Origin: Pseudanabaena frigida
Lineage (GTDB): Bacteria > Cyanobacteriota > Cyanobacteriia > Pseudanabaenales > Pseudanabaenaceae
Direction: 5' to 3'
Assembly (NCBI GenBank): GCA_003242085.1
Contig: QBML01000003.1
Span: forward strand, 1 to 64,000
DNA length: 64,000 nucleotides
Below the pieces are notes generated by a model, which saw nothing but the letters and a program-made list of their open reading frames with translations, searched no databases and was not told the DNA's origin. Position 1 is the first letter of the stretch. Each line of letters begins with the position of its first letter. Made by a program: the position numbers and the translations under genes. Below are positions 1 through 64,000 of the stretch, piece by piece.

Positions 1-2
1 AT

Positions 3-57
3 AAAACCCAAAAGATGAGTGGCGGCGCGAAGCGCCGCCACTCATCTTTTGGGTTTT
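3..57. repeat. Long palindrome with GGCGGCGC core (family A)
   Basis: A perfect 26-bp inverted repeat with a 3-base GAA loop. The inner part is GGCGGCGC and the outer part is AAAACCCAAAAGATGAGT. The flank after it (CTAGCTATCTCTTGCGTTG) matches the flank of the copy at 27,911-27,964, so this is one end of a larger mobile-type repeat whose left end lies outside the window. Confidence 0.85.
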
Positions 58-160
58 GATTCTAGCTATCTCTTGCGTTGATATATTGCATGTCTAAGCC
101 CAAACAGCAAAATCTTCGCTGTAAGTAGCTGGGCATAATTAAAAACCAGAGTCAAAACCT

Positions 161-185
161 GTAGCGCACGCGCAGCGTGCGCTAC
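161..185. repeat. Small perfect palindrome
   Basis: Perfect inverted repeat GTAGCGCACGC / GCGTGCGCTAC around a GCA loop, with GTAAGTAGC at 121 and GCTACTTAC at 181 forming an outer inverted pair. No gene lies in it. It may be a REP-type element. Confidence 0.7.
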
Positions 186-206
186 TTACGATGATTTTGT
201 TGTTTG

Positions 207-249
207 GTTTCTGAGATTGGTTTAGCTAAACGAACCCAATCTCAGAAAC
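207..249 (-). terminator. Hairpin downstream of the minus-strand gene 271-687
   Basis: Stem GTTTCTGAGATTGG / CCAATCTCAGAAAC with a 15-base loop, starting 22 bases after the stop codon. Probable intrinsic terminator, although no clean U tract follows on the minus strand. Confidence 0.5.
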
Positions 250-270
250 AGTTTAAAACTATCCCAAATA

Positions 271-687
271 TTACTTAATACCAATTAGATCCTTAGCCAT
301 TGGGAAATAAGTTGCCCATATTTTCGGATCGGGGCGGCTAGCCCAATCACTACGTGAAACAATAAGTTGCAAAATAATAGCTGCTTGATCTTGATTTTGA
401 TTTTGAGCCGTTACTTTGACCGATACATCGGACACAAGGACTTCGCGATCGAATGTGCGTTGGGCAGCCGATCGCGCTAGTATTTCTGCTTTACGGGTCA
501 TCACAGTAAAACCTTCATCTTGGTTTACTAGTAGCCGAATATCAACCTCACGGCGCTCAGCTAAAGCACTGTTAGCGATCGCCATAGTTGATAAGGTCGC
601 GATCGCGGAAATAATTAAGTAGTTGGTCAATCTACGAAATTGCTTAGCAACAAGAAAAGTCGGAGAAACATGCGAGTTGTTTTTCAT
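271..687 (-). CDS. Small exported protein of unknown function
   Basis: About 138 residues if translation starts at the ATG at 687; the frame stays open to 747, but the first 20 residues lack protein character. Residues 20-43 form a hydrophobic segment ending in NSALA, a typical signal peptidase I site, so the mature protein should be periplasmic or thylakoid-lumenal. The mature part is about 95 residues with no motif I recognise. The gene is monocistronic, transcribed away from the Hsp70-like gene, with a hairpin after it. I assign no function. Confidence 0.7.
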   Translation of the reverse strand: MKNNSHVSPTFLVAKQFRRLTNYLIISAIATLSTMAIANSALAERREVDIRLLVNQDEGFTVMTRKAEILARSAAQRTFDREVLVSDVSVKVTAQNQNQDQAAIILQLIVSRSDWASRPDPKIWATYFPMAKDLIGIK

Positions 688-1007
688 AGTTATCTTCACC
701 AGAAACTCACAAAAAAAATTATAGGAAAATCGCCAAGATATTAGCAAAAAACTGGGAAAGATGTGTGCTATTGTCTGCTAACAAATTTGGCTTTAAAGTT
801 TAGCTCATTTAACAGCATATGGATCTGCCAATTATTTGTTAAGTAGATCGTTTTAAGAGCATTTTGCATATAGGACTAATCAAGATTTCTTGGGAAAGCC
901 AACTTTTATAGAGATACGCCCAAAAATCAATAGTCTTAGTAAATTTGCAAAGTACTGTATATTTACCTATTATTTTTTGTCGTCATGGAGGTCTTCTAGG
1001 GGGCATT
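688..1007. promoter_or_regulatory. Divergent intergenic region
   Basis: This 320-base AT-rich stretch separates two divergent genes and must hold both promoters. I see no convincing operator, RNA gene or repeat in it. The reading frame of the downstream gene enters it at 945, but that leader looks non-coding. Confidence 0.4.
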
Positions 1008-4000
1008 ATGTCAAAAGTTTTGATTAACAGTTTAATAGATGAAATCAACTTATTACTGAGCCGCCCAGTCGGATCGGTGTCTAGAAAGCCCTCTTCAGAT
1101 ACGATCCATCAAAGAGAGCAGTTAAAACAGTTGCGATCGCATCTAGAAGGACTAACAGACGACTCGCATTTGGGAAACTTAGATAAGCAATATCAAGCTT
1201 TAGTAATGCGGCTACAAGGACACAATTACTCAGAAGAAGTTAGATCGGACAACAGGACAGATAAATCTAAAACAGATAAACTAGAGATATTGCCCACCCC
1301 AACAATTAGCCCAGTAGTTAGCCCAATAGTTAGTAACTTGTTTGGAGCTGAATCTGACTTAATACAGGAGAATAGCACCATGACGAATGGCACACCTGAA
1401 CCCAATTCCACATTTGTCAACGATCGCATGATTGCCGCACTCCAGCAAGCAATTCAACAAACATTGCAACAGGTTGTCAAAGAGTCAGTTCAAATATCAG
1501 TTCAGCAGGTAGTTAGTCAGACCCTCGCCGTAGAAAGAGCACTCATGGTGGGCGAAATTTCTGCAAGTCTAAATAAAATTGTCGAATCCCAACAGCGATC
1601 GCAAATAAGTCAGGAATTAATAACTTTAAATCAGCAAAAGCAAAGATTAAATGCTGAAATTACGCAACTAGAATCCGATCGAGCGAATTGGATGAGACAA
1701 TTTCAAGAATTTCAAGTCTCACAGCAAGAGTCACTAGATCGATCTATGCGATCGGTTAATCACTACTTACAAGATCAGATTCGCGATCGCATTAACGACA
1801 CATTACAACAGACAATGACAGTAACTGTTGCTGATACCGTTAGTCAGACAGTAGCACAGACTCTTCAAGACAATTTAGCTAATCTATCAGCAGTTAGTAC
1901 TAGCGCCGAATCACCACGTGAAGAGGAGTTTGTCAACAAAGTCCAAGAGCAAACCGATCGTTTTTTATCGCATCTAGATGAAATGTTTAGTTCGACATTT
2001 CGATCGCTAGAGCAAGATATCCAAGACTATCAAACCTCAATTGAAGCCAAACTGGGGCATATGGAGACCCTTGAGCAAAAGGGGGAAGCCTTGATTAGTG
2101 CTTTAGTTGAGCGGATTAGCCATCAGGCTGATATAGGCTCTCCGATATCTCAATCAGAAGTATCTAACTTATTACCTGAACTACCCGACGATATTCCAGC
2201 ACGATATCTTGAAACTGTAGCTGAGCCTATTGATGAAAATCTGATCGATGCATTATTAGCTGGAGATAAGTTTGGTGAAGCGATCGCGCCACCAGTAGTT
2301 GAACCATTTGACGAACCCGTCATCGAAGTCGGACATCTTGAAGTTTTTACTCCCCTTGCAGATTTAGAAGATTCTGCTAAGAGTTCCATGTATTCACAGG
2401 TAAATACATTAGAAGACGAGTCTACAGATAATTCAGCAGCATCAGAATCTATCGATTTAGACGTTACTGAAATTGAAAGCATATTAGGCGCATCACCTGA
2501 CACGCTATTCGAGGATGCCATTGAGACAACAGAACGTTCGGAATCAGCCTCTGAGCCTCTTGCTGATTTTGCTAATCTTGGCACGAGTATTATCGAAGAT
2601 CGTCAAAGTGCACTAACTGCACGCGAACTCAACCCTGACTTCGATTTAGAAGCAGCAACCCAAATTGTTGAGACTTTTAGTAGACGCGGCAGTGAAATAG
2701 AGTCAAGTGAGAAAAATTATTTAGAAGAATTAAATCCATCCTCAGAGGTGGTCACCGAATTTGGAGAATCAATTGACGATCCTGAACTTTTACAATGGTT
2801 GGAAGAAAGTAGCGATCGCCCTATACCCAACAATATCGCTGAGGTATCCCCAGATGAAGAGTTAATGTCATGGTTGGGGAATGAAGCTCTGGACATGGCA
2901 AAACTACCTACTCAAGACAAGCCTCAGCTTCCCCTAATTACTAATTCGATATCTGATTTAGCGGTCATTGACACCTCGAAAATCAACTCTGCGGCATCCT
3001 CTGATTTAAACCCAGACAGCATAAATGAGGATCGAGACAGTGGGATCGAGAATCAAATTGAAGAATTCTTAAGTCAATCCAATAGCGATCAAGCCTCTGA
3101 TTCTGAAGAATCATTGATTTTACTTACCAGTAAGAATATAGACACTTCGGAGTTCCCCGAATGGGAAGACTCATTAGTGAATGAGCTAAGTTCTGATCTA
3201 GAACGTCTTGAAGCTGGAGTTAGTGCAGATCCATTAGTCACTGCAAATCTCGATCAATTTATTCGTAACACCCCCTATGCTTTGACTAATTGGGAAACTA
3301 ATGAATCGCAAACCTATCCCACAATTATTGAAGTATTAGCCCAAGCATCAAATGGCGAGCAGCTTCAAGAACAAACACCTCCAGATCTATTGGAATCTCC
3401 TACGATTGTTGAAGATTCAGATAAATTATTTGTGGATAGCTTTGCCGATTCTTTCGGCGATCTTCCAGATAGTTTGCAGAACCAACTACAACTCTTTCAA
3501 TCACCAGAACAAGCAGAGAGCGCGATCGATTTTGACGATTCGCAAGCATCTCCTTTCAATACAAAATCCAGCGAAATTCCCGAAATTTTTGATAATCCTG
3601 AATTGTTATTTGACTCAAATACAAACATTGAAGACCAAAAAGTAAAAGCTTCCGTGCCTGATGATATGGATGCTATTTTTGCTGAAGTAATTGCTCAAAA
3701 TGCAGCTAAGTACGTACAAGAAACTCCTTTTGAGACTAATGATGAGCTTGACAAACTGTTTGCTGCATCTTCCAGTATAACTTCGTCAAATCTTAAGCCT
3801 GATTATCTAAACGATATTTCTACATCTATTGATAACCTCGCATCAATAGATAAGGACGATGAGAGTGAATTAGATACACTTTTATTTGGCTTCGATCCTA
3901 CCACTGAAACCAATCAGATTTTTGATAACTTAGACAATATCGACATTACAACCACTAGCACGGAACTCCCTTCAACTGTAGATCGTAAGACAGCACAAGA

Positions 4001-6398
4001 GTATGATACAGTCATGCAAGATTGGGGGCGAGATGATTATGCTGGCCTAGATGTTGGTGCCGAGACAATGAAGGAAGCCATTCCTTTTGTCGAGACAACT
4101 AAAGCTATCGAAGAACTAGACACAATTCTGCAAGGATTTGCTGAGCCCGAACTTACAAACCTAGCGGATTCATCAGAAGTAACTAAGTTTGCGGAGATGG
4201 AAAACGTACCAACAGTTTTAGAAAATCCAAATATTAACCTCACTCAAGAAGATGACTGGAGTAGCGCTCTAGAACAACTTGAAGCAAATTTAGTCCAACC
4301 TGTAGATCGGAATGAAAAGACACCTGAAGTTGGCGAACTATCCGCAGATGAATTTTTTGCTTCCCTAGAACATAACAAGCTGAATGATTTTGCTGACGTT
4401 ATAGAAGAAATATCTTCTAATAGCCTATCCGATCAGGAGAACGATAATTTAGCAGATTTCGATAATCTCGATAGTAGTATAGAGGATGAAGAGGAAGACT
4501 TATTATTAAATGAGTTTGCTGATGCTCAAAGTAATACATCAAATAGTGAATGGGATAGCTTGTTAAATGATTTAAATTCATTTAATTTTAATGAACCATT
4601 GCTTGACGATCGCCGAGAACAACTTGGATTATCTTCTGTAGCTCCTATTTCTGATACAAGCGAGAATGTATTAGATATTGACTCATTAGTGATGGAATCT
4701 CGGAGTATAGCTCTGATTCCGCCTCCCCCTGAGAAAGAGTCTTATAGCCTTGATGACACTTGGATCTTGGGAATTGACTTTGGTAGTACTGCGCTTAGAG
4801 CAAGTTTGGTCAATAGCGACACGGGCAAAGTATATCCTCTGTTTCTTGATGATGTCGATGAAATGAAATGCAGGTTAGTGTGGTCTCCAAATAACAATCT
4901 AGACGATCCGATCTCTCAAGATATTCGCGTACTTACTAAGCGATCGCAGAATTCTGGGTTAGAAAGTGGTGAAGTCGCAATTTCTCATTTCAAACAATTC
5001 CTCAAGCTGGGATTACCCTATCTCGGGGTGAGTGCTTGGCAGCCAATCATCCAATGGTCTGATACGCAACAAGTGAGTCTACGTTGGTTGATTGCCGCAC
5101 TCAAAAGTCTGCTCGAACAGATCCAAACTCGTGCTAACCATGCCAAACTTCCCGATGTTGGCTTGATTTTACTGAAGCTCAGTGGCGTTGTCTTCGGCTA
5201 CCCATCTCATTGGTCAGATACTTATATTCTCAATGTTAGGGAAGCAATTCTAAAAGCAGGGCTAGTTAGCCAAGCCGAGCAAGTAATGGCAGTCGAGCAG
5301 GCGATCGCCCCAGTTGTATCGTTGGTTCACGATCGGAAAATCTCACAAGAAATTACACTCCTCATTGATGCAGGGGCAGTTACAACTAGTCTTTGTTTAA
5401 TTAAGGGAACGGAGACTAAAGCGATCGAGCGATCGAAGTTGCATGTTCGGAGTTTTGACTATGCAGGCATTAACATCAGCCAAGATATCGCCTTGCAATT
5501 ATTCTATCCACATTGGCAGTTAATCACTAACCCCAACCGCCATCTTTGTAATCTCGATCGCTTCAGTCTTCCAGAGGTTGGAGCTTCTGCACCTCAGCAA
5601 CGTTCTCTAATTCAGCAATATTTGCTAAGTTCAAACATTGGTCTGCAAATGCTGGAACTGGCCGATCGCGTGAAAGTCTCATTTGGCAAAGATATTAGCG
5701 TAGACTCTTGGAATGAAGATTTAATGGGACAGCCGATCGTTGTATTCCGCCGAGAACTTGAGAACTTGATTTTGCAACCATTTATCCAACGTCTCAACCG
5801 GGAATTAAATGCCATTCTCAGTAATGCGGGCATTCTCGGTGAGGATGTGCGTCAGGTATTGATTCTAGGTAGTACAATGCACATCCCATTGCTATCGCGT
5901 TGGCTAGCCCAAAAACTCCCTAATACTAGTATCGATCCTTTGTCTACATCTGTAGTGGCAACAGGTTTGGCAGTTTCGCCGCTCTATCCAAATTTACATG
6001 ATGTTGCTCGTCAGCAATATTCTGATTATTTCCTCTTACAGGAGATTTGTCGTCTTAACCTTACTCAATCTGTCAATCCGACCCAATTACTTCAGCAGTT
6101 ACAGATGCGCGGCATCAACATCAAGTCTTGTCGCGATCGCATTTTGAGCATTTTACAAGGGGATTTACCTGAGGGCTTATTCCCATGGCAAGAACCCGAA
6201 CATCCAGTGATTTTAGAAGATCCAACTCTCAGTAATGAGCTGTTTACAAGTCGATTATTTGAGCTAGAGACTGATGGCACATATCAGCCCAATATAACTA
6301 AATTCCAGCAGTTGCGCGTTTACTTACAAGCAATTATCGGCAATATGAGTCAAACGCTAAACGAGCCTCTAGTTTTTCCTGAAATCAAGAAATACTAG
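1008..6398 (+). CDS. Giant protein: coiled coil, acidic disordered region, C-terminal Hsp70-like ATPase
   Basis: The 1796-residue product has three parts. Residues 1-400 are helical, with a coiled coil near 204-248 rich in Gln and Leu. Residues 400-1240 are very acidic, rich in Ser, Glu, Asp and Leu, probably disordered, and studded with short repeats such as LDTLL, LDTIL, LDKLF and LDAIF. From 1250 on is an actin/Hsp70-type nucleotide-binding fold: phosphate-1 ILGIDFGST (1253-1261), phosphate-2 LLIDAGAVTTS (from about 1452) and adenosine motif VLILGSTMHIPLL (about 1617). The substrate-binding domain of a true DnaK is absent. I chose the ATG at 1008, preceded by AGGGGG; an upstream start at 945 is possible. 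It is probably a cytoplasmic scaffold with a regulatory ATPase. The role is unknown; no partner gene is adjacent. Confidence 0.85.
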   Translation: MSKVLINSLIDEINLLLSRPVGSVSRKPSSDTIHQREQLKQLRSHLEGLTDDSHLGNLDKQYQALVMRLQGHNYSEEVRSDNRTDKSKTDKLEILPTPTISPVVSPIVSNLFGAESDLIQENSTMTNGTPEPNSTFVNDRMIAALQQAIQQTLQQVVKESVQISVQQVVSQTLAVERALMVGEISASLNKIVESQQRSQISQELITLNQQKQRLNAEITQLESDRANWMRQFQEFQVSQQESLDRSMRSVNHYLQDQIRDRINDTLQQTMTVTVADTVSQTVAQTLQDNLANLSAVSTSAESPREEEFVNKVQEQTDRFLSHLDEMFSSTFRSLEQDIQDYQTSIEAKLGHMETLEQKGEALISALVERISHQADIGSPISQSEVSNLLPELPDDIPARYLETVAEPIDENLIDALLAGDKFGEAIAPPVVEPFDEPVIEVGHLEVFTPLADLEDSAKSSMYSQVNTLEDESTDNSAASESIDLDVTEIESILGASPDTLFEDAIETTERSESASEPLADFANLGTSIIEDRQSALTARELNPDFDLEAATQIVETFSRRGSEIESSEKNYLEELNPSSEVVTEFGESIDDPELLQWLEESSDRPIPNNIAEVSPDEELMSWLGNEALDMAKLPTQDKPQLPLITNSISDLAVIDTSKINSAASSDLNPDSINEDRDSGIENQIEEFLSQSNSDQASDSEESLILLTSKNIDTSEFPEWEDSLVNELSSDLERLEAGVSADPLVTANLDQFIRNTPYALTNWETNESQTYPTIIEVLAQASNGEQLQEQTPPDLLESPTIVEDSDKLFVDSFADSFGDLPDSLQNQLQLFQSPEQAESAIDFDDSQASPFNTKSSEIPEIFDNPELLFDSNTNIEDQKVKASVPDDMDAIFAEVIAQNAAKYVQETPFETNDELDKLFAASSSITSSNLKPDYLNDISTSIDNLASIDKDDESELDTLLFGFDPTTETNQIFDNLDNIDITTTSTELPSTVDRKTAQEYDTVMQDWGRDDYAGLDVGAETMKEAIPFVETTKAIEELDTILQGFAEPELTNLADSSEVTKFAEMENVPTVLENPNINLTQEDDWSSALEQLEANLVQPVDRNEKTPEVGELSADEFFASLEHNKLNDFADVIEEISSNSLSDQENDNLADFDNLDSSIEDEEEDLLLNEFADAQSNTSNSEWDSLLNDLNSFNFNEPLLDDRREQLGLSSVAPISDTSENVLDIDSLVMESRSIALIPPPPEKESYSLDDTWILGIDFGSTALRASLVNSDTGKVYPLFLDDVDEMKCRLVWSPNNNLDDPISQDIRVLTKRSQNSGLESGEVAISHFKQFLKLGLPYLGVSAWQPIIQWSDTQQVSLRWLIAALKSLLEQIQTRANHAKLPDVGLILLKLSGVVFGYPSHWSDTYILNVREAILKAGLVSQAEQVMAVEQAIAPVVSLVHDRKISQEITLLIDAGAVTTSLCLIKGTETKAIERSKLHVRSFDYAGINISQDIALQLFYPHWQLITNPNRHLCNLDRFSLPEVGASAPQQRSLIQQYLLSSNIGLQMLELADRVKVSFGKDISVDSWNEDLMGQPIVVFRRELENLILQPFIQRLNRELNAILSNAGILGEDVRQVLILGSTMHIPLLSRWLAQKLPNTSIDPLSTSVVATGLAVSPLYPNLHDVARQQYSDYFLLQEICRLNLTQSVNPTQLLQQLQMRGINIKSCRDRILSILQGDLPEGLFPWQEPEHPVILEDPTLSNELFTSRLFELETDGTYQPNITKFQQLRVYLQAIIGNMSQTLNEPLVFPEIKKY

Positions 6399-6405
6399 AA
6401 ACTGT

Positions 6406-6448
6406 AATAAATATAGGGGCGGCACAAAGTGCCGTCCCTATATTTATT
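6406..6448 (+). terminator. Terminator hairpin after the Hsp70-like gene
   Basis: Stem AATAAATATAGGGGCGGCAC paired with its near-perfect complement around AAA. It begins 8 bases after the stop codon and belongs to the GGCGGC-core palindrome group. Confidence 0.7.
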
Positions 6449-6519
6449 AAGGCATTTAAAACAATAAAACAAGTTAAAATATTCTCTCTTGCCGTGATTT
6501 TGGAATAGTTGAAGAGCTT

Positions 6520-7296
6520 ATGCTGGCGAAACGTATTTTGCCTTGTCTGGACGTTAAAGCAGGCCGAGTCGTCAAAGGAGTTAACTTTGTCGATCTCAAA
6601 GATGCTGGCGATCCTGTGGAACTAGCACAAGCCTATAACCTTGCGGGAGCAGATGAATTAGTCTTTCTAGACATCACCGCCACCTATGAAGATCGCGGCA
6701 TCATTCTCGATGTGGTCTATCGGACAGCAGAACAAGTATTTATTCCGCTCACAGTCGGTGGCGGTGTGCGAAATTTAGACAATATTCGCGAACTCCTGCG
6801 GGCAGGTGCGGATAAGGTAAGCATGAACTCGGCAGCCGTAAACGATCCCGATTTAATCAATCGCAGTAGCGATCGCTTTGGTAATCAGTGCATTGTCGTG
6901 GCGATCGATGCCAGACGCAGGAACGATCCCCAGAATGTCGGTTGGGATGTATATGTGCGGGGCGGAAGAGAGAATACGGGGATTGATGCGCTCTGGTGGG
7001 CACAGGAAGTTGTTAAGCGTGGCGCGGGTGAAATCTTACTCACTAGTATGGATGCCGATGGGACAAAAGCTGGTTATGACCTCGATCTCACCCGTCAAGT
7101 TGCCGATTTAGTGGAAGTTCCCGTAATTGCTTCGGGTGGGGCTGGTAATTGCGAACATATACTTCAGGCTGTGACTGAGGGCAGAGCTGAAGCAGCTTTA
7201 TTAGCTTCATTACTGCATTATGGAGAATTATCGATCGCCGAAATCAAAGATTATCTCAGCGCCAATCAAATCCCCGTGCGATCGCTTCTTTCTTAA
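6520..7296 (+). CDS. hisF: Imidazole glycerol phosphate synthase cyclase subunit HisF
   Basis: HisF is the cyclase half of IGP synthase. It uses ammonia from HisH to turn PRFAR into imidazole glycerol phosphate and AICAR in histidine synthesis. The 258-residue length matches the family. It opens with [21 protein letters not shown]-type sequence; catalytic Asp11 and Asp130 (in VVAIDARR) are present, as are the phosphate-binding TVGGGVR and ASGGAG loops of the (beta/alpha)8 barrel. The gene stands alone between two hairpins; hisA lies about 22 kb away, the dispersed his arrangement usual in cyanobacteria. Confidence 0.98.
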
Positions 7297-7307
7297 CTAC
7301 AGTACTT

Positions 7308-7362
7308 CCAAACCAAATAAATAGAGGCGGCGCTTCGCGCCGCCTCTATTTATTTGGTTTGG
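7308..7362 (+). repeat. Family A palindrome, also a likely terminator of hisF
   Basis: Perfect 26-bp stem with a TTC loop and GGCGGCGC core, arms CCAAACCAAATAAATAGA. The right flank AAAACTTGCATTGCTATA is the family A terminal sequence also seen at 57,600 and, inverted, at 40,790. It sits between convergent genes. Confidence 0.85.
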
Positions 7363-7413
7363 CAAAACTTGCATTGCTATATGCACATAAACTGAGCACT
7401 TCTCAAACAAACT

Positions 7414-10400
7414 CTAAAATCCATTGCCAATTAGAATAAACGCCGACCAGTAATAGGGATGATTAAACTCAGATTTAGAATTGCGAATCATGGCTATTTG
7501 CGCTTGACGTAGGCTTTCTACTTTTGAGAATTGCTCCTTATGTAACTCTCCATAAAAGATATCCATCAGGACTTGAGTACCGCCATCCGAGACAGTCCAC
7601 AAAGATGCAATCGCCGCTTTTGCACCCGTTCTTTGCATTTGATAACCAAAACCTAAAATCTCTTCACCACCACCCACAACACCACCCAGAGCCGTCTGGC
7701 AAGCACTTAATACCACCAAATCTATATTAGGAAACTTCAGATTTTGGAGTTCACGCAGACTTAGGCGATCGCCATTCCCCAGCAAAATAAAAGATTCTTC
7801 AGGTCTACCACTCACAAAAGAAGCATGGGTTGCTAAATGGATAATATTGTAATTTTGACTGATATCTGTAATCGTATTACGTTGAAAAGCCGAGTTTAAC
7901 AACTTAGTAGTATTGGGAAGAATTGTACTAAGATCCTCAACTTCCTTACCAGCAAAAGGCAACCCTAAAAACACAAACTTCTGATCACCAACATTAAATT
8001 CATACTTACCATTACTAAAGGCAGCCGCAATCACACTTGGTTGAGAAAGTGCCTGAGAACCAAGGCGAAACAGATTAATCGCCGTAATATGATTAATCGC
8101 ATAACTCTCGATCAGCCATTGTTTCCCATCATAGAGCGCCGCCAGTGGAATATAACGCAACTGTCCATCAGGAGCATAGATAATCGTTTGAATCTGAGCT
8201 TTTTGAAGATCGGCAGCAATTGGCTGGATCATCCATTGATACAGTTTCTTAGAGGAATCTTTGACATCAAAGGAACTAGCATCTTGTAAATCAGAACGAA
8301 AATTTGCGATCGCCTTCTCTAGCTCTTGGCGACCGACTTTAACGGTACGGTGAACTGGCGGTGCATCAAGGGTAAAAAGGACTAATTCTAGGCGATCGTC
8401 TAAAATCAAAGGATAAAACAAGGCTGTTTTTTGGGGGAATTTGGCAGTTTGAACCAGCCCTTTTAAACGCTCTTGCAGGCTCTTATAAGAACTAAGCTTG
8501 AGATTATCCGCGATCGCATTTTGTCGCAGATCATTCTCTATAGCCTTCACATTACTACTATCAAACAAACTTGCTATCTTTTGGCTAGACTCAACTTGAA
8601 TCTTCTCAATCCCCGTAATTCTTAACCTTTGAGTATCATTAAGTTTAGCAAGTTTACGAAGTCCATCTAACTCGTCATTCAAAGTAGTGGATTGGGATGC
8701 AATATCGGCAATAAATTTCGATAATGTCTGTTCTTGAGGTAATAGTTCAATTCCTTGAGCCGTGACTTCATTCCCTTTAACATCTTGTAGATAGTCCTGT
8801 AACTCTTGCACCTTTAGCAAGTCTAGTACCTGCAAAGCTTCCATCACCCGTCCTTGCTCTAACAATATGCTAGCGAGTCCACGATAGACATCCGCAACCG
8901 ACTGTTTAAAAGCACTTTGGTCTTCACGGGATAGATTACGAATATCTTTACGGATCGATTCGCGCACATTTACCGATAGTTTATAGAAGTATATGGCGAG
9001 TTCAAATTTTTCTTGCGCTGCCATTAAACTCCCCATATTGCTGAGGACAATACTTTCACCGCGACGATTTCCCGCTTGTCGATCCAACTGCAATGATTGT
9101 TGATAATTAGCAAAGGCAAGAGATTTTTTTCCAGTTTCATTATAAACCAGACCAATATTGCCGAGAATTGTCGCTTCGGTAATGCGATCGCCTACTTTTC
9201 TAACTACTTGCAAAGCAGTTTGAAAGTAGTCAATCGCATCATCATATTTCTTCTCTTCTAGAGCAATTGAAGCAAGGTTGTTAAGAGTAACCGATTGAGA
9301 ACCCAGATCGCCCGTATCTTGAGCAAGTTTAAAAGCCTGAAAATAAAACTGCAATGCTTTATCCAAAGCATTTAGTCGCTTATAAGCCAGACCGATATTA
9401 CTAAAAATTGATGATTGAGCACGTAAATCTTTTCTGAGCTGCGCGATCGCCAAGGAGCGTTGTAAAAAATCAATCGCCTTAGTCGGCTGTCCTAAATTGA
9501 CATAAAGCAACCCGATACTATTGAGGGTATTTCCTTCATTACGGCGATCGCCGACCTCTTGATTAATTACCAAAGCCTGCTGATAATAACTGAGCGCTTG
9601 TCCATATTCACTCAACTTCCGATAGACTGCACCAATATTCCGTAATGTGCTCCCTTCTTCTTTGCGATTTTTTATCTCGCGCCAAATATTTAGAGCCTGC
9701 TGATAAAACTCCAAGGCTGCTTTCGGTTGCCCAATTGTATCGTAAGCATAGCCGAGATTATGGAAAGTTATTCCTTCTCCCAATGGATCGCGAATTGATT
9801 TACGAGCGGCGATCGTTTGCTCATAAAAAGATATTGCAGTTCGCAAATCACCCAGTTTCTCATAGGTTTTACCGATGTTGTTCAGCATTCTCCCTACTTG
9901 CTTCACATCTCCCAATTTCGTAAATAGCGGTAAAGTCTGCTGTTTATAAGTCAAAGATTCCGAATATTTCTCTAAGTCGCTATAAATATCACCAATGCTT
10001 TTGATCGTAAGTGCTTCCCAATAGGTTCTACCTTCAGAACGAAAAACAGGTAAAGCTTCTAGATATTTCGCGATCGCTTGCTGCTGATTCTCACTCTTAC
10101 CATCATTAATCTTGGTGGCTTCCATAAATGCAGTTTCTGCCGCAATATACTTGCGATCGGAGTCCTTAGCTACCCGCAGATCCTCGATTGTAAAACTAAA
10201 CTTACCCGAAGACTTAGGATCTAGAGGGCGAACTACCAGTTTGTAATCTCCTGAGACTGCGGCGATCGCTGAGATTACTTCCGCACCATCATCTTCATTT
10301 GGGCTATCAGAATTAGCGATCTCTTTACCATCGGGACTCATCAGCGTAACCACCAGATCGATTCCCTGCTGTTGGACAATAATGCGGACAAACTGACCAG

Positions 10401-10590
10401 CTTGCAAGGAAATCACGAAAGACTGAGACTCTCCATTTTGAATTGACCGACTCGATTCTGTTTGAGCAATGGATGGAGATGCCGCAATTATCAATGGCAA
10501 GATTGAGGTCGTGCAGATAATTGAAAGAGAGAAAAATTGGCTCAGAAAATCTCTAATGATAGATTTACTTCTAACTAGTATCATGCTCAT
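7414..10590 (-). CDS. Exported TPR protein with CHAT protease-like domain
   Basis: The 1058-residue product starts with a signal peptide or membrane anchor (about residues 12-43, ending near SIAQT). A bacterial pre-peptidase C-like beta domain follows (about 50-140), then roughly ten tetratricopeptide repeats (about 165-560), a helical linker, and a C-terminal CHAT domain (about 760-1058). The caspase-like dyad is visible: His in HLATHA (about residue 920) and Cys in LSACQT (about 963). CHAT proteins are caspase relatives common in filamentous cyanobacteria; some act as signalling proteases. The substrate is unknown. No typical partner such as a Craspase or gasdermin gene is next to it. A second ATG six bases downstream is equally plausible as start. 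Confidence 0.9.
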   Translation of the reverse strand: MSMILVRSKSIIRDFLSQFFSLSIICTTSILPLIIAASPSIAQTESSRSIQNGESQSFVISLQAGQFVRIIVQQQGIDLVVTLMSPDGKEIANSDSPNEDDGAEVISAIAAVSGDYKLVVRPLDPKSSGKFSFTIEDLRVAKDSDRKYIAAETAFMEATKINDGKSENQQQAIAKYLEALPVFRSEGRTYWEALTIKSIGDIYSDLEKYSESLTYKQQTLPLFTKLGDVKQVGRMLNNIGKTYEKLGDLRTAISFYEQTIAARKSIRDPLGEGITFHNLGYAYDTIGQPKAALEFYQQALNIWREIKNRKEEGSTLRNIGAVYRKLSEYGQALSYYQQALVINQEVGDRRNEGNTLNSIGLLYVNLGQPTKAIDFLQRSLAIAQLRKDLRAQSSIFSNIGLAYKRLNALDKALQFYFQAFKLAQDTGDLGSQSVTLNNLASIALEEKKYDDAIDYFQTALQVVRKVGDRITEATILGNIGLVYNETGKKSLAFANYQQSLQLDRQAGNRRGESIVLSNMGSLMAAQEKFELAIYFYKLSVNVRESIRKDIRNLSREDQSAFKQSVADVYRGLASILLEQGRVMEALQVLDLLKVQELQDYLQDVKGNEVTAQGIELLPQEQTLSKFIADIASQSTTLNDELDGLRKLAKLNDTQRLRITGIEKIQVESSQKIASLFDSSNVKAIENDLRQNAIADNLKLSSYKSLQERLKGLVQTAKFPQKTALFYPLILDDRLELVLFTLDAPPVHRTVKVGRQELEKAIANFRSDLQDASSFDVKDSSKKLYQWMIQPIAADLQKAQIQTIIYAPDGQLRYIPLAALYDGKQWLIESYAINHITAINLFRLGSQALSQPSVIAAAFSNGKYEFNVGDQKFVFLGLPFAGKEVEDLSTILPNTTKLLNSAFQRNTITDISQNYNIIHLATHASFVSGRPEESFILLGNGDRLSLRELQNLKFPNIDLVVLSACQTALGGVVGGGEEILGFGYQMQRTGAKAAIASLWTVSDGGTQVLMDIFYGELHKEQFSKVESLRQAQIAMIRNSKSEFNHPYYWSAFILIGNGF

Positions 10591-10686
10591 AGCAATTGTT
10601 CCCCTATTTGCTCAAGTGAGGGCATGTAATAATTCTATAATCTTTGCAGCTTAATTTAATTTCCACTATTGCCCACTATTGCATTT

Positions 10687-11109
10687 ATGGCTTCATCTCG
10701 CTCAGAACTACTCTCATCCATGCTTTTTGAATTAATTGAAATTTTGCGCGATCGCCAAGGGGACACATGGGCTGCGATCGTCCGTACTGCCTCTGGTAAA
10801 TCTGCGACAATTGCCATCAACGATACCCGCCTTTATCTGCAAGCTGAAGGTGGTCAAGAGTTACAGCTTAAAATTACTGATGCTGATCCTGATGCAACTA
10901 ATTCTTTTGAGAGTACTGGGGAAACTTTGCGTGATGTGATGTTTGGTAGATCTTCCCTCGATAAATCCGTCGCCTCTGGCAAAATTTTCATCCGCGCTAG
11001 TTTTGGAGACTTGTTGAAAATTCGCTCGGTAGTTACTGCGGTGCTTGCTGAAACTGAGTTCGAGCCAAGATTATTAAACCTTTGGACAAAATTCGAACGG
11101 GAATGGTAA
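10687..11109 (+). CDS. Conserved small protein, possibly SCP2-like
   Basis: About 140 residues from the ATG at 10,687; a TTG start at 10,669 would add six residues. It has an amphipathic N-terminal helix, a central beta-rich part, and the segment SGKIFIRASFGDLLKIRSVV, which resembles the end of SCP2 sterol-carrier-type domains. That fold assignment is tentative. It has no signal peptide and is probably cytoplasmic. It is transcribed divergently from the CHAT gene and convergently with the CcdA gene, with a shared hairpin between the latter two. Confidence 0.7.
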   Translation: MASSRSELLSSMLFELIEILRDRQGDTWAAIVRTASGKSATIAINDTRLYLQAEGGQELQLKITDADPDATNSFESTGETLRDVMFGRSSLDKSVASGKIFIRASFGDLLKIRSVVTAVLAETEFEPRLLNLWTKFEREW

Positions 11110-11111
11110 AT

Positions 11112-11146
11112 AGAAATAAAAGAGCGCAAAGCGCTCTTTTATTTCT
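11112..11146. terminator. Bidirectional terminator
   Basis: Perfect stem AGAAATAAAAGAGCGC / GCGCTCTTTTATTTCT with an AAA loop, placed between two convergent stop codons and giving a U-rich run on both strands. Confidence 0.85.
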
Positions 11147-11151
11147 GGATT

Positions 11152-11898
11152 TTATGCAATCTTACTCAAAATGGAAAGTGTACCAAAGCCAATTAAAATA
11201 ATGCCACTTCCCCAATTGAGCCAGCTCGACCAACGGCGTAACTCTAAGAACTGTTTGACGATGCCTGTAAATGTACCCGCGATCGCTAGAGGTAAAACCG
11301 AGCCGATCGCATAGGCAAGTAGAAACTCTGTGCCAACTAGCAAATTCCCCGAACCTGAAACCCAAGCTAAAAGCGTCACTAATACAGGCGTACTGCAAGG
11401 CGAAGCCACAAATCCAAAGGATAAGCCAATCAACAGCGATCGCAATCCCTGTGGCAATGTTTGCGATACTTCCCAATTACCAAAACTAGGCAAACGCAGG
11501 GAAATTACTTCTAATAATTGCAATCCCATCACGATCGCAATCGCTCCCATCACTACCGACCAGCCCCAAGCTGTCTGTCCGTAAATTTTCCCCAGCAGTG
11601 CCGCTGCAAGTCCGAAACCTGTTAAGGCGATCGCAAAGCCTAAACAAAACCAAGCTGATTGCAAAGCTGCCTTCCACGTACTTTTGGATTCATAGCCGCC
11701 AATGTAACCAATAGTTAGCGGCAACATCGATAGGGTGCAAGGAGTAAGACTAGTAACTAATCCCGCCAAAAACACCACACCCACACTTGACCATGAGGCG
11801 TGATTGAGTTGGCTATTTACCAATGTGTCTGCCCATTGTTCGAGTTGGTAAAGCCAGTTTGGTAGCGACTTTAGTAGAGTTTCCATAAATTGCATCAT
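11152..11898 (-). CDS. CcdA-type cytochrome c biogenesis / thiol-reductant transporter
   Basis: CcdA proteins carry electrons across the thylakoid or plasma membrane to keep apocytochrome haem-binding cysteines reduced for the Ccs (system II) pathway. About 248 residues with six predicted membrane segments. The two conserved membrane cysteines are visible in SLTPCTLSML and VASPCSTPVLV, the signature of the family. ATG codons at 11,898, 11,895 and 11,886 all fit as starts; none has a strong Shine-Dalgarno sequence. The frame stays open upstream to a TTG at 11,928. Cytochrome c-550 in this window would be one client of such a pathway. Confidence 0.93.
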   Translation of the reverse strand: MMQFMETLLKSLPNWLYQLEQWADTLVNSQLNHASWSSVGVVFLAGLVTSLTPCTLSMLPLTIGYIGGYESKSTWKAALQSAWFCLGFAIALTGFGLAAALLGKIYGQTAWGWSVVMGAIAIVMGLQLLEVISLRLPSFGNWEVSQTLPQGLRSLLIGLSFGFVASPCSTPVLVTLLAWVSGSGNLLVGTEFLLAYAIGSVLPLAIAGTFTGIVKQFLELRRWSSWLNWGSGIILIGFGTLSILSKIA

Positions 11899-12068
11899 AA
11901 AAACTGATGATACAAGATTTTCCCTCAAAAATTGGAGATGATACTTTACCCCATCTCCAATTTTTTTGGTTTAATTACGACAAATAGCGTAGACAACTAT
12001 CGGAACAGTGCGATCGCTGCTCCCGTCAAAACTAGCAGAACAGGAATTATGCAGACAGAGATAAGCCC

Positions 12069-13094
12069 ATGAAAGCTAGAGCGATCGCCTTAGGCGCTAT
12101 ATCAGCATTATTAGTAAGCATTCCCAGCTTTGGCAAAGTCGCCGCCGTATCAGCCGCCCCAAGGGATTTTGACCCCGAAGAAAAAATTACGATGGAAGTC
12201 TACCGTTCGGCAAATCCTGCGGTGGTGACGATTAAAACTACGACTAGTACTGGTTCGGGCAGCATCATTACCCCAGAAGGTTTAGTAATTACTAATGAAC
12301 ATGTAATTCGTGATGCCAAGAATGGCAATGTGCGGGTTATCAATACTGAGGGAAAAACCTATAACGGACAAGTCTTGACAGTCGATCGCAAAAATGACTT
12401 GGCTTTAGTGCGAATTTTATCCAGCGATCGCTTCCCGACCTTAGCATTTGCCGATCGCGAAGATATTCTTGTTGGTCAAAAAGTATTTGCGATCGGTAGT
12501 CCCTTTGGCTTATCAGGAACTCTCACCACAGGAATTCTGAGCCGTATCGCTAAAGATGGAGAACTACAGACCGATGCGCGACTTAATCCAGGCAACTCTG
12601 GGGGGCCTTTGCTAAACTCTAGTGGCGAAATTATTGGTGTTAACAAAGCCATTCTCAGTCCCGATGGTCGCTCTAATACTGGAATTGGTTTTGCTATAAG
12701 TTCTACAATTGCCAAAGAATTCATGACCCGTAGCGCTACTTTTATTCAACCTAATACAACTTCCAAAGCTGCTACCATTCTCCCAAGTTCTCAAATCACA
12801 ATTGCATCTTCAGTTTCTCCACAACTTGCTGTTCCATCTACCACCACTCAATCGGTCGATCGTCCTCAATTAGGAGTCATTCTTAATCCAGCTAGTCTTA
12901 CAGTTTATGAAGTACGTCCTAATTCCCTTGCTAGTCGGATGGGATTACAACGTGGCGATCGCTTAGTTAGTTTAAATGGCAAACCGATCAGCGATCCTAA
13001 ACAGATTGTTGATTATCTGGCTCAGCGTCCATCTGTTGCTCTTTTGAGTGTTGCTAGAAATGCAGGCATTACCACCTATCAAATTAAGTTTTAG
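12069..13094 (+). CDS. HtrA/Deg-type serine protease with PDZ domain
   Basis: A 341-residue trypsin-like protease of the S1C family. A signal peptide covers about residues 1-30. The catalytic triad reads His78 (ITNEHVI), Asp110 (KNDLALV) and Ser177 (NPGNSGGPL). One PDZ domain follows at about 265-341 (PQLGVILNP... NSLASRMGLQRGDRL). Such enzymes degrade or refold damaged periplasmic and lumenal proteins. It is close to cyanobacterial HhoA/HhoB/HtrA, but I cannot say which paralogue. Two HIP1 sites lie just before and at the start. The gene stands alone, followed by a very strong hairpin. Confidence 0.95.
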   Translation: MKARAIALGAISALLVSIPSFGKVAAVSAAPRDFDPEEKITMEVYRSANPAVVTIKTTTSTGSGSIITPEGLVITNEHVIRDAKNGNVRVINTEGKTYNGQVLTVDRKNDLALVRILSSDRFPTLAFADREDILVGQKVFAIGSPFGLSGTLTTGILSRIAKDGELQTDARLNPGNSGGPLLNSSGEIIGVNKAILSPDGRSNTGIGFAISSTIAKEFMTRSATFIQPNTTSKAATILPSSQITIASSVSPQLAVPSTTTQSVDRPQLGVILNPASLTVYEVRPNSLASRMGLQRGDRLVSLNGKPISDPKQIVDYLAQRPSVALLSVARNAGITTYQIKF

Positions 13095-13107
13095 GGACGC
13101 GCAGTAA

Positions 13108-13170
13108 AATAAAGAACCAGATTTTTTGTGGCGCGGCTCCGCCGCGCCACAAAAAATCTGGTTCTTTATT
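13108..13170. terminator. 30-bp perfect hairpin between convergent genes
   Basis: Stem AATAAAGAACCAGATTTTTT + GTGGCGCGGC with a TCC loop and its perfect complement. It works as a terminator on both strands and belongs to the group of GC-core palindromes with AT-rich arms. Confidence 0.85.
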
Positions 13171-13184
13171 AAATCGCAGAAGCC

Positions 13185-13625
13185 TTAAGGCCTCCGACAA
13201 TACTGCTGTAGCTCTTGTTCTAAATCAATTCCTCTGCGACCAGTAGTCGTCAAACTTGAGGTTGCGGCTTGAAATGCGGCATAATCCCCCTGAGATTGAT
13301 CGCGCTTTGCTCTTGCCAACTTGTCCCCCATATCTCCAGCAAATTGCAGGTAGCGCTCTTGCAAAGATCTGAGCCGACTATCTTCAATTTTAAGGGTTTG
13401 GAGATCTTGTTTTAGGTCGTTTATGTAACGCAAAACCACCGACAATTCCATCGTATTCGCTGCTCCTGACGCTTTGTCTGTGATCGTTATAAATGCTTTG
13501 CATTCGGAAGCCTTGTCTACTTTATCCATTGCCTTCTGGAAAGCGAAAGTTTCGGCAATCATTCCGCAGGGAGTCAAAACAAATCCAATTGCAATTACGC
13601 TTAAAAAGGGAAGATTTATTTTCAT
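13185..13625 (-). CDS. Small exported helical protein, unknown
   Basis: The 146-residue product has a signal peptide (about residues 1-28, MKINLPFLSVIAIGF...). The mature part is mainly helical and charged: LKQDLQTLKIEDSRLRSLQERYLQF resembles a coiled coil. Two cysteines in the mature part, one near residue 43 (SECKAF) and one at the C terminus (QQYCRRP), could form a disulphide. I recognise no family. It is convergent with the HtrA gene and divergent from the porin gene. Confidence 0.7.
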   Translation of the reverse strand: MKINLPFLSVIAIGFVLTPCGMIAETFAFQKAMDKVDKASECKAFITITDKASGAANTMELSVVLRYINDLKQDLQTLKIEDSRLRSLQERYLQFAGDMGDKLARAKRDQSQGDYAAFQAATSSLTTTGRRGIDLEQELQQYCRRP

Positions 13626-13715
13626 TTTGAACAGAAGATTTAAAAATAATAACTTGAGCTAAGCACCTAAAAAGCTATTTAATAGTCTCTTATTGATGAT
13701 GTGTGTGAAAGCTAA

Positions 13716-15443
13716 ATGAATATCAAGACTTGCTCTTTTTTTATAATACTATCTACCGTCTTGAATATCTTTGCGGATTTTGGGACTAAAGCATTTGCAT
13801 TGGAATCCGTGCAAGACAGTCAGATCACTTCTGTATCTCAACTTTCAGATGTGAGAACAACCGATTGGGCTTTTACTGCCCTGCAAAGTCTGGTCGAACG
13901 TTATGGTTGTGTTGCAGGATATCCAGACCGAACTTATCAGGGAAAGAAAGCGATCGCACGCTACGAATTTGCGGCAGGTCTGAATGCTTGTTTGGATAAA
14001 ATCAATGAAATTGTGAGCGCAGGGCTAGCGGATAAAGTCAGTCAAAACGATTTGGCGACTCTCAAAAAGCTTCAAGAGGAATTTGCTTCTGAGCTATCGC
14101 TCCTCAGGGGACGAGTCGATGCGCTGGATCTGAAGACTAGGCGCCTAGAAGTGCAACAGTTCTCTACCACGACAAAACTAAACATTCTGAGTTCCTTTAA
14201 TGTCAGTAGCGCCTTTAGTGGTGGGGATATCCGCGCTGAAGGCTTGCCAATTGCTGGGACTGTTCCCACGGCTCGCTTTGCGGCGCGCAATCCATTTACA
14301 GGCAGTCCCATTGTTGGCACGATTACCGAAAAGCCAAATACTACCTTCAGTTATTCCAACTATTTGATCTTGACCTCTTCGTTTACTGGTAGCGATACGC
14401 TGAATCTAATTTTGGCGATGGGCAATGGCAATCCGCCATCTAGTGCTTATTCTTCGGCAGGTTTTTCGAGTACATTTGGTGTGCCTTATGCTGACTCAAA
14501 TCCAGTTACACCCTTAGCTGCTAATAGCGTTGGCTTATTCGAGCTTTTTTATAGTTTTCCGATTAGCGATAATTTTAGATTGCAAATTGGACCAAAAATT
14601 CTTCCCTTTCGTCAATTTGATGTCAATCGCTTTACGTCCATAATTAATGGTGCGGGAGGATTGAACTCCTATCAAAGTACGATCGCAAATAATGGGCTAT
14701 CAGGCGCAGGTGCGATCGCTAGTTGGCGACTGTCCGATCAATTTCTGCTCAAAGCAGGCTATCTAGCTCGAAACGATGCCTCTTTTTTATACTTCGGTGG
14801 AGATAGTGCTAGCAATCCCAATCGGGGTTTATTTGGTGGTTCCAACCAGATTTTGACCGAAGTTACCTATTCACCAAGCGATTCCATAAATCTACGGTTT
14901 CTCTATAGCCGTACTTATAATCAGGCTCCACCCGCCTCACCCGTTGGGCAACCAAATCTGCCTTTCTTTCTGACTTATTCAGCGCGGGGAGTTGTCGATG
15001 ATGGATTTGGAGGTAGGTTACAGGATAGTACAGGTGACAACTTTGTATTTAACTTTGATTGGCTTCTCAATCAATCAATTGGCTTGTTTGGTCGCTATTC
15101 CTATAGTAGTTTCCGAGTTGCTCCCACCAATCCTGCGATCGCATCGGGTAATGTCAATCTGCAAGCCTTCCAATTTGGCTTAGCTTTCCCCGATCTTGGG
15201 AAAGAAGGCGCTGTCGGCACGCTGTCATTTACAATTCCGTTTCAAGTGTTATCTGGACGGAATTTTCTGGTTTCAGGCAATGGCGATGGTGGCACACAAT
15301 ATGATTTAGAGCTAACATATGCTTATCCGATCGTGAAAGCAATCACCCTCACACCTTCATTGTTTGCGACATTTAATGCCAACAACTTTAGTAGCAACCC
15401 CGCGATTTGGGGAGCAGTGTTACGGACACAGTTCTTGTTCTAG
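13716..15443 (+). CDS. SLH-domain outer-membrane porin (iron-uptake porin type)
   Basis: The 575-residue product has a signal peptide (residues 1-27), an S-layer homology domain at about 38-100 (VSQLSDVRTTDWAFTALQSL... GYPDRTYQG), a short coiled coil (about 108-150), and then a beta-barrel domain of the OprB/carbohydrate-selective porin superfamily that ends with Phe (TQFLF), as outer-membrane barrels do. This is the Som/IutA-type architecture of cyanobacterial porins, which let small solutes and inorganic iron pass; the exact substrate cannot be read from sequence. A P450 gene starts 13 bases after the stop codon, so the two are probably cotranscribed. Confidence 0.93.
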   Translation: MNIKTCSFFIILSTVLNIFADFGTKAFALESVQDSQITSVSQLSDVRTTDWAFTALQSLVERYGCVAGYPDRTYQGKKAIARYEFAAGLNACLDKINEIVSAGLADKVSQNDLATLKKLQEEFASELSLLRGRVDALDLKTRRLEVQQFSTTTKLNILSSFNVSSAFSGGDIRAEGLPIAGTVPTARFAARNPFTGSPIVGTITEKPNTTFSYSNYLILTSSFTGSDTLNLILAMGNGNPPSSAYSSAGFSSTFGVPYADSNPVTPLAANSVGLFELFYSFPISDNFRLQIGPKILPFRQFDVNRFTSIINGAGGLNSYQSTIANNGLSGAGAIASWRLSDQFLLKAGYLARNDASFLYFGGDSASNPNRGLFGGSNQILTEVTYSPSDSINLRFLYSRTYNQAPPASPVGQPNLPFFLTYSARGVVDDGFGGRLQDSTGDNFVFNFDWLLNQSIGLFGRYSYSSFRVAPTNPAIASGNVNLQAFQFGLAFPDLGKEGAVGTLSFTIPFQVLSGRNFLVSGNGDGGTQYDLELTYAYPIVKAITLTPSLFATFNANNFSSNPAIWGAVLRTQFLF

Positions 15444-15456
15444 AGAAATTAAAAAA

Positions 15457-16854
15457 ATGCCTGATAATTTAATGCATGATAAGTTGGTTTGGTCGCGTGA
15501 AGTTGCTAACGTTCCGCTTCCTCCCTTAGTTAAGGGACTACCGATTTTGGGAAGTGGATTGGAACTCGCATCCGATCAAATCGGCTTTTTTGTGAAGCAA
15601 TATCATGAGTTCGGCGCGATTTTTCGAGTTCAAGCCCTCGATCACAAATTTACGGTGATTGCAGGAACGGAAGCCAACCAGTTTGTTAACCAAGTTGGCA
15701 CTGAATTTTTAAGCGGTCGCGACTTTTGGCAAGAGTTTGCCAAAGAGTTAGGTGTTAAGGACTTACTGGTCAGTTTAGATGGAGATCGCCACCAACAGCA
15801 GCGCCGACTTTTGCAATCAGGCTATTCCCGCAATGCTATTGTCCATAAGTTTCTAGAGACAATCCAGTTAATATCCGATCTGACTACAGATTTGAGATCT
15901 CCAGATTTGCGATCGCCATTTCGACTGCAAGTTCTGCCATTCTTTCAAAAAATTGTCTGCGAGCAGTTAGGAATGTTGCTAGCTGATTGCTCGCCTAGTG
16001 ATTATTGTGACGATTTAGTTAAGTTTTTAAATATCGCTTTGACGGTGACGGTCACCCAGCAATCGCCAGCATTTTTGTTATGGAAGCCATCTTATAAGCG
16101 ATCGCGACAACGCGTATTGGAGCTAGCTCGCACTGTAATTGCGAAACATCGGCATAGTCAGGTGAAGCATGAGAAACCGAATTTAATCGACGATCTGATT
16201 GCTGACTCCCAAAAAGTCCATCCCCAATTATCAGAAGCAGAACTGATCGCGGCGGCGATCGGACCTTACCTTGCGGGTATCGACACAGTTGCGAACACCT
16301 GTGCTTTTATGCTCTATGCCTTGCTCAAAGCTCCTGAAGTAATGGCAAAAGTGCAACAAGAAGTAGATTTGTTTTTTGTCAATGACATCCCCAATGCCGA
16401 AGGATTACGCGGGATGAGTGCTTTGCACGGCACGGCGATGGAGACATTGCGGATGTATCCTGTTGCTTTTGCGATCCAACGTTATGCGATCGCCGATTTT
16501 GCCTTTAAGGGCTGTCGAGTCAATGCGGGGACTCATGTGATCGTTGCTACAACCGTGCCACATTTTTTACCACAGTTTTTCCCAAATCCTGATTGTTTTG
16601 ATATCGATCGCTTCCATCCACCACGCAACGAACATAAACAAAATGGCGCTTTTGCTCCCTATGGTGTGGGCGCACATCTATGTTTAGGTTCTGGTTTAGC
16701 AGAAATTCAAATCATGTTAACCATGGCGACTCTATTACATCAGTTTGAGTTTGCTCTCGAATATCCAAACTACAAAGTTCAACCAGTCAGCAATCCAGCT
16801 CTCTCTACTGGAACTAAATTTTACGTTCATGTCCAAAAACGTAAGTTCTCATAG
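15457..16854 (+). CDS. Cytochrome P450
   Basis: A 465-residue haem monooxygenase from the ATG at 15,457. The reading frame is open further upstream, but only by overlapping the porin gene. Visible motifs: proline-rich N terminus (VPLPPLVKGLPILGSG), I-helix AGIDTVANT, K-helix ETLRMYP (ExxR), and haem-binding FAPYGVGAHLCLG with proximal ligand Cys409. No membrane anchor is visible, so it is probably soluble. The substrate is unknown; cyanobacterial P450s of this size act on carotenoid derivatives, fatty acids or sterol-like compounds. No ferredoxin or reductase gene adjoins. It follows the porin gene by 13 bases. A strong GGCGGCGC hairpin ends the unit. Confidence 0.95.
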   Translation: MPDNLMHDKLVWSREVANVPLPPLVKGLPILGSGLELASDQIGFFVKQYHEFGAIFRVQALDHKFTVIAGTEANQFVNQVGTEFLSGRDFWQEFAKELGVKDLLVSLDGDRHQQQRRLLQSGYSRNAIVHKFLETIQLISDLTTDLRSPDLRSPFRLQVLPFFQKIVCEQLGMLLADCSPSDYCDDLVKFLNIALTVTVTQQSPAFLLWKPSYKRSRQRVLELARTVIAKHRHSQVKHEKPNLIDDLIADSQKVHPQLSEAELIAAAIGPYLAGIDTVANTCAFMLYALLKAPEVMAKVQQEVDLFFVNDIPNAEGLRGMSALHGTAMETLRMYPVAFAIQRYAIADFAFKGCRVNAGTHVIVATTVPHFLPQFFPNPDCFDIDRFHPPRNEHKQNGAFAPYGVGAHLCLGSGLAEIQIMLTMATLLHQFEFALEYPNYKVQPVSNPALSTGTKFYVHVQKRKFS

Positions 16855-16893
16855 TCAGCATAGGCGGCGCGATGCGCCGCCTATGCTGACTAT
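16851..16893. terminator. GGCGGCGC-core hairpin after the P450 gene
   Basis: Perfect stem ATAGTCAGCATAGGCGGCGC with loop GAT and its complement. It overlaps the P450 stop codon and abuts the next repeat. Confidence 0.85.
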
Positions 16894-16997
16894 ATAGCGG
16901 TTTTCAAATGAGTGCGTACTCACTTGAAAACAAAAAATCAATCCCAGTATAGGTTTTGAGTTTTCATTTTGCCTACGGCAAAATGAAAACCGCTATA
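16893..16997. repeat. MITE-like element with 14-bp terminal inverted repeats
   Basis: Ends are TATAGCGGTTTTCA and TGAAAACCGCTATA, exact inverted repeats with TA at both borders. Inside are two further hairpins: GTTTTCAAATGAGT/ACTCACTTGAAAAC (one unpaired base) and GTTTTCATTTTGCC/GGCAAAATGAAAAC. The 105-bp element encodes nothing and looks like a non-autonomous miniature transposon. Confidence 0.8.
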
Positions 16998-17028
16998 GTA
17001 TAAAAATGAGTCTAGGAATACAACGAAG

Positions 17029-20000
17029 ATGATCGAGATGTCTGGCTACAAAATCAATTCGTTAGTTTATCAAAGTTCTCTATCAATAGTTTATAGAGGA
17101 TACCGTATTGATGATTTTGAACCAATTATTCTCAAGGTCTTAGGAACAGAACACCCAAGCCCTGAAGCGATCGCTAGGTACAAACTAGAATACGAAATCT
17201 GTAGCAGACTCAACCATATTCAGGGAGTTGTCAAAGCCTATAGCTTTCAGAAACATCAGCGATTTAGATGTATTGTTTTTGAAGATTTTGGTGGTGAATC
17301 GCTCCGCATCTTAAAGTCATCACGCACATTTAAGCTCACAGAAATCTTAGCGATCGCCGCCCAAATTGCGGGCATACTCAGCGAAATCCATGCGGCAAAT
17401 GTCGTTCACAAAGATATTAATCCTTCTAACATCGTTTTTAATCCCAGAACCTCTCAAGTCAGAATCATTGATTTTGGGATCTCAAATATTTTATCTAAGG
17501 AAAATCTAACGATCGGTCATCCCAACACCCTAGAAGGCACGGTTGCTTATATGTCGCCTGAGCAAACAGGTCGGATGAACCGTACTCTCGACTATCGCAG
17601 CGATCTTTATTCATTGGGTGTGACCCTATACGAACTTCTCTGCGATCGCCTTCCTTTTGAATCCAACGATCCGATTGAATTAGTCCATTTTCATATTGCC
17701 AAGCAACCTACAGCTCCATCTCAACTCAATCCTGAGATTCCCCAACCTATCTCAGATATTGTCATGAAGCTATTGGCAAAGACTGCCGAAGAGCGTTATC
17801 AAAGTGCACTTGGCTTAAAAGAAGATTTAACAATTTGTCAGCAACTTTTGGAAAGTAACGGCAAAATTAGCGACTTCTCTCTAGGCGCACATGATGTTTC
17901 CGATCGGTTTCAAATTTCGCAAAGGCTTTATGGTCGAGAGCTAGAAACTTGGTTATTACTCGCCGCATTTGAGTGTTTGAGCCTTGGCAAAGCCGAAGTG
18001 ATGATGGTCAAAGGTTTTTCTGGGATCGGTAAATCAGTATTAGTTCACGAGATTTATAAACCGATCACCCAAAAACATGGTTACTTTATTTCGGGTAAAT
18101 TCGATCAGTTTCAACGCAATATTCCCTACAGCGCCTTTGTAAGTGCATTTCGAGAACTCGTTACCCAACTACTTATTGAAGGAGAACAAGAACTTCAAAG
18201 ATGGAAAGTCGAGTTGCTTAATGCATTGGGACAAAATGGTCAAATCATCATCGATGTCATCCCTGAAGTCGAGATGATCGTTGGTAAGCAAGATGCAGTA
18301 TTAGAACTTTTACCGATCGAAGCTCAAAACCGTTTCAATTTAGTTTTTCAGAATTTCGTGCGTGTTTTTACGAAGCCAGAACATCCACTTGTGATCTTTT
18401 TAGACGATCTCCAATGGGCTGACTTGGCTTCTTTAAAGCTTTTACAGTTATTAGTCACTTCGATTGAGAGTCAGTTTCTATACTTCATCGGTGCTTATCG
18501 TGACAATGAAGTAGATGCTATTCATCCATTGAGCTTAACTCTCAATGAGATTGCCGCTGATAGGATCTCAATTAATGAGATTACTCTGAACCCCTTGGAA
18601 CAATCGCATATTTACGCCCTGCTGGCTGACACATTGAAATGTCATGGAAGCAGCGATTGCGAAAGACTCAAACCGCTAGCCGAACTAATCCTCCAAAAAA
18701 CTGATGGCAACCCATTTTTTATCAACGAATTTCTAAAATCACTATATGCCGAAGGCTTAATCAATTTTGATTGGGAACATGGAATTTGGCGATGGGATTT
18801 GCAGCAAATTCAGGCTGCAAACTTCACTGATAATGTCGTTGAGCTAATGTCAGGTAAAATCCAAAAGCTCTCATCTGAGTCACAGGAAATCATCCAAATC
18901 GCTGCTTGTATTGGCAGTCATTTTGATTCGCAGACTTTAGCGATCGCTGCCGATTACCCATACCGACAAGTTGTCCAAACCCTCTTGCCTATCTTGACCG
19001 AGGGCTTGATTTCACCTCTGACTACCAACTACAAATTTGCAATTGTTGATACGGATTCTGAATTAGAAAATGAACTATCGGAAGGTTTTTTGATTGAGTA
19101 TAAATTCGTGCACGATCGGGTTCAGCAAGCAGCTTATGCGCTCATTCCCGAAATAGAAAAGCAAGTTATCCATCTCAAAATTGGTCGTCAACTACTTAAG
19201 CAAGTTTGCAATCAAATGCGCGCAGGTGAAGAAAATTTGGCAATCAAAGAAGAAGCTTTTCAGATTGCAAATCATCTAAATATGGGAGCAGGGCTAATTA
19301 GCGATCTCCATGAACGTCTTGAACTAGCCGAACTAAATCTACTCGCAGGTAAAAAAGCCAAAGACTCTAATGCCTATGCTGATGCCCAGAAATATCTAGC
19401 GATAGGTATTGGGCTACTGCCCGATCGCGCATGGGCAGATCATTATCTGCTTGCCTTAGCGCTATATGAATCGGCTGCCGAATCAGCATATTTAAATACA
19501 AACTATGACGAATGTCATCAACTAGTCGATCGCCTTGTTCATCATGCCAAACATATTCTCGATACAATTAAATCCTACAAAGTGAAGATTAGCGCCTATT
19601 CAGCCCAAAAAAAATTTCATGAAGTTCCCATAACCATAAATTCTGTACTGATCCATTTAGGCGAAACTATTCCAACTTCTCCAAATGAGATCGAAATCGG
19701 TTGGGAACTGATTCGCACTGAGATTCGCACTCGCTTATTGAGGATCAAAGATTGGTCAGCTTTACCCTTGATGACCGATCCTTACAAAATTGCGGCGATC
19801 TACATTATGGTCACGATCGCCACGGCCGCAGTCAATCTAAATCCTTTACTCGTCGGCATAATTACTTTGCGGGTCGTAAATTTGACGCTGCAATATGGAG
19901 TGTCATCAGATTCCTTAATCCAAGGTTCGGCTTATGGCATCATTCGATGGGTCGCTTTCCAAGATATTCAGGGAGGTTATCAGATCGGGGTAGTCAGTCT

Positions 20001-22419
20001 GCAATTAATCGAACAGCATAATATTCGGGCAGGTGCATCTTTATCTATTGCTGCCTTTGAGGCTTGTTTAAGACATTGGAAAGAACATCTTAGAGAATCT
20101 CTGCCACATTTACTAAAAGCCGTCCAACTTGGCACAGAACTTGGTGAATATGAATCGATTAGCTTTTGCGTAACTGCTTACTGTCTCCATCGTTTTTTTG
20201 CAGGCGATGCTTTAGCGTCAGTTATTCAGGACTTTGAAAATTATGAAGTCTTTTTATTATACAAAGTCAAACAACCGCATATCCACGATCAAATTCGACC
20301 TTGGCATCAGTTAGCACTTAATTTTGCAGGGCTTAGCCAAAATACATCATCTCTGATTGGTACAGCCTTTGATGAACTAGAATTTCTGCCGATTCTTTTG
20401 GCTGAAGATAATGGCATCGCTATTTACTTTGCTTATATCGCTAAAGGAATGTCCCACTATTTCTTTGGCGATTATAAAACAGCGATTGCGGCTTTTGATC
20501 AAGCTACACCATTTTCGCGATCGGCGGCAAGTGCGATCGAACTTGCTCAGCACAATTTCTATCAATCCCTAGCTTGTTTGGGCTTATGTAAAAGTCTGCC
20601 TAAATCCGCTCGCCGTCAGTATCTCAAAAGAGTTGCTAAAAACCAGAAAAGAATGCAGCGTTGGGCTAAACACTGTCCGATGAACTTCCAACATAAATAT
20701 GATCTAGTGGAAGCAGAAAGGATCGCTCTAGTCGGACAGCAGGCGATCGCCATGGAATACTACGATCGCGCTATCAAAGGAGCCGCCGAAAACGAATATA
20801 TCCAAGAAGAGGCTTTAGGCAATGAACTCGCAGGACAGTTTTATCTCCGTCAAAATCGAGATAAAATCGCCCACATTTACTTTACTGAAGCTTGCTTATG
20901 CTATGAAAGTTGGGGTGCAACTGCCATAGTAAATCATTTGCAAAAAAACTATCTCCAAAAAAATTATTTGCAAGGTTCAAATCGCAAGTTTACTCCGAAG
21001 ATCAATACTCCAAGAACTTTTACTAGCGATTACTCTAGCCTGATTACCACAACGATTAAAACCACAAATCGCAGCTCGATGGAAATTGACTTAGCTTCAG
21101 TTGTCAAAACCTTCCAAATTCTTTCTGATGAAATCGATCTCGAAAAACTGCTTGCTAAACTGATGAAGCTTTTAATCGAAAATGCAGGCGCTCAGATAGG
21201 GTATTTAATCCTTGAAAATGAAAATGAGCTAAAGATTGAAGCTTTAGGCAATGCAGGCAGCGACGAAGTGGAAGTGCTAGGAGCAAGGTCTATGGAAAAT
21301 GTTGTCCCTATCTCAATGATCAAATTTGTGGCGCGGACTTTAGAGTGTGTTGTACTTAGTAATGCCACCTATGAAGGCAAGTTTAATGGAGATCCTTATA
21401 TCCAATCACATCAGCCGAAATCTGTGTTGTGCATGCCTTTGCTCAATCGGGGTGAACTCGCAGGTATTCTCTATCTGGAAAACGATCTCATCACCAGCGC
21501 TTTTACGACCGATCGCCTCGAAGTCTTGACGCTGCTCTCTAGTCAAGCGGCGATCGCCGTCAACAATGCCCGTTTATATACCAACCTCAAACTTTTTAAT
21601 GAAAATTTAGAGCACCTAGTTAGCGATCGCACTCACGAATTATCACAAGCACTTACCAACCTCAAAGCCGCCCAAACCGAACTGGTCGAATCCGAAAAAA
21701 TGGCAGCCTTGGGCGGATTAGTCGCAGGCATAGCTCACGAAATCAATACACCGATTGGAATTGGGGTGACAGCGGCTTCTTTAATTGCTGATAAAATCCA
21801 AGAGCTAACCGATGCGCTGGAGAATGGAACCCTGAAACGTTCCGATCTTGATAAGATTATGGATACTCTCCAACAAAGCAGCCTGATGATTTTGGCAAAC
21901 CTAAATCGCGCTGCCGAACTGATTCAAAGTTTTAAGCAAGTAGCTGTCGATCAGTCCAGTGAAGAGCGGCGATCGTTTGATATCAGAGCTTATCTCGAAG
22001 AAGTTTTGCTCAATCTGCAACCCAAACTCAAACGTACAAAAATTAATGTTCAAATTCAATGTGACTATAATATTTTCCTTGATAGTTTTCCTGGGTTGAT
22101 TTCGCAAATCACCACAAACTTAGTGATGAATGCCTTGGTTCATGCCTTCGATCCAGATGACAACGGAACAATTCTCTTTGCGATTTCGCAACAACCCCAA
22201 CGGCTGATCTTGGAAGTTAGCGATGATGGCAAAGGTATTGCTCCAGATAATATCGGTAAGATTTTTGACCCATTTTACACAACTAAACGGGGACAAGGGG
22301 GGAGTGGGTTGGGACTACATATCGTATATAATCTTGTAACCCAAAAGTTACAAGGTAGCATTACCTGTGAAAGTCAAGTCGGCGTAGGTACTAAATTTAT
22401 TATTCAAATTCCGCTCTAA
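17029..22419 (+). CDS. Multidomain sensor: Ser/Thr kinase, AAA ATPase, GAF, histidine kinase
   Basis: A 1796-residue signalling protein. Residues 5-270 are a Hanks-type kinase: HKDINPSN catalytic loop (about 127) and DFG (about 148). Residues 300-700 are an AAA/NACHT-like ATPase with Walker A KGFSGIGKS (about 328) and Walker B LVIFLDDLQWAD. A long helical-repeat region spans about 720-1300, a GAF domain about 1355-1520, and a HisKA-HATPase unit ends the protein, with phosphoacceptor His about 1570 (GIAHEINTP) and ATP-binding DDGKGIAP and GSGLGLHI. This design is common in filamentous cyanobacteria (Hik/PknB hybrids). It has no membrane segment, so it senses a cytoplasmic signal. The receiver-GGDEF gene 145 bases downstream is its likely phosphotransfer partner. 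Confidence 0.95.
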   Translation: MIEMSGYKINSLVYQSSLSIVYRGYRIDDFEPIILKVLGTEHPSPEAIARYKLEYEICSRLNHIQGVVKAYSFQKHQRFRCIVFEDFGGESLRILKSSRTFKLTEILAIAAQIAGILSEIHAANVVHKDINPSNIVFNPRTSQVRIIDFGISNILSKENLTIGHPNTLEGTVAYMSPEQTGRMNRTLDYRSDLYSLGVTLYELLCDRLPFESNDPIELVHFHIAKQPTAPSQLNPEIPQPISDIVMKLLAKTAEERYQSALGLKEDLTICQQLLESNGKISDFSLGAHDVSDRFQISQRLYGRELETWLLLAAFECLSLGKAEVMMVKGFSGIGKSVLVHEIYKPITQKHGYFISGKFDQFQRNIPYSAFVSAFRELVTQLLIEGEQELQRWKVELLNALGQNGQIIIDVIPEVEMIVGKQDAVLELLPIEAQNRFNLVFQNFVRVFTKPEHPLVIFLDDLQWADLASLKLLQLLVTSIESQFLYFIGAYRDNEVDAIHPLSLTLNEIAADRISINEITLNPLEQSHIYALLADTLKCHGSSDCERLKPLAELILQKTDGNPFFINEFLKSLYAEGLINFDWEHGIWRWDLQQIQAANFTDNVVELMSGKIQKLSSESQEIIQIAACIGSHFDSQTLAIAADYPYRQVVQTLLPILTEGLISPLTTNYKFAIVDTDSELENELSEGFLIEYKFVHDRVQQAAYALIPEIEKQVIHLKIGRQLLKQVCNQMRAGEENLAIKEEAFQIANHLNMGAGLISDLHERLELAELNLLAGKKAKDSNAYADAQKYLAIGIGLLPDRAWADHYLLALALYESAAESAYLNTNYDECHQLVDRLVHHAKHILDTIKSYKVKISAYSAQKKFHEVPITINSVLIHLGETIPTSPNEIEIGWELIRTEIRTRLLRIKDWSALPLMTDPYKIAAIYIMVTIATAAVNLNPLLVGIITLRVVNLTLQYGVSSDSLIQGSAYGIIRWVAFQDIQGGYQIGVVSLQLIEQHNIRAGASLSIAAFEACLRHWKEHLRESLPHLLKAVQLGTELGEYESISFCVTAYCLHRFFAGDALASVIQDFENYEVFLLYKVKQPHIHDQIRPWHQLALNFAGLSQNTSSLIGTAFDELEFLPILLAEDNGIAIYFAYIAKGMSHYFFGDYKTAIAAFDQATPFSRSAASAIELAQHNFYQSLACLGLCKSLPKSARRQYLKRVAKNQKRMQRWAKHCPMNFQHKYDLVEAERIALVGQQAIAMEYYDRAIKGAAENEYIQEEALGNELAGQFYLRQNRDKIAHIYFTEACLCYESWGATAIVNHLQKNYLQKNYLQGSNRKFTPKINTPRTFTSDYSSLITTTIKTTNRSSMEIDLASVVKTFQILSDEIDLEKLLAKLMKLLIENAGAQIGYLILENENELKIEALGNAGSDEVEVLGARSMENVVPISMIKFVARTLECVVLSNATYEGKFNGDPYIQSHQPKSVLCMPLLNRGELAGILYLENDLITSAFTTDRLEVLTLLSSQAAIAVNNARLYTNLKLFNENLEHLVSDRTHELSQALTNLKAAQTELVESEKMAALGGLVAGIAHEINTPIGIGVTAASLIADKIQELTDALENGTLKRSDLDKIMDTLQQSSLMILANLNRAAELIQSFKQVAVDQSSEERRSFDIRAYLEEVLLNLQPKLKRTKINVQIQCDYNIFLDSFPGLISQITTNLVMNALVHAFDPDDNGTILFAISQQPQRLILEVSDDGKGIAPDNIGKIFDPFYTTKRGQGGSGLGLHIVYNLVTQKLQGSITCESQVGVGTKFIIQIPL

Positions 22420-22449
22420 GTTATAACAATCCCTAATCATTTATTAAGA

Positions 22450-22496
22450 TAGTTTGTCAGAGTGCGCCCCGAAGAGGCGCACTCTGACAAGCTATT
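22450..22496. terminator. Hairpin after the hybrid kinase gene
   Basis: 20-bp stem ATAGTTTGTCAGAGTGCGCC and a complement with one wobble pair. It lies between the kinase gene and the receiver-GGDEF gene, so it may partly uncouple them. Confidence 0.65.
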
Positions 22497-22564
22497 TAGA
22501 ATTACTATAGCAACCTTGAAAAGTTAGCTGTATCCTAAGAATGAGGTCGTAAAAGGTCGTAAAA

Positions 22565-23686
22565 ATGATCGCAATGGTTGATGACATGATGAAATTTGCT
22601 ACTGAAGATGAAATAGATGAAGTTTCACCACAGAATCTTGAATCTTGGAAGATTCTAATTGTCGATGATGAAGTAGAGATTCATAACATCACCCGCCTTG
22701 CCTTAGGAGACTTCATTTTCGACAATAAAAAGTTACAATTCCTCAGTGCTTATTCAGGTGTAGATGCACGCCAGATCATGACCGATCATCCTGATGTGGC
22801 AGTTACGTTGCTCGATGTCATTATGGAATCTGATGATGCAGGTTTGATCACTGCAAAATACATCCGCGAAAGGCTCCAAAATCGCGCAATTCGGATCATT
22901 TTGCGAACAGGACAGCCAGGACAAGTGCCTGAGCGACAAGCGATTATCGATTATGATATCGATGATTACAAGACTAAAACAGAATTCACTTCCCAAAAGC
23001 TATTCACCACGATTATTACGGCTTTGCGATCGTACAAAGCTTATTCCGAGTTAGCATCTATTAATAAGGAGTTGGAAAAACGCGTAGAAGAGCGCACCAT
23101 CAAATTACAGGAAGAAATTGAAAAACGGAAGGAAGCCAATCGAAAACTTGAAGCTTTAGTAAATTTGGATGGTTTGACACAAGTAGCGAACCGTCGTTGT
23201 TTTGATGCTAAATTAAAAGAAGAATGGAACCGACTAGCTAGAGAACAGCGATCGCTGGCGTTAATTCTCTTCGATCTTGATTCATTTAAAAACTACAACG
23301 ACTGTTATGGACATCTGGCGGGAGATGACTGCTTGATCAAAGTGGCACAAGCTGTGCAGAAGACGGTCGATCGGGCAGGTGATTTGGTGGCCCGTTATGG
23401 AGGTGAAGAATTTGTGATATTGCTTCCTAATACTAATTCAGAAGGCGCGATTTTGGTGGCAGTGCGAGTTCAATCTGCGATCGCGGTACTAAGGATTCCT
23501 CATGAACAATCTGGGGGAAAGCCAATTGTCACGATCAGCATAGGAATCACAGCCCTTGTGCCGACAATGGAAGTTCAGCCAGAGACATTAGTTGCTCAAG
23601 CCGATCAAGCGCTATACAAAGCTAAACAACAGGGACGCGATCGCTACTTTACTTACAGCACTTTGTACTCAAATCTTAATCAATAA
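22565..23686 (+). CDS. Response regulator with GGDEF domain (diguanylate cyclase)
   Basis: A 373-residue protein. Residues 28-165 form a receiver domain with acidic pocket VDDE (about 36-39), phosphoacceptor Asp84 (TLLDVIM) and the conserved Lys in DYKTK. A coiled coil (about 165-205) links it to a GGDEF domain with intact active site ARYGGEEF (about 276-283) and an allosteric inhibitory RxxD site (RAGD) five residues before it. Both suggest active, product-inhibited synthesis of cyclic di-GMP. The receiver carries the insertion typical of the RR family paired with large GAF/PAS kinases, so the upstream histidine kinase is the natural partner. It is convergent with galT, with only five bases between stop codons. 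Confidence 0.95.
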   Translation: MIAMVDDMMKFATEDEIDEVSPQNLESWKILIVDDEVEIHNITRLALGDFIFDNKKLQFLSAYSGVDARQIMTDHPDVAVTLLDVIMESDDAGLITAKYIRERLQNRAIRIILRTGQPGQVPERQAIIDYDIDDYKTKTEFTSQKLFTTIITALRSYKAYSELASINKELEKRVEERTIKLQEEIEKRKEANRKLEALVNLDGLTQVANRRCFDAKLKEEWNRLAREQRSLALILFDLDSFKNYNDCYGHLAGDDCLIKVAQAVQKTVDRAGDLVARYGGEEFVILLPNTNSEGAILVAVRVQSAIAVLRIPHEQSGGKPIVTISIGITALVPTMEVQPETLVAQADQALYKAKQQGRDRYFTYSTLYSNLNQ

Positions 23687-23691
23687 AAATT

Positions 23692-24693
23692 TTATTGTGT
23701 TTCGATCTCTCGTAAAAACCTAGCGCTATCTTCAGGCATTGCCGTATTAATATACATACCGCTACCTAGCTCAAATCCTGCGGTCTTAGAAACACGAGGC
23801 ACGATCGCTAAATACCAATGGAAGTAATCAGATTGCTGCTCATCGGTTGGGATTGAGCGAATTGTGTAATTGTATGCAGGGTTATTTAACCCATAAAAAA
23901 GCTTTGTGAGAACTGTTTTCAGCGTATAGGCAAGATCGACTAACTCCGAGTCATTAATCTCACTAAAGCTGGAACTATGACGACGCGGAAAAACCCACAT
24001 GTGAAAAGGCGAAAGAGCAGCATAGGGAATAAATGTTACAAAGTGTTCTGTTTATAAAACAATTCTTTCTTTAGCATTTAACTCATCTCTGAGGGTACAG
24101 CAAAACAAACATTCCCCCATATCATCAAAATAACTAGTTGCCTCCGTCAGACGATAGCGAATTTGTGAGGGAACTACAGGCGTTGCGGTAATTTGCGAAT
24201 GTGGATGCTCTAGCGATGTCCCTGCATCTTCTCCATGATTTTTAAAGATGATAATGCTCTCAATCCGTTTATCTTGGCGAATTACGTTGTAGCGTTGACG
24301 ATAGGATTTGAGAATATTAATTACATCACTAAGCTCCATTAGGGCGATCGTGGCATTATGATCGGGATGTTCGATGAGGACTTCGTGATAGCCTACGCCC
24401 GCGATCGAGCGATGAATTCCTTCACTATGACGAATGCGATCGCCAATTGGTGAGAGGGCAGGATATTTATTGGGAATAATCCTCACTCGCCAACCATCCT
24501 CGTCCTCAATCCGTAAATATTCTGGTTCAGATAAGTTTTCATTGCCCCTACAGAAAGGACAGCTATGTTTATACATCGGTAATTCTGGAGGGATATCACC
24601 GAGAGATCGGGCAAATTCATGGGGGCGCTTGGCTCTCTCAGTCGCAAAAATCACCCAATCCTTAGTAATCACGTTTTGGCGCAAATGTGACAT
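23692..24693 (-). pseudogene. galT: Galactose-1-phosphate uridylyltransferase, interrupted by one in-frame stop
   Basis: GalT swaps UMP between UDP-glucose and galactose 1-phosphate in the Leloir pathway. Read through, the frame gives a normal-length protein of 333 residues. Zinc-type cysteines (CPFC, 45 and 48), the catalytic LEHPHSQ with nucleophile His165, and the C-terminal FHWYLAIVPR are all present. After residue 213 (KERIVL) a TAA at 24,052-24,054 breaks the frame, which then continues without any indel through TEHFVTFIPYAALSPFH into MWVFPRRH. A single base change (for example GAA to TAA) explains it. Without the last third, which carries a metal- and substrate-binding His, the product should be inactive. 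A sequencing error or readthrough are alternatives. Confidence 0.9.
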
Positions 24694-24775
24694 AGCATCT
24701 CACTCAAATGATCTGGATAGGCATTACAAGCCCAGTCCATCCTAAACTTACAGCAGTTTTTGATCGAAAGAACCA

Positions 24776-24826
24776 CAATAAATTTTTTAAAAGCGTTGCA
24801 AAGCAACGCTTTTAAAAAATTTATTG
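24776..24826. repeat. Perfect 24-bp palindrome with GCGTTGC core
   Basis: Stem CAATAAATTTTTTAAAAGCG + TTGC with an AAA loop. The core AAAGCGTTGC..GCAACGCTTT is that of family B repeats (27,810; 56,864; 61,090), but the arms differ. Confidence 0.8.
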
Positions 24827-24837
24827 ATTATAACTTG

Positions 24838-24868
24838 AGCATAAAGCACTGTAATAGCGCTTTATGCT
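24838..24868 (-). terminator. Hairpin downstream of the MASE1-GGDEF gene
   Basis: Stem AGCATAAAGC / GCTTTATGCT, just beyond the stop codon at 24,877 on the minus strand. Confidence 0.55.
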
Positions 24869-24876
24869 GTAAAAAA

Positions 24877-26787
24877 CTATGCAGAAAAAATCACTGTCTG
24901 ATTGCGCCCTTGTTGCTTAGCGCGATAAAGCGCCATATCTGCTTGCTTAATCAGTACTGATTGATTTTGTGTGAAGTTTGGTAACAGACTGGTAACACCT
25001 AAACTAATCGTAACTATATCGGTGATATCAGAATTTTGGTGAGGAATATGCAAATCGAGAATAGCCTCGCGAATCTGCTCTGCGACCGTAAAGGCTCCAT
25101 CTAAATCAGTATTTGGCAAAATTACGGCAAATTCTTCACCACCATAACGAGCGACCAGATCGGCTGGACGAAATAGAACTTGTTTTGCAGTTTGGGCGAT
25201 CGCGGTTAAACAATCATCTCCTAACTGATGTCCATAGCAATCGTTATATCGTTTGAAATAATCAATATCAAACAGTAATAAAGACAAAGGCTGTTGCTCG
25301 CGACAGAGTCTTTCCCATTCCAGTTCAAGACGTTGATCGAAGCATCGACGATTGGCGACTTGTGTCAATCCATCAATATTGACCAGTTTTTCTAGTTCTA
25401 AATTTGCCTTTCTGAGAATGGACTCTGCGCGTTTCAAGTCAGCTTCAGCTTTTTTGCGATCGCTAATATCAACTACTACAAAACCTACGCAAAATGGCAC
25501 ATCATTAATGTCAAAAATAGGAAAGAATGAGGCTAACCATGTCTGCTCTTCTCCAGTTTTGCTAAGCCTATTGCTACTGTTCTCTCTATTTAATAAAGGC
25601 TTTCCTGTCTCCAGAACCTCATAAAAATAACCTTCTAAATGAGGACTTAAATCAGGTAATATTTCTCGAAGAGTTCTACCTAAATGATCCTCAATTGGTT
25701 TGCCATTAATTTCTGAGAGTACTTGATTAACTCGAACATAGCGCAGGTTACGATCGACAATCCCCATACCAATCGGTGCAGAAGAGAAGAATCCATCGAT
25801 CTGAGATTGACTTAACTGCAGTTCCACAGTCCTTTCAATCACTTTAGCTTCTAGATTTTCCATTGCTTGTTTGAGGGACAGTTGCGCCTCTGTGCGCTCA
25901 TCAATTACAGCGGAAAGGATCAATGAGGTTAAAGACATCACTGCCATAAAAGATTGCAATAATAGCAAGGATTCATTTGGTGAATCTTCGATATAAAGAC
26001 CATGTCCCCTAGCTGTCGAAAAAATTGCTATTAGAGAAACTACGCTCACGAACAAGCTAGAAAAGAAACTGCCGTAGCGAAAAACTATCCAAATCAGAAT
26101 CGGGAGAAACAAATAAGCTAGTGGATATCCATTCACAAAAGCAATCCAACTAACAAGTAGTAATGAGAGCATTACTACTGCTATTTCCCATAAATTACGC
26201 TGAAGATGTTGCTGGGAGGGATTTCGCCATAGCAATATGGGTGGAGTAAAAATTAAATGTGGAAGAGCACTGCCTAGCCACCATGTCAGCCAACTAACAC
26301 CAAAACCATTCCATGAAATTACGGCTGTCACGCATAAGCTAGTAATCCCCAATGTAGCCGACACAGTTGGCGCAAAAATTGCCGCAGCAATATATAAAAC
26401 AACGGTATTTACATGACTGAAAATATTCCTGTGGCGTGCAAATTTTTTAATTAAGCAAGCTGCAATTAAAGGCTGAAGAACATTACCACAAGCACAGGCA
26501 ATTAGAATTAATAGTAAATTGAGAACTGATAATTGAGGAGTTACCTTTAATAAACCGAGAGTAAGTGCAAAAGTAGATCCACAAGCAATTCCTAAGATCG
26601 GACGATTGCCTAATAAATAGACTAGAGCTAATGTCATACCCGAAGGAAACCACACTGAGGCGACCGAGGCAGGTAAGGTAGCAAACTCATGGCTTAGCCT
26701 TACCCCAAAAGCATAGGCAATAGCTACTAGCAGATTAAGAATAATAAACTTAACAATTCCCCTCTGCAATAACCAATTGCCCTTCAT
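24877..26787 (-). CDS. Membrane diguanylate cyclase: MASE1-PAS-GGDEF
   Basis: A 636-residue membrane sensor. Residues 10-295 hold eight or more membrane segments of the MASE1 type (SVASVWFPSGMTLALVYLLG). A coiled coil leads to a PAS domain (about 330-440) and a GGDEF domain with ARYGGEEF (about 546-553) preceded by the RPAD inhibitory site. The enzyme should make cyclic di-GMP in response to an envelope or PAS ligand signal. With the receiver-GGDEF protein 1.2 kb away it makes this a cyclic di-GMP neighbourhood; the GGDEF domains of the two share long stretches (YNDCYGH, LVARYGGEEF, LYRAKQQGR/LYKAKQQGR), consistent with recent common origin. Confidence 0.94.
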   Translation of the reverse strand: MKGNWLLQRGIVKFIILNLLVAIAYAFGVRLSHEFATLPASVASVWFPSGMTLALVYLLGNRPILGIACGSTFALTLGLLKVTPQLSVLNLLLILIACACGNVLQPLIAACLIKKFARHRNIFSHVNTVVLYIAAAIFAPTVSATLGITSLCVTAVISWNGFGVSWLTWWLGSALPHLIFTPPILLWRNPSQQHLQRNLWEIAVVMLSLLLVSWIAFVNGYPLAYLFLPILIWIVFRYGSFFSSLFVSVVSLIAIFSTARGHGLYIEDSPNESLLLLQSFMAVMSLTSLILSAVIDERTEAQLSLKQAMENLEAKVIERTVELQLSQSQIDGFFSSAPIGMGIVDRNLRYVRVNQVLSEINGKPIEDHLGRTLREILPDLSPHLEGYFYEVLETGKPLLNRENSSNRLSKTGEEQTWLASFFPIFDINDVPFCVGFVVVDISDRKKAEADLKRAESILRKANLELEKLVNIDGLTQVANRRCFDQRLELEWERLCREQQPLSLLLFDIDYFKRYNDCYGHQLGDDCLTAIAQTAKQVLFRPADLVARYGGEEFAVILPNTDLDGAFTVAEQIREAILDLHIPHQNSDITDIVTISLGVTSLLPNFTQNQSVLIKQADMALYRAKQQGRNQTVIFSA

Positions 26788-26827
26788 TTAATACACTACA
26801 AATAATCAGGTTTTTTTTATTTTACAG

Positions 26828-27682
26828 CTACATAACTTCTTTCAGCATCCAAAATCCTGCAAAATGCTCGATATCTGGGCTAGTTTGGACTGCTAAGAAA
26901 TGAAATCCTTGAGCATTTTGTTTGGCTTTCTCAAAAGCTGCTCCTTGCGCGATCGCCTCTTTATCTTTCGGAGCTTGCAGATTCGCTAATACCCATCGGG
27001 CGTCGGCACTTGCTTCGAGCTGCATTTGGCAGCGATCGCCCAGCAAATTGCGCTCAAACTTAAGAAATACAGGATCGACTCCCGACATCCATGCGGCTAG
27101 AGCGGTCGCCCTCGCTGAAATAATCACGATCCCCGATATTATCGTTTCAGGATCGAGGTTGCCGATATCTAGCAGTTCGCTAAAGTCCATTGACCATTCA
27201 TTAGCATTCACAAAATCTCCCGCTTTTAGAGATACGGCAATCCATCGCTCGCCCATTAAAGCATCGGGAATTGGTTTAGGATCTTGTGCTGCTAAAACCT
27301 TGAGGGGAAGTGGATTGGGATCGACGGCTTGAAATCCATCGCGATTTGGATAAATTATCGCCATCCTTTCTGCCAACCACGCCGACATTGTAAATACTCG
27401 CCGCGATGCCTGAGCTTTAATCCCTGCAAGAGTACAACCCCGAATAATAATATTGGCCATGCTCGGACGGAAGAAACGGATCTTGATTGGAGTTTCCCCA
27501 GTTGTCGCCACACAGTCCACGAGTTGTTTGGCTAACCATTCAGAGTTAACTTCATTGGAGGGACATTCGCGTACCCATTCAAATTGGCGATCGCGATCGC
27601 AGATCAGTAATTCCCAAACTTTTTTATTATTGGCATCCAGTAAGGGACGGGAATAAAAATCTAACTCCCAAATTTTCGACAT
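26828..27682 (-). CDS. Tab2/Atab2-family RNA-binding protein
   Basis: The 284-residue product begins MSKIWELDFYSRPLLD, the conserved opening of Tab2/Atab2 proteins, and contains KIRFFRPSM, a feature of the family. In plants and algae Tab2/Atab2 is needed for translation of photosystem I psaB mRNA (and psbB-related mRNAs in Arabidopsis); cyanobacterial members are conserved and probably act on photosystem synthesis too. It is cytoplasmic, with no signal peptide or membrane segment. It stands in a run of minus-strand photosynthesis genes (plastocyanin, PsbV upstream), separated from them by repeat DNA. Confidence 0.9.
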   Translation of the reverse strand: MSKIWELDFYSRPLLDANNKKVWELLICDRDRQFEWVRECPSNEVNSEWLAKQLVDCVATTGETPIKIRFFRPSMANIIIRGCTLAGIKAQASRRVFTMSAWLAERMAIIYPNRDGFQAVDPNPLPLKVLAAQDPKPIPDALMGERWIAVSLKAGDFVNANEWSMDFSELLDIGNLDPETIISGIVIISARATALAAWMSGVDPVFLKFERNLLGDRCQMQLEASADARWVLANLQAPKDKEAIAQGAAFEKAKQNAQGFHFLAVQTSPDIEHFAGFWMLKEVM

Positions 27683-27781
27683 AAATTAATTTTTAACTTG
27701 ATTTTTAACTTAGCTATTTTCATGTTATCGCGATCAACACCCAGAAAGTAATCGCTGGCTTTGACTTCGTTCAGTTAACGT

Positions 27782-27890
27782 TACAGCGCTTTGCGTTCAA
27801 ACCCAAACCAAGAAACATTTTGAAAGCGTTGCTTTGCAACGCTTTCAAAATGTTTCTTATGGTTCGTTTGATTGGTAATTGCTATAGCAA
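27782..27890. repeat. Family B palindromic repeat, full copy
   Basis: Starts ACAGCGCTTTGCG(T)TCAAAC, then CCAAACCAAGAAACATTTTG, a perfect 23-bp hairpin (27,810-27,858, TTT loop), and ends GGTTCGTTTG..GGTAATTGCTATA. The ends are imperfect inverted repeats. Other copies: 56,840, 61,078 and a partial one at 44,367. Confidence 0.8.
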
Positions 27891-27998
27891 TGAAGTTTTA
27901 CTTAGAACATAAAACCCAAATAAATAGAGGCGGCGCTTTGTTCGCCTCTATTTATTTGGGTTTTGATTTGTCCTAGCTATCTCTTGCATTGCTACATG
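27889..27998. repeat. Family A element, full copy with terminal inverted repeats
   Basis: Left end CTATAGCAATGAAG, right end CTTGCATTGCTA, with a 22-bp central hairpin at 27,911-27,964 whose arms read AAAACCCAAATAAATAGAGG. It directly abuts the family B copy, so the 400-base space between tab2-like and petE genes is almost entirely repeat DNA. Confidence 0.8.
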
Positions 27999-28034
27999 AG
28001 TTGAGATTTCTGGCTGAGCGGATCCGAAGCCATA

Positions 28035-28069
28035 AAAAAGAGTTGCAAACATTGTTTGCAACTCTTTTT
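28035..28069 (-). terminator. Intrinsic terminator of petE
   Basis: Perfect stem AAAAAGAGTTGCAAAC / GTTTGCAACTCTTTTT with an ATT loop and a U run on the minus strand, 19 bases past the petE stop codon. Confidence 0.9.
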
Positions 28070-28087
28070 GTGAAATAAGCTTCAATA

Positions 28088-28465
28088 CTAGCTAGCTACA
28101 ACAACTTTACCAATCATGCCAGCACCTCTGTGAGGTGAGCAATAGTAAGAGAACTCACCAGCTTCATTAAAAGTAGACTCTAGTTCAGCCTTAGGCTTTT
28201 GAGCCAACTTCTTATGGGAGAGTTCATCATGACCATCAAACACAATGTTGTGAGGGAAAGCCTTGTTGTTAACCCACTTGACAGTATCACCTACTTTAAT
28301 TGTCACCACTTTAGGCTCGAATACTAGCTGACCACCATCAGAACCCATCTTCACGGTGACGGTATCCGCTGCAGCAGGGGAAGCGGTCATGAACAGGCTA
28401 CCAACAACAAACAAAAGGCTAGCGATCGCTAGACCAAGCTTTTTCGCAAAAGAAGAAATATTCAT
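28088..28465 (-). CDS. petE: Plastocyanin
   Basis: Plastocyanin carries electrons from cytochrome b6f to photosystem I in the thylakoid lumen. The precursor has 125 residues with a clear signal peptide cut after ASPAAA (about residue 33). The mature part shows all four copper ligands: His72 (FPHNIVF), Cys109, His112 and Met117 in YYCSPHRGAGMIG. Length and motifs are fully standard. It lies downstream of psbV on the same strand with 148 bases between, long enough for its own promoter. The upstream space contains tandem GACTCG units (28,493-28,517) of unknown meaning. A strong terminator follows. Confidence 0.98.
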   Translation of the reverse strand: MNISSFAKKLGLAIASLLFVVGSLFMTASPAAADTVTVKMGSDGGQLVFEPKVVTIKVGDTVKWVNNKAFPHNIVFDGHDELSHKKLAQKPKAELESTFNEAGEFSYYCSPHRGAGMIGKVVVAS

Positions 28466-28613
28466 AATTAACTACCGACTAAAAATTCAACTTGACTCGC
28501 ACTAATTCGACTCGACTCGAACTAAAGCAACTAAAACACGTAGAGAAAAGCTATGGGACTTAGCTTCTTTAAAACTAAAATGCGACGTATGACTAGTACG
28601 CTACATTCTTCGT

Positions 28614-29111
28614 TTAATAATATACCTTTCCGCCGCCCCAGCCGATACCCTTGACTTTAGGTTCGTACAGGATATAGCCAGCAATTAACTTGAGGTCATT
28701 ATCGGTAAGACCGCGCATGGTGGGGAAAATATCGGTGCTCTTGAGGCTGGGGTGAACGTCATAAATTTCAGTCACACCATCATAGGTGGTTGGCTTCTTC
28801 ATGAAATCTACCAAGCCTAGAACATTGCTACGATCTGGATTTGCTCCAGCTAATGATTCAGGGGATAGATTAACATTAGGATTGGTGAATGTTGCTCCAC
28901 CAAGGTGGCAGGTGGCACAAGCATTCGAAAATAATTTCTTGCCCTTCGAAATGTCTTTTTGGGTCAAGACGATATTGGTCTTTTCATTAAGGGGAACGGT
29001 ACGTAGTTCAATGGGAATCTCTGCCGCCATTACGCTTGGAGTGAAAAGCTGAAAAGCAAGCATAATAAATGCGATCGCTACAGCTAGATATTTAAAAGCA
29101 TTTTTGTTCAT
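28614..29111 (-). CDS. psbV: Cytochrome c-550, extrinsic photosystem II subunit
   Basis: PsbV is a lumenal haem protein that stabilises the oxygen-evolving manganese cluster of photosystem II. The precursor has 165 residues, a signal peptide ending SVMAA (about residue 30) and haem site CATCH (Cys65, Cys68, His69); the second axial ligand is His120 in IYDVHPSL. The C terminus GIGWGGGKVYY is typical of the family. It belongs with petE downstream and a small conserved gene upstream on the same strand. Confidence 0.98.
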   Translation of the reverse strand: MNKNAFKYLAVAIAFIMLAFQLFTPSVMAAEIPIELRTVPLNEKTNIVLTQKDISKGKKLFSNACATCHLGGATFTNPNVNLSPESLAGANPDRSNVLGLVDFMKKPTTYDGVTEIYDVHPSLKSTDIFPTMRGLTDNDLKLIAGYILYEPKVKGIGWGGGKVYY

Positions 29112-29197
29112 AATTACGGAGATAATTTAGTTAATCTAAGTTTATCTAAAAGAATTTAACCTGATCTCAAAGATTTATTGCGATTTGCTAATCACGC

Positions 29198-29386
29198 TCA
29201 ATCTTTGGGCTTTTTAGAATTTTGAGCTTCAGATGCCATGATTACGGCTTTTGCATCTTCCAAAGCAAGCTTGGTTTCTGCGTCTTGGTAAGCAATTCCA
29301 AGGCGATCGCATAGTTTAAATACAAACTCAATACTGAGTTTGTAGTCTTCGGCGATCTCAGCTATCGAATAATCGGCAAAGCCCAT
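29198..29386 (-). CDS. Small conserved cyanobacterial protein
   Basis: The 62-residue product (MGFADYSIAEIAEDYKLSIE... ) is helical and acidic; the first 45 residues resemble the small helical N-domain of translation initiation factor IF-2 (YSIAEIAEDYKLS... VFKLCDRLGI), a motif that binds RNA or protein. It is not a fragment of infB as seen here: it has its own start and stop. It lies 86 bases upstream of psbV on the same strand and could be cotranscribed. Function unknown. Confidence 0.75.
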   Translation of the reverse strand: MGFADYSIAEIAEDYKLSIEFVFKLCDRLGIAYQDAETKLALEDAKAVIMASEAQNSKKPKD

Positions 29387-29450
29387 AACAATACTCTTAT
29401 CTAGTTAATTCTAGAGACGTTTGTGCTATTTTCTCATGCAAAGGCAAGAC

Positions 29451-29503
29451 AAAATCCAAAAAGTAAGGTCGGTGCGAAGCACCGACCTTACTTTTTGGAT
29501 TTT
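29451..29503. terminator. 25-bp perfect hairpin between hisA and the next plus-side space
   Basis: Stem AAAATCCAAAAAGTAAGGTC + GGTGC around a GAA loop. It lies 9 bases beyond the hisA stop codon (minus strand) and serves as its terminator. Core GGTGCGAAGCACC is a variant of the GGCGGCGC type. Confidence 0.85.
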
Positions 29504-29511
29504 AGGAATTT

Positions 29512-30276
29512 TTAAGCGATCGCCGATCCGTCAATTACATCTTGCCAGCGTCCGTTGCCCACCGCCCGAATGGCTTCAGGGAGTTGAATATTACCCATAT
29601 AAATCGCTTTACCCACGATCGCACCTGTAACGCCAACGGATTCTAGTGACAGCAAATTTAGTAGATCCGTAATCGAACTAATGCCACCTGAAGCAATCAC
29701 GGGTACATCCACATTTTCAGCAAGTTGACGCAAGGCTTCGATATTTGGCCCTTGCATCGTGCCATCACGATGAATATCGGTGTAAATAATTCCTGCAATA
29801 CCCATAGAGGTCATGCGTTTGGCAAGATCCACTGCCATTACTTCCGAAGTCGTTAGCCAACCTCTAGTTGCCACCTTACCATCACGGGCATCGATGCCAA
29901 TCATGACTTGTTCGGGAAATTCAGCACAAATTTCCGCAATTAGTTGCGAGTTTTCGACTGCTGCTGTTCCTAAAATGACTCGACTCACGCCAGAGTTCAG
30001 CACTGAAAGAATACTTTCGCGATCGCGCAAGCCGCCACCCACCTGCACCCGCATCGGAATTGAACGGGCGATCGCCTCAATTACCTTTAAGTTTTTGGGC
30101 TTGCCTTCCTTTGCACCATCTAAATCAACTACATGTAAATACTTAGCGCCTTGACTGTACCAGCGTTGGGCAACCTCTACAGGGTCTTCACCAAATACTT
30201 CTGATTGTTGATAATCCCCCTGATAGAGCCTGACACAGCGTCCATCTAAAATATCAATTGCGGGAATTACATCCAT
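29512..30276 (-). CDS. hisA: HisA, ProFAR isomerase
   Basis: HisA isomerises ProFAR to PRFAR, the step before HisF/HisH, in histidine synthesis. From the ATG at 30,276 the protein has 254 residues and begins [20 protein letters not shown], the standard family opening with catalytic Asp8. The second catalytic Asp is in TDIHRDGT. Phosphate-binding VGGGLR and ASGGISS are present. ATG codons at 30,288 and an upstream frame to 30,345 would give extensions unlike the family. It occurs alone, separate from hisF at 6.5 kb. Confidence 0.97.
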
Positions 30277-30426
30277 AATTTTTACCATACGATCCCAGAA
30301 GTTTATTCTAGCTAGATTTAGCGATCGCGGTATAGTACAAAACATCTAATGTCAAAGCCGATTGTGAGATTTTTACTGCATAAGACACTGAAAATGCTTA
30401 AATCGGTTTCATAATTAAGTTTCGCT

Positions 30427-31284
30427 GTGTCAAAGTCACCTGTCTTTATGAAATCTGTATCGCAAAAGTTAATGTCTATTGGCATCGTGATTAGCGTGGC
30501 TTTTTTGCTGATGGCGATCGCCTCGCCATTGCTGCAAGCAGTAGGACTTTTAGCAGATCCCAATGAGTTCCTCAGCTATCCAATCCATGAGCCACCATCG
30601 GCACAGCATTGGTTTGGTACAGATTTACAAGGACATGATGTATTTTCGCGGACGATCGCTGGGGCAGGTGTAGCTTGGCAAGTCACGATCGCCTCAACCG
30701 CAATCAGTTTATTAATTGGCGTACCGTTGGGGATGCTGAGCGGATACAAAGGCGGATGGCTAGATCGCATCTTAGTATTTTTGATGGATGCGCTCTATAC
30801 ATTGCCCAGCCTATTACTCTCTCTCACGATCGCCTTTGTAGTTGGTGCTGGGGTCTGGAATGCGGCGATCGCCCTCAGTGTTGCCTATATCCCCCAATAT
30901 TTTCGGGTGATCCGCAACCAAACCGTGAGTACGAAAACCGAAGTTTATATCGAAGCGGCTCAAGCGATCGGTGCTGACACAAAAACAATCTTAATCAAAT
31001 ATCTCGCGCCCAACGTCATCCAAAGCTTACCCGTAATTTTTACCCTCAACGCTGCTGATGCGATTCTGACTCTGGCAGGTTTAGGCTTTTTAGGTTTAGG
31101 CATTCCCGAAGATGTACCTGAATGGGGTCACGATCTCAAGCAAGCTCTTGATGCGCTCTCAACTGGTGAAAATATCTGGTGGACAACAATTTTTCCTGGA
31201 TTGGCGATTACTTTAATGACGATCGGTTTATCGCTGGTAGGTGAGGGTTTGACCCAGAGATTTAGTAGCAAGAAAGAACAGTGA
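30427..31284 (+). CDS. Peptide/nickel-type ABC transporter permease (DppC/OppC family)
   Basis: About 285 residues with six membrane segments. The N terminus has the OppC-type WFGTDLQGHDVFSRTIAGA; the permease EAA loop reads YIEAAQAIGADTKTILIKYLAPNV. Such subunits pair with a DppB-type permease, two ATPases and a binding protein to import di- or oligopeptides or related solutes. None of those is in this neighbourhood, so this is an orphan whose partners must be elsewhere. Start may be GTG 30,427 or ATG 30,448; neither has a good ribosome site. Confidence 0.93.
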   Translation: MSKSPVFMKSVSQKLMSIGIVISVAFLLMAIASPLLQAVGLLADPNEFLSYPIHEPPSAQHWFGTDLQGHDVFSRTIAGAGVAWQVTIASTAISLLIGVPLGMLSGYKGGWLDRILVFLMDALYTLPSLLLSLTIAFVVGAGVWNAAIALSVAYIPQYFRVIRNQTVSTKTEVYIEAAQAIGADTKTILIKYLAPNVIQSLPVIFTLNAADAILTLAGLGFLGLGIPEDVPEWGHDLKQALDALSTGENIWWTTIFPGLAITLMTIGLSLVGEGLTQRFSSKKEQ

Positions 31285-31296
31285 GCTTTTGTAGCT

Positions 31297-31695
31297 ATGT
31301 ATTTTGACTTTCTCATTCCTAAGCGTCCCGTATCTTTGCAAACAAAGAAACGCGAAAATTTACAAAAATGGAAGCGATATGTTCAGGCTGAAGCTGAAAC
31401 AACTTGGACAGGATCAATTTTTTCTGGAACTGATCTTCACCTAACATTAATATATCTTTACAATAGTGATCCTGTTGATACGGACAACATTATCAAACCA
31501 ATACAGGATGCACTTATCGGGATTGTTTACGATGATGATTTACTGATCGCGGATGTAGACTCACATCGCCGATCATTGTCTGGCACATTTGATCTTACCC
31601 GATGTCCAATTCCTCTTTTTCAGGGCATAACATCAGGCTTAGAATGTGTATATGTTAGAGTTTCTGAATCTAAACCATTGGAGGACTACTTATGA
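31297..31695 (+). CDS. RusA-like Holliday-junction resolvase family protein
   Basis: A 132-residue protein. The stretch DPVDTDNIIKPIQDALIG followed by VYDDDLLI matches the RusA family core, where aspartates bind the catalytic magnesium ions (here Asp61, Asp63, Asp71 and the Asp79-81 cluster) and a lysine sits just after DN. RusA enzymes cut four-way DNA junctions and are often of phage origin. The next gene overlaps it by four bases (ATGA), so the two are translationally coupled. It starts 12 bases after the ABC permease gene, which may simply be read-through placement. Confidence 0.85.
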   Translation: MYFDFLIPKRPVSLQTKKRENLQKWKRYVQAEAETTWTGSIFSGTDLHLTLIYLYNSDPVDTDNIIKPIQDALIGIVYDDDLLIADVDSHRRSLSGTFDLTRCPIPLFQGITSGLECVYVRVSESKPLEDYL

Positions 31696-32381
31696 CTGTT
31701 GATTCTCAATTAACTGCCAAGGGTTTAGATGCTAAAGTTTTAGAAAAAACCAAACTGCAAGGAATTGCTGAAAAATATAGATTGCAGGGATTTGAAGTTG
31801 TAATTGAGCCTTCTAAATCCATGCTTCCTTTTGATTTGGGAAATTATTGCCCAGATCTTATGGCAAGAAAGGGATTGAATGAAGGTTACATAATTGAACT
31901 TAAAAACTCAATTGCGAAAATCTCAGTCGATCGCTATCGAGAGATTGCCGAAATAGTAGCTCAGAATCATGGTTGGCGATTTTTACTGATCACTGGCGAA
32001 GATATCTCTTCAGGCGATCCTAAAGATGATAGTGAATTACTGACTTGGGAACAGATGTTGCAACGCCAAGAACAGGCTCAAAGATTTTTAGCGATCGGCG
32101 AAGTGGAAGTAGCCTTTTGGTATTTATGGGGGATTTTGGAAGCGGCTATGCGTCGTCAAGCTAGGCAAGTTTCAATTCCGATAGAACGCTTTCCTGCCAA
32201 CTCTTTAATTAATCATTTATATTCTCAAGGTGAGCTTTCGATGGAGCAGTTTGATCAAGTGAGAGTGATTCAAACTGTACGAGATCGGCTTGTACATGGG
32301 TATCAATTACCTAATCTTGAGGAACCTACGAAACAATTGCAAGTGCTTGTTAATGAGTTAATTGCGATGTGGAAGATCTAA
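31692..32381 (+). CDS. PD-(D/E)XK nuclease-like protein with C-terminal HEPN-like domain
   Basis: A 229-residue protein with two parts. Residues 20-110 look like a restriction-endonuclease fold: PDLMARKG (Asp55), then YIIELKNS (Glu69, Lys71), the spacing of a PD-(D/E)XK site. Residues 125-229 are all helical and contain VRDRLVHGYQ, the Rx4H arrangement of HEPN domains, found in many RNases and toxin or abortive-infection proteins. The domain assignments come from motifs only. Its start overlaps the RusA-like stop codon, so both products are probably made in fixed ratio. A cell-defence or DNA-repair role is inferred, not shown. No known named system matches this pair to my knowledge. Confidence 0.8.
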   Translation: MTVDSQLTAKGLDAKVLEKTKLQGIAEKYRLQGFEVVIEPSKSMLPFDLGNYCPDLMARKGLNEGYIIELKNSIAKISVDRYREIAEIVAQNHGWRFLLITGEDISSGDPKDDSELLTWEQMLQRQEQAQRFLAIGEVEVAFWYLWGILEAAMRRQARQVSIPIERFPANSLINHLYSQGELSMEQFDQVRVIQTVRDRLVHGYQLPNLEEPTKQLQVLVNELIAMWKI

Positions 32382-32637
32382 ATTTATGCTGACATGAAAA
32401 CAATTTTAGCGCGTAGGGTGCGATATTGAAAACCTGAGATTGTTGGTGGTATTGATTTGCTAGGATTACCATTTTTTCTATATTTTAAGCTTTATATTTA
32501 TTTGTTTACTTATATCTGTATTATTTGCTACGTTCTGAATTTAAAAATGCTTTTTTTGGAATAGGTGCTTGCACATTTTTGGGAAATCACCTAGAGTATT
32601 TAGCAAATTTATGCTTAAGCTTATAGATTAATTAGTC

Positions 32638-32847
32638 GTGAAATCAAATCCCCGTCATTTAGAGTTAGAACTAACTTGTGAGGCTTATGAGCTTCTGCAA
32701 ATCCTTGCTGAAGGACTAGTAGAAGTTATGACGGGTTCGTTTGTAAAAAATTGCAATCATTGTTTTCAAAAATTCTCAAGCGAGAATTTATCTGTTTTGA
32801 TCGCCTCAAGAAAGATCCTACTCATGAGAGTATCCTGTCTGATTTAA
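32638..32847 (+). pseudogene. Doubtful short reading frame, perhaps frameshifted
   Basis: From GTG 32,638 the frame gives 69 residues. The first 35 (HLELELTCEAYELLQILAEG) look like real protein; the end does not. In the -1 frame from about 32,763 the sequence SKILKREFICFDRLKKDPTH runs to a stop at 32,854, which reads better. A one-base indel near 32,735-32,760 would join them. I recognise no family. Apart from this, the 555 bases between 32,382 and 32,936 hold a partial REP-like piece near 32,410 and nothing else clear. Confidence 0.35.
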
Positions 32848-32936
32848 GTAACTAGCTGATGGATATTTGTACTGCTCAGTTTTGATTTTGAGTAGAGAAT
32901 TAGCGGTAATTTTAATAACAGAATAGGAGACTTAAA

Positions 32937-33173
32937 ATGATTAGAAGAACTCAGGCTCTACAAAGAGCTTTGTATTGCTGTGTGATTATTTCTTGGTTAA
33001 TTGCGTTGCCTTGTTCCTTTGCGCTTGGTCAAGAGAGAACAGCCAGTGAGAACGTAAAAATTGAGCCTATAAAAACTCAATCTTCTAAAGTTTCAATTGA
33101 CTTGACAGATGTGTTAATAACGTCACTAGTTTTGGGATTCGGCTATGGTGTGCTGAAAACTTTTCGAGATTAG
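32937..33173 (+). CDS. Small exported or membrane-anchored protein
   Basis: The 78-residue frame starts with ATG after a good ribosome site (TAGGAGAC, 9 bases upstream). Residues 10-31 form a signal peptide or anchor ending near SFALG; residues 54-73 (VLITSLVLGFGYGVLKTF) form a second hydrophobic stretch. No family recognised. It lies between the doubtful frame and the REP/RAYT unit. Confidence 0.55.
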   Translation: MIRRTQALQRALYCCVIISWLIALPCSFALGQERTASENVKIEPIKTQSSKVSIDLTDVLITSLVLGFGYGVLKTFRD

Positions 33174-33200
33174 CCGAGGATTTAGTGTGATCGCAAATCG

Positions 33201-33282
33201 CGTAGGGTGCGTTAATGAAATGTAACGCCTTTTTTAATATCAACAAATCTTTGTGCGTTACGCTACGCTAACACACCCTACG
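33201..33282. repeat. REP-like repeat, left of the RAYT gene
   Basis: CGTAGGGTGCGTTAATG at one end and CTAACACACCCTACG at the other form a stem; GTGCGTTACGCTACGC lies inside. The same unit in the same orientation stands at 33,859-33,939. Confidence 0.85.
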
Positions 33283-33358
33283 GGAATGATTATTCGTCCC
33301 AAATTTTTTGAGGCTTTTCTTGAACTTCTGTGACTCGGCGATCAGGTGGATATTGTCC

Positions 33359-33841
33359 CTATGCAATAAAACGGTGAATGCTGGAAAATTGCCAATCTTC
33401 GGCTTTTGCACATAACCCATGTCGTATAGGATTGTAATGAATATAATCGCAATGTAGAGCATAGTCTCGCTCATCTCGGATTAGATGCTCCCAGAAACGA
33501 CGCTGCCATAGATTTTTTTCTTGTCGTTTTTGTCTAGATACAGAAACTTCTGCATTAATTCCTAATTGTTCCCCATAGTGCTTAGTGACATAAGGTTTGA
33601 TTAATCGCAATCTCACCGAAAAATCCTTATCTTCTTCTGGCAACGTCCACAGACAATGGAAATGATCGGGCAATAGAACAAAGGCATTTATTTCAAATGG
33701 ATATTTCTCGCGAACTTTAGCGATCGCCTCTCGCAATCCTTTACGCCCCAAATCACTACAAAGCCAAGGAATTCTCTGATAGGTGACTTGGGTAATAAAA
33801 TAAGTTCCGCCTGTAATCGTTGGTCTTCGATAATCTGACAT
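33359..33841 (-). CDS. REP-associated tyrosine transposase (RAYT), IS200-like Y1 family
   Basis: About 160 residues from ATG 33,841. It begins RRPTITGGTYFITQVTYQR, typical of the transposase_17/Y1 family; the metal-binding HUH pair reads PDHFHCLW, and CDYIHYNPIRHGL holds the catalytic tyrosine. RAYTs are single-copy domesticated relatives of IS200/IS605 transposases that move or process REP palindromes. Here the gene lies between two direct copies of the same REP-like repeat, the arrangement expected for its substrate. It looks intact. Confidence 0.93.
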   Translation of the reverse strand: MSDYRRPTITGGTYFITQVTYQRIPWLCSDLGRKGLREAIAKVREKYPFEINAFVLLPDHFHCLWTLPEEDKDFSVRLRLIKPYVTKHYGEQLGINAEVSVSRQKRQEKNLWQRRFWEHLIRDERDYALHCDYIHYNPIRHGLCAKAEDWQFSSIHRFIA

Positions 33842-33858
33842 CACCTTTAACGCGATCA

Positions 33859-33939
33859 CGTAGGGTGCGTTAATGGAATGTAACGCACCTTACTAAGTCT
33901 AAATGTTTGAGTGCGTTACGCTACGCTAACACACCCTAC
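33859..33939. repeat. REP-like repeat, right of the RAYT gene
   Basis: CGTAGGGTGCGTTAATGGAA to CTAACACACCCTAC, nearly the same as the left copy and in the same orientation, starting 17 bases from the RAYT start codon. Confidence 0.85.
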
Positions 33940-34008
33940 TTGATTTGAGGTGTATGACAATTGTCGATTTTGTGGTGCGATCCTGTGCCACTTGTTTCAA
34001 AAAACTGC

Positions 34009-34305
34009 TTAACAAGCTGAATCATGATCAGAGTGCAGCGATAAAAATCTTAGATAATCACCTTCCCGCACAGCAACGGCTCGACATTTTTGAGTGATTC
34101 TCAAACTATATAGCTTTTCACCATTTTTTCCTTGCTTAGAACGAATCAGTTCCCACTTTAAACCCTGATCTTTATACAATTGCTCCCAAGTTAATTGAGA
34201 AACTTTTCTGAGGATTTTTAAAACTGCAAGAGCCTCAGCTTTTGGCAAAATAAATAGGTCTTGTTGAAAAACAGGGTTGTTTAGATCGAGTAAAATTCTA
34301 CTCAT
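34009..34305 (-). CDS. RelE/HigB-type toxin
   Basis: A 98-residue ribosome-dependent RNase-type toxin candidate. The fold signature is the C-terminal YSLRITQKCRAVAVREGDYLRFLSLHSDHD, as in RelE/ParE-superfamily proteins; N-terminal helices FQQDLFILPKAEALAVLKIL fit too. It overlaps the antitoxin gene by eight bases (start codon at 34,305). Such pairs act on mRNA in the ribosome and stabilise plasmids or accessory regions. Whether this one acts as RelE (RNase) or ParE (gyrase) cannot be read from the sequence. Confidence 0.85.
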   Translation of the reverse strand: MSRILLDLNNPVFQQDLFILPKAEALAVLKILRKVSQLTWEQLYKDQGLKWELIRSKQGKNGEKLYSLRITQKCRAVAVREGDYLRFLSLHSDHDSAC

Positions 34306-34549
34306 TGTGCTGTAACTGAGCTTCTAACAAGTCTAGGTCGGATACTTGGGACGGATGATTACGATTCCATTCCAAAGCTTTATCCAGTTTTTCTGAGAAA
34401 GAAGACTGGTTTATCCAGCTTTCAGAGGGGAATGAATGCTTTAGCAGAAGATCATAAAATGCTTCCCATTCCTTACCCCATTGCTCCAAATCGATCACAA
34501 CGGCGGTCTTTTCTCCTTGGTCATCTACAATATATTCAATGCCTTTCAT
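34298..34549 (-). CDS. Antitoxin partner of the RelE-type toxin
   Basis: An 83-residue acidic protein whose first half (MKGIEYIVDDQGEKTAVVIDLEQWGKEW) resembles the DNA-binding domain of short Phd/YefM-like or cyanobacterial RelB antitoxins; the C-terminal half should wrap the toxin. It precedes and overlaps the toxin gene, the usual order. Autoregulation by the complex is expected for the family; the 265-base space upstream, with several HIP1-like sites, holds no other gene. Confidence 0.8.
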   Translation of the reverse strand: MKGIEYIVDDQGEKTAVVIDLEQWGKEWEAFYDLLLKHSFPSESWINQSSFSEKLDKALEWNRNHPSQVSDLDLLEAQLQHNE

Positions 34550-34814
34550 AGGGGAAAATTGCAGTAATTTTAACTAATTATATCATTTTTGATTTCAGGG
34601 AAGTCATTCGCGATCGCTAAGCACAGTGAATTTATAGACGATCGCTATCTTAGATTTCAGTTTAGATAAGCGATCGGCGCTCGCATAACAGGCAATAAAT
34701 CTTGTACATCTCATATTTTACTTAAATATTTACAAAAGCGCTTAGGAGCGGTAGATATATAATTTAATCGGTAGGGTTAATACCTTGCTAATAGAAGCTT
34801 TTTTGAGGGATTTT

Positions 34815-35621
34815 ATGCTTAAGCTGGCGATCGCTTATTTAGGGACATTTTTAAGAGCCTTAATAATTCCTTGCCTACTAGTCTGTCTAATCCTTGTGTC
34901 ATTTCCCAGCCCTACCCAAGCGGAAAAAGTAATGAGTTCGCTAAAATTTGACACTTCCAGTGATGTAGTCGAGGTTTTAGCTATCTATGAAACCTCCTAC
35001 TCAATGCAAAAAAGCATCATGAAGTCACTGAAGGTCAATAATAAGTTGATCAAAAAAGCCACTGGATTTAAGGGCTTTTCACTTCTACAAAGCCAAGATG
35101 GTAAGCAGGTGATTGTACTCTCGCAATGGCAGGATCTAGCTAGCTATCAGGCTTATACACCACCTTCAACGATAGACCCTAGCAAAGCGACAGAGGTAGC
35201 CTTGCCCCCTGCCCCCAATAAAACCCTAATATTTGAAGTTGTGAGTGCTCAGACAGCGATCGCAGGTGCAACTCCTGCATTACGCGGTAAGGAGGCAGTT
35301 GTCCGCTTGACACACTTAGCACTCAAAAATCCTGAATCGCGATCGCAGGTTCTCAATCAAGTTGAAGAGATCGTCCCATCTATTCTGCAAAATCAGCCTA
35401 TTCCTCAGTCAGTTATTTTACTCAAGGAATTAGAAAGTGGAGATCTTACGCTTATGACAAATTGGAATTGTAGTGCCATGTTTGAGGATGTTGGTAAACC
35501 TGAGGCGATCGCGCTCAGAAATGATTTAACTGAACTAGTAGATAGCAAACAGAGCCTTTACAACGCTACAATCATTGTCCCTGCTGAAGTCAAAAAGGAT
35601 AAGGAAAGCAAGAAAGGCTAA
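34815..35621 (+). CDS. Exported protein with ABM (dimeric alpha/beta barrel)-like domain
   Basis: From ATG 34,815, with GAGGGA four bases before it, 268 residues; the frame also reads from a TTG at 34,785. Residues 4-34 are a signal peptide (LVCLILVSFPSPTQA). The mature part contains VVEVLAIYETS... FKGFSLLQSQDGKQVIVLSQWQDLASYQAY, the pattern of antibiotic-biosynthesis-monooxygenase-type domains, and a second weaker half (LTHLALKNPESRSQVL... LMTNWNC) suggests a tandem arrangement. Function unknown; the fold is shared by small monooxygenases and haem-degrading enzymes. It converges on the methyltransferase gene with no space between stop codons. Confidence 0.75.
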   Translation: MLKLAIAYLGTFLRALIIPCLLVCLILVSFPSPTQAEKVMSSLKFDTSSDVVEVLAIYETSYSMQKSIMKSLKVNNKLIKKATGFKGFSLLQSQDGKQVIVLSQWQDLASYQAYTPPSTIDPSKATEVALPPAPNKTLIFEVVSAQTAIAGATPALRGKEAVVRLTHLALKNPESRSQVLNQVEEIVPSILQNQPIPQSVILLKELESGDLTLMTNWNCSAMFEDVGKPEAIALRNDLTELVDSKQSLYNATIIVPAEVKKDKESKKG

Positions 35622-36407
35622 TCATTTAATCTGACAGAGATAATAAAGCCACATATCAGAGTTAATGCTTAATTCTTTTTGATTCGCGATCTCTAAACCA
35701 CTTTTCCAAGAATACATTTTGATATTGTCAAAATCCGCTTTTAATTGATCGATCTGCTCTTGCGGTCTAACGTAATACTGCTTTAATCGGAAATTGTGGG
35801 ATTCATCTTGAATGATTTCATAGTCAGAAGATTTAAGCTGCTTCGAGGAAATTGAACGGTTGAAGAATCGTAGAAGTCCAAACATGACCAAGTTAACATA
35901 GGTCGTCAGAGGGTTGAGGCTAATCTGTTTCCGCCAGTTAAATTCTCGCTCTAATCCTTGGAGACTATGGCTTGAGAAAAAGAAATAGCTTCCTGACTTT
36001 CCAATTCGGCTAATCTCTTGAAACACTTGCAATCGATCCAGATGGGAAAGAGAATCAAGCCCATTAAAGCTAAATAAAATAAAGTCGAAATAATTATCTT
36101 CAAACTGACTCATATCTCTGGCATCCCCCACTTCAAATACTCTTGATTGAGAAGACGATGGGAAATGTGTCTGGCAAGCTGCAATCATCTCTTGAGAATA
36201 ATCAATCCCAACATATTCTTGAACCACTCCAGAAAAATGTTGGGTAGTACGTCCCCCACCCACGCCAATATCTAGCATTTTCATGCTCGACCATTCGTCG
36301 CTTAGAAGATCGAGAATAGTTTGTTCGGCAGGCTGTAGTTGGCGTAACTGGCTGTAGTGTTGAACAATCCCACGAGCTACATAAACTTGATAATTATGTT
36401 CAAACAT
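35622..36407 (-). CDS. SAM-dependent methyltransferase, class I
   Basis: A 261-residue protein. The SAM-binding motif I reads MKMLDIGVGGGRTTQHF, followed by YVGIDYSQEMIAACQ (motif II acidic) and VGDARDMSQF. This is the Rossmann-type methyltransferase fold of small-molecule and lipid methylases (methyltransf_11/25). The substrate is unknown. Its stop codon abuts that of the ABM-like gene. No membrane segment apart from LVMFGLLRFF. Confidence 0.88.
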   Translation of the reverse strand: MFEHNYQVYVARGIVQHYSQLRQLQPAEQTILDLLSDEWSSMKMLDIGVGGGRTTQHFSGVVQEYVGIDYSQEMIAACQTHFPSSSQSRVFEVGDARDMSQFEDNYFDFILFSFNGLDSLSHLDRLQVFQEISRIGKSGSYFFFSSHSLQGLEREFNWRKQISLNPLTTYVNLVMFGLLRFFNRSISSKQLKSSDYEIIQDESHNFRLKQYYVRPQEQIDQLKADFDNIKMYSWKSGLEIANQKELSINSDMWLYYLCQIK

Positions 36408-36487
36408 GAAGCATCATGTTTGAAAGAGAATGCTGAGAGGTTACGTGCATTAAAAACCAAAAGAGTCAGGCTTATCAACATACCAGT

Positions 36488-36670
36488 TTGAGTGCAACAG
36501 CATCAACTTATCAGCACTTAATTGTCAATGTGATCGCGCAAAAGGTGACGGTATTGGAATGGGTGGAAGGGTTTTATGAAGAGAGAGTTTATGAAGGTGA
36601 GCAAGCGATCGCTTCGCCGATATTTCCTGAACTTCAATTAACGGCTGCTCAAGTTTTACAGAACTGTTAA
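36488..36670 (+). pseudogene. C-terminal remnant of an Uma2-family (DUF820) endonuclease-like gene
   Basis: Sixty codons from a TTG. VTVLEWVEGFYEERVYEGEQ followed by AIASPIFPELQLTAAQVLQ is the conserved C terminus of Uma2 proteins, a PD-(D/E)XK-fold family greatly expanded in cyanobacteria. The catalytic N-terminal two thirds are absent: upstream sequence belongs to other DNA. I see a truncated relic, not a gene. Confidence 0.75.
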
Positions 36671-36943
36671 TGATCGCCGCTACATAGCGATCGCGAAACT
36701 ATGGCACAAGCAATGCAGGAATGTCTGGCTTCGTTGGGTGTCTAATGCGGATTTTTTTGTGCGATCTGCCGTGTTAGACTGCATTTTTCTGGATAATGCA
36801 CCTATTATATGGAATGCTATCCAGAAGAATTTCTTATATTACGTACAATAGTTGTGTTACCCCGAAAGTCTTTGCATGATTACTACGTAATAATATGCTG
36901 AAAATCTCAGCGTGGTTAAAGAGCAAATAAAGGATGAGTAAAT
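36671..36943. other. Intergenic stretch
   Basis: AT-rich 273 bases between the Uma2 remnant and the HEPN-like gene. No reading frame, repeat or hairpin of note; it should hold the promoter of the next gene. Confidence 0.4.
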
Positions 36944-37462
36944 ATGAGAAAAAGCAAAGTTCCATCGAAAGAGATTGTCGGAAATGTCAATAAATATGAA
37001 TCCTATCGTGAGGCATGGTCACGGATAAAATTAGCTCAAGAGAATCATTTTTTCTTGGAAGCAATCACAATTCAAGAAAGCATTATTTCTGATCGACTCA
37101 TCAGCTTTTTATCTCGTCCCGAGTCCTCCAACCCACTCTACAAGAAAAGGAATGGACAATTTCCTTCCTTTTATGAAATTATTGAGCACTGGCGTTCAGA
37201 GTTTTCGGATGTAATTCAGTCAGGTTCATATCCAGATCTGATCGAAGCAGTTAATCAATGGCGAAAAACTAGAAACGAAGCAATTCATGCAATTGTCAAG
37301 TCCGATCCTGGGGAACCAACTCAACCTATTAATTTATTTTTGCAAAAAGCTAAAGAAGTCGCTCAGGAAGGAGAAAAACTTGCGAGAGAGGTATCTAAAT
37401 GGTGTAAGAAGGAGGAGACTAGAAAAGTCTCGCCTAATGTCTCTGGTCTAACAAGTGCTTGA
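36944..37462 (+). CDS. HEPN-like protein, unknown role
   Basis: A 172-residue helical protein with a fair ribosome site (AAAGGATGAG). It reads YREAWSRIKLAQENHFFLEAIT... ESIISDRLISFL, then WRKTRNEAIHAIVKS. RNEAIH is the Rx4H motif of catalytic HEPN domains (the same RNxxxH form as in some HEPN RNases), in the expected place at the end of a four-helix bundle. HEPN proteins serve as toxins or RNases, often with an MNT nucleotidyltransferase antitoxin; none lies next to it. Solitary versions are also known. It sits among a REP/RAYT unit, a toxin pair and an Uma2 relic, an accessory setting. Confidence 0.7.
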   Translation: MRKSKVPSKEIVGNVNKYESYREAWSRIKLAQENHFFLEAITIQESIISDRLISFLSRPESSNPLYKKRNGQFPSFYEIIEHWRSEFSDVIQSGSYPDLIEAVNQWRKTRNEAIHAIVKSDPGEPTQPINLFLQKAKEVAQEGEKLAREVSKWCKKEETRKVSPNVSGLTSA

Positions 37463-37628
37463 AACTTTACGCAATTCACTTCAGCAATCTAAGGTTGTGT
37501 TTGGCTAAGATTCGGCAATTAGAAATGATTTGCTTCGTTGTTGATCTCGGAGTAATTTTTGGTGATCGCTTTGAGGGTGCGTCCCGATCGCAAAGACAAA
37601 TAATTATTAAGCAATACCAAAAGCGCCT

Positions 37629-37937
37629 TTACTCAGCTTCGAGCGGAGCCATTGTCAGCCCTGCTTGCTTTAGCTGGTCATGATAAAGCTCAGCTTGTTC
37701 TAAAGGTCCCACCCAAACGATCGCTAAACCTTCAAAATGCACTTGGTTCGTTAATTCCCAAGCTAGCTCCTCAGTCATGTTCGGAATATATTTCCGCAGG
37801 CAATCAGAAACATGCTCAAAGGTATTGAAATCATCGTTTAACACAATGACCTTATATTTCGGGTAAGGCTTGCGTACTATTTCCTTTACGGTGTCTTTAA
37901 CTTTTTCGGGAGTTTGAACAGTAGCAAATATAGCCAT
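37629..37937 (-). CDS. clpS: ClpS, ATP-dependent Clp protease adaptor
   Basis: ClpS binds N-degron proteins and passes them to ClpAP/ClpCP. The 102-residue product shows the core YKVIVLNDDFNTFEHVSDCL, with the N-degron pocket residues, and HFEGLAIVWVGPLEQAELYHDQL, which fits the ClpS2/ClpS1 range of cyanobacteria. Length is typical. Alone on its strand. Confidence 0.95.
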   Translation of the reverse strand: MAIFATVQTPEKVKDTVKEIVRKPYPKYKVIVLNDDFNTFEHVSDCLRKYIPNMTEELAWELTNQVHFEGLAIVWVGPLEQAELYHDQLKQAGLTMAPLEAE

Positions 37938-38069
37938 AATTACAACAAAAAATTTATATCGTGGTTATCTCAAATAATTTATCGCAGTTATCGGTAAAAG
38001 CACTATCTAGCAACAGCTTTCTCAACAATTACGATAAGATTATTTTAGCCGTAACCTTGATAGTAAAGC

Positions 38070-39578
38070 ATGACCGCGATCGCCACAGTTTCTGACAGCC
38101 TCAATATTTCTTCATCTCAGACAAAAACATTTGATTGGCTAGCGATCGCCAATGCCTTTATTGCGATTGTTGGCGATCGCTATGTTGTCCGCACTCGCGA
38201 AGAGTTACTCGCCTATGAATGCGATGGGCTGACAAGCTACAAACAACAACCTGCGATCGTCGTGCTACCCCTCACGACCGAGGAAGTTTCGGCAGTAGTA
38301 AAAATATGCGATCGCTACAAAGTTCCGTTTGTGGCGCGTGGATCGGGCACGGGTTTATCGGGTGGGGCATTACCATTACCCGACTCGGTACTGATCGTCA
38401 CCGCACGCATGAAAAAGATTTTAGAAGTTGATTTTGATAATCAGCGAGTAGTCGTCCAACCAGGGGTAATCAATAACTGGGTCACTCAGGCTGTGAGCGG
38501 TGCAGGATTCTATTACGCACCCGATCCTTCTAGTCAAATCATCTGCTCCATCGGTGGCAATGTTGCCGAAAACTCAGGCGGCGTGCATTGCCTAAAATAT
38601 GGAGTCACGACCAATCACGTCCTCGGTGCAAAGATTGTCTTGCCTGATGGTTCAATTAAAGATATTGGCAGCAAAATTCCTGAAAGTCCGGGGTATGACC
38701 TCACGGGAATTTTTGTTGGTTCTGAGGGAACATTGGGTATAGCCACAGAAGTAACGCTTAAGATTCTCAAATCTGCGGAGTCAATCCAAGTTCTCTTAGC
38801 AGATTTCACTACGGTCGAGGCAGCAGGATCGACTGTCTCTGATGTAATCAGCTCTGGCATTATCCCTGGAGGCATGGAAATCATGGATAACATGAGCATT
38901 AATGCCGTCGAAGATACTGTAGCGACAAATTGCTATCCTCGTGATGCTGCTTCCATTCTACTGATTGAAATTGATGGATTAGAGATAGAAGTTGCCGAAA
39001 GTGCAAAGCGAGTTGAAGAAATTTGTTATAAAAATGGGGCGCGAAATGTTACCACCGCAACCGATCCAGAACAGCGCTTAAGGCTCTGGAAAGGAAGGAA
39101 AGCAGCTTTTGCAGCAATGGGTCGCCTCAGTCCAGATTATTATGTTCAGGATGGCGTGATTCCACGTACTAAGCTCACCTATGTGTTGCAAGAGATTGAG
39201 AAACTCAGTGAAAAGTATGGCTATCATGTTGCCAATGTGTTCCATGCTGGTGATGGCAATCTACACCCATTGATTTTGTATAACAATGCAGAAGCTGGCG
39301 CTTTAGAAACTGTAGAAGAATTAGGCGGTGAGATTCTTAAGCTATGTGTGCGGGTTGGCGGTAGCATTTCGGGTGAGCATGGGATTGGCGCGGATAAGAA
39401 GTGCTATATGTCAGAGATGTTTAGTGATGCTGATTTAGAAACAATGCGATGGGTTCGCGATGTTTTTGACCCGCAGGGTATTGCTAATCCAACCAAAATT
39501 TTGCCGACTCCACGTACTTGTGGCGAAGGAGCTAAACCTAGCCATGATGCTAAGTATAAGTTGGTGGAACGTTTTTGA
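38070..39578 (+). CDS. glcD: Glycolate oxidase/dehydrogenase FAD-binding subunit GlcD
   Basis: Glycolate dehydrogenase oxidises photorespiratory glycolate to glyoxylate. The 502-residue protein has an FAD-binding PCMH-type domain (PFVARGSGTGLSGGALP, GNVAENSGGVHCLKYG, FVGSEGTLGIATE) and the FAD-oxidase C domain ending HAGDGNLHPLI and SGEHGIGADKK. Both halves are intact. In cyanobacteria glcD is often separate from glcE/glcF, as here. No signal peptide. It is followed by a family A palindrome. Confidence 0.96.
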   Translation: MTAIATVSDSLNISSSQTKTFDWLAIANAFIAIVGDRYVVRTREELLAYECDGLTSYKQQPAIVVLPLTTEEVSAVVKICDRYKVPFVARGSGTGLSGGALPLPDSVLIVTARMKKILEVDFDNQRVVVQPGVINNWVTQAVSGAGFYYAPDPSSQIICSIGGNVAENSGGVHCLKYGVTTNHVLGAKIVLPDGSIKDIGSKIPESPGYDLTGIFVGSEGTLGIATEVTLKILKSAESIQVLLADFTTVEAAGSTVSDVISSGIIPGGMEIMDNMSINAVEDTVATNCYPRDAASILLIEIDGLEIEVAESAKRVEEICYKNGARNVTTATDPEQRLRLWKGRKAAFAAMGRLSPDYYVQDGVIPRTKLTYVLQEIEKLSEKYGYHVANVFHAGDGNLHPLILYNNAEAGALETVEELGGEILKLCVRVGGSISGEHGIGADKKCYMSEMFSDADLETMRWVRDVFDPQGIANPTKILPTPRTCGEGAKPSHDAKYKLVERF

Positions 39579-39595
39579 TATTCCTATTTCTTTTC

Positions 39596-39652
39596 AAAAC
39601 CCAAATAATATAGATGCGGCGCGAAGCGCCGCATCTATATTATTTGGGTTTT
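39596..39652 (+). repeat. Family A palindrome, terminator of glcD
   Basis: Perfect 27-bp stem with GAA loop: arms AAAACCCAAATAATATAGAT, core GCGGCGC. Right flank TTATGTCCTAAGCAAAACTT matches the inverted left flank of the copy at 27,911. Confidence 0.85.
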
Positions 39653-39681
39653 ATGTCCTAAGCAAAACTTTCATTCCCATA

Positions 39682-40008
39682 TTAGAAAGTTCCTATTAAC
39701 GGTAGAACTTTTTTCTTTAATAATTCCACTAGCTCTGGTTGCATATACTCATATTGGTCAGGAATATCTAGACAGATCACTCGTTTCTGTTTTAGCCATG
39801 GTTGAAAATTTTTTGAAAGTTTACTACGATGTGTTTTCTCCATTACAAAGATTATATCTGCCCACATAATAGCTTCACTATTTAAAGGTATTTCAGCATC
39901 TCGATCTAGTCCTGCTGAATCTACATCTAGACCTGAATATTCTCTAAATACAGCCTCCGCCGTAGGACTACGTAATTTATTCCGACTGCAAATAAATAAC
40001 AGTTTCAT
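39682..40008 (-). CDS. Low-molecular-weight protein tyrosine phosphatase-like protein
   Basis: A 108-residue protein that begins MKLLFICSRNKLRSPTAEAVF. The family P-loop is CxxxxxR(S/T); here CSRNKLRS keeps Cys7 and Arg13 in place. DSAG and IIFVMEKTHRSKL also fit. The protein lacks the family's usual C-terminal acid loop with DP near residue 120, and instead has DIPDQYEYM, as in the short bacterial group found with nucleotide-modifying or DNA-phosphate systems. Target unknown. Confidence 0.85.
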   Translation of the reverse strand: MKLLFICSRNKLRSPTAEAVFREYSGLDVDSAGLDRDAEIPLNSEAIMWADIIFVMEKTHRSKLSKNFQPWLKQKRVICLDIPDQYEYMQPELVELLKKKVLPLIGTF

Positions 40009-40113
40009 TAAAGTTATTATGCTGGTTTACTCTAAACTGCGATTAAGGATGAAACTCAAATTGCGACTTTAATCAGAATACGTTTTTTTGTTTTCATTTA
40101 CAGCGCTTTGCGC

Positions 40114-40689
40114 TCAAACATCATCCACATTAACGATACCGCCATACTCTTCGGAAAAAACAAGCTGTCCAGAAGCTAAACCTTCGGCATATTTCTGCAA
40201 CCAGATCCTAAAACTTGGCGCGACAATCTTTCTTTCGGCATCATCATGCCACATTGTAATAATTTGTCCGACTGTCCCACCTTCAGCAGGATTTAAATCT
40301 AAGCAGTCATGATTACCGCCACCGTCATAGGTTATCGGCAGCCACTTTGCGCTCCACCATACATTAATAATCCCTAATTCAGGATTACAGCCTTGATCTA
40401 CTCCATCATCTTGAAATGTTTCACTATCTAGAAGATCTTTCCAAATTTGCCATTCTTCTTTAATTCGCTCAAGAGATAAAAACTCTCGCCCTTCAATTAG
40501 CCCATAACTAAAATCTGATTGACCGTTATGAATCCGATATGATGCTTTGACATCCTCAGGCAACTGAATAGAGAGAAGTTTTTCTAATTCGCTAATTTCA
40601 TCGTCAGAAACGCCCGATTGCAATACCTCAAAAACTTGAGGAGCATTAATTTTTAACCAATTATCTATTTGCGCCCATATCTCTTGCAT
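40114..40689 (-). CDS. SMI1/KNR4-family protein
   Basis: A 191-residue protein with the SMI1/KNR4 pattern: SDDEISELEKLLSIQLPEDVKASYRIHNGQ, GLIEGREFLSLERIKEEW, and WLPITYDGGGNHDCLDLNP. In bacteria SMI1/KNR4 domains often act as immunity proteins in polymorphic toxin systems, but no toxin gene lies here, and in cyanobacteria such genes are common alone. The stop codon (TGA) lies inside a piece of family B repeat (40,098-40,116), so the repeat has shaped the 3' end. Confidence 0.88.
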   Translation of the reverse strand: MQEIWAQIDNWLKINAPQVFEVLQSGVSDDEISELEKLLSIQLPEDVKASYRIHNGQSDFSYGLIEGREFLSLERIKEEWQIWKDLLDSETFQDDGVDQGCNPELGIINVWWSAKWLPITYDGGGNHDCLDLNPAEGGTVGQIITMWHDDAERKIVAPSFRIWLQKYAEGLASGQLVFSEEYGGIVNVDDV

Positions 40690-41105
40690 ACTTTTTTGGC
40701 GTTATTATTTAAAACCAATATATTTAGAGACAATATTAGATAATGCGGTTTTATGCCAAATTTTTATTACTTAAAATTTAAGTATAGCAATGCAAGTATG
40801 AAACCCAAATAGAAAGAGGCGGCGCTTCGCGTCGCCTTTTTCTATTTGGGTTTTGATTTGTCTATCATAATAACTTGAAGAGCTTGATGACGTTTATGTA
40901 AGGATTTGCAATCGCTAAAAGCGATCGCCTATTGCAATTGCTATAGATAATTGAGTCAAACATTAAATTTTTAATTGGTGTAGTAAATCCAAATTAAGGT
41001 TTATCTCGTATACCCTGACAATGCTTTCTAAATTTAATTGCACAAACAAGGTGCAAGGGTCAATGTTAGTATCCAGTGGTAAATTTTAATCTAAAGGAAA
41101 AATAT
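40690..41105. other. Intergenic stretch with a family A copy
   Basis: This 416-base space holds a family A repeat (40,785-40,860: left end TATAGCAATGCAAG, imperfect hairpin 40,801-40,854 with GGCGGCGC core) and, after it, the promoter region of the CHRD gene. No gene otherwise. Confidence 0.7.
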
Positions 41106-41747
41106 ATGATTGAGTACGTGAAGAGATACCAAAAGTTTTTAGTAGGAATAGTTCTAGGTATTGCCACCTGCTTTTTTGCTATTAGCACCACTGCACCTGT
41201 CCAATCAATGAATTCTACAATGAATTCTGTAAATACACAGTTTGTAGAGAATCAAATTAGTTTGATTAACTATCAACAACAAGCTGAGTCAGAATTGATC
41301 GCTCAGAACAGCACATTGGTTAGCCAAGCTCTAGAGTTGAAAAGATTTGCAGCGATTTTGTCGGGAGATGAAATTTACCCTACACCTTCTACTACTTTAG
41401 CAACAGGTGTAGTCGGTGCGGCACTTAATGGCAATCGCTTGATCGTTCGTGGCGGTTTTCGTGCTTTGAGTAGTCCTCTCCGTGACTATGCTACCGATCC
41501 ACTCAACCCACCTAATCCCAAAATCACATCGGGAGTACATATTCATCGCGGGACTCCTGCACAAAATGGACCTTTCCAGTATGCATTGGATGTCCAAGTC
41601 AATGCCGATGGTTTAAGTGGAAATGTTAAAGGTGAATACACCTTAACTGACGAGCAACTTCAGGCACTTAATAGTGGTGGTCTTTACGTCGATCTCCATA
41701 CCAAAGGTTTTCGTACTGGTGAACTGCGCGGTATTTTAAAAGCTTAA
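41106..41747 (+). CDS. Exported CHRD-domain protein
   Basis: From ATG 41,106 (AAAGGAAAA just before it) 213 residues. The frame is open to 41,076. The N-terminal hydrophobic stretch FLVGIVLGIATCFFAISTT is a signal peptide. The rest is a CHRD domain: FAAILSGDEIYPTPSTTLATG at its start and SGGLYVDLHTKGFRTGELRGIL at its end, where HTKGFRTGELRG is the hallmark. CHRD domains occur in chordin and in many secreted bacterial proteins of unclear role. A strong terminator follows. Confidence 0.9.
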   Translation: MIEYVKRYQKFLVGIVLGIATCFFAISTTAPVQSMNSTMNSVNTQFVENQISLINYQQQAESELIAQNSTLVSQALELKRFAAILSGDEIYPTPSTTLATGVVGAALNGNRLIVRGGFRALSSPLRDYATDPLNPPNPKITSGVHIHRGTPAQNGPFQYALDVQVNADGLSGNVKGEYTLTDEQLQALNSGGLYVDLHTKGFRTGELRGILKA

Positions 41748-41762
41748 TGCGATCGCTATAGA

Positions 41763-41797
41763 AAAAAAGAGACGACACTATGTGTCGTCTCTTTTTT
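41763..41797 (+). terminator. Intrinsic terminator of the CHRD gene
   Basis: Stem AAAAAAGAGACGACAC / GTGTCGTCTCTTTTTT, TAT loop, U run. 16 bases past the stop codon. Confidence 0.93.
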
Positions 41798-41878
41798 ATT
41801 GCTCAATATTGCTATAGCACCCAAATATAAAGAAATATGACGAGTAGTCTTTGACCTGCTTTTTAACCATTATTATTC

Positions 41879-41903
41879 CTAAGTAAGAATAATTCTTATT
41901 TAG
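41879..41903. promoter_or_regulatory. Candidate PerR/Fur-type operator upstream of catalase
   Basis: The core TAAGAAT-A-ATTCTTA (41,884-41,898) is a perfect 7-1-7 inverted repeat, the geometry of Fur-family boxes (PerR consensus TTATAATNATTATAA). The outer bases extend it to 12-1-12 with one mismatch. It lies 57 bases before the catalase start codon, where a peroxide-sensing repressor could act. Confidence 0.6.
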
Positions 41904-41959
41904 ATTAGTTTCTTATTTAGGGTTATTCATAACTTATTGCAAATGAGTATTCATATCCA

Positions 41960-43456
41960 ATGAACAATCAGGAAAACTTAACCTCAGCAACAGGTTGTCC
42001 TATCGCCGACACCCAGAATTCGCTCACAGCAGGATCTCGTGGTCCCCTGTTAATGCAGGATGTTCAACTTCTAGAGCAGATGCAGAGTTTCAATCGGGAG
42101 AGAATTCCAGAACGGGTAGTTCACGCTAAAGGTTCGGGAGCTTATGGCACATTTACTGTTACTAAGGCGATCCCCGAATATACAAGAGCTAAATTTCTCT
42201 CAGAAATTGGTAAACAGACTGAAGTATTTTTACGGTTTTCAACTGTTGCAGGGGAGAAAGGCGCGGCAGATGCAGAACGCGATGTGCGAGGCTTTGCAGT
42301 CAAGTTCTACACAGAAGAAGGCAACTGGGATTTAGTCGGTAATAATACGCCCGTTTTCTTCATTCGCGATCCCTACAAGTTTGCCAATTTTATCCATACC
42401 CAAAAGCGCAATCCACAAACGAATTTGCGTGATGCTAATGCTCAGTGGGATTTTTGGTCGCTCAATCCAGAGTCGTTGCATCAAATTACGATTTTGTTTA
42501 GCGATCGCGGTTTACCAGTTAGCTACCGCCATATGAACGGCTATGGTAGTCACACACTTTCATTTGTAAATGCTAGTGGTGAGCGCTTTTGGTGCAAGTT
42601 CCATTTTAAAACTCGCCAAGGTGTGAAATGCCTCACAGGTGAAGAGTCAGCCAATTTGATTGGCATCGATCGCGAGTCGCATCAACGCGATCTATTTGAG
42701 GCGATCTCAAGGGGTGAGTTTCCTAGCTGGACAGTCAAAGTCCAGATCATGACCGAAGATCGAGCTAAAACTTTTGCTTGGAATCCCTTTGACTTGACGA
42801 AAGTTTGGCCGCACAGTGACTATCCATTGATGGAAATCGGTGTTTTAGAACTGAACCGTAATCCAGTAAATTACTTTGCGGAAGTCGAGCAAGCTGCATT
42901 TAGTCCTTCGGTCTTTCCCCCAGGGATTGGCGCTAGTCCAGATAAGGTATTGCAAGTAAGATTAATGTCTTATCCTGATGCTCAACGCTATCCCATTGGT
43001 ACTAATTACCAGCATTTACCAGTCAATCAGCCACGTTGTCCAGTGATGCACTATCAGCGTGATGGGGCAATGTCCACTGGTTACGGTGGCAGTAGCCCCA
43101 ACTATTATCCCAACAGTGATCATGCAGCTCCTAAAGAAGCTCCTGAATACAAGGAACCAGGATTAGCATTAGGAGATGTAGTAGCCGATCGCTACGAGTC
43201 ACGAGATCAAGATGATTACACCCAAGCAGGTAACCTCTGGAGGTTTCTTGATGAAGCTCAAAAAGACCGTACTGCTCAGGCGATCTCTGGAGCATTAGGT
43301 GGAGCACAAAAAAATATTCAAATGCGCCAACTTTGCCACTTCTTTAGAGCTGATATAGATTATGGTCAGCGCGTCGCTAAAGCTTTGAGTATTGAGATCG
43401 ATCCTGCGATGCTCAAACAAAATCAACAGGACAATCCTCAACCGATAAACGCATAA
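41960..43456 (+). CDS. katA: Monofunctional haem catalase
   Basis: A 498-residue clade-3-sized catalase that breaks hydrogen peroxide into water and oxygen. Catalytic His55 ([11 protein letters not shown]), Asn129 ([10 protein letters not shown]) and the haem ligand Tyr338 ([10 protein letters not shown]) are present. Catalases of this type are uncommon in cyanobacteria, many of which use catalase-peroxidase or peroxiredoxins; gain by transfer is possible. The 12-1-12 palindrome before it and a strong terminator overlapping the stop codon make it a single-gene unit, probably peroxide-regulated. Confidence 0.96.
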
Positions 43457-43497
43457 AAAAGAGGCAGCGCAATGCGCTGCCTCTTTTTTATGCGTTT
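43447..43497. terminator. 24-bp hairpin shared by catalase and the ABM gene
   Basis: Stem AAACGCATAAAAAAGAGGCA + GCGC with AAT loop. It contains both convergent stop codons (43,454-43,456 and 43,488-43,490). Confidence 0.9.
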
Positions 43498-43796
43498 AAA
43501 CTATTGGACGAAATACTTTCATAATGTTCTACGGTTGGGAATGGATCGTAGAAATGATGTAGTAGCGATCGCCATTCTTGATATTGTGGCGACTGTCTAA
43601 ATCCAATCGTATGGTCTTCTAATCTTTGCCAATACACAAAGAGAATATAGCGGTTCTTATTTTCAAGACATCGTTGTAGTTCGTGGGAGATATAACCAGA
43701 TATAGAAGCAATAATTGCGGATGCTTCCTTAAATACTGATTCAAACTCTTCAGTTAAATCGGGCTTAACATCAAGAATTGCAACTTCTAAAATCAT
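43488..43796 (-). CDS. Small ABM-domain protein
   Basis: A 102-residue protein of the antibiotic-biosynthesis-monooxygenase superfamily (dimeric ferredoxin-like barrel): MILEVAILDVKPDLTEEFESVF at the start and YILFVYWQRLEDHTIGFRQSPQYQEW in the middle. Members are cofactor-free monooxygenases or of unknown role. Cytoplasmic. Convergent with catalase, whose terminator overlaps its stop codon. Confidence 0.88.
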   Translation of the reverse strand: MILEVAILDVKPDLTEEFESVFKEASAIIASISGYISHELQRCLENKNRYILFVYWQRLEDHTIGFRQSPQYQEWRSLLHHFYDPFPTVEHYESISSNSLNA

Positions 43797-43857
43797 GGGC
43801 TAATACCAAATCAACATTCCTCTAATGTTCCCAAAGTTTTTAATTATGCTGAGCTAC

Positions 43858-44292
43858 TTAGGTTGTTTTAGCGACCAACTCATCGTATTTTTGCTTTAGT
43901 TCTTGTGGTATTCGGATTGGTTTATTACTTTGAAGGTTAACAAAAATACCAACCTGCTCGCTAATCGCAGCTACTTTGCCATTTACAGCGATCGCAGCAC
44001 TAACAGTCCATCGAAGAGATTCCAAAGACTTCATCCAGAGCTTACCACTTGGCTTATCGGCAATCTTGATGGCTTGTTTGTAGTCAATTTTTGTCTGCAA
44101 AATTACAGGTGCAAATCCATTCTCAATCTGTTTTTCTAGTGGAAAATGATGGGCTAACATCTCCAAGCGGAGATCTTCTAACCAACGTACGTAAACGATG
44201 TTGTTCACAATTCCTGCGAAGTCAATATCGTAAGTCCTGACTGGCAGATCGATCTCGATTTCAAATGGTTGCTTTTGTACTATTGAGTTCAT
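43858..44292 (-). CDS. Acyl-CoA thioesterase, hotdog fold
   Basis: From ATG 44,292, about 144 residues; a TTG at 44,310 would add six. FEIEIDLPVRTYDIDFAGIVNNIVYVRWLED matches YbgC/4HBT thioesterases (active-site Asp in DIDFAG, with NN). Such enzymes hydrolyse short acyl- or hydroxybenzoyl-CoA. Divergent from the HxlR regulator, 154 bases apart, which may therefore control it. Confidence 0.9.
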   Translation of the reverse strand: MNSIVQKQPFEIEIDLPVRTYDIDFAGIVNNIVYVRWLEDLRLEMLAHHFPLEKQIENGFAPVILQTKIDYKQAIKIADKPSGKLWMKSLESLRWTVSAAIAVNGKVAAISEQVGIFVNLQSNKPIRIPQELKQKYDELVAKTT

Positions 44293-44366
44293 ATAACTTT
44301 TAAGTTGCAAGTTAAAACAGCTTAGCTGATATAGCTTGTGAAATGCAAGTAACTAAGTTATATTTT

Positions 44367-44440
44367 TTACAGCGCTTTGCGCTCAAAACCAAACAAGCAA
44401 AGTTTTGAAAGCATTGCTTGTGATTTGTCGGTAATTGTTA
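44367..44440. repeat. Partial, decayed family B repeat
   Basis: ACAGCGCTTTGCGCTCAAAA and ACCAAACAAGCAAAGTTTTG keep the left half; the hairpin is lost, and TCGGTAATTGTTATA keeps the right end. It fills the space between thioesterase and HxlR genes. Confidence 0.7.
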
Positions 44441-44446
44441 TAATTT

Positions 44447-44800
44447 ATGAATCAACTAAAACGCTCTCCTTGTCCTATTGCTTGCACGCTAGATTTAGTC
44501 GGCGATCGCTGGACATTACTGGTAATCCGAGACATGATGTTCTTCGGAAAGCAGCGCTTTGAAGAATTTCTAGAATCACCAGAAGGAATTTCCACAAATA
44601 TTTTGGCTAATCGGCTTAAACTGCTTGAAGATCTAGAACTCATAGAGAAGCAACCTTATAGCAATCATTCCCGACGGATGAATTATCAATTGACAGAGAA
44701 AGGAAAAAGTCTTCGCCCAGTTTTGAAAGTGATTGGAATTTGGGGTTTAAAATATATCACTGACACTAAGGTTCTGAAAACTAATTCTTTAGATGCATAG
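44447..44800 (+). CDS. HxlR-family winged-helix regulator
   Basis: A 117-residue DNA-binding protein. The sequence CPIACTLDLVGDRWTLLVIRDMMFF, ISTNILANRLKLLEDLELIEK and the wing HSRRMNYQLTEKG are typical of HxlR/YodB proteins, redox- or aldehyde-responsive repressors and activators. The Cys in SPCPIACT could be the thiol sensor. The gene is divergent from the thioesterase gene, a likely target. Confidence 0.93.
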   Translation: MNQLKRSPCPIACTLDLVGDRWTLLVIRDMMFFGKQRFEEFLESPEGISTNILANRLKLLEDLELIEKQPYSNHSRRMNYQLTEKGKSLRPVLKVIGIWGLKYITDTKVLKTNSLDA

Positions 44801-44867
44801 TATAGAAGCCACTCCTATGCCAAAACTACAATTCTATGCAGGTTAATTTTCACGCTAGGGATCTACG

Positions 44868-44916
44868 AACCAATTTTTGGGTGGTGCGGCGAAGCCGCAC
44901 CACCCAAAAATTGGTT
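44868..44916. terminator. 23-bp hairpin with GGTGCGGC core
   Basis: Stem AACCAATTTTTGGGTGGTGC + GGC around GAA. It lies between the HxlR gene and the stop of the convergent histidine kinase. Confidence 0.85.
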
Positions 44917-44918
44917 AT

Positions 44919-46313
44919 TTACTTTACTGCTGAATATAAGATGGGAATATCAATTCTGAATTCAGTCCCAACATTGTATTGAGATGAAAATTGCAGAGCC
45001 CCGCCATGATCTTTAATAATTGTATAGCTAATTGATAAACCCAAACCTGAGCTTTTTCCTGATGCTTTCGTGGTGAAGAATGGATCGAAAATAGAACCTT
45101 TATCTGCTTCGGCAATACCTAAACCATTGTCAATAATGCTGATTGTAATATCTCGATCGGTAGATTGAGTTTGGATGATAATCTCTGGCGATCGCTCGTG
45201 TTTCACGGCATCTACTGCATCAATTGCATTGACCAAGATCGACATAAATACTTGATTGAGTTGTGATGCACAGCACTCTAGCATCGGTAAATTTCCGTAC
45301 TTACGAATGACTTGGATATCATTGAGACGATGCTGCAATAGTAAAAGTGAGTTATCAATTCCCTCATGCAAATCAACTTCCTTTCGCTCCGATTCATCTA
45401 GCCGCGAAAAATTGCGTAACGACAATACCGTTTGGTTAATTCTCTCTGTGCCTCCTTTAATAGCGGACAAACTCTTGGGTAAGTCAGACTCTAAAAACTC
45501 CAAGTCTAGTTCTTTTATTTTTGTTTGAATTGTCTTACTTGGCTGAGGATATTCTTGTTGATAAAGTTTTAGTAGTTCTAATAGTTCTGGAATTTGAGAA
45601 ATAATATATTCAACATTACCGCGAATGAAATTTATAGGATTAGTCAATTCATGGGCAACACCTGAAACCAATTGTCCCAAGCTTGCCATTTTTTCAGCAT
45701 GAATAAGTTGTGCTTGAGTATTTTTTAGCTCTATGAGAGTCTGAGTTAATTGCTGATTACTCTCCAAGAGAGCATCTTCCATCTTTTTTCGTTCAGCAAT
45801 ATTATTTTCTAGCTTAGTCACGTGATCGCGTAGCTCCAACTGAGTAATGACTTGACGTCCTAAGGTTTGTAGAGCCTGTAGCTGCTCGGGGCTGAGATCT
45901 TTGGGAGTGCGATCGATAACACAGAGAGTACCTAAGGCAAAACCATCTGGTGTAATTAGCGGCATTCCAGCATAGAATCGAATACTGGGGTCAGATGTTA
46001 CCAATGGGTTATCTGCAAATCGCTCATCTTCAGTTGTATTTGGTACAACCAATGGAACAGTATCGAGAATAGCATGGGCGCAAAATGCCATATCCCTAGG
46101 GGTTTCCGTAGCTTCCAATCCAATTTTTGACTTAAACCACTGTCGATTTTCATCCACCAGACTGATTAGAGCGATCGGCGTTCCACAAATATAGGCAGCA
46201 AGTGCGGTTAGGTCATCGAAGGTTTCTTCTGGCAGCGTGTCAAGGATATTATATTTTTTTAATGCATCTAGACGCAGATCTTCATTCTCAGGAATAGGAG
46301 GTTCTGATTTCAT
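44919..46313 (-). CDS. GAF sensor histidine kinase
   Basis: A 464-residue soluble kinase. GAF domain at about 25-165 (YICGTPIALISLVDENRQWFKS... MPLITPDGFALGTLCVID), coiled coil (about 165-205), HisKA with His221 (GVAHELTNPINF), and HATPase ending with SIIDNGLGIAEAD, DPFFTTK and GLGLSISYTII. The GAF type is that of phytochrome-like and redox-sensing kinases, but the bilin-binding Cys is not recognisable. No response regulator is adjacent, so the partner is elsewhere. Confidence 0.94.
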   Translation of the reverse strand: MKSEPPIPENEDLRLDALKKYNILDTLPEETFDDLTALAAYICGTPIALISLVDENRQWFKSKIGLEATETPRDMAFCAHAILDTVPLVVPNTTEDERFADNPLVTSDPSIRFYAGMPLITPDGFALGTLCVIDRTPKDLSPEQLQALQTLGRQVITQLELRDHVTKLENNIAERKKMEDALLESNQQLTQTLIELKNTQAQLIHAEKMASLGQLVSGVAHELTNPINFIRGNVEYIISQIPELLELLKLYQQEYPQPSKTIQTKIKELDLEFLESDLPKSLSAIKGGTERINQTVLSLRNFSRLDESERKEVDLHEGIDNSLLLLQHRLNDIQVIRKYGNLPMLECCASQLNQVFMSILVNAIDAVDAVKHERSPEIIIQTQSTDRDITISIIDNGLGIAEADKGSIFDPFFTTKASGKSSGLGLSISYTIIKDHGGALQFSSQYNVGTEFRIDIPILYSAVK

Positions 46314-46776
46314 GGTAAATATTTTCAGTTTTTTGGACGAAATCCAATATAGATAGAATAAGAAGCGTGGCTAAATGACTTCACGAATCGATAATTAAAA
46401 CTCTTGATGGAATATGCAGAATTCCTGAAAACCTTACATTCAGGCAACAATCATATCTGGAAGTAATTTATTTAAGAGGTATAAAAGATAACCTTACAAG
46501 CTTCTTTTTTAAAAAAGGAAGTGAGATATTTGGAATTTTGGTATAAGTACATTAAATCTATCTAATTCGCATCGTTCTAATGTAGTAGTTTTTACTTTAA
46601 TATCCCCTATAATTTTTGATATAACCAGATTCAATCATTATAATATATTTTCTATAGTGCCTTGCTCGATGACGATACAGCAATCCTAAATTCTTTAAAA
46701 AAGGACAAGAAACTTAAAGTTATCATAATTTATTTAGGATTACCGCAGTAATCCTAAATAAATTATTCACATTATT
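46314..46776. other. AT-rich intergenic region
   Basis: 463 bases with no credible reading frame. It ends in a terminator hairpin (46,727-46,764) for the minus-strand gene beyond. I see no RNA gene. Confidence 0.5.
46727..46764 (-). terminator. 17-bp AT-rich hairpin
   Basis: Perfect stem AATTTATTTAGGATTAC / GTAATCCTAAATAAATT with CGCA loop, just past the stop at 46,777 on the minus strand. Confidence 0.7.
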
Positions 46777-47166
46777 CTAAACAAATTTTTTATTGGCTAA
46801 TTTGATTACTGAAATAATCAGTAGAAATAACAAGCAACTCAAAACCGCTACTATATCTTCCTCGATTTTTGGAGATACGAATACGATAAATCCCTTCTCC
46901 TTAATCAAAGCTGCAAAACTAGATACGCAAAATGGCATGAAATACAATCTAAAGGTCTGCCAATAATCTTGCTCGTCAACTTTGCTAGAAGAAACGCTTA
47001 ACATCAACCCTGTCCCTATGACAGCACTGATCCCAATTGAATTACTCCATATCTTAAATGAAGGATCGAAATAGAAAGAAACTATGACTACATACCAAAT
47101 TAGATAGCACCAGAGAATTGTCTTATCTAATTTTATTTCCGCGAAATATTGAATTAAGGAGTTCAT
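46777..47166 (-). CDS. Small membrane protein, unknown
   Basis: The 129-residue product has three or four hydrophobic segments: LWCYLIWYVVIVSFYF, ISAVIGTGLMLSVS, FCVSSFAALIK and IVAVLSCLLFLLIISVI. No family recognised. It lies 50 bases downstream of the cupin gene's end on the same strand, so cotranscription is possible. Confidence 0.65.
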   Translation of the reverse strand: MNSLIQYFAEIKLDKTILWCYLIWYVVIVSFYFDPSFKIWSNSIGISAVIGTGLMLSVSSSKVDEQDYWQTFRLYFMPFCVSSFAALIKEKGFIVFVSPKIEEDIVAVLSCLLFLLIISVIKLANKKFV

Positions 47167-47215
47167 AGTTTTAATTGAAATATCATCCTTCAGAGAAATA
47201 AGTTGGATTAAATGC

Positions 47216-47581
47216 CTAGGAATTCTCTAAATGCACGAGTTGATAACCTGCGGCGGCAGGAGTTACAACTGAAATAAATATTAATGGTTCATCACCACTA
47301 TTGAATACTCCATGCACGCAGCCAACGGGTGCAACTGCAATATCTCCAGCAACTATCTGTTTATTACTGCCTGTTGCATCGAGATAATATTCTCCTTTAC
47401 CACTCAAAACTGTCCATGTGTCTTGTCCATTTGGATGAATATGCGGCGCGATCTTTTGCTTGGGATTGACATGCCAAGCTACAACCACAGCATCTTTAGA
47501 TTCTGTCACAACTGAACGAATAGGCTCATCGTCATTTGGCTGGAGAAATTTGGAACTAGTGAATATCCTTTCTTTACTCAT
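47216..47581 (-). CDS. Cupin-domain protein
   Basis: A 121-residue single-cupin protein. Motif 1 reads NPKQKIAPHIHPNGQDTWTVLSGKG and motif 2 PVGCVHGVFNSGDEPL, with metal-binding His residues in HIH and CVHG. Small cupins bind a metal and act as isomerases, dioxygenases or sensors. No substrate can be named. Upstream of the membrane-protein gene on the same strand. Confidence 0.9.
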   Translation of the reverse strand: MSKERIFTSSKFLQPNDDEPIRSVVTESKDAVVVAWHVNPKQKIAPHIHPNGQDTWTVLSGKGEYYLDATGSNKQIVAGDIAVAPVGCVHGVFNSGDEPLIFISVVTPAAAGYQLVHLENS

Positions 47582-47697
47582 TGTTGATATAACTAAAGCA
47601 CTTGCAATTTTCTAATTGTTTCAGCGATCGCCTCTAAGGATTGTCTCAGCGATCGCATTATCCCAGCTACAAAGTTTAGATTACCCTTTGACAATTC

Positions 47698-47998
47698 GAT
47701 CCACAAATTACTCACAAAGTAGGTTTAGCCGATCGCCTCTCCAATCGCCCCAATCAACTTTCTAGCGGACAACAACAACGAGTTGAGATCGCCCCCCGTC
47801 AATCAACCCGCTCTTCTTCTAGCCGATGAGCCGACGGGTGCGCTAGATTCCAAAACTTCGCAGAGAGCAATGAATTTGTTTGGCATTCTCAATACCCAAG
47901 ACATCACAATTGTCATCGTCACCCACGAGCCAGATATCGCCGCCCAAACTAAGCGAAAGATTTTCGTACAAGATGGTGCGCGTTGGCTAAGCTACTAA
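47698..47998 (+). pseudogene. Truncated, frameshifted ABC-transporter ATPase (LolD/MacB type)
   Basis: From about 47,713 the frame reads HKVGLADRLSNRPNQLSSGQ followed by QQRVEIA, which is the ABC signature region. Near the C run at 47,791-47,797 the frame shifts, and the next frame continues PALLLADEPTGALDSKTSQR to THEPDIAAQ (Walker B and H-loop) and a stop at 47,998. The Walker A half is missing. Signature Ser replaces the second Gly of LSGGQ. This is a gene relic; it marks a region of past deletion next to the ATPase/DUF4276 pair. Confidence 0.85.
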
Positions 47999-48064
47999 AG
48001 TAGCTATAGACATATTCGGTTAAAATTTAAGCAAGATCGTTAGTATTGGAAAGGAAATTATATT

Positions 48065-49294
48065 TTGTCCAACCCAGATTCCAGCACAAATCAGCCTCGC
48101 CTGTTATCATTCACCCTTGACGATTGGTCTGTTTTGGGGGGGCGAGTTACAGTGTCCTTACATGATGGTGTTGCAGTACTGGTTGGTCGCAATGGGGCTG
48201 GAAAGTCAGCCATTCTTGAAGGGTTTGAAGCAATCTCATTATGTGCAATTGGTAGGTTTAATCAACTTGTGTATGATAGTGAAAGCTTTCCTAAAATATT
48301 AGAAATCGAAATTTTAACTCCAACTGCTCGTAGACTTGAATATAGGTATGAATTTACAGCTCTTGCTAGTTCTGGTGAAGATCTGAATCTTGATGACTCT
48401 ATAGATGAAAAATCAGAAGTAAGTCGTTTTTCTTGGAATGACAACTGTCGATATATTAATGAAGTGGGAGATCCTCTTTGGACTACTGATAATGGAGTAA
48501 CAACCTTCAATACTGGGGATGCTCCAGTTATCACTGTTCTTGGGAATACTCACTCTCTCCGTCAATCAACACTCCCAGAAACCTCACCAATCAAGCTCCC
48601 TAACGAAATGCTTTGGGTTTATTCTGTTTTGAGAGGAGTTCGCTTACTAGGAAAATCTCCTATTAGACAAAGGGCTAGACGACGACCATCACAACTAAGA
48701 GTATCAAGCAAACGTATTTCTGCTAGTCTTTTCAGTCTAGGGGATATTATAGCTCGGAAAATACTACGTCTTACTGGGAAAGATGAACTATACGAGATTG
48801 AAAGCATATGTCAACGAGTTGGACTTGGCAGTAAGATATCTGTACAAAAGTTTGTTTTAAGCAGAGACTCTGGAGAAAAAATTGAAAATGACGATGAAGA
48901 ATATATTTCATCAGTATTGCTGGATGGGGTGAATATAGGGTTGCTATCTGATGGAACTCTCCGAGTCTTGTCGATTCTGATTGAAATAATTGCCTCATCT
49001 CCTAATACGACGACAATAATTGAGGAACCTGAGACACAAATTCATCCTGGTATGCTTGCAAAGTTACTGAATGAAATCGAGACCTACTCTTTTGGAGAAA
49101 ATTTGATTCTTTCGACTCATGCACCCCAAGTCGTTTCATGGACTAGTCCAGACAAAATTATTCTAGTTCATCGAGATAACGGACAGACATTTGTCCGAAA
49201 ATTAGGTGAAGATCAGATTCACAATGTTATCGAATACCTCTCTGAAGAAGGTGACTTAGGCGAATGGATTTACAGTGGTATTCTCGATGAGTAA
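48065..49294 (+). CDS. OLD/RecF-like ATPase (AAA_21 type) of a two-gene module
   Basis: A 409-residue ATPase. Start is TTG 48,065, chosen because GGAAAGGAAA lies nine bases upstream. Walker A is LVGRNGAGKS (39-48); the signature is LLSDGTLRVLSIL (about 293), and Walker B is TTIIEEPETQIHPG (about 320), followed by LSTHAPQVV with the H-loop His about 352. The order is that of ABC-type ATPases of defence systems such as OLD, Gabija-like and PARIS AriA. The next gene overlaps by eight bases and encodes a TOPRIM-like protein, so the two should form one complex. Anti-phage role is inferred from architecture only. Confidence 0.88.
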   Translation: MSNPDSSTNQPRLLSFTLDDWSVLGGRVTVSLHDGVAVLVGRNGAGKSAILEGFEAISLCAIGRFNQLVYDSESFPKILEIEILTPTARRLEYRYEFTALASSGEDLNLDDSIDEKSEVSRFSWNDNCRYINEVGDPLWTTDNGVTTFNTGDAPVITVLGNTHSLRQSTLPETSPIKLPNEMLWVYSVLRGVRLLGKSPIRQRARRRPSQLRVSSKRISASLFSLGDIIARKILRLTGKDELYEIESICQRVGLGSKISVQKFVLSRDSGEKIENDDEEYISSVLLDGVNIGLLSDGTLRVLSILIEIIASSPNTTTIIEEPETQIHPGMLAKLLNEIETYSFGENLILSTHAPQVVSWTSPDKIILVHRDNGQTFVRKLGEDQIHNVIEYLSEEGDLGEWIYSGILDE

Positions 49295-49862
49295 TATTAA
49301 GATCGCCTTAATTGCTGAGGACAATACAGACTGTGAAGCAATTCGTAAAATTGTCCATCGTGTTATTGGTGCAAATGTGACAACCCAAAAATGGGCTTCT
49401 AACGGCTGTAGTTCATTAAAGAAAAAGCTAACATCAAAGCTTAAAGTACTTTCCAGAGAAGGCTGTAGTATTTTTATTGTTGTTCATGATTTGGATCGTA
49501 ATCCTCAGAATGGTTCCCTCAACTATGAGCCAGCATTGCGTTCAAAATTAGAAGTATTATCGTCTGAAGTTAGAAGTCATAATAAACATATTTGTATTCC
49601 CATTGAAGAATTAGAAGCCTGGTTCTGGTCAGACCCAGCGGTACTCGAATATCTTGGTGGAGAAAAAGGTAAAGCACGCGTAAATCCTGACCAAATTAAA
49701 AGCCCCAAAGAAGAACTAATAAAATTATCGGTTGGAGAAAATAGAAAGCCTCGCTACAGTACCAACATGAATGTTGAATTGGCAGCGAGGCTAAATCTAG
49801 ATCTATGTTCCGATCGCTGCCCTTCATTTAAGGATCTCCTTAAGTTCCTGCGATCGCTCTAA
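49287..49862 (+). CDS. DUF4276-type TOPRIM-like partner protein
   Basis: From ATG 49,287, 191 residues; a GTG at 49,275 would add four. IKIALIAEDNTDCEAIRKIV gives the Glu11 end of a TOPRIM-like fold, IFIVVHDLDRN the DxD pair (Asp68, Asp70), and IPIEELEAWFWSDPAVLEYLG the strong DUF4276 signature. TOPRIM folds cleave or join nucleic acid or act on nucleotides. The gene overlaps the ATPase gene by eight bases. In PARIS the ATPase's partner is a DUF4435 TOPRIM; DUF4276 here is a related but different family. Confidence 0.87.
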   Translation: MSNIKIALIAEDNTDCEAIRKIVHRVIGANVTTQKWASNGCSSLKKKLTSKLKVLSREGCSIFIVVHDLDRNPQNGSLNYEPALRSKLEVLSSEVRSHNKHICIPIEELEAWFWSDPAVLEYLGGEKGKARVNPDQIKSPKEELIKLSVGENRKPRYSTNMNVELAARLNLDLCSDRCPSFKDLLKFLRSL

Positions 49863-49891
49863 AAAATATCGAAAATCTATGATCTGAAAGA

Positions 49892-50584
49892 CTAGCGATC
49901 GCTATTACCGTGAGTCGAGATCTCTAGGCAATCTTTAACGTTCAATAGAGTAATACTTTCTAATACCTTTTCAGGCTCTAAGCGACTTCGATAATCGACA
50001 TCAACATGGGCAAGTAGAATCTTCCCATTAGAGGAGATCGCAAAAGTAGCAGGAATTGGTAGTTGCCAGTCATCGGTTCCATTCATGTCTGGCAAAGCAT
50101 GACTGAATTGAGTATAGATTCGCTTTAATGCGTCTGGTAATTGATAGGCAATCCTGTATGCTTCTGCTACTAACGAACCGCGATCGCTTAGAACATCAAA
50201 ACTCAGTTGGTTTTTCTCAATAGTACTTAGCGATCGATCTGGCGTTTGCGGCGAAATCGCTATTAGACTCGCCCCTAATGCTTTAATCTGCGGCAAAATT
50301 TGCTGATAAGTGCGAAGCTCTAGATTGCAATAGGGACACCATTCACCGCGATAAAAAGTAAGAATTACTGCACCCTGTTGCAGGCGATCGCTAAGCTTGA
50401 TTTTTTTGCCAAAAGCATTGGGTAATTCAAAATCTGGTGCGCGATCGCCAACTTTAAGTAAGGATTTTGCCGCATAGTCTTCCGCGAGTTGCGTGGTCGC
50501 CTGTTCCATCGCTGCGGCTATATCAGCAGGAACCTTATTTAAAAACTCAGCACGAAAACTATCGAGAACTATTTTCAGTTGCAT
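49892..50584 (-). CDS. Peroxiredoxin-like (AhpC/TSA) protein
   Basis: A 230-residue thioredoxin-fold protein. Residues 1-40 form an N-terminal helical part; the fold starts near VGDRAPDFELPNAFGKKIKL, and FYRGEWCPYCNLELRTYQ holds a CPYC pair in place of the single peroxidatic Cys. Such proteins detoxify peroxides or alkyl hydroperoxides and are reduced by thioredoxin. The last residues (STHGNSDR) are encoded in a segment with HIP1 that recurs at 54,099. Convergent with the DUF4276 gene. Confidence 0.9.
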   Translation of the reverse strand: MQLKIVLDSFRAEFLNKVPADIAAAMEQATTQLAEDYAAKSLLKVGDRAPDFELPNAFGKKIKLSDRLQQGAVILTFYRGEWCPYCNLELRTYQQILPQIKALGASLIAISPQTPDRSLSTIEKNQLSFDVLSDRGSLVAEAYRIAYQLPDALKRIYTQFSHALPDMNGTDDWQLPIPATFAISSNGKILLAHVDVDYRSRLEPEKVLESITLLNVKDCLEISTHGNSDR

Positions 50585-50613
50585 AGAATTAATTTGGGTA
50601 GCGATCTAGAAGT

Positions 50614-50646
50614 CAGTATGGGCGGCGCATCGCGCCGTCCATACTG
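50614..50646. terminator. GGCGGCGC hairpin after the SDR gene
   Basis: Stem CAGTATGGGCGGCGC / GCGCCGTCCATACTG, one wobble pair, ATC loop, placed between SDR stop and peroxiredoxin start. Confidence 0.8.
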
Positions 50647-50658
50647 AAAATACTTTCA

Positions 50659-51396
50659 TTATTGAGGTAACCAGCCAGCAAACTGCTTCTCGACAGCCTT
50701 GAGAGGAACCTGAATTTCGGAGAATACACCCTGAGAAACTGGATCGGGATAAACATCTTCAATGCCATTCTCTACCGCTTGCAGAATCAAATTAGCAACT
50801 TCAATCGGAGCAACTTTATCCATTGGAACTGCCTCCGCCATGTCTGTATCCACTGGGCCAGGGAATACGCCAATCACTTGCGTTCCTTGCGAGGCTAGTT
50901 CGGCACGAATGCCTTGAGTTAAAGAATGGAGGGCAGCTTTAGAAGCACTGTAGGAACTATATACAGGGGCATTCGCAACAGATACCACCGATAGAATATT
51001 GACGATCGCGCCGCCACCATTATTCTTCAAAATTGGAGCAAAAGCACGAACCATCGAGAGAGCACCAAAGTAATTCGTATTCATCTCCCATTGCGCTGTT
51101 GCAATGCTACTCTCGACAAACAACCCACCAGCACCCAATACGCCAGCATTGTTAATCAAGAGGGTAACATCTTGAGCCTTTTGCGCCGCTTCAATCACTT
51201 GTTCGGGATTGGTAATGTCCAAGGCAATCGGAATAATCCGATCTGGGGCGATCGCGACGATATCCTTGAGCGACTCAATCGAACGGGCTGTAGCGTAAAT
51301 GCGGCTTGCGCCTGCTTTGACTAGTGCTTCCACATCAGCTTTACCAATGCCACGATTTGCGCCTGTTACAAATGCGATCGATCCTTGAATGTTCAT
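50659..51396 (-). CDS. Short-chain dehydrogenase/reductase
   Basis: From ATG 51,396, with GGAGAT eight bases before it, 245 residues; the frame is open to 51,480. NAD(P)-binding TGANRGIG at the start, NNAG in LLINNAGVLGAGG, and catalytic YSSYSASK. Classical SDR. Substrate unknown. Divergent from a LysR gene, the usual layout for LysR control of the neighbour. Confidence 0.95.
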   Translation of the reverse strand: MNIQGSIAFVTGANRGIGKADVEALVKAGASRIYATARSIESLKDIVAIAPDRIIPIALDITNPEQVIEAAQKAQDVTLLINNAGVLGAGGLFVESSIATAQWEMNTNYFGALSMVRAFAPILKNNGGGAIVNILSVVSVANAPVYSSYSASKAALHSLTQGIRAELASQGTQVIGVFPGPVDTDMAEAVPMDKVAPIEVANLILQAVENGIEDVYPDPVSQGVFSEIQVPLKAVEKQFAGWLPQ

Positions 51397-51575
51397 AATA
51401 ATCTCCAGTTTGATTTGGGTTTGCTTTGTATGGATTGAGAAACTTGATTCTTGCGAGTTCTTAGCTGGTGTTTGACTCACCTCCTTTCTATGTGTCTAAT
51501 ATTGACTTATTCAAATACGTTTGACAAGACGGTAAAATGGAATATGATTTATTCTTATTTGGAATAAATCAACCT

Positions 51576-52490
51576 ATGGATCGCCTCGACTGCATTAAAA
51601 GCTTTGTGCGTGTGGTAGAAACGGGGAGCTTTTCGTCGGTGGCAAAGGAACTCGACACCACTCAACCCGTTATTAGCAAACAAATTGCTGCCCTAGAAGA
51701 ATATTTGGACGTGCAACTCTTAACCCGTTCGACGCGCAAGCTTCAGTTAACGCAAGAGGGAGAACATTTTTTGGAACATTGCCAATTGCTTTTGGATGCT
51801 GCTTCGGAAGCGATCGCTAGTGTTGGTAAGCGCCAAAACCTAGTTGGGAAGTTGCGCGTAAATTGCTCCGTTGCCTTTGGGCAGTATCAAATCATTCCCT
51901 ATCTAAAGGGATTTCTCAATCGCTATCCCGATTTGCAACTAGATCTATCAATGAGCGATCGCTTTGTCGATTTTCTTGAAGAGGGGATCGATCTTGCCAT
52001 TCGCATCGGAGAGGTACGCGATCCGAACTTGATCGCGCATCGAATAGGTGTCACTCGCCGCGTGACAGTTGCTTCTGTCGATTATTTTCGCGATCGCGAA
52101 GAGCCGAAAATACCTGCGGATTTAGTCAATCACAACTGCATTGTGTACTCGAATCTGACAACGGGCAATAATTGGCACTTTCAACTTCCGACGGGTGGCA
52201 CGACCCAAGTCGCTGTGAAGGGTAATCTGCAAGTGGATAGTTCTAATGGGGTTCGGGAGGCTGTTTTGTTAGGTTTAGGTATCGCAGTTTGTCCTATTTG
52301 GGTGCTAGGTAATCTCATCTATTCTGAAGATTTGCGAGTAATCCTTCAGGATTATCAGCCCATATCCATACCAATTTACGCTGTCTATCGTCGAGGACGC
52401 TTCATTCCTGCCAAAGTGCGTTGTTTTATCGAATATTTCACAAATGAATTCAAGCTCAATCCTTGGGTATCAGACTATGGCGTTAAGTAG
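51576..52490 (+). CDS. LysR-type transcriptional regulator
   Basis: From ATG 51,576, 304 residues; the frame is open to 51,537. HTH is MDRLDCIKSFVRVVETGSFS... TQPVISKQIAALEEYL, followed by a periplasmic-binding-type effector domain (LRVNCSVAFGQYQIIPYLK). LTTRs of this type (YafC/PecT-like) respond to small aromatic or aldehyde compounds. Divergent from the SDR gene, 179 bases apart; this region should hold its operator. Probably autoregulated and controls the SDR. Confidence 0.95.
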   Translation: MDRLDCIKSFVRVVETGSFSSVAKELDTTQPVISKQIAALEEYLDVQLLTRSTRKLQLTQEGEHFLEHCQLLLDAASEAIASVGKRQNLVGKLRVNCSVAFGQYQIIPYLKGFLNRYPDLQLDLSMSDRFVDFLEEGIDLAIRIGEVRDPNLIAHRIGVTRRVTVASVDYFRDREEPKIPADLVNHNCIVYSNLTTGNNWHFQLPTGGTTQVAVKGNLQVDSSNGVREAVLLGLGIAVCPIWVLGNLIYSEDLRVILQDYQPISIPIYAVYRRGRFIPAKVRCFIEYFTNEFKLNPWVSDYGVK

Positions 52491-52558
52491 CGAGCATAAA
52501 TGCTTCGCTATGAAATTTAGTATTGGAAGTATGCGATCGCTAATATTGTGATTCGTGA

Positions 52559-52580
52559 TTTCTATGCGATCGCATAGAAA
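52559..52580. repeat. 22-bp perfect palindrome with HIP1 centre
   Basis: TTTCTATGCGATCGCATAGA plus AA: a HIP1 octamer inside a longer palindrome, in the gap between convergent LysR and MFS genes. It may act as a terminator. Confidence 0.6.
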
Positions 52581-52636
52581 ATCTATCTCTTAAAGGCGAT
52601 CGCTCTACTAATTTCATGCGATTGAACTTAAAAAAA

Positions 52637-53827
52637 TCATGCTGGCTTTGTCGAGACTAGCTTGCAAATTGGTCGCTGTAAGACCATTAGTAATAAACCG
52701 CAAACTAGCATTGTTCCTCCTGCAAGAGTGAAGGTCGCCCTTAAACCAACGACTTGACTTACTGGTTGGGTTAACAAGGGCGAAAGAAATTGTCCTAGGA
52801 AAAAGAATGTGCTTGAGCCTCCTAAAGCCCGACCTTTAGCTTCATCAGACACTTCCGAAGCAATCCATAGATTCAAATTGGGCATCAGTACTCCTAATCC
52901 CATCCCAACGATCGCCAATCCCACAAACACCAACGCATAAATATGAAACAATCCGATGATGCTGAAGCCCGCACCTATCAACCCAAAGGCAAGAACCAGA
53001 ATACTAAAGAAGCCCAAGTGCTGTTTAATTTTGCCGTAGAAAAACGAGGCGGCGGCGCTAAATAGCGTATTAAGAGCCAGAGCTATACCACTCTGACTCG
53101 CGTTGGCATTTGCCAGTTCCTTTAGATAAAAGGGTAATTGCACTGGAATCAGATAAAAAATGATTTGACTCATTATCGCCACGCCGTAGATAAAAGCTAG
53201 TAGTTTGAATGGAAAAGTGGGAAGAGAACCAGAGGGTGGGATTGTTGAGCGTTGTGGTTCTGGAATTGCCCAAATAACCAAAGGCAATAACAGCCAAGCA
53301 AACAAATAAATTAAAAATGGAAACCGCCAGTTCTGGTCAGCCAGAAACCCGCCGAGGGAGAGAAACAGCACTCCGCCTACCCCCATAAAGCCCGTTTGCA
53401 AACCAAGAAAACTAGCGCGGGATTCTCCATTGTAGTAATCGGTAATTAAGGTAATTGCTGTGACCATAATGCCCGCCACTGCAAGCCCCAAAAATGCCCG
53501 ACCAATCAAGATGTGCAATAAAGAGTCAAACACATAGCCCGATGCTCCCGCAAACCCATATAACAATACTGATGCAAGTAGGAGTGGCTTGCGTCCAAAA
53601 CGGTCAACTACTGCTCCAGCAATCAGTGAACCAAACACAATAAACAGGGGAGGTAAAGTAAGAACTAATTTCACCCAAAGAGTAGCATTGTCAATATCTT
53701 TGAAATGCTCCTGCATGGCTGGAAGAGAAGGCGCAATTGTTGATCCTGCCATTACAGTCAGCATACTTACAAGTAAGAGAGTTGCTTTAGTAAGTCCCGA
53801 ATTGGAGTCTGGATGCTTATCGTTCAA
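52637..53827 (-). CDS. Major facilitator superfamily transporter
   Basis: A 396-residue protein with twelve membrane segments. The MFS motif A reads GAVVDRFGRKPLLLA in loop 2-3. It resembles DHA1-type drug or sugar efflux proteins (Bcr/CflA-like). Substrate unknown. The start ATG is followed by a soluble N terminus NDKHPDSNSGLTK. Remnant of an SDR gene lies directly upstream on the same strand. Confidence 0.93.
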   Translation of the reverse strand: MNDKHPDSNSGLTKATLLLVSMLTVMAGSTIAPSLPAMQEHFKDIDNATLWVKLVLTLPPLFIVFGSLIAGAVVDRFGRKPLLLASVLLYGFAGASGYVFDSLLHILIGRAFLGLAVAGIMVTAITLITDYYNGESRASFLGLQTGFMGVGGVLFLSLGGFLADQNWRFPFLIYLFAWLLLPLVIWAIPEPQRSTIPPSGSLPTFPFKLLAFIYGVAIMSQIIFYLIPVQLPFYLKELANANASQSGIALALNTLFSAAASFFYGKIKQHLGFFSILVLAFGLIGAGFSIIGLFHIYALVFVGLAIVGMGLGVLMPNLNLWIASEVSDEAKGRALGGSSTFFFLGQFLSPLLTQPVSQVVGLRATFTLAGGTMLVCGLLLMVLQRPICKLVSTKPA

Positions 53828-53831
53828 ATCT

Positions 53832-53951
53832 TTACACTATAGTTGGTACAAACTTCTCTTCTTTTACTTCTGCATTGACCAAAACATCAATTTGGTCGAA
53901 ATGCTGAATTGCCTCAGCTATAATCGCCACTTTCCAAGCTAAATCTGCCAT
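53832..53951 (-). pseudogene. Remnant of a short-chain dehydrogenase gene
   Basis: Thirty-nine codons read ADLAWKVAIIAEAIQHFDQI, then DVLVNAEVKEEKFVP. The pattern AEAIQHFGQIDVLVNNAG is the SDR region before the catalytic domain. Here the NNAG is damaged (VNAEV) and nothing else of the gene is left. Upstream of the MFS gene. Confidence 0.65.
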
Positions 53952-54098
53952 AAGGTACTTACCTGATATAAGCGGTTACACAACTAAATTTTATGCAGCC
54001 AATGATTGATTTGATGGGCAAGATGAGCGAATCGATTGACTTAAATACAAAACGCTGCAAGATTAAGTGACAATCGCATATTCTATCTATCTATTCAA

Positions 54099-54167
54099 AG
54101 CGATCGCTATCGCTATTACTGTGAGTCGTAATTTTTAGGCGATCGCCTTTAACGATTCCTCTAATAC
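54099..54167 (-). pseudogene. Tail remnant matching the end of the peroxiredoxin gene
   Basis: On the minus strand it reads VLEESLKAIA and a stop, like the end of an AhpC/TSA protein, then CGACTCACAGTAATAGCGAT, almost identical to CGACTCACGGTAATAGCGAT at 49,901-49,920 downstream of the intact gene. Probably a relic of a second copy. Confidence 0.5.
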
Positions 54168-54177
54168 TTAATCTTGG

Positions 54178-54519
54178 TCACTTGCCAGCATTTACACCTA
54201 GTAGCAGAACCTTGGCATCGCCATTTGCCTTATATGTCGCGAACAACAAATAAGGACATCCGAACATAAAACCTAAGTTCATAAACAGAAAGCCGAATAG
54301 AAATCCCTTGACGGTAAATCCTTCTCGCCATGCAACCCAAATAAAGGATAGGCATAGAGCAATCAAAAGATCTGTGTTGAACTGCGTTCTCCAGTCAAGC
54401 TTAAACATGTCACTAAAATAGACAGATGGATAGTTAATGCCCATTGTGACGATGACATAAATTGATACGGAGAAAATGAGTAGTGTCGCAGCAATTAAAA
54501 AAGCGCGTAGTAATGTCAT
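54178..54519 (-). CDS. Small membrane protein, unknown
   Basis: The 113-residue product has three membrane segments (LRAFLIAATLLIFSVSIYVIV, LIALCLSFIWVAW, FLFGFLFMNLGFMFGCPYLLFA). I recognise no family with certainty. It follows a frameshifted membrane gene on the same strand, 68 bases away, and both begin MTL; they could have been a two-gene unit. Confidence 0.7.
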   Translation of the reverse strand: MTLLRAFLIAATLLIFSVSIYVIVTMGINYPSVYFSDMFKLDWRTQFNTDLLIALCLSFIWVAWREGFTVKGFLFGFLFMNLGFMFGCPYLLFATYKANGDAKVLLLGVNAGK

Positions 54520-54587
54520 GTTGTTTTATTCCCTTATTAGCCAAATTAAACGATGAGTGAGAGAGATTGCTAAATAAAGTCTTTGAG

Positions 54588-55014
54588 TTATTCGACAATC
54601 GATAAAACGTCCGCAGCACAATCCCGTAAGTATAGTAGGCGTGCGATCATCGCTAAGAAACCGATACAGCCAGTGCAAACAATGAGTGCGAACCAAAGGT
54701 ATAGACGCATACCTAGGGATCGGCACGATAAGATACCAACCAATACCAACGCCTAAGAGAAGGTCGAACCAAACCTGATTACCCCACAAACTGTCAGTAT
54801 GCTCGAACCAGAATCCCAGCAATCCTTCTGAAGCGATCGCTTTCAAAGAAAAAAGCAAAAACAAAATCGATAGCGCAGCAGGAAATATCCAGCCATTCTT
54901 CACAGGTCGCGCATCTTTGGCAAGAATATATATGGAGAACATTAAGAAAAATGCAGCAGCGATCGCGGGCAACAGTGACTCAGCAGGAAATAGAAAAGAG
55001 TTAGGTAATGTCAT
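54588..55014 (-). pseudogene. Frameshifted small membrane protein gene
   Basis: From ATG 55,014 the frame MTLPNSFLFPAESLLPAIAA gives membrane segments up to WFDLLLGVGIGWYLIVP. There the frame turns basic and Cys-rich, but another frame continues GMRLYLWFALIVCTGCIGFL, AMIARLLYLRDCAADVLSIV and stops at 54,588: a clear membrane helix with a sensible end. The shift lies near 54,716-54,724 (CGATCCCTAGGT on the coding strand). The unshifted frame would run to 54,526. Confidence 0.75.
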
Positions 55015-55182
55015 GTTGTTATTGCTCTTGATAGCCAAATCAGCAGAGTAGAAGGCTGACTCATATAAGTGATTGTGTGTGCTTGTCATCATCTTGCCAA
55101 AGGGAGATAATCAAAGCAATTACCTCACAGGTAATCAACCATTGTTTTTAGAGCTTTGTCATGCGATAACGGACGATTAATT

Positions 55183-56079
55183 ATGCTCAATAGCCATACT
55201 TCGACTCCGCTCAGTAACAATACTTCGGCTGCACTCAGTAGCCGTAAAGCAAATTCCTTTGGAACCATGCTGAAGCAATGGCGCGATCGCCGCAGCCTTA
55301 GCCAGCTCGATCTTGCCCTTAGTAGTCAAGTTTCCCAACGTCACATCAGTTTTCTAGAATCGGGACGCGCAAAGCCCAGTCAGGAAATGGTGTTGCAATT
55401 GGCAACCGTATTAGAAGTTCCGCTCAGGCACCAGAACCTGATGTTGAGTGCGGCTGGGTTTACCCCCATCCATACAGAGACTGATTTATCGGCTCCTGAA
55501 ATGACATTGATTAGTAAAGCGATCGATTTTATGTTGCGCCAGCAAGAACCCTATCCAGCAATCATTATCGATCGCTACTGGAACTTACTCCTAGCCAACA
55601 AAGGAGCAACACAACTCCTCAGCATATTCATCGATCCTGAAAAGTTGCAAAATCTCTTCTGCATTGATGGCAAAATCAATTTGATGCGAGTTACATTCGA
55701 TCCGCAAGGGATACGTCCATTTATTGTTAATTGGGAGGAATTAGCTAGTCACTTGCTTCAACGAGTTCATCGCGAAGCAAATTCATCAATTGAGTGCGAA
55801 CAGTCTGCCCTATTGTTTAATGAACTTATCAGTTATCCTGATGTTTCAGAACTCTGGCAAATTTCCAGTCGATCAGCCCAAAATGATTTAATTTTGACAA
55901 CTCACTTCAAGCACAAAGATCTAAATCTGCGCTTTTTCTCAACGATCGCTACGCTCGGCACTCCCTACGACATCACTCTCCAAGAGATAAGAGTTGAATG
56001 TATATTCCCCGCAGATGAGGAGACCGAACACAACTGGAGCCAGATTATAGCCTTGGATGCTTCTGGTGGCAGTCATTAG
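55183..56079 (+). CDS. XRE-family regulator with MmyB-like ligand domain
   Basis: From ATG 55,183, 298 residues. HTH: FGTMLKQWRDRRSLSQLDLALSSQVSQRHISFLESGRAKPS. The C-terminal MmyB-like domain (PYPAIIIDRYWNLLLANKGA) binds fatty-acid-like ligands in Streptomyces and Chloroflexus proteins. It is divergent from the frameshifted membrane gene, a probable target. The first 25 residues (HTSTPLSNNTSAALSS) are encoded by ACTTCGACTCCGCTCAGTAA-type repeat DNA, so the N-terminal tail looks repeat-derived. Confidence 0.92.
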   Translation: MLNSHTSTPLSNNTSAALSSRKANSFGTMLKQWRDRRSLSQLDLALSSQVSQRHISFLESGRAKPSQEMVLQLATVLEVPLRHQNLMLSAAGFTPIHTETDLSAPEMTLISKAIDFMLRQQEPYPAIIIDRYWNLLLANKGATQLLSIFIDPEKLQNLFCIDGKINLMRVTFDPQGIRPFIVNWEELASHLLQRVHREANSSIECEQSALLFNELISYPDVSELWQISSRSAQNDLILTTHFKHKDLNLRFFSTIATLGTPYDITLQEIRVECIFPADEETEHNWSQIIALDASGGSH

Positions 56080-56100
56080 ATACAAATCTTCTATCACGCA

Positions 56101-56739
56101 TTAATCATTTTGCAGCAGCCAAACATTCTCTTTTGCCGCACATTTCCCTTTCAATCCACCAGAAATAATTGTGCTTCCAAGGAGAGTTAAATTATACCTA
56201 TCCAGATAGTGCTGACTTACCTCCTCGTTACTAATCGAAAAAGGAGGGCCTGCCATTGATCTTTGGTCGTATTCATAGCAAATTAGCAACTGTGGCGCTT
56301 TATCAGTAATCTTCATTAAGTGTGTTGTATATTGATTTCGCATTGCCTCAGGCAGAGCCACTAAAGCCGCCCTGTCATAAATTCCATCGACGGCTCCAAG
56401 CATCTTGCTAGATAAGTGAAATATATCACCAACAAATATGTCGATATTTGTGGCACTGTAGAAATCTAATTCACCAACTCTCGATATTTTTGGTTCCATC
56501 TCAAGCCCCACAAATAATTGCTCAATGGCTATTTTACTCAATTCAGCTCCAGCAACTCTGTAGCCATTAGCAAGTAACCAAGAAATATCAAGAGTTTTGC
56601 CACACAGGGGTACAAATACACGACTCCCTTTTACTAAGGAAAGCTCTGTGAAATATTTGACTAGCAGTGAGTTAGCTTCTCTATTGTGAAAAGCGATATC
56701 ATCTTTTTCCCACTTTTGATGCCAAAAGCTTACGTCCAT
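56101..56739 (-). CDS. Thiopurine S-methyltransferase (TPMT) family protein
   Basis: A 212-residue SAM methyltransferase: FWHQKWEKDDIAFH, then VFVPLCGKTLDISWLLANGY, AGAELSKIAIEQLF and IYDRAALVALPEAMR. All are TPMT landmarks. Bacterial members methylate thiols, selenium or tellurium compounds. Convergent with the XRE gene. Confidence 0.93.
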   Translation of the reverse strand: MDVSFWHQKWEKDDIAFHNREANSLLVKYFTELSLVKGSRVFVPLCGKTLDISWLLANGYRVAGAELSKIAIEQLFVGLEMEPKISRVGELDFYSATNIDIFVGDIFHLSSKMLGAVDGIYDRAALVALPEAMRNQYTTHLMKITDKAPQLLICYEYDQRSMAGPPFSISNEEVSQHYLDRYNLTLLGSTIISGGLKGKCAAKENVWLLQND

Positions 56740-56839
56740 AACAACTCCTTGAGATATTTACTTGCAACTAAAATTTAGTTGTAACGCAATTGCAGTTTAG
56801 CTAATTGACTGAAGATAAATTACTACAAATTTTACTTTA

Positions 56840-56924
56840 CAGCGCTTTGCGCTCAAACCCAAACCAAGAAAAATTTTGAAAGCGATGCGAAGCAACGCTT
56901 TCAAAATTTTTCTTGGGGTTCGTT
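56840..56924. repeat. Family B palindromic repeat
   Basis: ACAGCGCTTTGCGCTCAAAC, CCAAACCAAGAAAAATTTTG, hairpin 56,864-56,916 (21-bp stem, 11-base loop), then GGGGTTCGTTT. It lies between the TPMT start and the next gene's end; otherwise the 281-base space is empty. Confidence 0.85.
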
Positions 56925-57020
56925 TTCTTTGTTGTGGAGCGAAGTGGCAATCTTAAGAATTCAACCATCAACTTGACAGTCTTTTGTCAAAGTGAATCGC
57001 TGGTATAGTTGGAAAATAAG

Positions 57021-57449
57021 TTAGACCTCATTCGCAGCTTCTAAGACAATTTCGCGAGTTTCTTGTAGCATGTTCTCAAAAGATTCGGGCGGATCGCCTT
57101 CATATGATATGACTGCCCCAAAATCCTTAGTTAAAGCACAACTTACAATCATGACACAGGCATAATCCTTCAAACTGCTGCGCCAGACCATGCTGATACA
57201 GATGTCATTCTCTTTAGCAATATCAAAGAGTACTTCATCATCGACCAGATCGATAGTAGGCTCGCAAAAAACCTCAAAGCCAGACCCTGAAATACCGTTG
57301 AATATACAGGGAGAAAAACCACAATCTTCAAGCAAGTTTAGATCGGGATGGAGCGTCAGTTTAAAACCAAGGGAATCAATTGAAGATTGAAGTGACTCCC
57401 TTGATGGAATGTTGATTTTTTTGAGGAAGGCGAATTGTGTATTGGACAT
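57021..57449 (-). CDS. Conserved protein of unknown function
   Basis: A 142-residue acidic soluble protein (MSNTQFAFLKKINIPSRESL). No signal, membrane segment or motif that I know. It resembles small cyanobacterial or immunity-like proteins in size and acidity only. Monocistronic, between repeats. Confidence 0.65.
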   Translation of the reverse strand: MSNTQFAFLKKINIPSRESLQSSIDSLGFKLTLHPDLNLLEDCGFSPCIFNGISGSGFEVFCEPTIDLVDDEVLFDIAKENDICISMVWRSSLKDYACVMIVSCALTKDFGAVISYEGDPPESFENMLQETREIVLEAANEV

Positions 57450-57540
57450 GAGCTTTTCAGTGAGTCCTAACGCAGAGTTTGTAAGAATAAATTAATGTAG
57501 CCACTTACTCTAAGTCAAACGCGATCGCCTTACTAATCTA

Positions 57541-57600
57541 ATGACAAAGAAAGAGATAGCGAGGATAAATCAAACCCCAAACAAAACTTACATTGCTATA
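57541..57600. repeat. Family A short form without the central hairpin
   Basis: AAAGAGATAGCGAGGATAAATC and AAACAAAACTTACATTGCTAT are the two ends seen (inverted) around the hairpin copies, joined directly by AAACCCC. It abuts the stop of the hydroxylase-family gene. Confidence 0.7.
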
Positions 57601-58470
57601 TCAGTTCAATTCTCTTAACTTTGTTCTAAAAGCCTTTGCCCAACCATCACCGCTTGGCGAACCTAAAGCGATCGCTAAACAATCACGCCAAGATCGAGTC
57701 ATCTGCATATCACGCAACATTCTTGCCCATTCATGTAGAGCAATCGCGATCGGATTATGAGAACGGACTGGCTTGGTTAAACCATAAACAGGCGGATTAG
57801 AGAGATTTTCTTCAGTGAATGTACCAAATAAGCGATCGAAGATAATTAAAACCCCACCGTAGTTGCGATCGATATAAGCTCGATTAGAAGCATGATGGAC
57901 TCGATGATGGGAAGGAGTATTCAATATCCATTCTAAACCACCGAGCTTTGGTATCAATTCGCTATGAATCCAGAATTGGTAAAATAGATTTAGCGATAGA
58001 CCAACTCCAACAGCGATCGGATGGAATCCCAACCAAACAGGCGGCAAGAAGAAAAGAAAGTTTCCTGATAACCAGCCTGTCCAACCCAAGCGATAGGCAG
58101 CTGAAAGATTGAGACGATTAACCGAGTGATGTACCGCATGGCTTGCCCAGATCCAGCGAATGCGGTGGGAAGCGCGATGTTGCCAGTAATAAAAAAACTC
58201 GATCGCTAAAAATAATAGTAAGATTCCCCACCAAGTATCAAGCGGTACTGTCAGCAACCGATGTTCCCAAAGCCACAACGATAAACCAACTAATAATGTT
58301 TTAGAAAATATTCCTGAAGCAACATAGCCAACAAACACACCAAATGAGGCGAGACTCTCTTTCCATGAGTAATAACGATTTAATTTGTGCTTCCAGAATA
58401 AAAAAGTTAACTCGATCGCGATCGCTATTGCAATAAATGGGAAAAATTTAAGGATGAGCAGGTTATGCAT
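57601..58470 (-). CDS. Sterol desaturase / fatty-acid hydroxylase family membrane protein
   Basis: A 289-residue di-iron membrane enzyme. His clusters: HRASH, HAVHH and HHRVHH, with intervening membrane helices (FVGYVASGIFSK, WWGILLLFLAIEFFYYW). The family hydroxylates or desaturates lipids, carotenoids or sterols. Substrate unknown. Its stop codon abuts a family A repeat. Confidence 0.93.
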   Translation of the reverse strand: MHNLLILKFFPFIAIAIAIELTFLFWKHKLNRYYSWKESLASFGVFVGYVASGIFSKTLLVGLSLWLWEHRLLTVPLDTWWGILLLFLAIEFFYYWQHRASHRIRWIWASHAVHHSVNRLNLSAAYRLGWTGWLSGNFLFFLPPVWLGFHPIAVGVGLSLNLFYQFWIHSELIPKLGGLEWILNTPSHHRVHHASNRAYIDRNYGGVLIIFDRLFGTFTEENLSNPPVYGLTKPVRSHNPIAIALHEWARMLRDMQMTRSWRDCLAIALGSPSGDGWAKAFRTKLRELN

Positions 58471-58526
58471 AAAGTTTTATTCAGAAAGCTAAAGACGAAT
58501 AACAATAATCTTTTAAAAGACTACTG

Positions 58527-58985
58527 TTAGCGGCGACGAGTGAAAGTTTTGGTAGTTGTAGGAGTGGTAACAGTAGTCGAACCATTTTGAGTAGAAGTGG
58601 AATAAGTACTGTCGTTGACTGTGGTGGTGTTATTGCCGCTATATCCTGTAGTTGAGTTATAGCTGGAGGTTCCAGTTGTTGTTCCCGTGTAAGTCTCTCC
58701 TTCTTTCGTGGTTACCGAACCACTACCTTGATAGTTAGCCGTTCCATTACCATCAGTTGTAACTTTTGCATTTCCGTTAGCAGTAGTGCCATTGACTCCA
58801 GTAACGTTACCTTCAGCAGTTCCAGTGTATCCACCTTGACGATTAGGAGTGACAACTGCCGTGCCATTGGCTGTAGAACCTTTAATCCCCGTGACTGTTT
58901 TTGCATTAACAGGAGTAGCTATACCGATAGAGGCAAGTCCTAAGGCTAATGTGAGACTCAAGATTAATTTCTGTGCTTTCTGCAT
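58527..58985 (-). CDS. Exported Gly/Thr/Asn-rich repeat protein
   Basis: A 152-residue secreted protein: signal peptide to about residue 28 (PVNAKT), then repeating units of the form GxxGSTANGTAVVTPNRQGG, and a C-terminal Thr/Ser/Asn-rich stretch ending FTRRR. Low-complexity beta-type sequence, typical of surface or matrix proteins. No function known. Confidence 0.8.
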   Translation of the reverse strand: MQKAQKLILSLTLALGLASIGIATPVNAKTVTGIKGSTANGTAVVTPNRQGGYTGTAEGNVTGVNGTTANGNAKVTTDGNGTANYQGSGSVTTKEGETYTGTTTGTSSYNSTTGYSGNNTTTVNDSTYSTSTQNGSTTVTTPTTTKTFTRRR

Positions 58986-59160
58986 GACTAACTCCAGATA
59001 TATGTTTAGATTTGGAATGAACTAGTTTGAGATAGAAAGTGTTTGTTGCTTTCTTTGATGCCTTACAATCTAAGTCAAAGGCTAGTAGTGATGCTAGTGA
59101 TGTTTGTCCCGATCTCTTCAGGACATTTGTCCCAATTTTTTACTTCGCGCATAGAGAATA

Positions 59161-59213
59161 GGCTTCGACTTCGCTCAGCGAGCGTATACTGCTGGCTGAG
59201 CGAAGTCGAAGCC
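59161..59213. repeat. 19-bp inverted repeat before the histidine kinase
   Basis: GGCTTCGACTTCGCTCAGC and its exact complement around a 15-base loop, 23 bases before the kinase start codon. The same word family occurs in the XRE gene's 5' end. Confidence 0.85.
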
Positions 59214-59235
59214 CAACAAATCATTTAGAATTATT

Positions 59236-60444
59236 ATGAACATTCGGATCGAGCCGCGATCGCCTTTATTGCAACTTTTATTAATCCTAGAATGGATTTT
59301 GCTAGGTCTAGTCGCGATTACGCAAATTCTAGTTGTAAATAAATTCAACTCTCCGACTGATGCTGTTTTCAACGAAATTGGCTTATTGATATTTGCTGTC
59401 TTGGGAGTTGCATTTCCTAAAGCGCCATTACATAAGTTGGCTTATATCATTGCAGAATTTGCTTTGATTTTTTTATTAACTCTCAAGGGCAATATTTCGC
59501 TTTTCCAGTTGCTATTTATTGTTTTAGTGATTCGCAATTGCGTAATGTTGGAGGGGAAATTGCGATCGGTTGTGACGGGATTAGCATTATTTTCAGTGCT
59601 AGTTTGTGTCACAGAGCGAATGAGAAGTCAGAGCCTATTAGTTCAAGTCGATCCCGATCGCACTTTACTCTATTGGGTTGGCTTTATAGTCATGTTAGGG
59701 TTACTGATTCTATTTCTACAACTATTGGTCGAGTCGGCTTTATCAGAACGCAAAAGTCGCGAAGAATTGGTAGTCGCTAACTCGCAACTGAGAGAATATG
59801 CAATCCAAATTGAAGAACTTGCTACCGTGCAAGAACGCAATCGCATTGCTCGTGAGATTCATGATTCTTTGGGACATTCCCTTACAGGATTTAATTTACA
59901 TCTAGAGGCGGCTTTACGATTACTACAATCCGATCCCGAAGAAGCAAAACAACTTTTATTAGAAGCGAAACAACTTGGCTCAGCCGCACTAAAAGATGTC
60001 CGTGAATCTGTGTCTGCACTGCGTAGCGATCCGCTAGAGGGTCGATCGCTTGAATTAGCAATGCGATCGCTGGTTGAAGAATTTCAGCGCTCAAGTAGGA
60101 TTGCATCTCAGCTTATCATCGACGATCTAATCAACGGCAATCGCTATATTTCGCTTCAGCTAAAAACAATCATTTATCGGATCGTCCAAGAATCGTTAAC
60201 GAATATTAGCAAGCATTCTGAGGCAAGTTTTGTAAATATCGACTGTCAAGTAAGAAACCAAAATCTGGAAGTAACGATAGAAGATAATGGCAAAGGCTTC
60301 GATCCCGATCGGAACATGTCAGGATTTGGATTACAAGGAATGCGAGAAAGAGTACTAGCTGTGTCTGGCAACCTAGAAATTGAAACATCGGATGGTAATG
60401 GTTGTAAAATCGTTGCAAGATTCAGATTGGATCGTGTTAGCTAA
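59236..60444 (+). CDS. NarL-type membrane sensor histidine kinase
   Basis: A 402-residue kinase with four or five membrane segments in residues 10-165, a coiled coil, HisKA_3 with His209 (REIHDSLGHSL) and a HATPase (IEDNGKGFDPD, GFGLQGMRERV). It pairs with the LuxR-type regulator 12 bases downstream. Signal unknown. A perfect hairpin lies over its ribosome-binding region and could modulate translation. Confidence 0.95.
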   Translation: MNIRIEPRSPLLQLLLILEWILLGLVAITQILVVNKFNSPTDAVFNEIGLLIFAVLGVAFPKAPLHKLAYIIAEFALIFLLTLKGNISLFQLLFIVLVIRNCVMLEGKLRSVVTGLALFSVLVCVTERMRSQSLLVQVDPDRTLLYWVGFIVMLGLLILFLQLLVESALSERKSREELVVANSQLREYAIQIEELATVQERNRIAREIHDSLGHSLTGFNLHLEAALRLLQSDPEEAKQLLLEAKQLGSAALKDVRESVSALRSDPLEGRSLELAMRSLVEEFQRSSRIASQLIIDDLINGNRYISLQLKTIIYRIVQESLTNISKHSEASFVNIDCQVRNQNLEVTIEDNGKGFDPDRNMSGFGLQGMRERVLAVSGNLEIETSDGNGCKIVARFRLDRVS

Positions 60445-60456
60445 TTAGAACTTGTG

Positions 60457-61116
60457 ATGATTCGAATTCTTCTGATTGACGATCAAGACTTGATTCGGCG
60501 TGGTATGAAAGCGCTATTGAAATCTGATGCTGAGTTGCAAGTAATTGGGGAAGGTAAAAATGGGATTGAGGCGATCGCTTTAGTTGAGACTCTGCAACCT
60601 AATGTCGTCTTAATGGATGTCCGAATGCCTGAAATGGATGGAGTTGCAGCAACGAGAGAAATTTGTCAGCGCTTTCCACAGGTCAAAGTATTGATTATGA
60701 CTACCTTTGACGATCGCGAATACATTACTCAAGCTTTGCGATTTGGCGCGGCAGGATATTTGCTCAAAGATACGCCTTTCGAGGAACTCGCGCAGGCAAT
60801 TCGCTTAGTGCATAAAGGCTATATGCAGTTAGCTCCAGGATTAGCGCAAAAACTGCTCGCACCCGATCCTCCTAGTCAAGTTCCATCGGAATTTACCAAC
60901 TTAACGCCCAGAAAGCAAGAGATTTTAAGGCTAATTGCCAAAGGGGCAAATAATCGTGAAATTGCCGATACGCTGTTTATTTCGGAGAAGACAGTGCGAA
61001 ATAACATTACCAATATATTCAGTCAACTAGGCTTACGCGATCGCACTCAAGCCGCCATTTGGATGAGCAATAATTATAGCGCTTTGCGCTCGAACCCAAA
61101 CCAAGAAAAACTTTGA
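60457..61116 (+). CDS. NarL/LuxR-type response regulator
   Basis: A 219-residue regulator (GTG 60,454 is also possible). Receiver with Asp54 (VVLMDVRMPEMDG) and LuxR HTH (LTPRKQEILRLIAKGANNREIADTLFISEKTVRNNITNIF). The last thirteen codons (YSALRSNPNQEKL) are repeat DNA: ACAGCGCTTTGCGCTCAAAC family B sequence has replaced the natural end. Confidence 0.95.
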   Translation: MIRILLIDDQDLIRRGMKALLKSDAELQVIGEGKNGIEAIALVETLQPNVVLMDVRMPEMDGVAATREICQRFPQVKVLIMTTFDDREYITQALRFGAAGYLLKDTPFEELAQAIRLVHKGYMQLAPGLAQKLLAPDPPSQVPSEFTNLTPRKQEILRLIAKGANNREIADTLFISEKTVRNNITNIFSQLGLRDRTQAAIWMSNNYSALRSNPNQEKL

Positions 61117-61170
61117 AGGCGTTGCTTTGTAACGCTTTCAAAGTTTTTCTTGGTTCGTTTGAGCGGTAAT
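61078..61170. repeat. Family B repeat overlapping the response-regulator 3' end
   Basis: AGCGCTTTGCGCTCGAACCC, AAACCAAGAAAAACTTTGAA, hairpin (61,101-61,152), TTCGTTTGAGCGGTAATTTG. The gene's stop codon TGA (61,114) is within the repeat. Confidence 0.85.
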
Positions 61171-61197
61171 TTGTGTCAAGCATCGGAACGTCAAAAT

Positions 61198-61223
61198 AAA
61201 GGGGGCGCTTTTGCGCCCCCTTA
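61198..61223. terminator. GGGGGCGC hairpin
   Basis: Stem AAGGGGGCGC/GCGCCCCCTT with a four-T loop, located 36 bases beyond the prk stop on the minus strand; it fits as the prk terminator. Confidence 0.75.
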
Positions 61224-61258
61224 CTAATACAGAAATAGTCAAAGCTTTAGATGATTAT

Positions 61259-62263
61259 TTATGCGGCGACAAGCTGCTCAGATGCTTGTTGAGTGAGACG
61301 CTCAAATGTTTCACGCATCTTCAGTCCGACAATAATTTGTAGCAGACCAGTTCCGTTGTTAGAGCCTGGATAATCGGGATGTTTGAGCAACAGATGCGTC
61401 AACTCGCCGTAGTACTTTGTACTGATGCAGCTAAGGTGGTTTTCGATATAGACCATTTCATCAAGGCGATCGAATTGTCCATCAATCTCCAAAATACTCG
61501 CGGGTTGACCACACCAAGCATCTGGACCAGAAAATAGCTTGATTCCAGGATAAGAGCAGGTCAACTTAGTACCGCAAGGGATCCAAGAAATTGTTGAACC
61601 TTCATCAAATAGATAAGCTGGCTTCAGCCCCTGCACATCGCTGCGTTGCACTAGGCGAACACGCAACACCTTGCGCTCAGTGTCATTAGCGATGAGATTA
61701 GTTGGCAGAATTTGGATTACCACATCCGCATGGGCTTTCTGGGGATCGATATAGGCTTCAAAATCAGGTCTGCGAGAGGCGATCGCCTGCATGACATCCG
61801 CAAGGGTATGTCCGCGCTCAGCCATATCACGCTGAATTTTCCAAGCAATTTTGACTTCATCACTGAGATCTAGGTAAATACTGAAATCTAGCAATTCACG
61901 GACGCGCTCGTCATAAATTGGATGCAAACCTTCGATCACAATCACTTTATTAGGTGTGACCAGTTCAGGTGGATCGAGCAACCCTGTCTCATGGTTGTAG
62001 ATCGGCTTCATTACCGATTTACCTTCTTTAAGAGCCTTAACCTGTTCGTACATCAAGTCAAAATTGTTAGCACGAGGATCGAGAGCAGTAATTCCTGTTT
62101 CCTTACGTTGTTTGCGATCTAGGCTGTGATAGTCATCCAGACAAATCACGGTCATAAATTCTTCGCCGAATAGGTCATTCAATCTACGCAAAAATGTGGA
62201 TTTCCCACAACCAGAGTCACCAGCGACTCCGATCACAACAACGTTGTTAGGCTTACTGCTCAT
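61259..62263 (-). CDS. prk: Phosphoribulokinase
   Basis: PRK phosphorylates ribulose 5-phosphate to RuBP, the last step of CO2-acceptor regeneration in the Calvin cycle. The 334-residue length is standard. Walker A is GVAGDSGCGKSTF, followed by MTVICLDDYHSLDRKQRKE and VIVIEGLHPIYDERV. Cys in GCGKS and a second Cys in VICLDD are the redox pair of the CP12-regulated form. Monocistronic. Confidence 0.98.
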   Translation of the reverse strand: MSSKPNNVVVIGVAGDSGCGKSTFLRRLNDLFGEEFMTVICLDDYHSLDRKQRKETGITALDPRANNFDLMYEQVKALKEGKSVMKPIYNHETGLLDPPELVTPNKVIVIEGLHPIYDERVRELLDFSIYLDLSDEVKIAWKIQRDMAERGHTLADVMQAIASRRPDFEAYIDPQKAHADVVIQILPTNLIANDTERKVLRVRLVQRSDVQGLKPAYLFDEGSTISWIPCGTKLTCSYPGIKLFSGPDAWCGQPASILEIDGQFDRLDEMVYIENHLSCISTKYYGELTHLLLKHPDYPGSNNGTGLLQIIVGLKMRETFERLTQQASEQLVAA

Positions 62264-62458
62264 AATTCTGAACCGATCCTTATAAAAAATGTATTTATTA
62301 CTACTTCTTTCCCAAGATCAAATCTACCAAAACAGTGATACCCGTACAAGTTTAATTTTGATTTAACTTTAATAATTGATGCAGTTTATGAATTTAAAGC
62401 AAAAATAACGTGTAAATTATAATCTTTAAATTTATTGGAAAATATTGCGATCGCTGTT
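62264..62458. promoter_or_regulatory. Divergent promoter region of prk and the propeller gene
   Basis: AT-rich 195 bases between divergent start codons. No hairpin or operator recognised. Confidence 0.4.
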
Positions 62459-63805
62459 ATGAATGTCATGACCTCAAAATTTAAATTACCAGATTCTCGA
62501 AAGGCGATCGATTTTGGGAAATACTTTCTAATTTCGTTAGTACTGCTGCTGGGTTTGCATCTTGTGGCAAATGCCAATAACTCTGAAGTCATTCTTCAGC
62601 CTAAATGGACTGCAAATATAGAAGCAAGTGCTAAACCAATCGCCACCGATAAGCAATTATTTGTCATCAGTCCGTTGAAGTTCAGTGAGTTGAAGATCGG
62701 TGAGGGTATTCCCTCAGAACTGGTTGCCCTTGATATTGCTTCGGGAAAAATTCTATGGCAACAAAAACTACCACCATCTCAATCGCTTGCCCGTCACCAG
62801 TTAATGCTAGATAGTGGAACTATTTACGTCAGTCATGCCAATGGATTAGTGGGCTTTGATCCTGAAACTGGCTCTCCAAAGACATCTTTTAAGTATGGAG
62901 AAGATAAGCGTGGCGGTATCCGCGATCGCACGCTGGGAATATCACAAGATATCGCCGTATATGGTGATTCTATCCCAATTGATGAGAGTGGCTCTAGTCG
63001 CACAGGCTATCAAACAAAAATATTTGCTATCAATAAAGAGAAACCACTTTGGTCGTATCAGCTTCCTAAAACTAACGGGTTAATTGGTATTTCTGCAATT
63101 CAGCCAGTGGTGCAGAATGGAATTTTATTTTTGCCTTCCTTTCATGACACGCCCAAAGGTCGGCTCGAACAATTTACGGTGATAGACGTGCGATCGGGAA
63201 AAGTCTTATGGACTTGGGAAACTGCACCACGAGATCCCAATGGATTATGGGCTGCCGATGTTTTTGGAGATACGATCTATACCTCGGTCTTCGGTTTTAC
63301 CAAGACGCAGCCATTAGGACGCATCCGTGCGATCGCTCTCCAAACTGGTAAAGAGAAATGGTCATACACCATCACTGGCAAAGTCAAAGCTGTGAGCGAT
63401 CGCGAAGTCTTCGTTTGGCAATCTAAAGATAACTCTGGTGGTAATTTTGTAGTTTTAGATAAGGAGACAGGCAAATTTTTACGCAAATTTACATTAACCC
63501 GTGTCTATGATACGGAGCCTCCAAATTTAACTTTGTCAGATGGTCTAATTTACATGCCTGACATGGAAATTAAAAATGTGACCTTAGGCTTTTACGGTTC
63601 TGCTGATAACAATAGTTGGGTTAACGCCTTTGACGATAAAACTGGCAAATTAGTATGGCGAACTCCGACCTTGATGAATAGCCATATTTACTATCCACCC
63701 ATTGTTAATAGCACATTAGATAAACCTGAGAAGAAACATTTGATTTTTGCTAGTAATTTCTTAAGACAAGGTAGTAGCAAGGTACAGTCCTTTGCAATTC
63801 CCTAA
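62459..63805 (+). CDS. Exported PQQ-binding-like beta-propeller protein
   Basis: From ATG 62,459 (ATG 62,468 also possible) about 448 residues. Residues 15-40 form a signal anchor (YFLISLVLLLGLHLVANA). The rest is a WD/PQQ-type propeller with repeats such as ALDIASGKILWQQ, VIDVRSGKVLWTW, ALQTGKEKWSY and FDDKTGKLVWRT. The PQQ ligands of dehydrogenases are not recognisable, so a structural or BamB-like role is possible. A strong terminator overlaps the stop codon. Confidence 0.85.
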   Translation: MNVMTSKFKLPDSRKAIDFGKYFLISLVLLLGLHLVANANNSEVILQPKWTANIEASAKPIATDKQLFVISPLKFSELKIGEGIPSELVALDIASGKILWQQKLPPSQSLARHQLMLDSGTIYVSHANGLVGFDPETGSPKTSFKYGEDKRGGIRDRTLGISQDIAVYGDSIPIDESGSSRTGYQTKIFAINKEKPLWSYQLPKTNGLIGISAIQPVVQNGILFLPSFHDTPKGRLEQFTVIDVRSGKVLWTWETAPRDPNGLWAADVFGDTIYTSVFGFTKTQPLGRIRAIALQTGKEKWSYTITGKVKAVSDREVFVWQSKDNSGGNFVVLDKETGKFLRKFTLTRVYDTEPPNLTLSDGLIYMPDMEIKNVTLGFYGSADNNSWVNAFDDKTGKLVWRTPTLMNSHIYYPPIVNSTLDKPEKKHLIFASNFLRQGSSKVQSFAIP

Positions 63806-63844
63806 AACTCCAAAGGCATCGCAGAGCGATGCCTTTGGAGTTTT
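63804..63844. terminator. 19-bp hairpin with U run
   Basis: Perfect stem AAAACTCCAAAGGCATCGC around AGA, containing the stop of the propeller gene and abutting that of the next, convergent gene. Bidirectional terminator. Confidence 0.92.
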
Positions 63845-64000
63845 TAAACCTTGCTGCGGAGAATATCGCAACTGAGAGCATTGTGGAAATCTTCTACATG
63901 AGACGTGTTTTGCGGTAGCCAAACATCTCCTGTAGCGATGTGCATCGGAGGCAAAACATCATAAATAGGCTCTTGCAAAAAGTAAGTGTCCTTGAGCTGC
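63844..64000 (-). CDS. C-terminal end of an unidentified gene (partial)
   Basis: The last 51 codons of a minus-strand gene that continues beyond the window: LKDTYFLQEPIYDVLPPMHI ... VEDFHNALSCDILRSKV and stop TAA at 63,844-63,846. The frame is open to the window edge. The fragment is too short to assign. Confidence 0.6.
   Translation of the reverse strand, partial: QLKDTYFLQEPIYDVLPPMHIATGDVWLPQNTSHVEDFHNALSCDILRSKV

Follow-up and report, generated by a model that had tools for sequence, protein, structure and literature searches.

Reassortment of an ATPase middle segment against its DUF4276 partner in a probable OLD-type defence gene pair of Pseudanabaena

In a family of two-gene loci that couple an ABC ATPase with a DUF4276 protein, the middle of the ATPase (about residues 50–310) and the DUF4276 protein reassort against each other, as sequence comparison shows. 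The locus under study lies in a window of 64,000 nucleotides, the whole stretch of DNA analysed, from a cyanobacterial genome (5.39 Mb) of Pseudanabaena type. What is new and open to test is the swapping of segments; the pair itself is known in outline. The pair probably belongs to a divergent, HEC-01-like subfamily of split OLD-type defence modules akin to PARIS, and would act as a sensor-gated abortive nuclease.

The gene pair and its conserved residues

The ATPase gene encodes 409 aa and begins with a TTG preceded by AAAGGA. The DUF4276 gene encodes 191 aa from an ATG; a GTG at 49275 gives a longer reading in the ORF list. The letters shared by the two genes are ATGAGTAA. A first-pass annotation had described a TTG-started ATPase with a ribosome site and an eight-base overlap with a small protein, and both ORFs were found where it placed them. 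Of 22 other intact loci, cyanobacterial or on a viral contig, a script counted the same overlap in 21; in the 22nd (L040), read by eye, it is also eight bases if that gene's own ATG is used. TTG is the sole listed ATPase start in 13 of these 22 loci. The aligned region ahead of the gene begins exactly at 48008 against L013, L020, L022, L024, L026 and L038, and farther upstream against L021 and L023. The Pfam scores of the two proteins (Table 1) exceed the cut-offs of 27 bits for AAA_21 and 30.2 bits for DUF4276, and as sequence matches they are more than chance.

Table 1. Features of the ATPase–DUF4276 locus, in window coordinates
Feature	Coordinates	Strand	Basis
Degraded 3' end of ABC-transporter ATPase gene	47715..47998	+	DNA match to open congener ORFs; stop 47998
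Conserved leader with ribosome site 5' of the TTG	48008..48064	+	Alignment of window with other loci
OLD/SMC-type ABC ATPase, predicted sensor/regulator	48065..49294	+	AAA_21 66.9 bits; AF2 model; VIA matches
Walker A GRNGAGKS, residues 41–48	48185..48208	+	G41, N43, G44, G46, K47, S48 in 25/25
Variable reassorting middle, residues 61–285 as analysed; candidate recognition module	48245..48919	+	Identity and synonymous-difference comparisons
ABC signature LSDGTLR	48944..48964	+	Each residue in 23–25/25
Walker B IIEEPE	49016..49033	+	Each residue in 24–25/25
Eight-base overlap of ATPase and DUF4276 genes	49287..49294	+	Also in 21/22 other intact loci (script)
DUF4276 protein, predicted Toprim-type nuclease effector	49287..49862	+	DUF4276 41.4 bits; AF2; weak VIA match
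E11 and D15, first acidic pair	49317..49331	+	Invariant 24/24; acids in 17/17 wider rows (by eye)
D68-x-D70	49488..49496	+	24/24; D68 17/17 in wider alignment
E108-x-E110 inside EELEAW	49608..49616	+	24/24; E110 17/17 in wider alignment
HIP1-bracketed dispersed repeat, 32–33 bases 3' of pair	49894..49934	+	Copies in L026, L036–L039, L152–L155

The motifs that the annotation had named in both proteins are kept in the aligned relatives (25 ATPases and 24 DUF4276 proteins). Within Walker A, R42 occurs in 22 of the 25 ATPases and A45 in 21; H352 is found in 24/25. These counts come from 25 rows, and an alignment of 24 rows gives a similar picture. The AlphaFold2 model of the ATPase has a pLDDT of 75.6 and a pTM of 0.78, with a poorly modelled middle (pLDDT about 40 at residues 101–120). 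Its best VIA matches are the heads of SMC, Rad50, PtuA and AriA (Z 16–19). AriA and PtuA also lead the sequence comparison with solved structures, where the matches are weak (best E 0.0059).

The DUF4276 residues E11, D15, D68, D70, E107, E108, E110, A111 and W112 are invariant in 24/24 relatives, and L109 is nearly so. In a wider DUF4276 alignment of 17 rows only E11, D68 and E110 are invariant. Read by eye, position 15 keeps an acid in 17/17 of these rows, and position 70 is Tyr in 11 of the 12 rows outside the window subfamily. K141, considered as a catalytic lysine, is invariant in the subfamily yet not across DUF4276 and was dropped. The AlphaFold2 model (pLDDT 81.9, pTM 0.82) alternates strands with helices ahead of a helical part, and places E11 and D68/D70 after strands 5–10 and 62–67. 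With VIA it matched weakly both 6nk8, the C-terminal region of BpOLD (Z 8.1, 161/191 residues, rmsd 4.1), and PH0156 (2p62; Z 8.1, 156 residues). Argonaute MID domains ranked first (Z 9.3) with fewer residues aligned (113). The OLD region stands among other Rossmann-like folds with Z up to 9.3; families missing from the VIA lists were not taken as excluded. Foldseek alone gave the DUF4276 model no significant fold match (best E 0.049). The metal ligands of the OLD nuclease BpOLD are given as E400, E404, D455, D457, T506 and E508 in the available portion of PMC6755086. E11, D15, D68, D70, E108 and E110 parallel these in order and local spacing, the common spacings being +4, DxD and x-E. The model weakly resembles an OLD-like Toprim domain, and we infer from the sequence that the DUF4276 protein may be a two-metal nuclease.

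Reassortment of the ATPase middle and the DUF4276 protein

Identity of 22 related ATPases to the window protein is 68–94% at residues 8–60 and 286–409, and 36–88% at residues 61–285. In a 23rd row, the Thermoleophilian relative L041, identity is lower throughout. Segments of the operon have had separate histories, as synonymous differences show. For L037 and L038 these differences number 75/127 in the middle and 4/119 in the DUF4276 gene (Fisher 1.5e-23); the effectors differ at 1/189 residues and the whole ATPases at 147/388. Because the flanks they have in common match at 94% and 92%, the two represent one chromosomal neighbourhood, although the further genes that separate flank from pair are not the same. 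L020 and L026 are the reverse case, with 5/143 synonymous differences in the middle and 51/123 in DUF4276 (3.2e-15). For L038 and L039, both from isolates, the synonymous values are 0.59 in the middle and 0.16 in DUF4276, and the effectors differ at 6/189 residues.

Discordance between middle and effector is not general. Allele pairs close in either segment (within 0.22) make up 21 of 300, and 9 of these 21 are discordant and 12 are not. The thresholds that give 9 of 300 pairs were set after a first look, as were the sets used in the tree tests; multiplied by 300, the smallest p values would still hold comfortably. Contrasts without significance include L029/L031, L028/L032, L021/L022, L036/L037 and window/L022, among others. 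The window's own discordance is weak (p 0.25 with L022, p 0.0065 with L020). The relative closest to the window in middle (88%) and core (94%) is Planktothrix L022, and the one closest in effector is L020 (84%).

Trees were computed with LG+G4 without a mixture model. The L038 middle groups with that of L024 (support 100/100), and the L038 effector with L036, L037 and L039 (100/100). In tree tests the effector data reject the groups {L024, L038} (p 2e-30) and {L020, L023, L026, L013} (p 2e-32). The middle data reject a seven-row set named from effector similarity (p 3e-7) and the group {L036–L039}, for which the AU p of 0.0076 would not stand alone. In the middle tree, according to a warning of the program, {L024, L038} and {L036, L037, L039} have long branches that meet. 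By eye, breakpoints fall near codons 40–60 and 300–330, at the ABC motifs. Two more DUF4276 subfamilies of the genus yielded comparable pairs. In the C11-type, L001/L086 gave 0.06 in the middle and 0.49 in DUF4276, and L085/L086 gave 0.64 and 0.21; in the C10-type, L068/L069 gave 0.54 and 0.13.

A middle that merely evolves fast under relaxed constraint, its mosaic being an alignment effect, is very improbable. Gaps do occur in that segment, distant pairs align poorly there, and no other segment has so high a median pN/pS (0.41 vs 0.14–0.26). Relaxed constraint cannot lower synonymous differences, and these also fall: for L020/L026 the middle has 0.03 and DUF4276 has 0.41, and the profile steps near codon 315. 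Reassortment is the reading followed here. A middle that is exchanged independently of the effector probably does not serve to bind it, and its sequence variation suggests a surface for recognition on which selection keeps changing. The conserved motifs on either side offer homology for exchange; homologous recombination would use the ABC motifs as its anchors, in some cases without a change of chromosomal neighbourhood. A comparison is HsdS, in which specificity domains are swapped. Segment swapping in such ATPases was not found in the literature searched, which gave no text match for DUF4276.

Known relatives, distribution and proposed action

Both halves of the window pair match models of HEC-01 in PADLOC, for which no curated cut-off is shown. 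The ATPase matches HEC-01A models (E 2.4e-21), the DUF4276 protein matches HEC-01 models lettered A (E 2.4e-13) and B (E 6.8e-13), and plasmid relatives have the same gene order. The matches are nevertheless remote (at most 74 and 48 bits), and AbiLi scores the ATPase equally. The window pair also differs from HEC-01 in not being embedded between Hma genes and in having D70 where the wider family mostly has Tyr. HECs are Hma-embedded candidates; HEC-04, an ATPase–Toprim fusion, protects from T4 and T5 (available sections of PMC12111858), and several HECs are active (PMC12988326, in part). MAD3/MAD4 is a fainter likeness: the ATPase scores 52.5 bits and its partner 19.3 bits, with a mad4 PADLOC E of 2.1e-5, but these scores lie far under the NCBIfam cut-offs of 420 and 160. 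No other mad genes were noticed by eye near the window pair. AbiLi is the ATPase's best PADLOC match by a hair (E 2.3e-21), yet AbiLii is absent among the 13 matches of the DUF4276 protein at E up to 1. By sequence, then, the window pair is distantly related to HEC-01, a catalogued defence candidate, and has fainter ties to MAD3/MAD4 and AbiL.

PARIS (AriA/AriB, a class 4 OLD system) resembles the window pair in having separate genes for an ABC ATPase and a Toprim-like effector, and the AriA head aligns with the ATPase model over 264 residues (Z 16.7). It differs in its effector, which in the window is DUF4276, with no AriB/DUF4435 match at E up to 1. Class 2 OLD proteins and Gabija GajA share the predicted set of metal-binding acids. 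GajA, however, is a single chain with a UvrD-like partner gene (OLD classes are reviewed in PMC10568477, of which a part was available), whereas the window pair is two chains and the next ORF downstream, on the opposite strand, encodes AhpC/TSA. Partial texts describe ATPase–Toprim association in AbiL, MADS and PARIS and study tRNA cutting by AriB (PMC12409363), an OLD-ATPase with a PD-(D/E)xK partner, WonAB, that inhibits translation (PMC12137116), and OLD-ABC and Toprim modules near BREX (PMC12839542). The annotation had proposed a two-gene defence module with a DUF4276 effector. Its division into an OLD/PARIS-like ATPase and a likely Toprim partner holds; the idea is not new, because related pairs are catalogued (HEC-01, and parts of MADS and AbiL), and the accompanying expectation of island enrichment went unsupported.

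With the window DUF4276 protein as query, 23 loci were found among the named genomes, and one further locus on a viral contig. Its subfamily occurs in 9/26 genomes of the genus and 14/388 genomes of the class sample (five of 160 genera), which supports an accessory, patchy and horizontally moved gene pair. The Thermoleophilian L041 also has an ATPase–DUF4276 pair. DUF4276 of any kind was detected in 89/291 cyanobacterial genomes, 79 of them above cut-off. The annotation had proposed searching for DUF4276 beside AAA_21 ATPases across genomes, and an ATPase gene lies directly upstream in 28 of 30 fetched cyanobacterial loci, a count that includes L070 (ATPase seen in part) and L072 (ATPase in two ORFs). 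In the remaining two the ATPase is split by inserted genes, transposase-like by eye (L083), or the contig ends (L090). The window's own genome has five pairs on five contigs. In one of them (L008, contig C10, about 6.0–7.8 kb) the paralogous ATPase ORF is open and the DUF4276 gene is broken. In Rhizonema (L042) a deletion apparently joins the N-terminal half of the ATPase to the C-terminal half of the DUF4276 protein. The viral-contig pair (L063; 73.7 kb, viral per IMG/VR) lies near a gene resembling TnpB by eye, and among the matches listed for the PADLOC neighbour set one neighbour matches Cas12f models. Plasmid records gave no plasmid home for the window subfamily, phage records gave no match to the window DUF4276 protein, and no E. 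coli genome with a DNA match to an Aeromonas relative was found.

The annotation had named a lack of defence-island enrichment among homologous pairs as a refuting result, and for the window subfamily such enrichment was seen neither by eye nor in a coarse count. At 1e-10 the number of PADLOC families matched was 67 for 145 neighbours and 90 for 145 controls, a comparison in which the first 25 families of each set are named and the matched proteins are not. The neighbours were 145 of 148 genes of 100–900 aa within 5 kb of 19 loci, a set without L013, L134 and the window locus and also without L031, L032 and L033, which nearly duplicate L029 and L028; the controls were 145 of 184 genes from 20 regions in seven of the same genomes. 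The listed matches include one AbiEii, one AbiEi (L037 by eye) and one HEC-06 (L022 by eye) for neighbours, and pAgo, MTase_II and PD-T4-6 for controls. By eye most neighbours are not defence-like, and they differ between loci.

Another DUF4276 subfamily matched 12 plasmid records, of which 11 regions were opened. MTase-helicase, Mrr or AIPR genes stand beside the pair in 6 of the 11, namely Aeromonas media twice (same locus), A. veronii, Ideonella and two Nostoc UHCC 0870 plasmids. VapBC adjoins the Acinetobacter pair, and HNH endonuclease genes adjoin those of Scytonema and Nostoc CENA543. The Fischerella pair is surrounded mainly by transposases, and near the Piscirickettsia pair there is only a PD-(D/E)XK nuclease-like gene about 3 kb off. 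Four of the plasmid DUF4276 proteins were scanned and matched HEC-01B at 236–303 bits.

These surroundings bear on two other explanations. A Rad50/OLD-type pair with a housekeeping role in DNA or RNA repair would fit the SMC/Rad50-like head fold and the scarcity of defence-like neighbours, and has a precedent in Cran1, an OLD relative that acts in the archaeal cell cycle and not in defence (PMC12796447, available part). We consider it improbable: the pair is present in so few genomes of the genus, its neighbours vary, and broken copies exist (C10 and L042, with the ATPase split in L083 and in two ORFs in L072). An unlikely but somewhat better candidate is a stand-alone toxin-antitoxin or plasmid/island-stabilising pair, with the ATPase as antitoxin and DUF4276 as toxin, selected for its own persistence. 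The pair is a stand-alone two-gene unit at many sites, a plasmid relative adjoins VapBC, AbiE models are matched in one neighbourhood (L037) and PemK-like genes are seen by eye. PARIS itself, whose triggers are Ocr and an Arn protein, has been described as TA-like (PMC11455837). Exchange of the antitoxin middle next to a nearly constant toxin, as in L037/L038, would however be unneeded to neutralise that toxin.

The defence reading draws on the matches of both halves to HEC-01 and, weakly, to MAD3/MAD4, on the conserved pairing with an ATPase, the invariant acids, the model alignment to BpOLD, patchiness, reassortment and the defence neighbours of plasmid pairs. Against it stand the lack of enrichment around the subfamily and of phage-record matches, the single viral contig, the Foldseek result, the higher Z of Argonaute MID domains, the poorly modelled middle, the Tyr that mostly replaces the second DxD Asp in the wider family, discordance that is not general and is weak for the window, and the Cran1 precedent. 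Under the defence reading the DUF4276 Toprim nuclease would be held or gated by the ATPase. Contact of the exchangeable middle with a phage product, or with a change that the phage causes, would alter the ATP-bound state and free the nuclease onto nucleic acid, most likely host RNA such as tRNA. Abortive growth arrest would then stop infection. The sequences show the two genes with their motifs, the conserved pairing, the patchy occurrence and the reassortment of middle against effector; from these we infer that the proteins form a complex, that DUF4276 acts as a nuclease, what it cuts, what triggers it and that phage is stopped.

Segment exchange, patchiness, broken copies and plasmid relatives together fit an immune sensor. 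An evenly balanced extension is that ATPase–DUF4276 pairs are modular immune receptors, whose recognition segment, from the Walker A helix to the signature and Walker B, may be swapped independently of the effector. To our knowledge, the signal perceived by a Toprim-linked ABC ATPase has been identified in few systems. If the extension is true, the sensor specificity of OLD/PARIS-type systems becomes readable and transplantable. A swap of the middle should move phage specificity, which makes the sensor question directly testable, and natural allele pairs with near-identical effectors and differing ATPase middles would be ready-made tools.

Chromosomal surroundings of the window pair

The window pair adjoins a broken ABC-transporter gene in what the annotation took for a site of gene turnover. 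The broken gene is real and turnover is supported. Positions 47715–47976 have 85–89% DNA identity to the 3' part of ABC ATPase ORFs of 220–225 aa that are open in four congeners (G004, G014, G005 and G016). The other neighbours are cupin, AhpC/TSA, SDR, HxlR and histidine kinase genes. No clean empty site was found in congeners; the cupin and AhpC/TSA genes lie apart in G019 and G020, the sole other congeners with both. The HxlR regulator (44447–44800) lies 3.3 kb upstream of the window pair, and an 83% homologue lies about 0.9 kb downstream of the L024 pair. Contig C26 of the same genome, which has no DUF4276 match, shares blocks with the neighbourhoods of L036–L039 and two blocks with that of L026.

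A HIP1-bracketed repeat of 41–42 bases occurs within 250 bases of the pair in 8/9 Pseudanabaena pair loci, vs 3/191 control genes. Since it is likewise within 250 bases of 35/86 other genes in the pair loci, the repeat marks the neighbourhood. All 61 copies in 20 scanned pair loci are on the strand of the pair. In the first 40 kb of C26, 16/16 copies are on one strand whatever the gene direction, and the four seen on C13 are mixed. Integron integrases (TIGR02249 above cut-off) were detected in 13/26 Pseudanabaena genomes. These and the polarised repeat raised the idea of an integron cassette, which was rejected, as seven integrase regions contained 0 copies of the repeat. Among the loci inspected in this connection (L137–L151, L156 and L157), the integron integrase of L148 adjoins short self-repeats that are possibly a cassette array.
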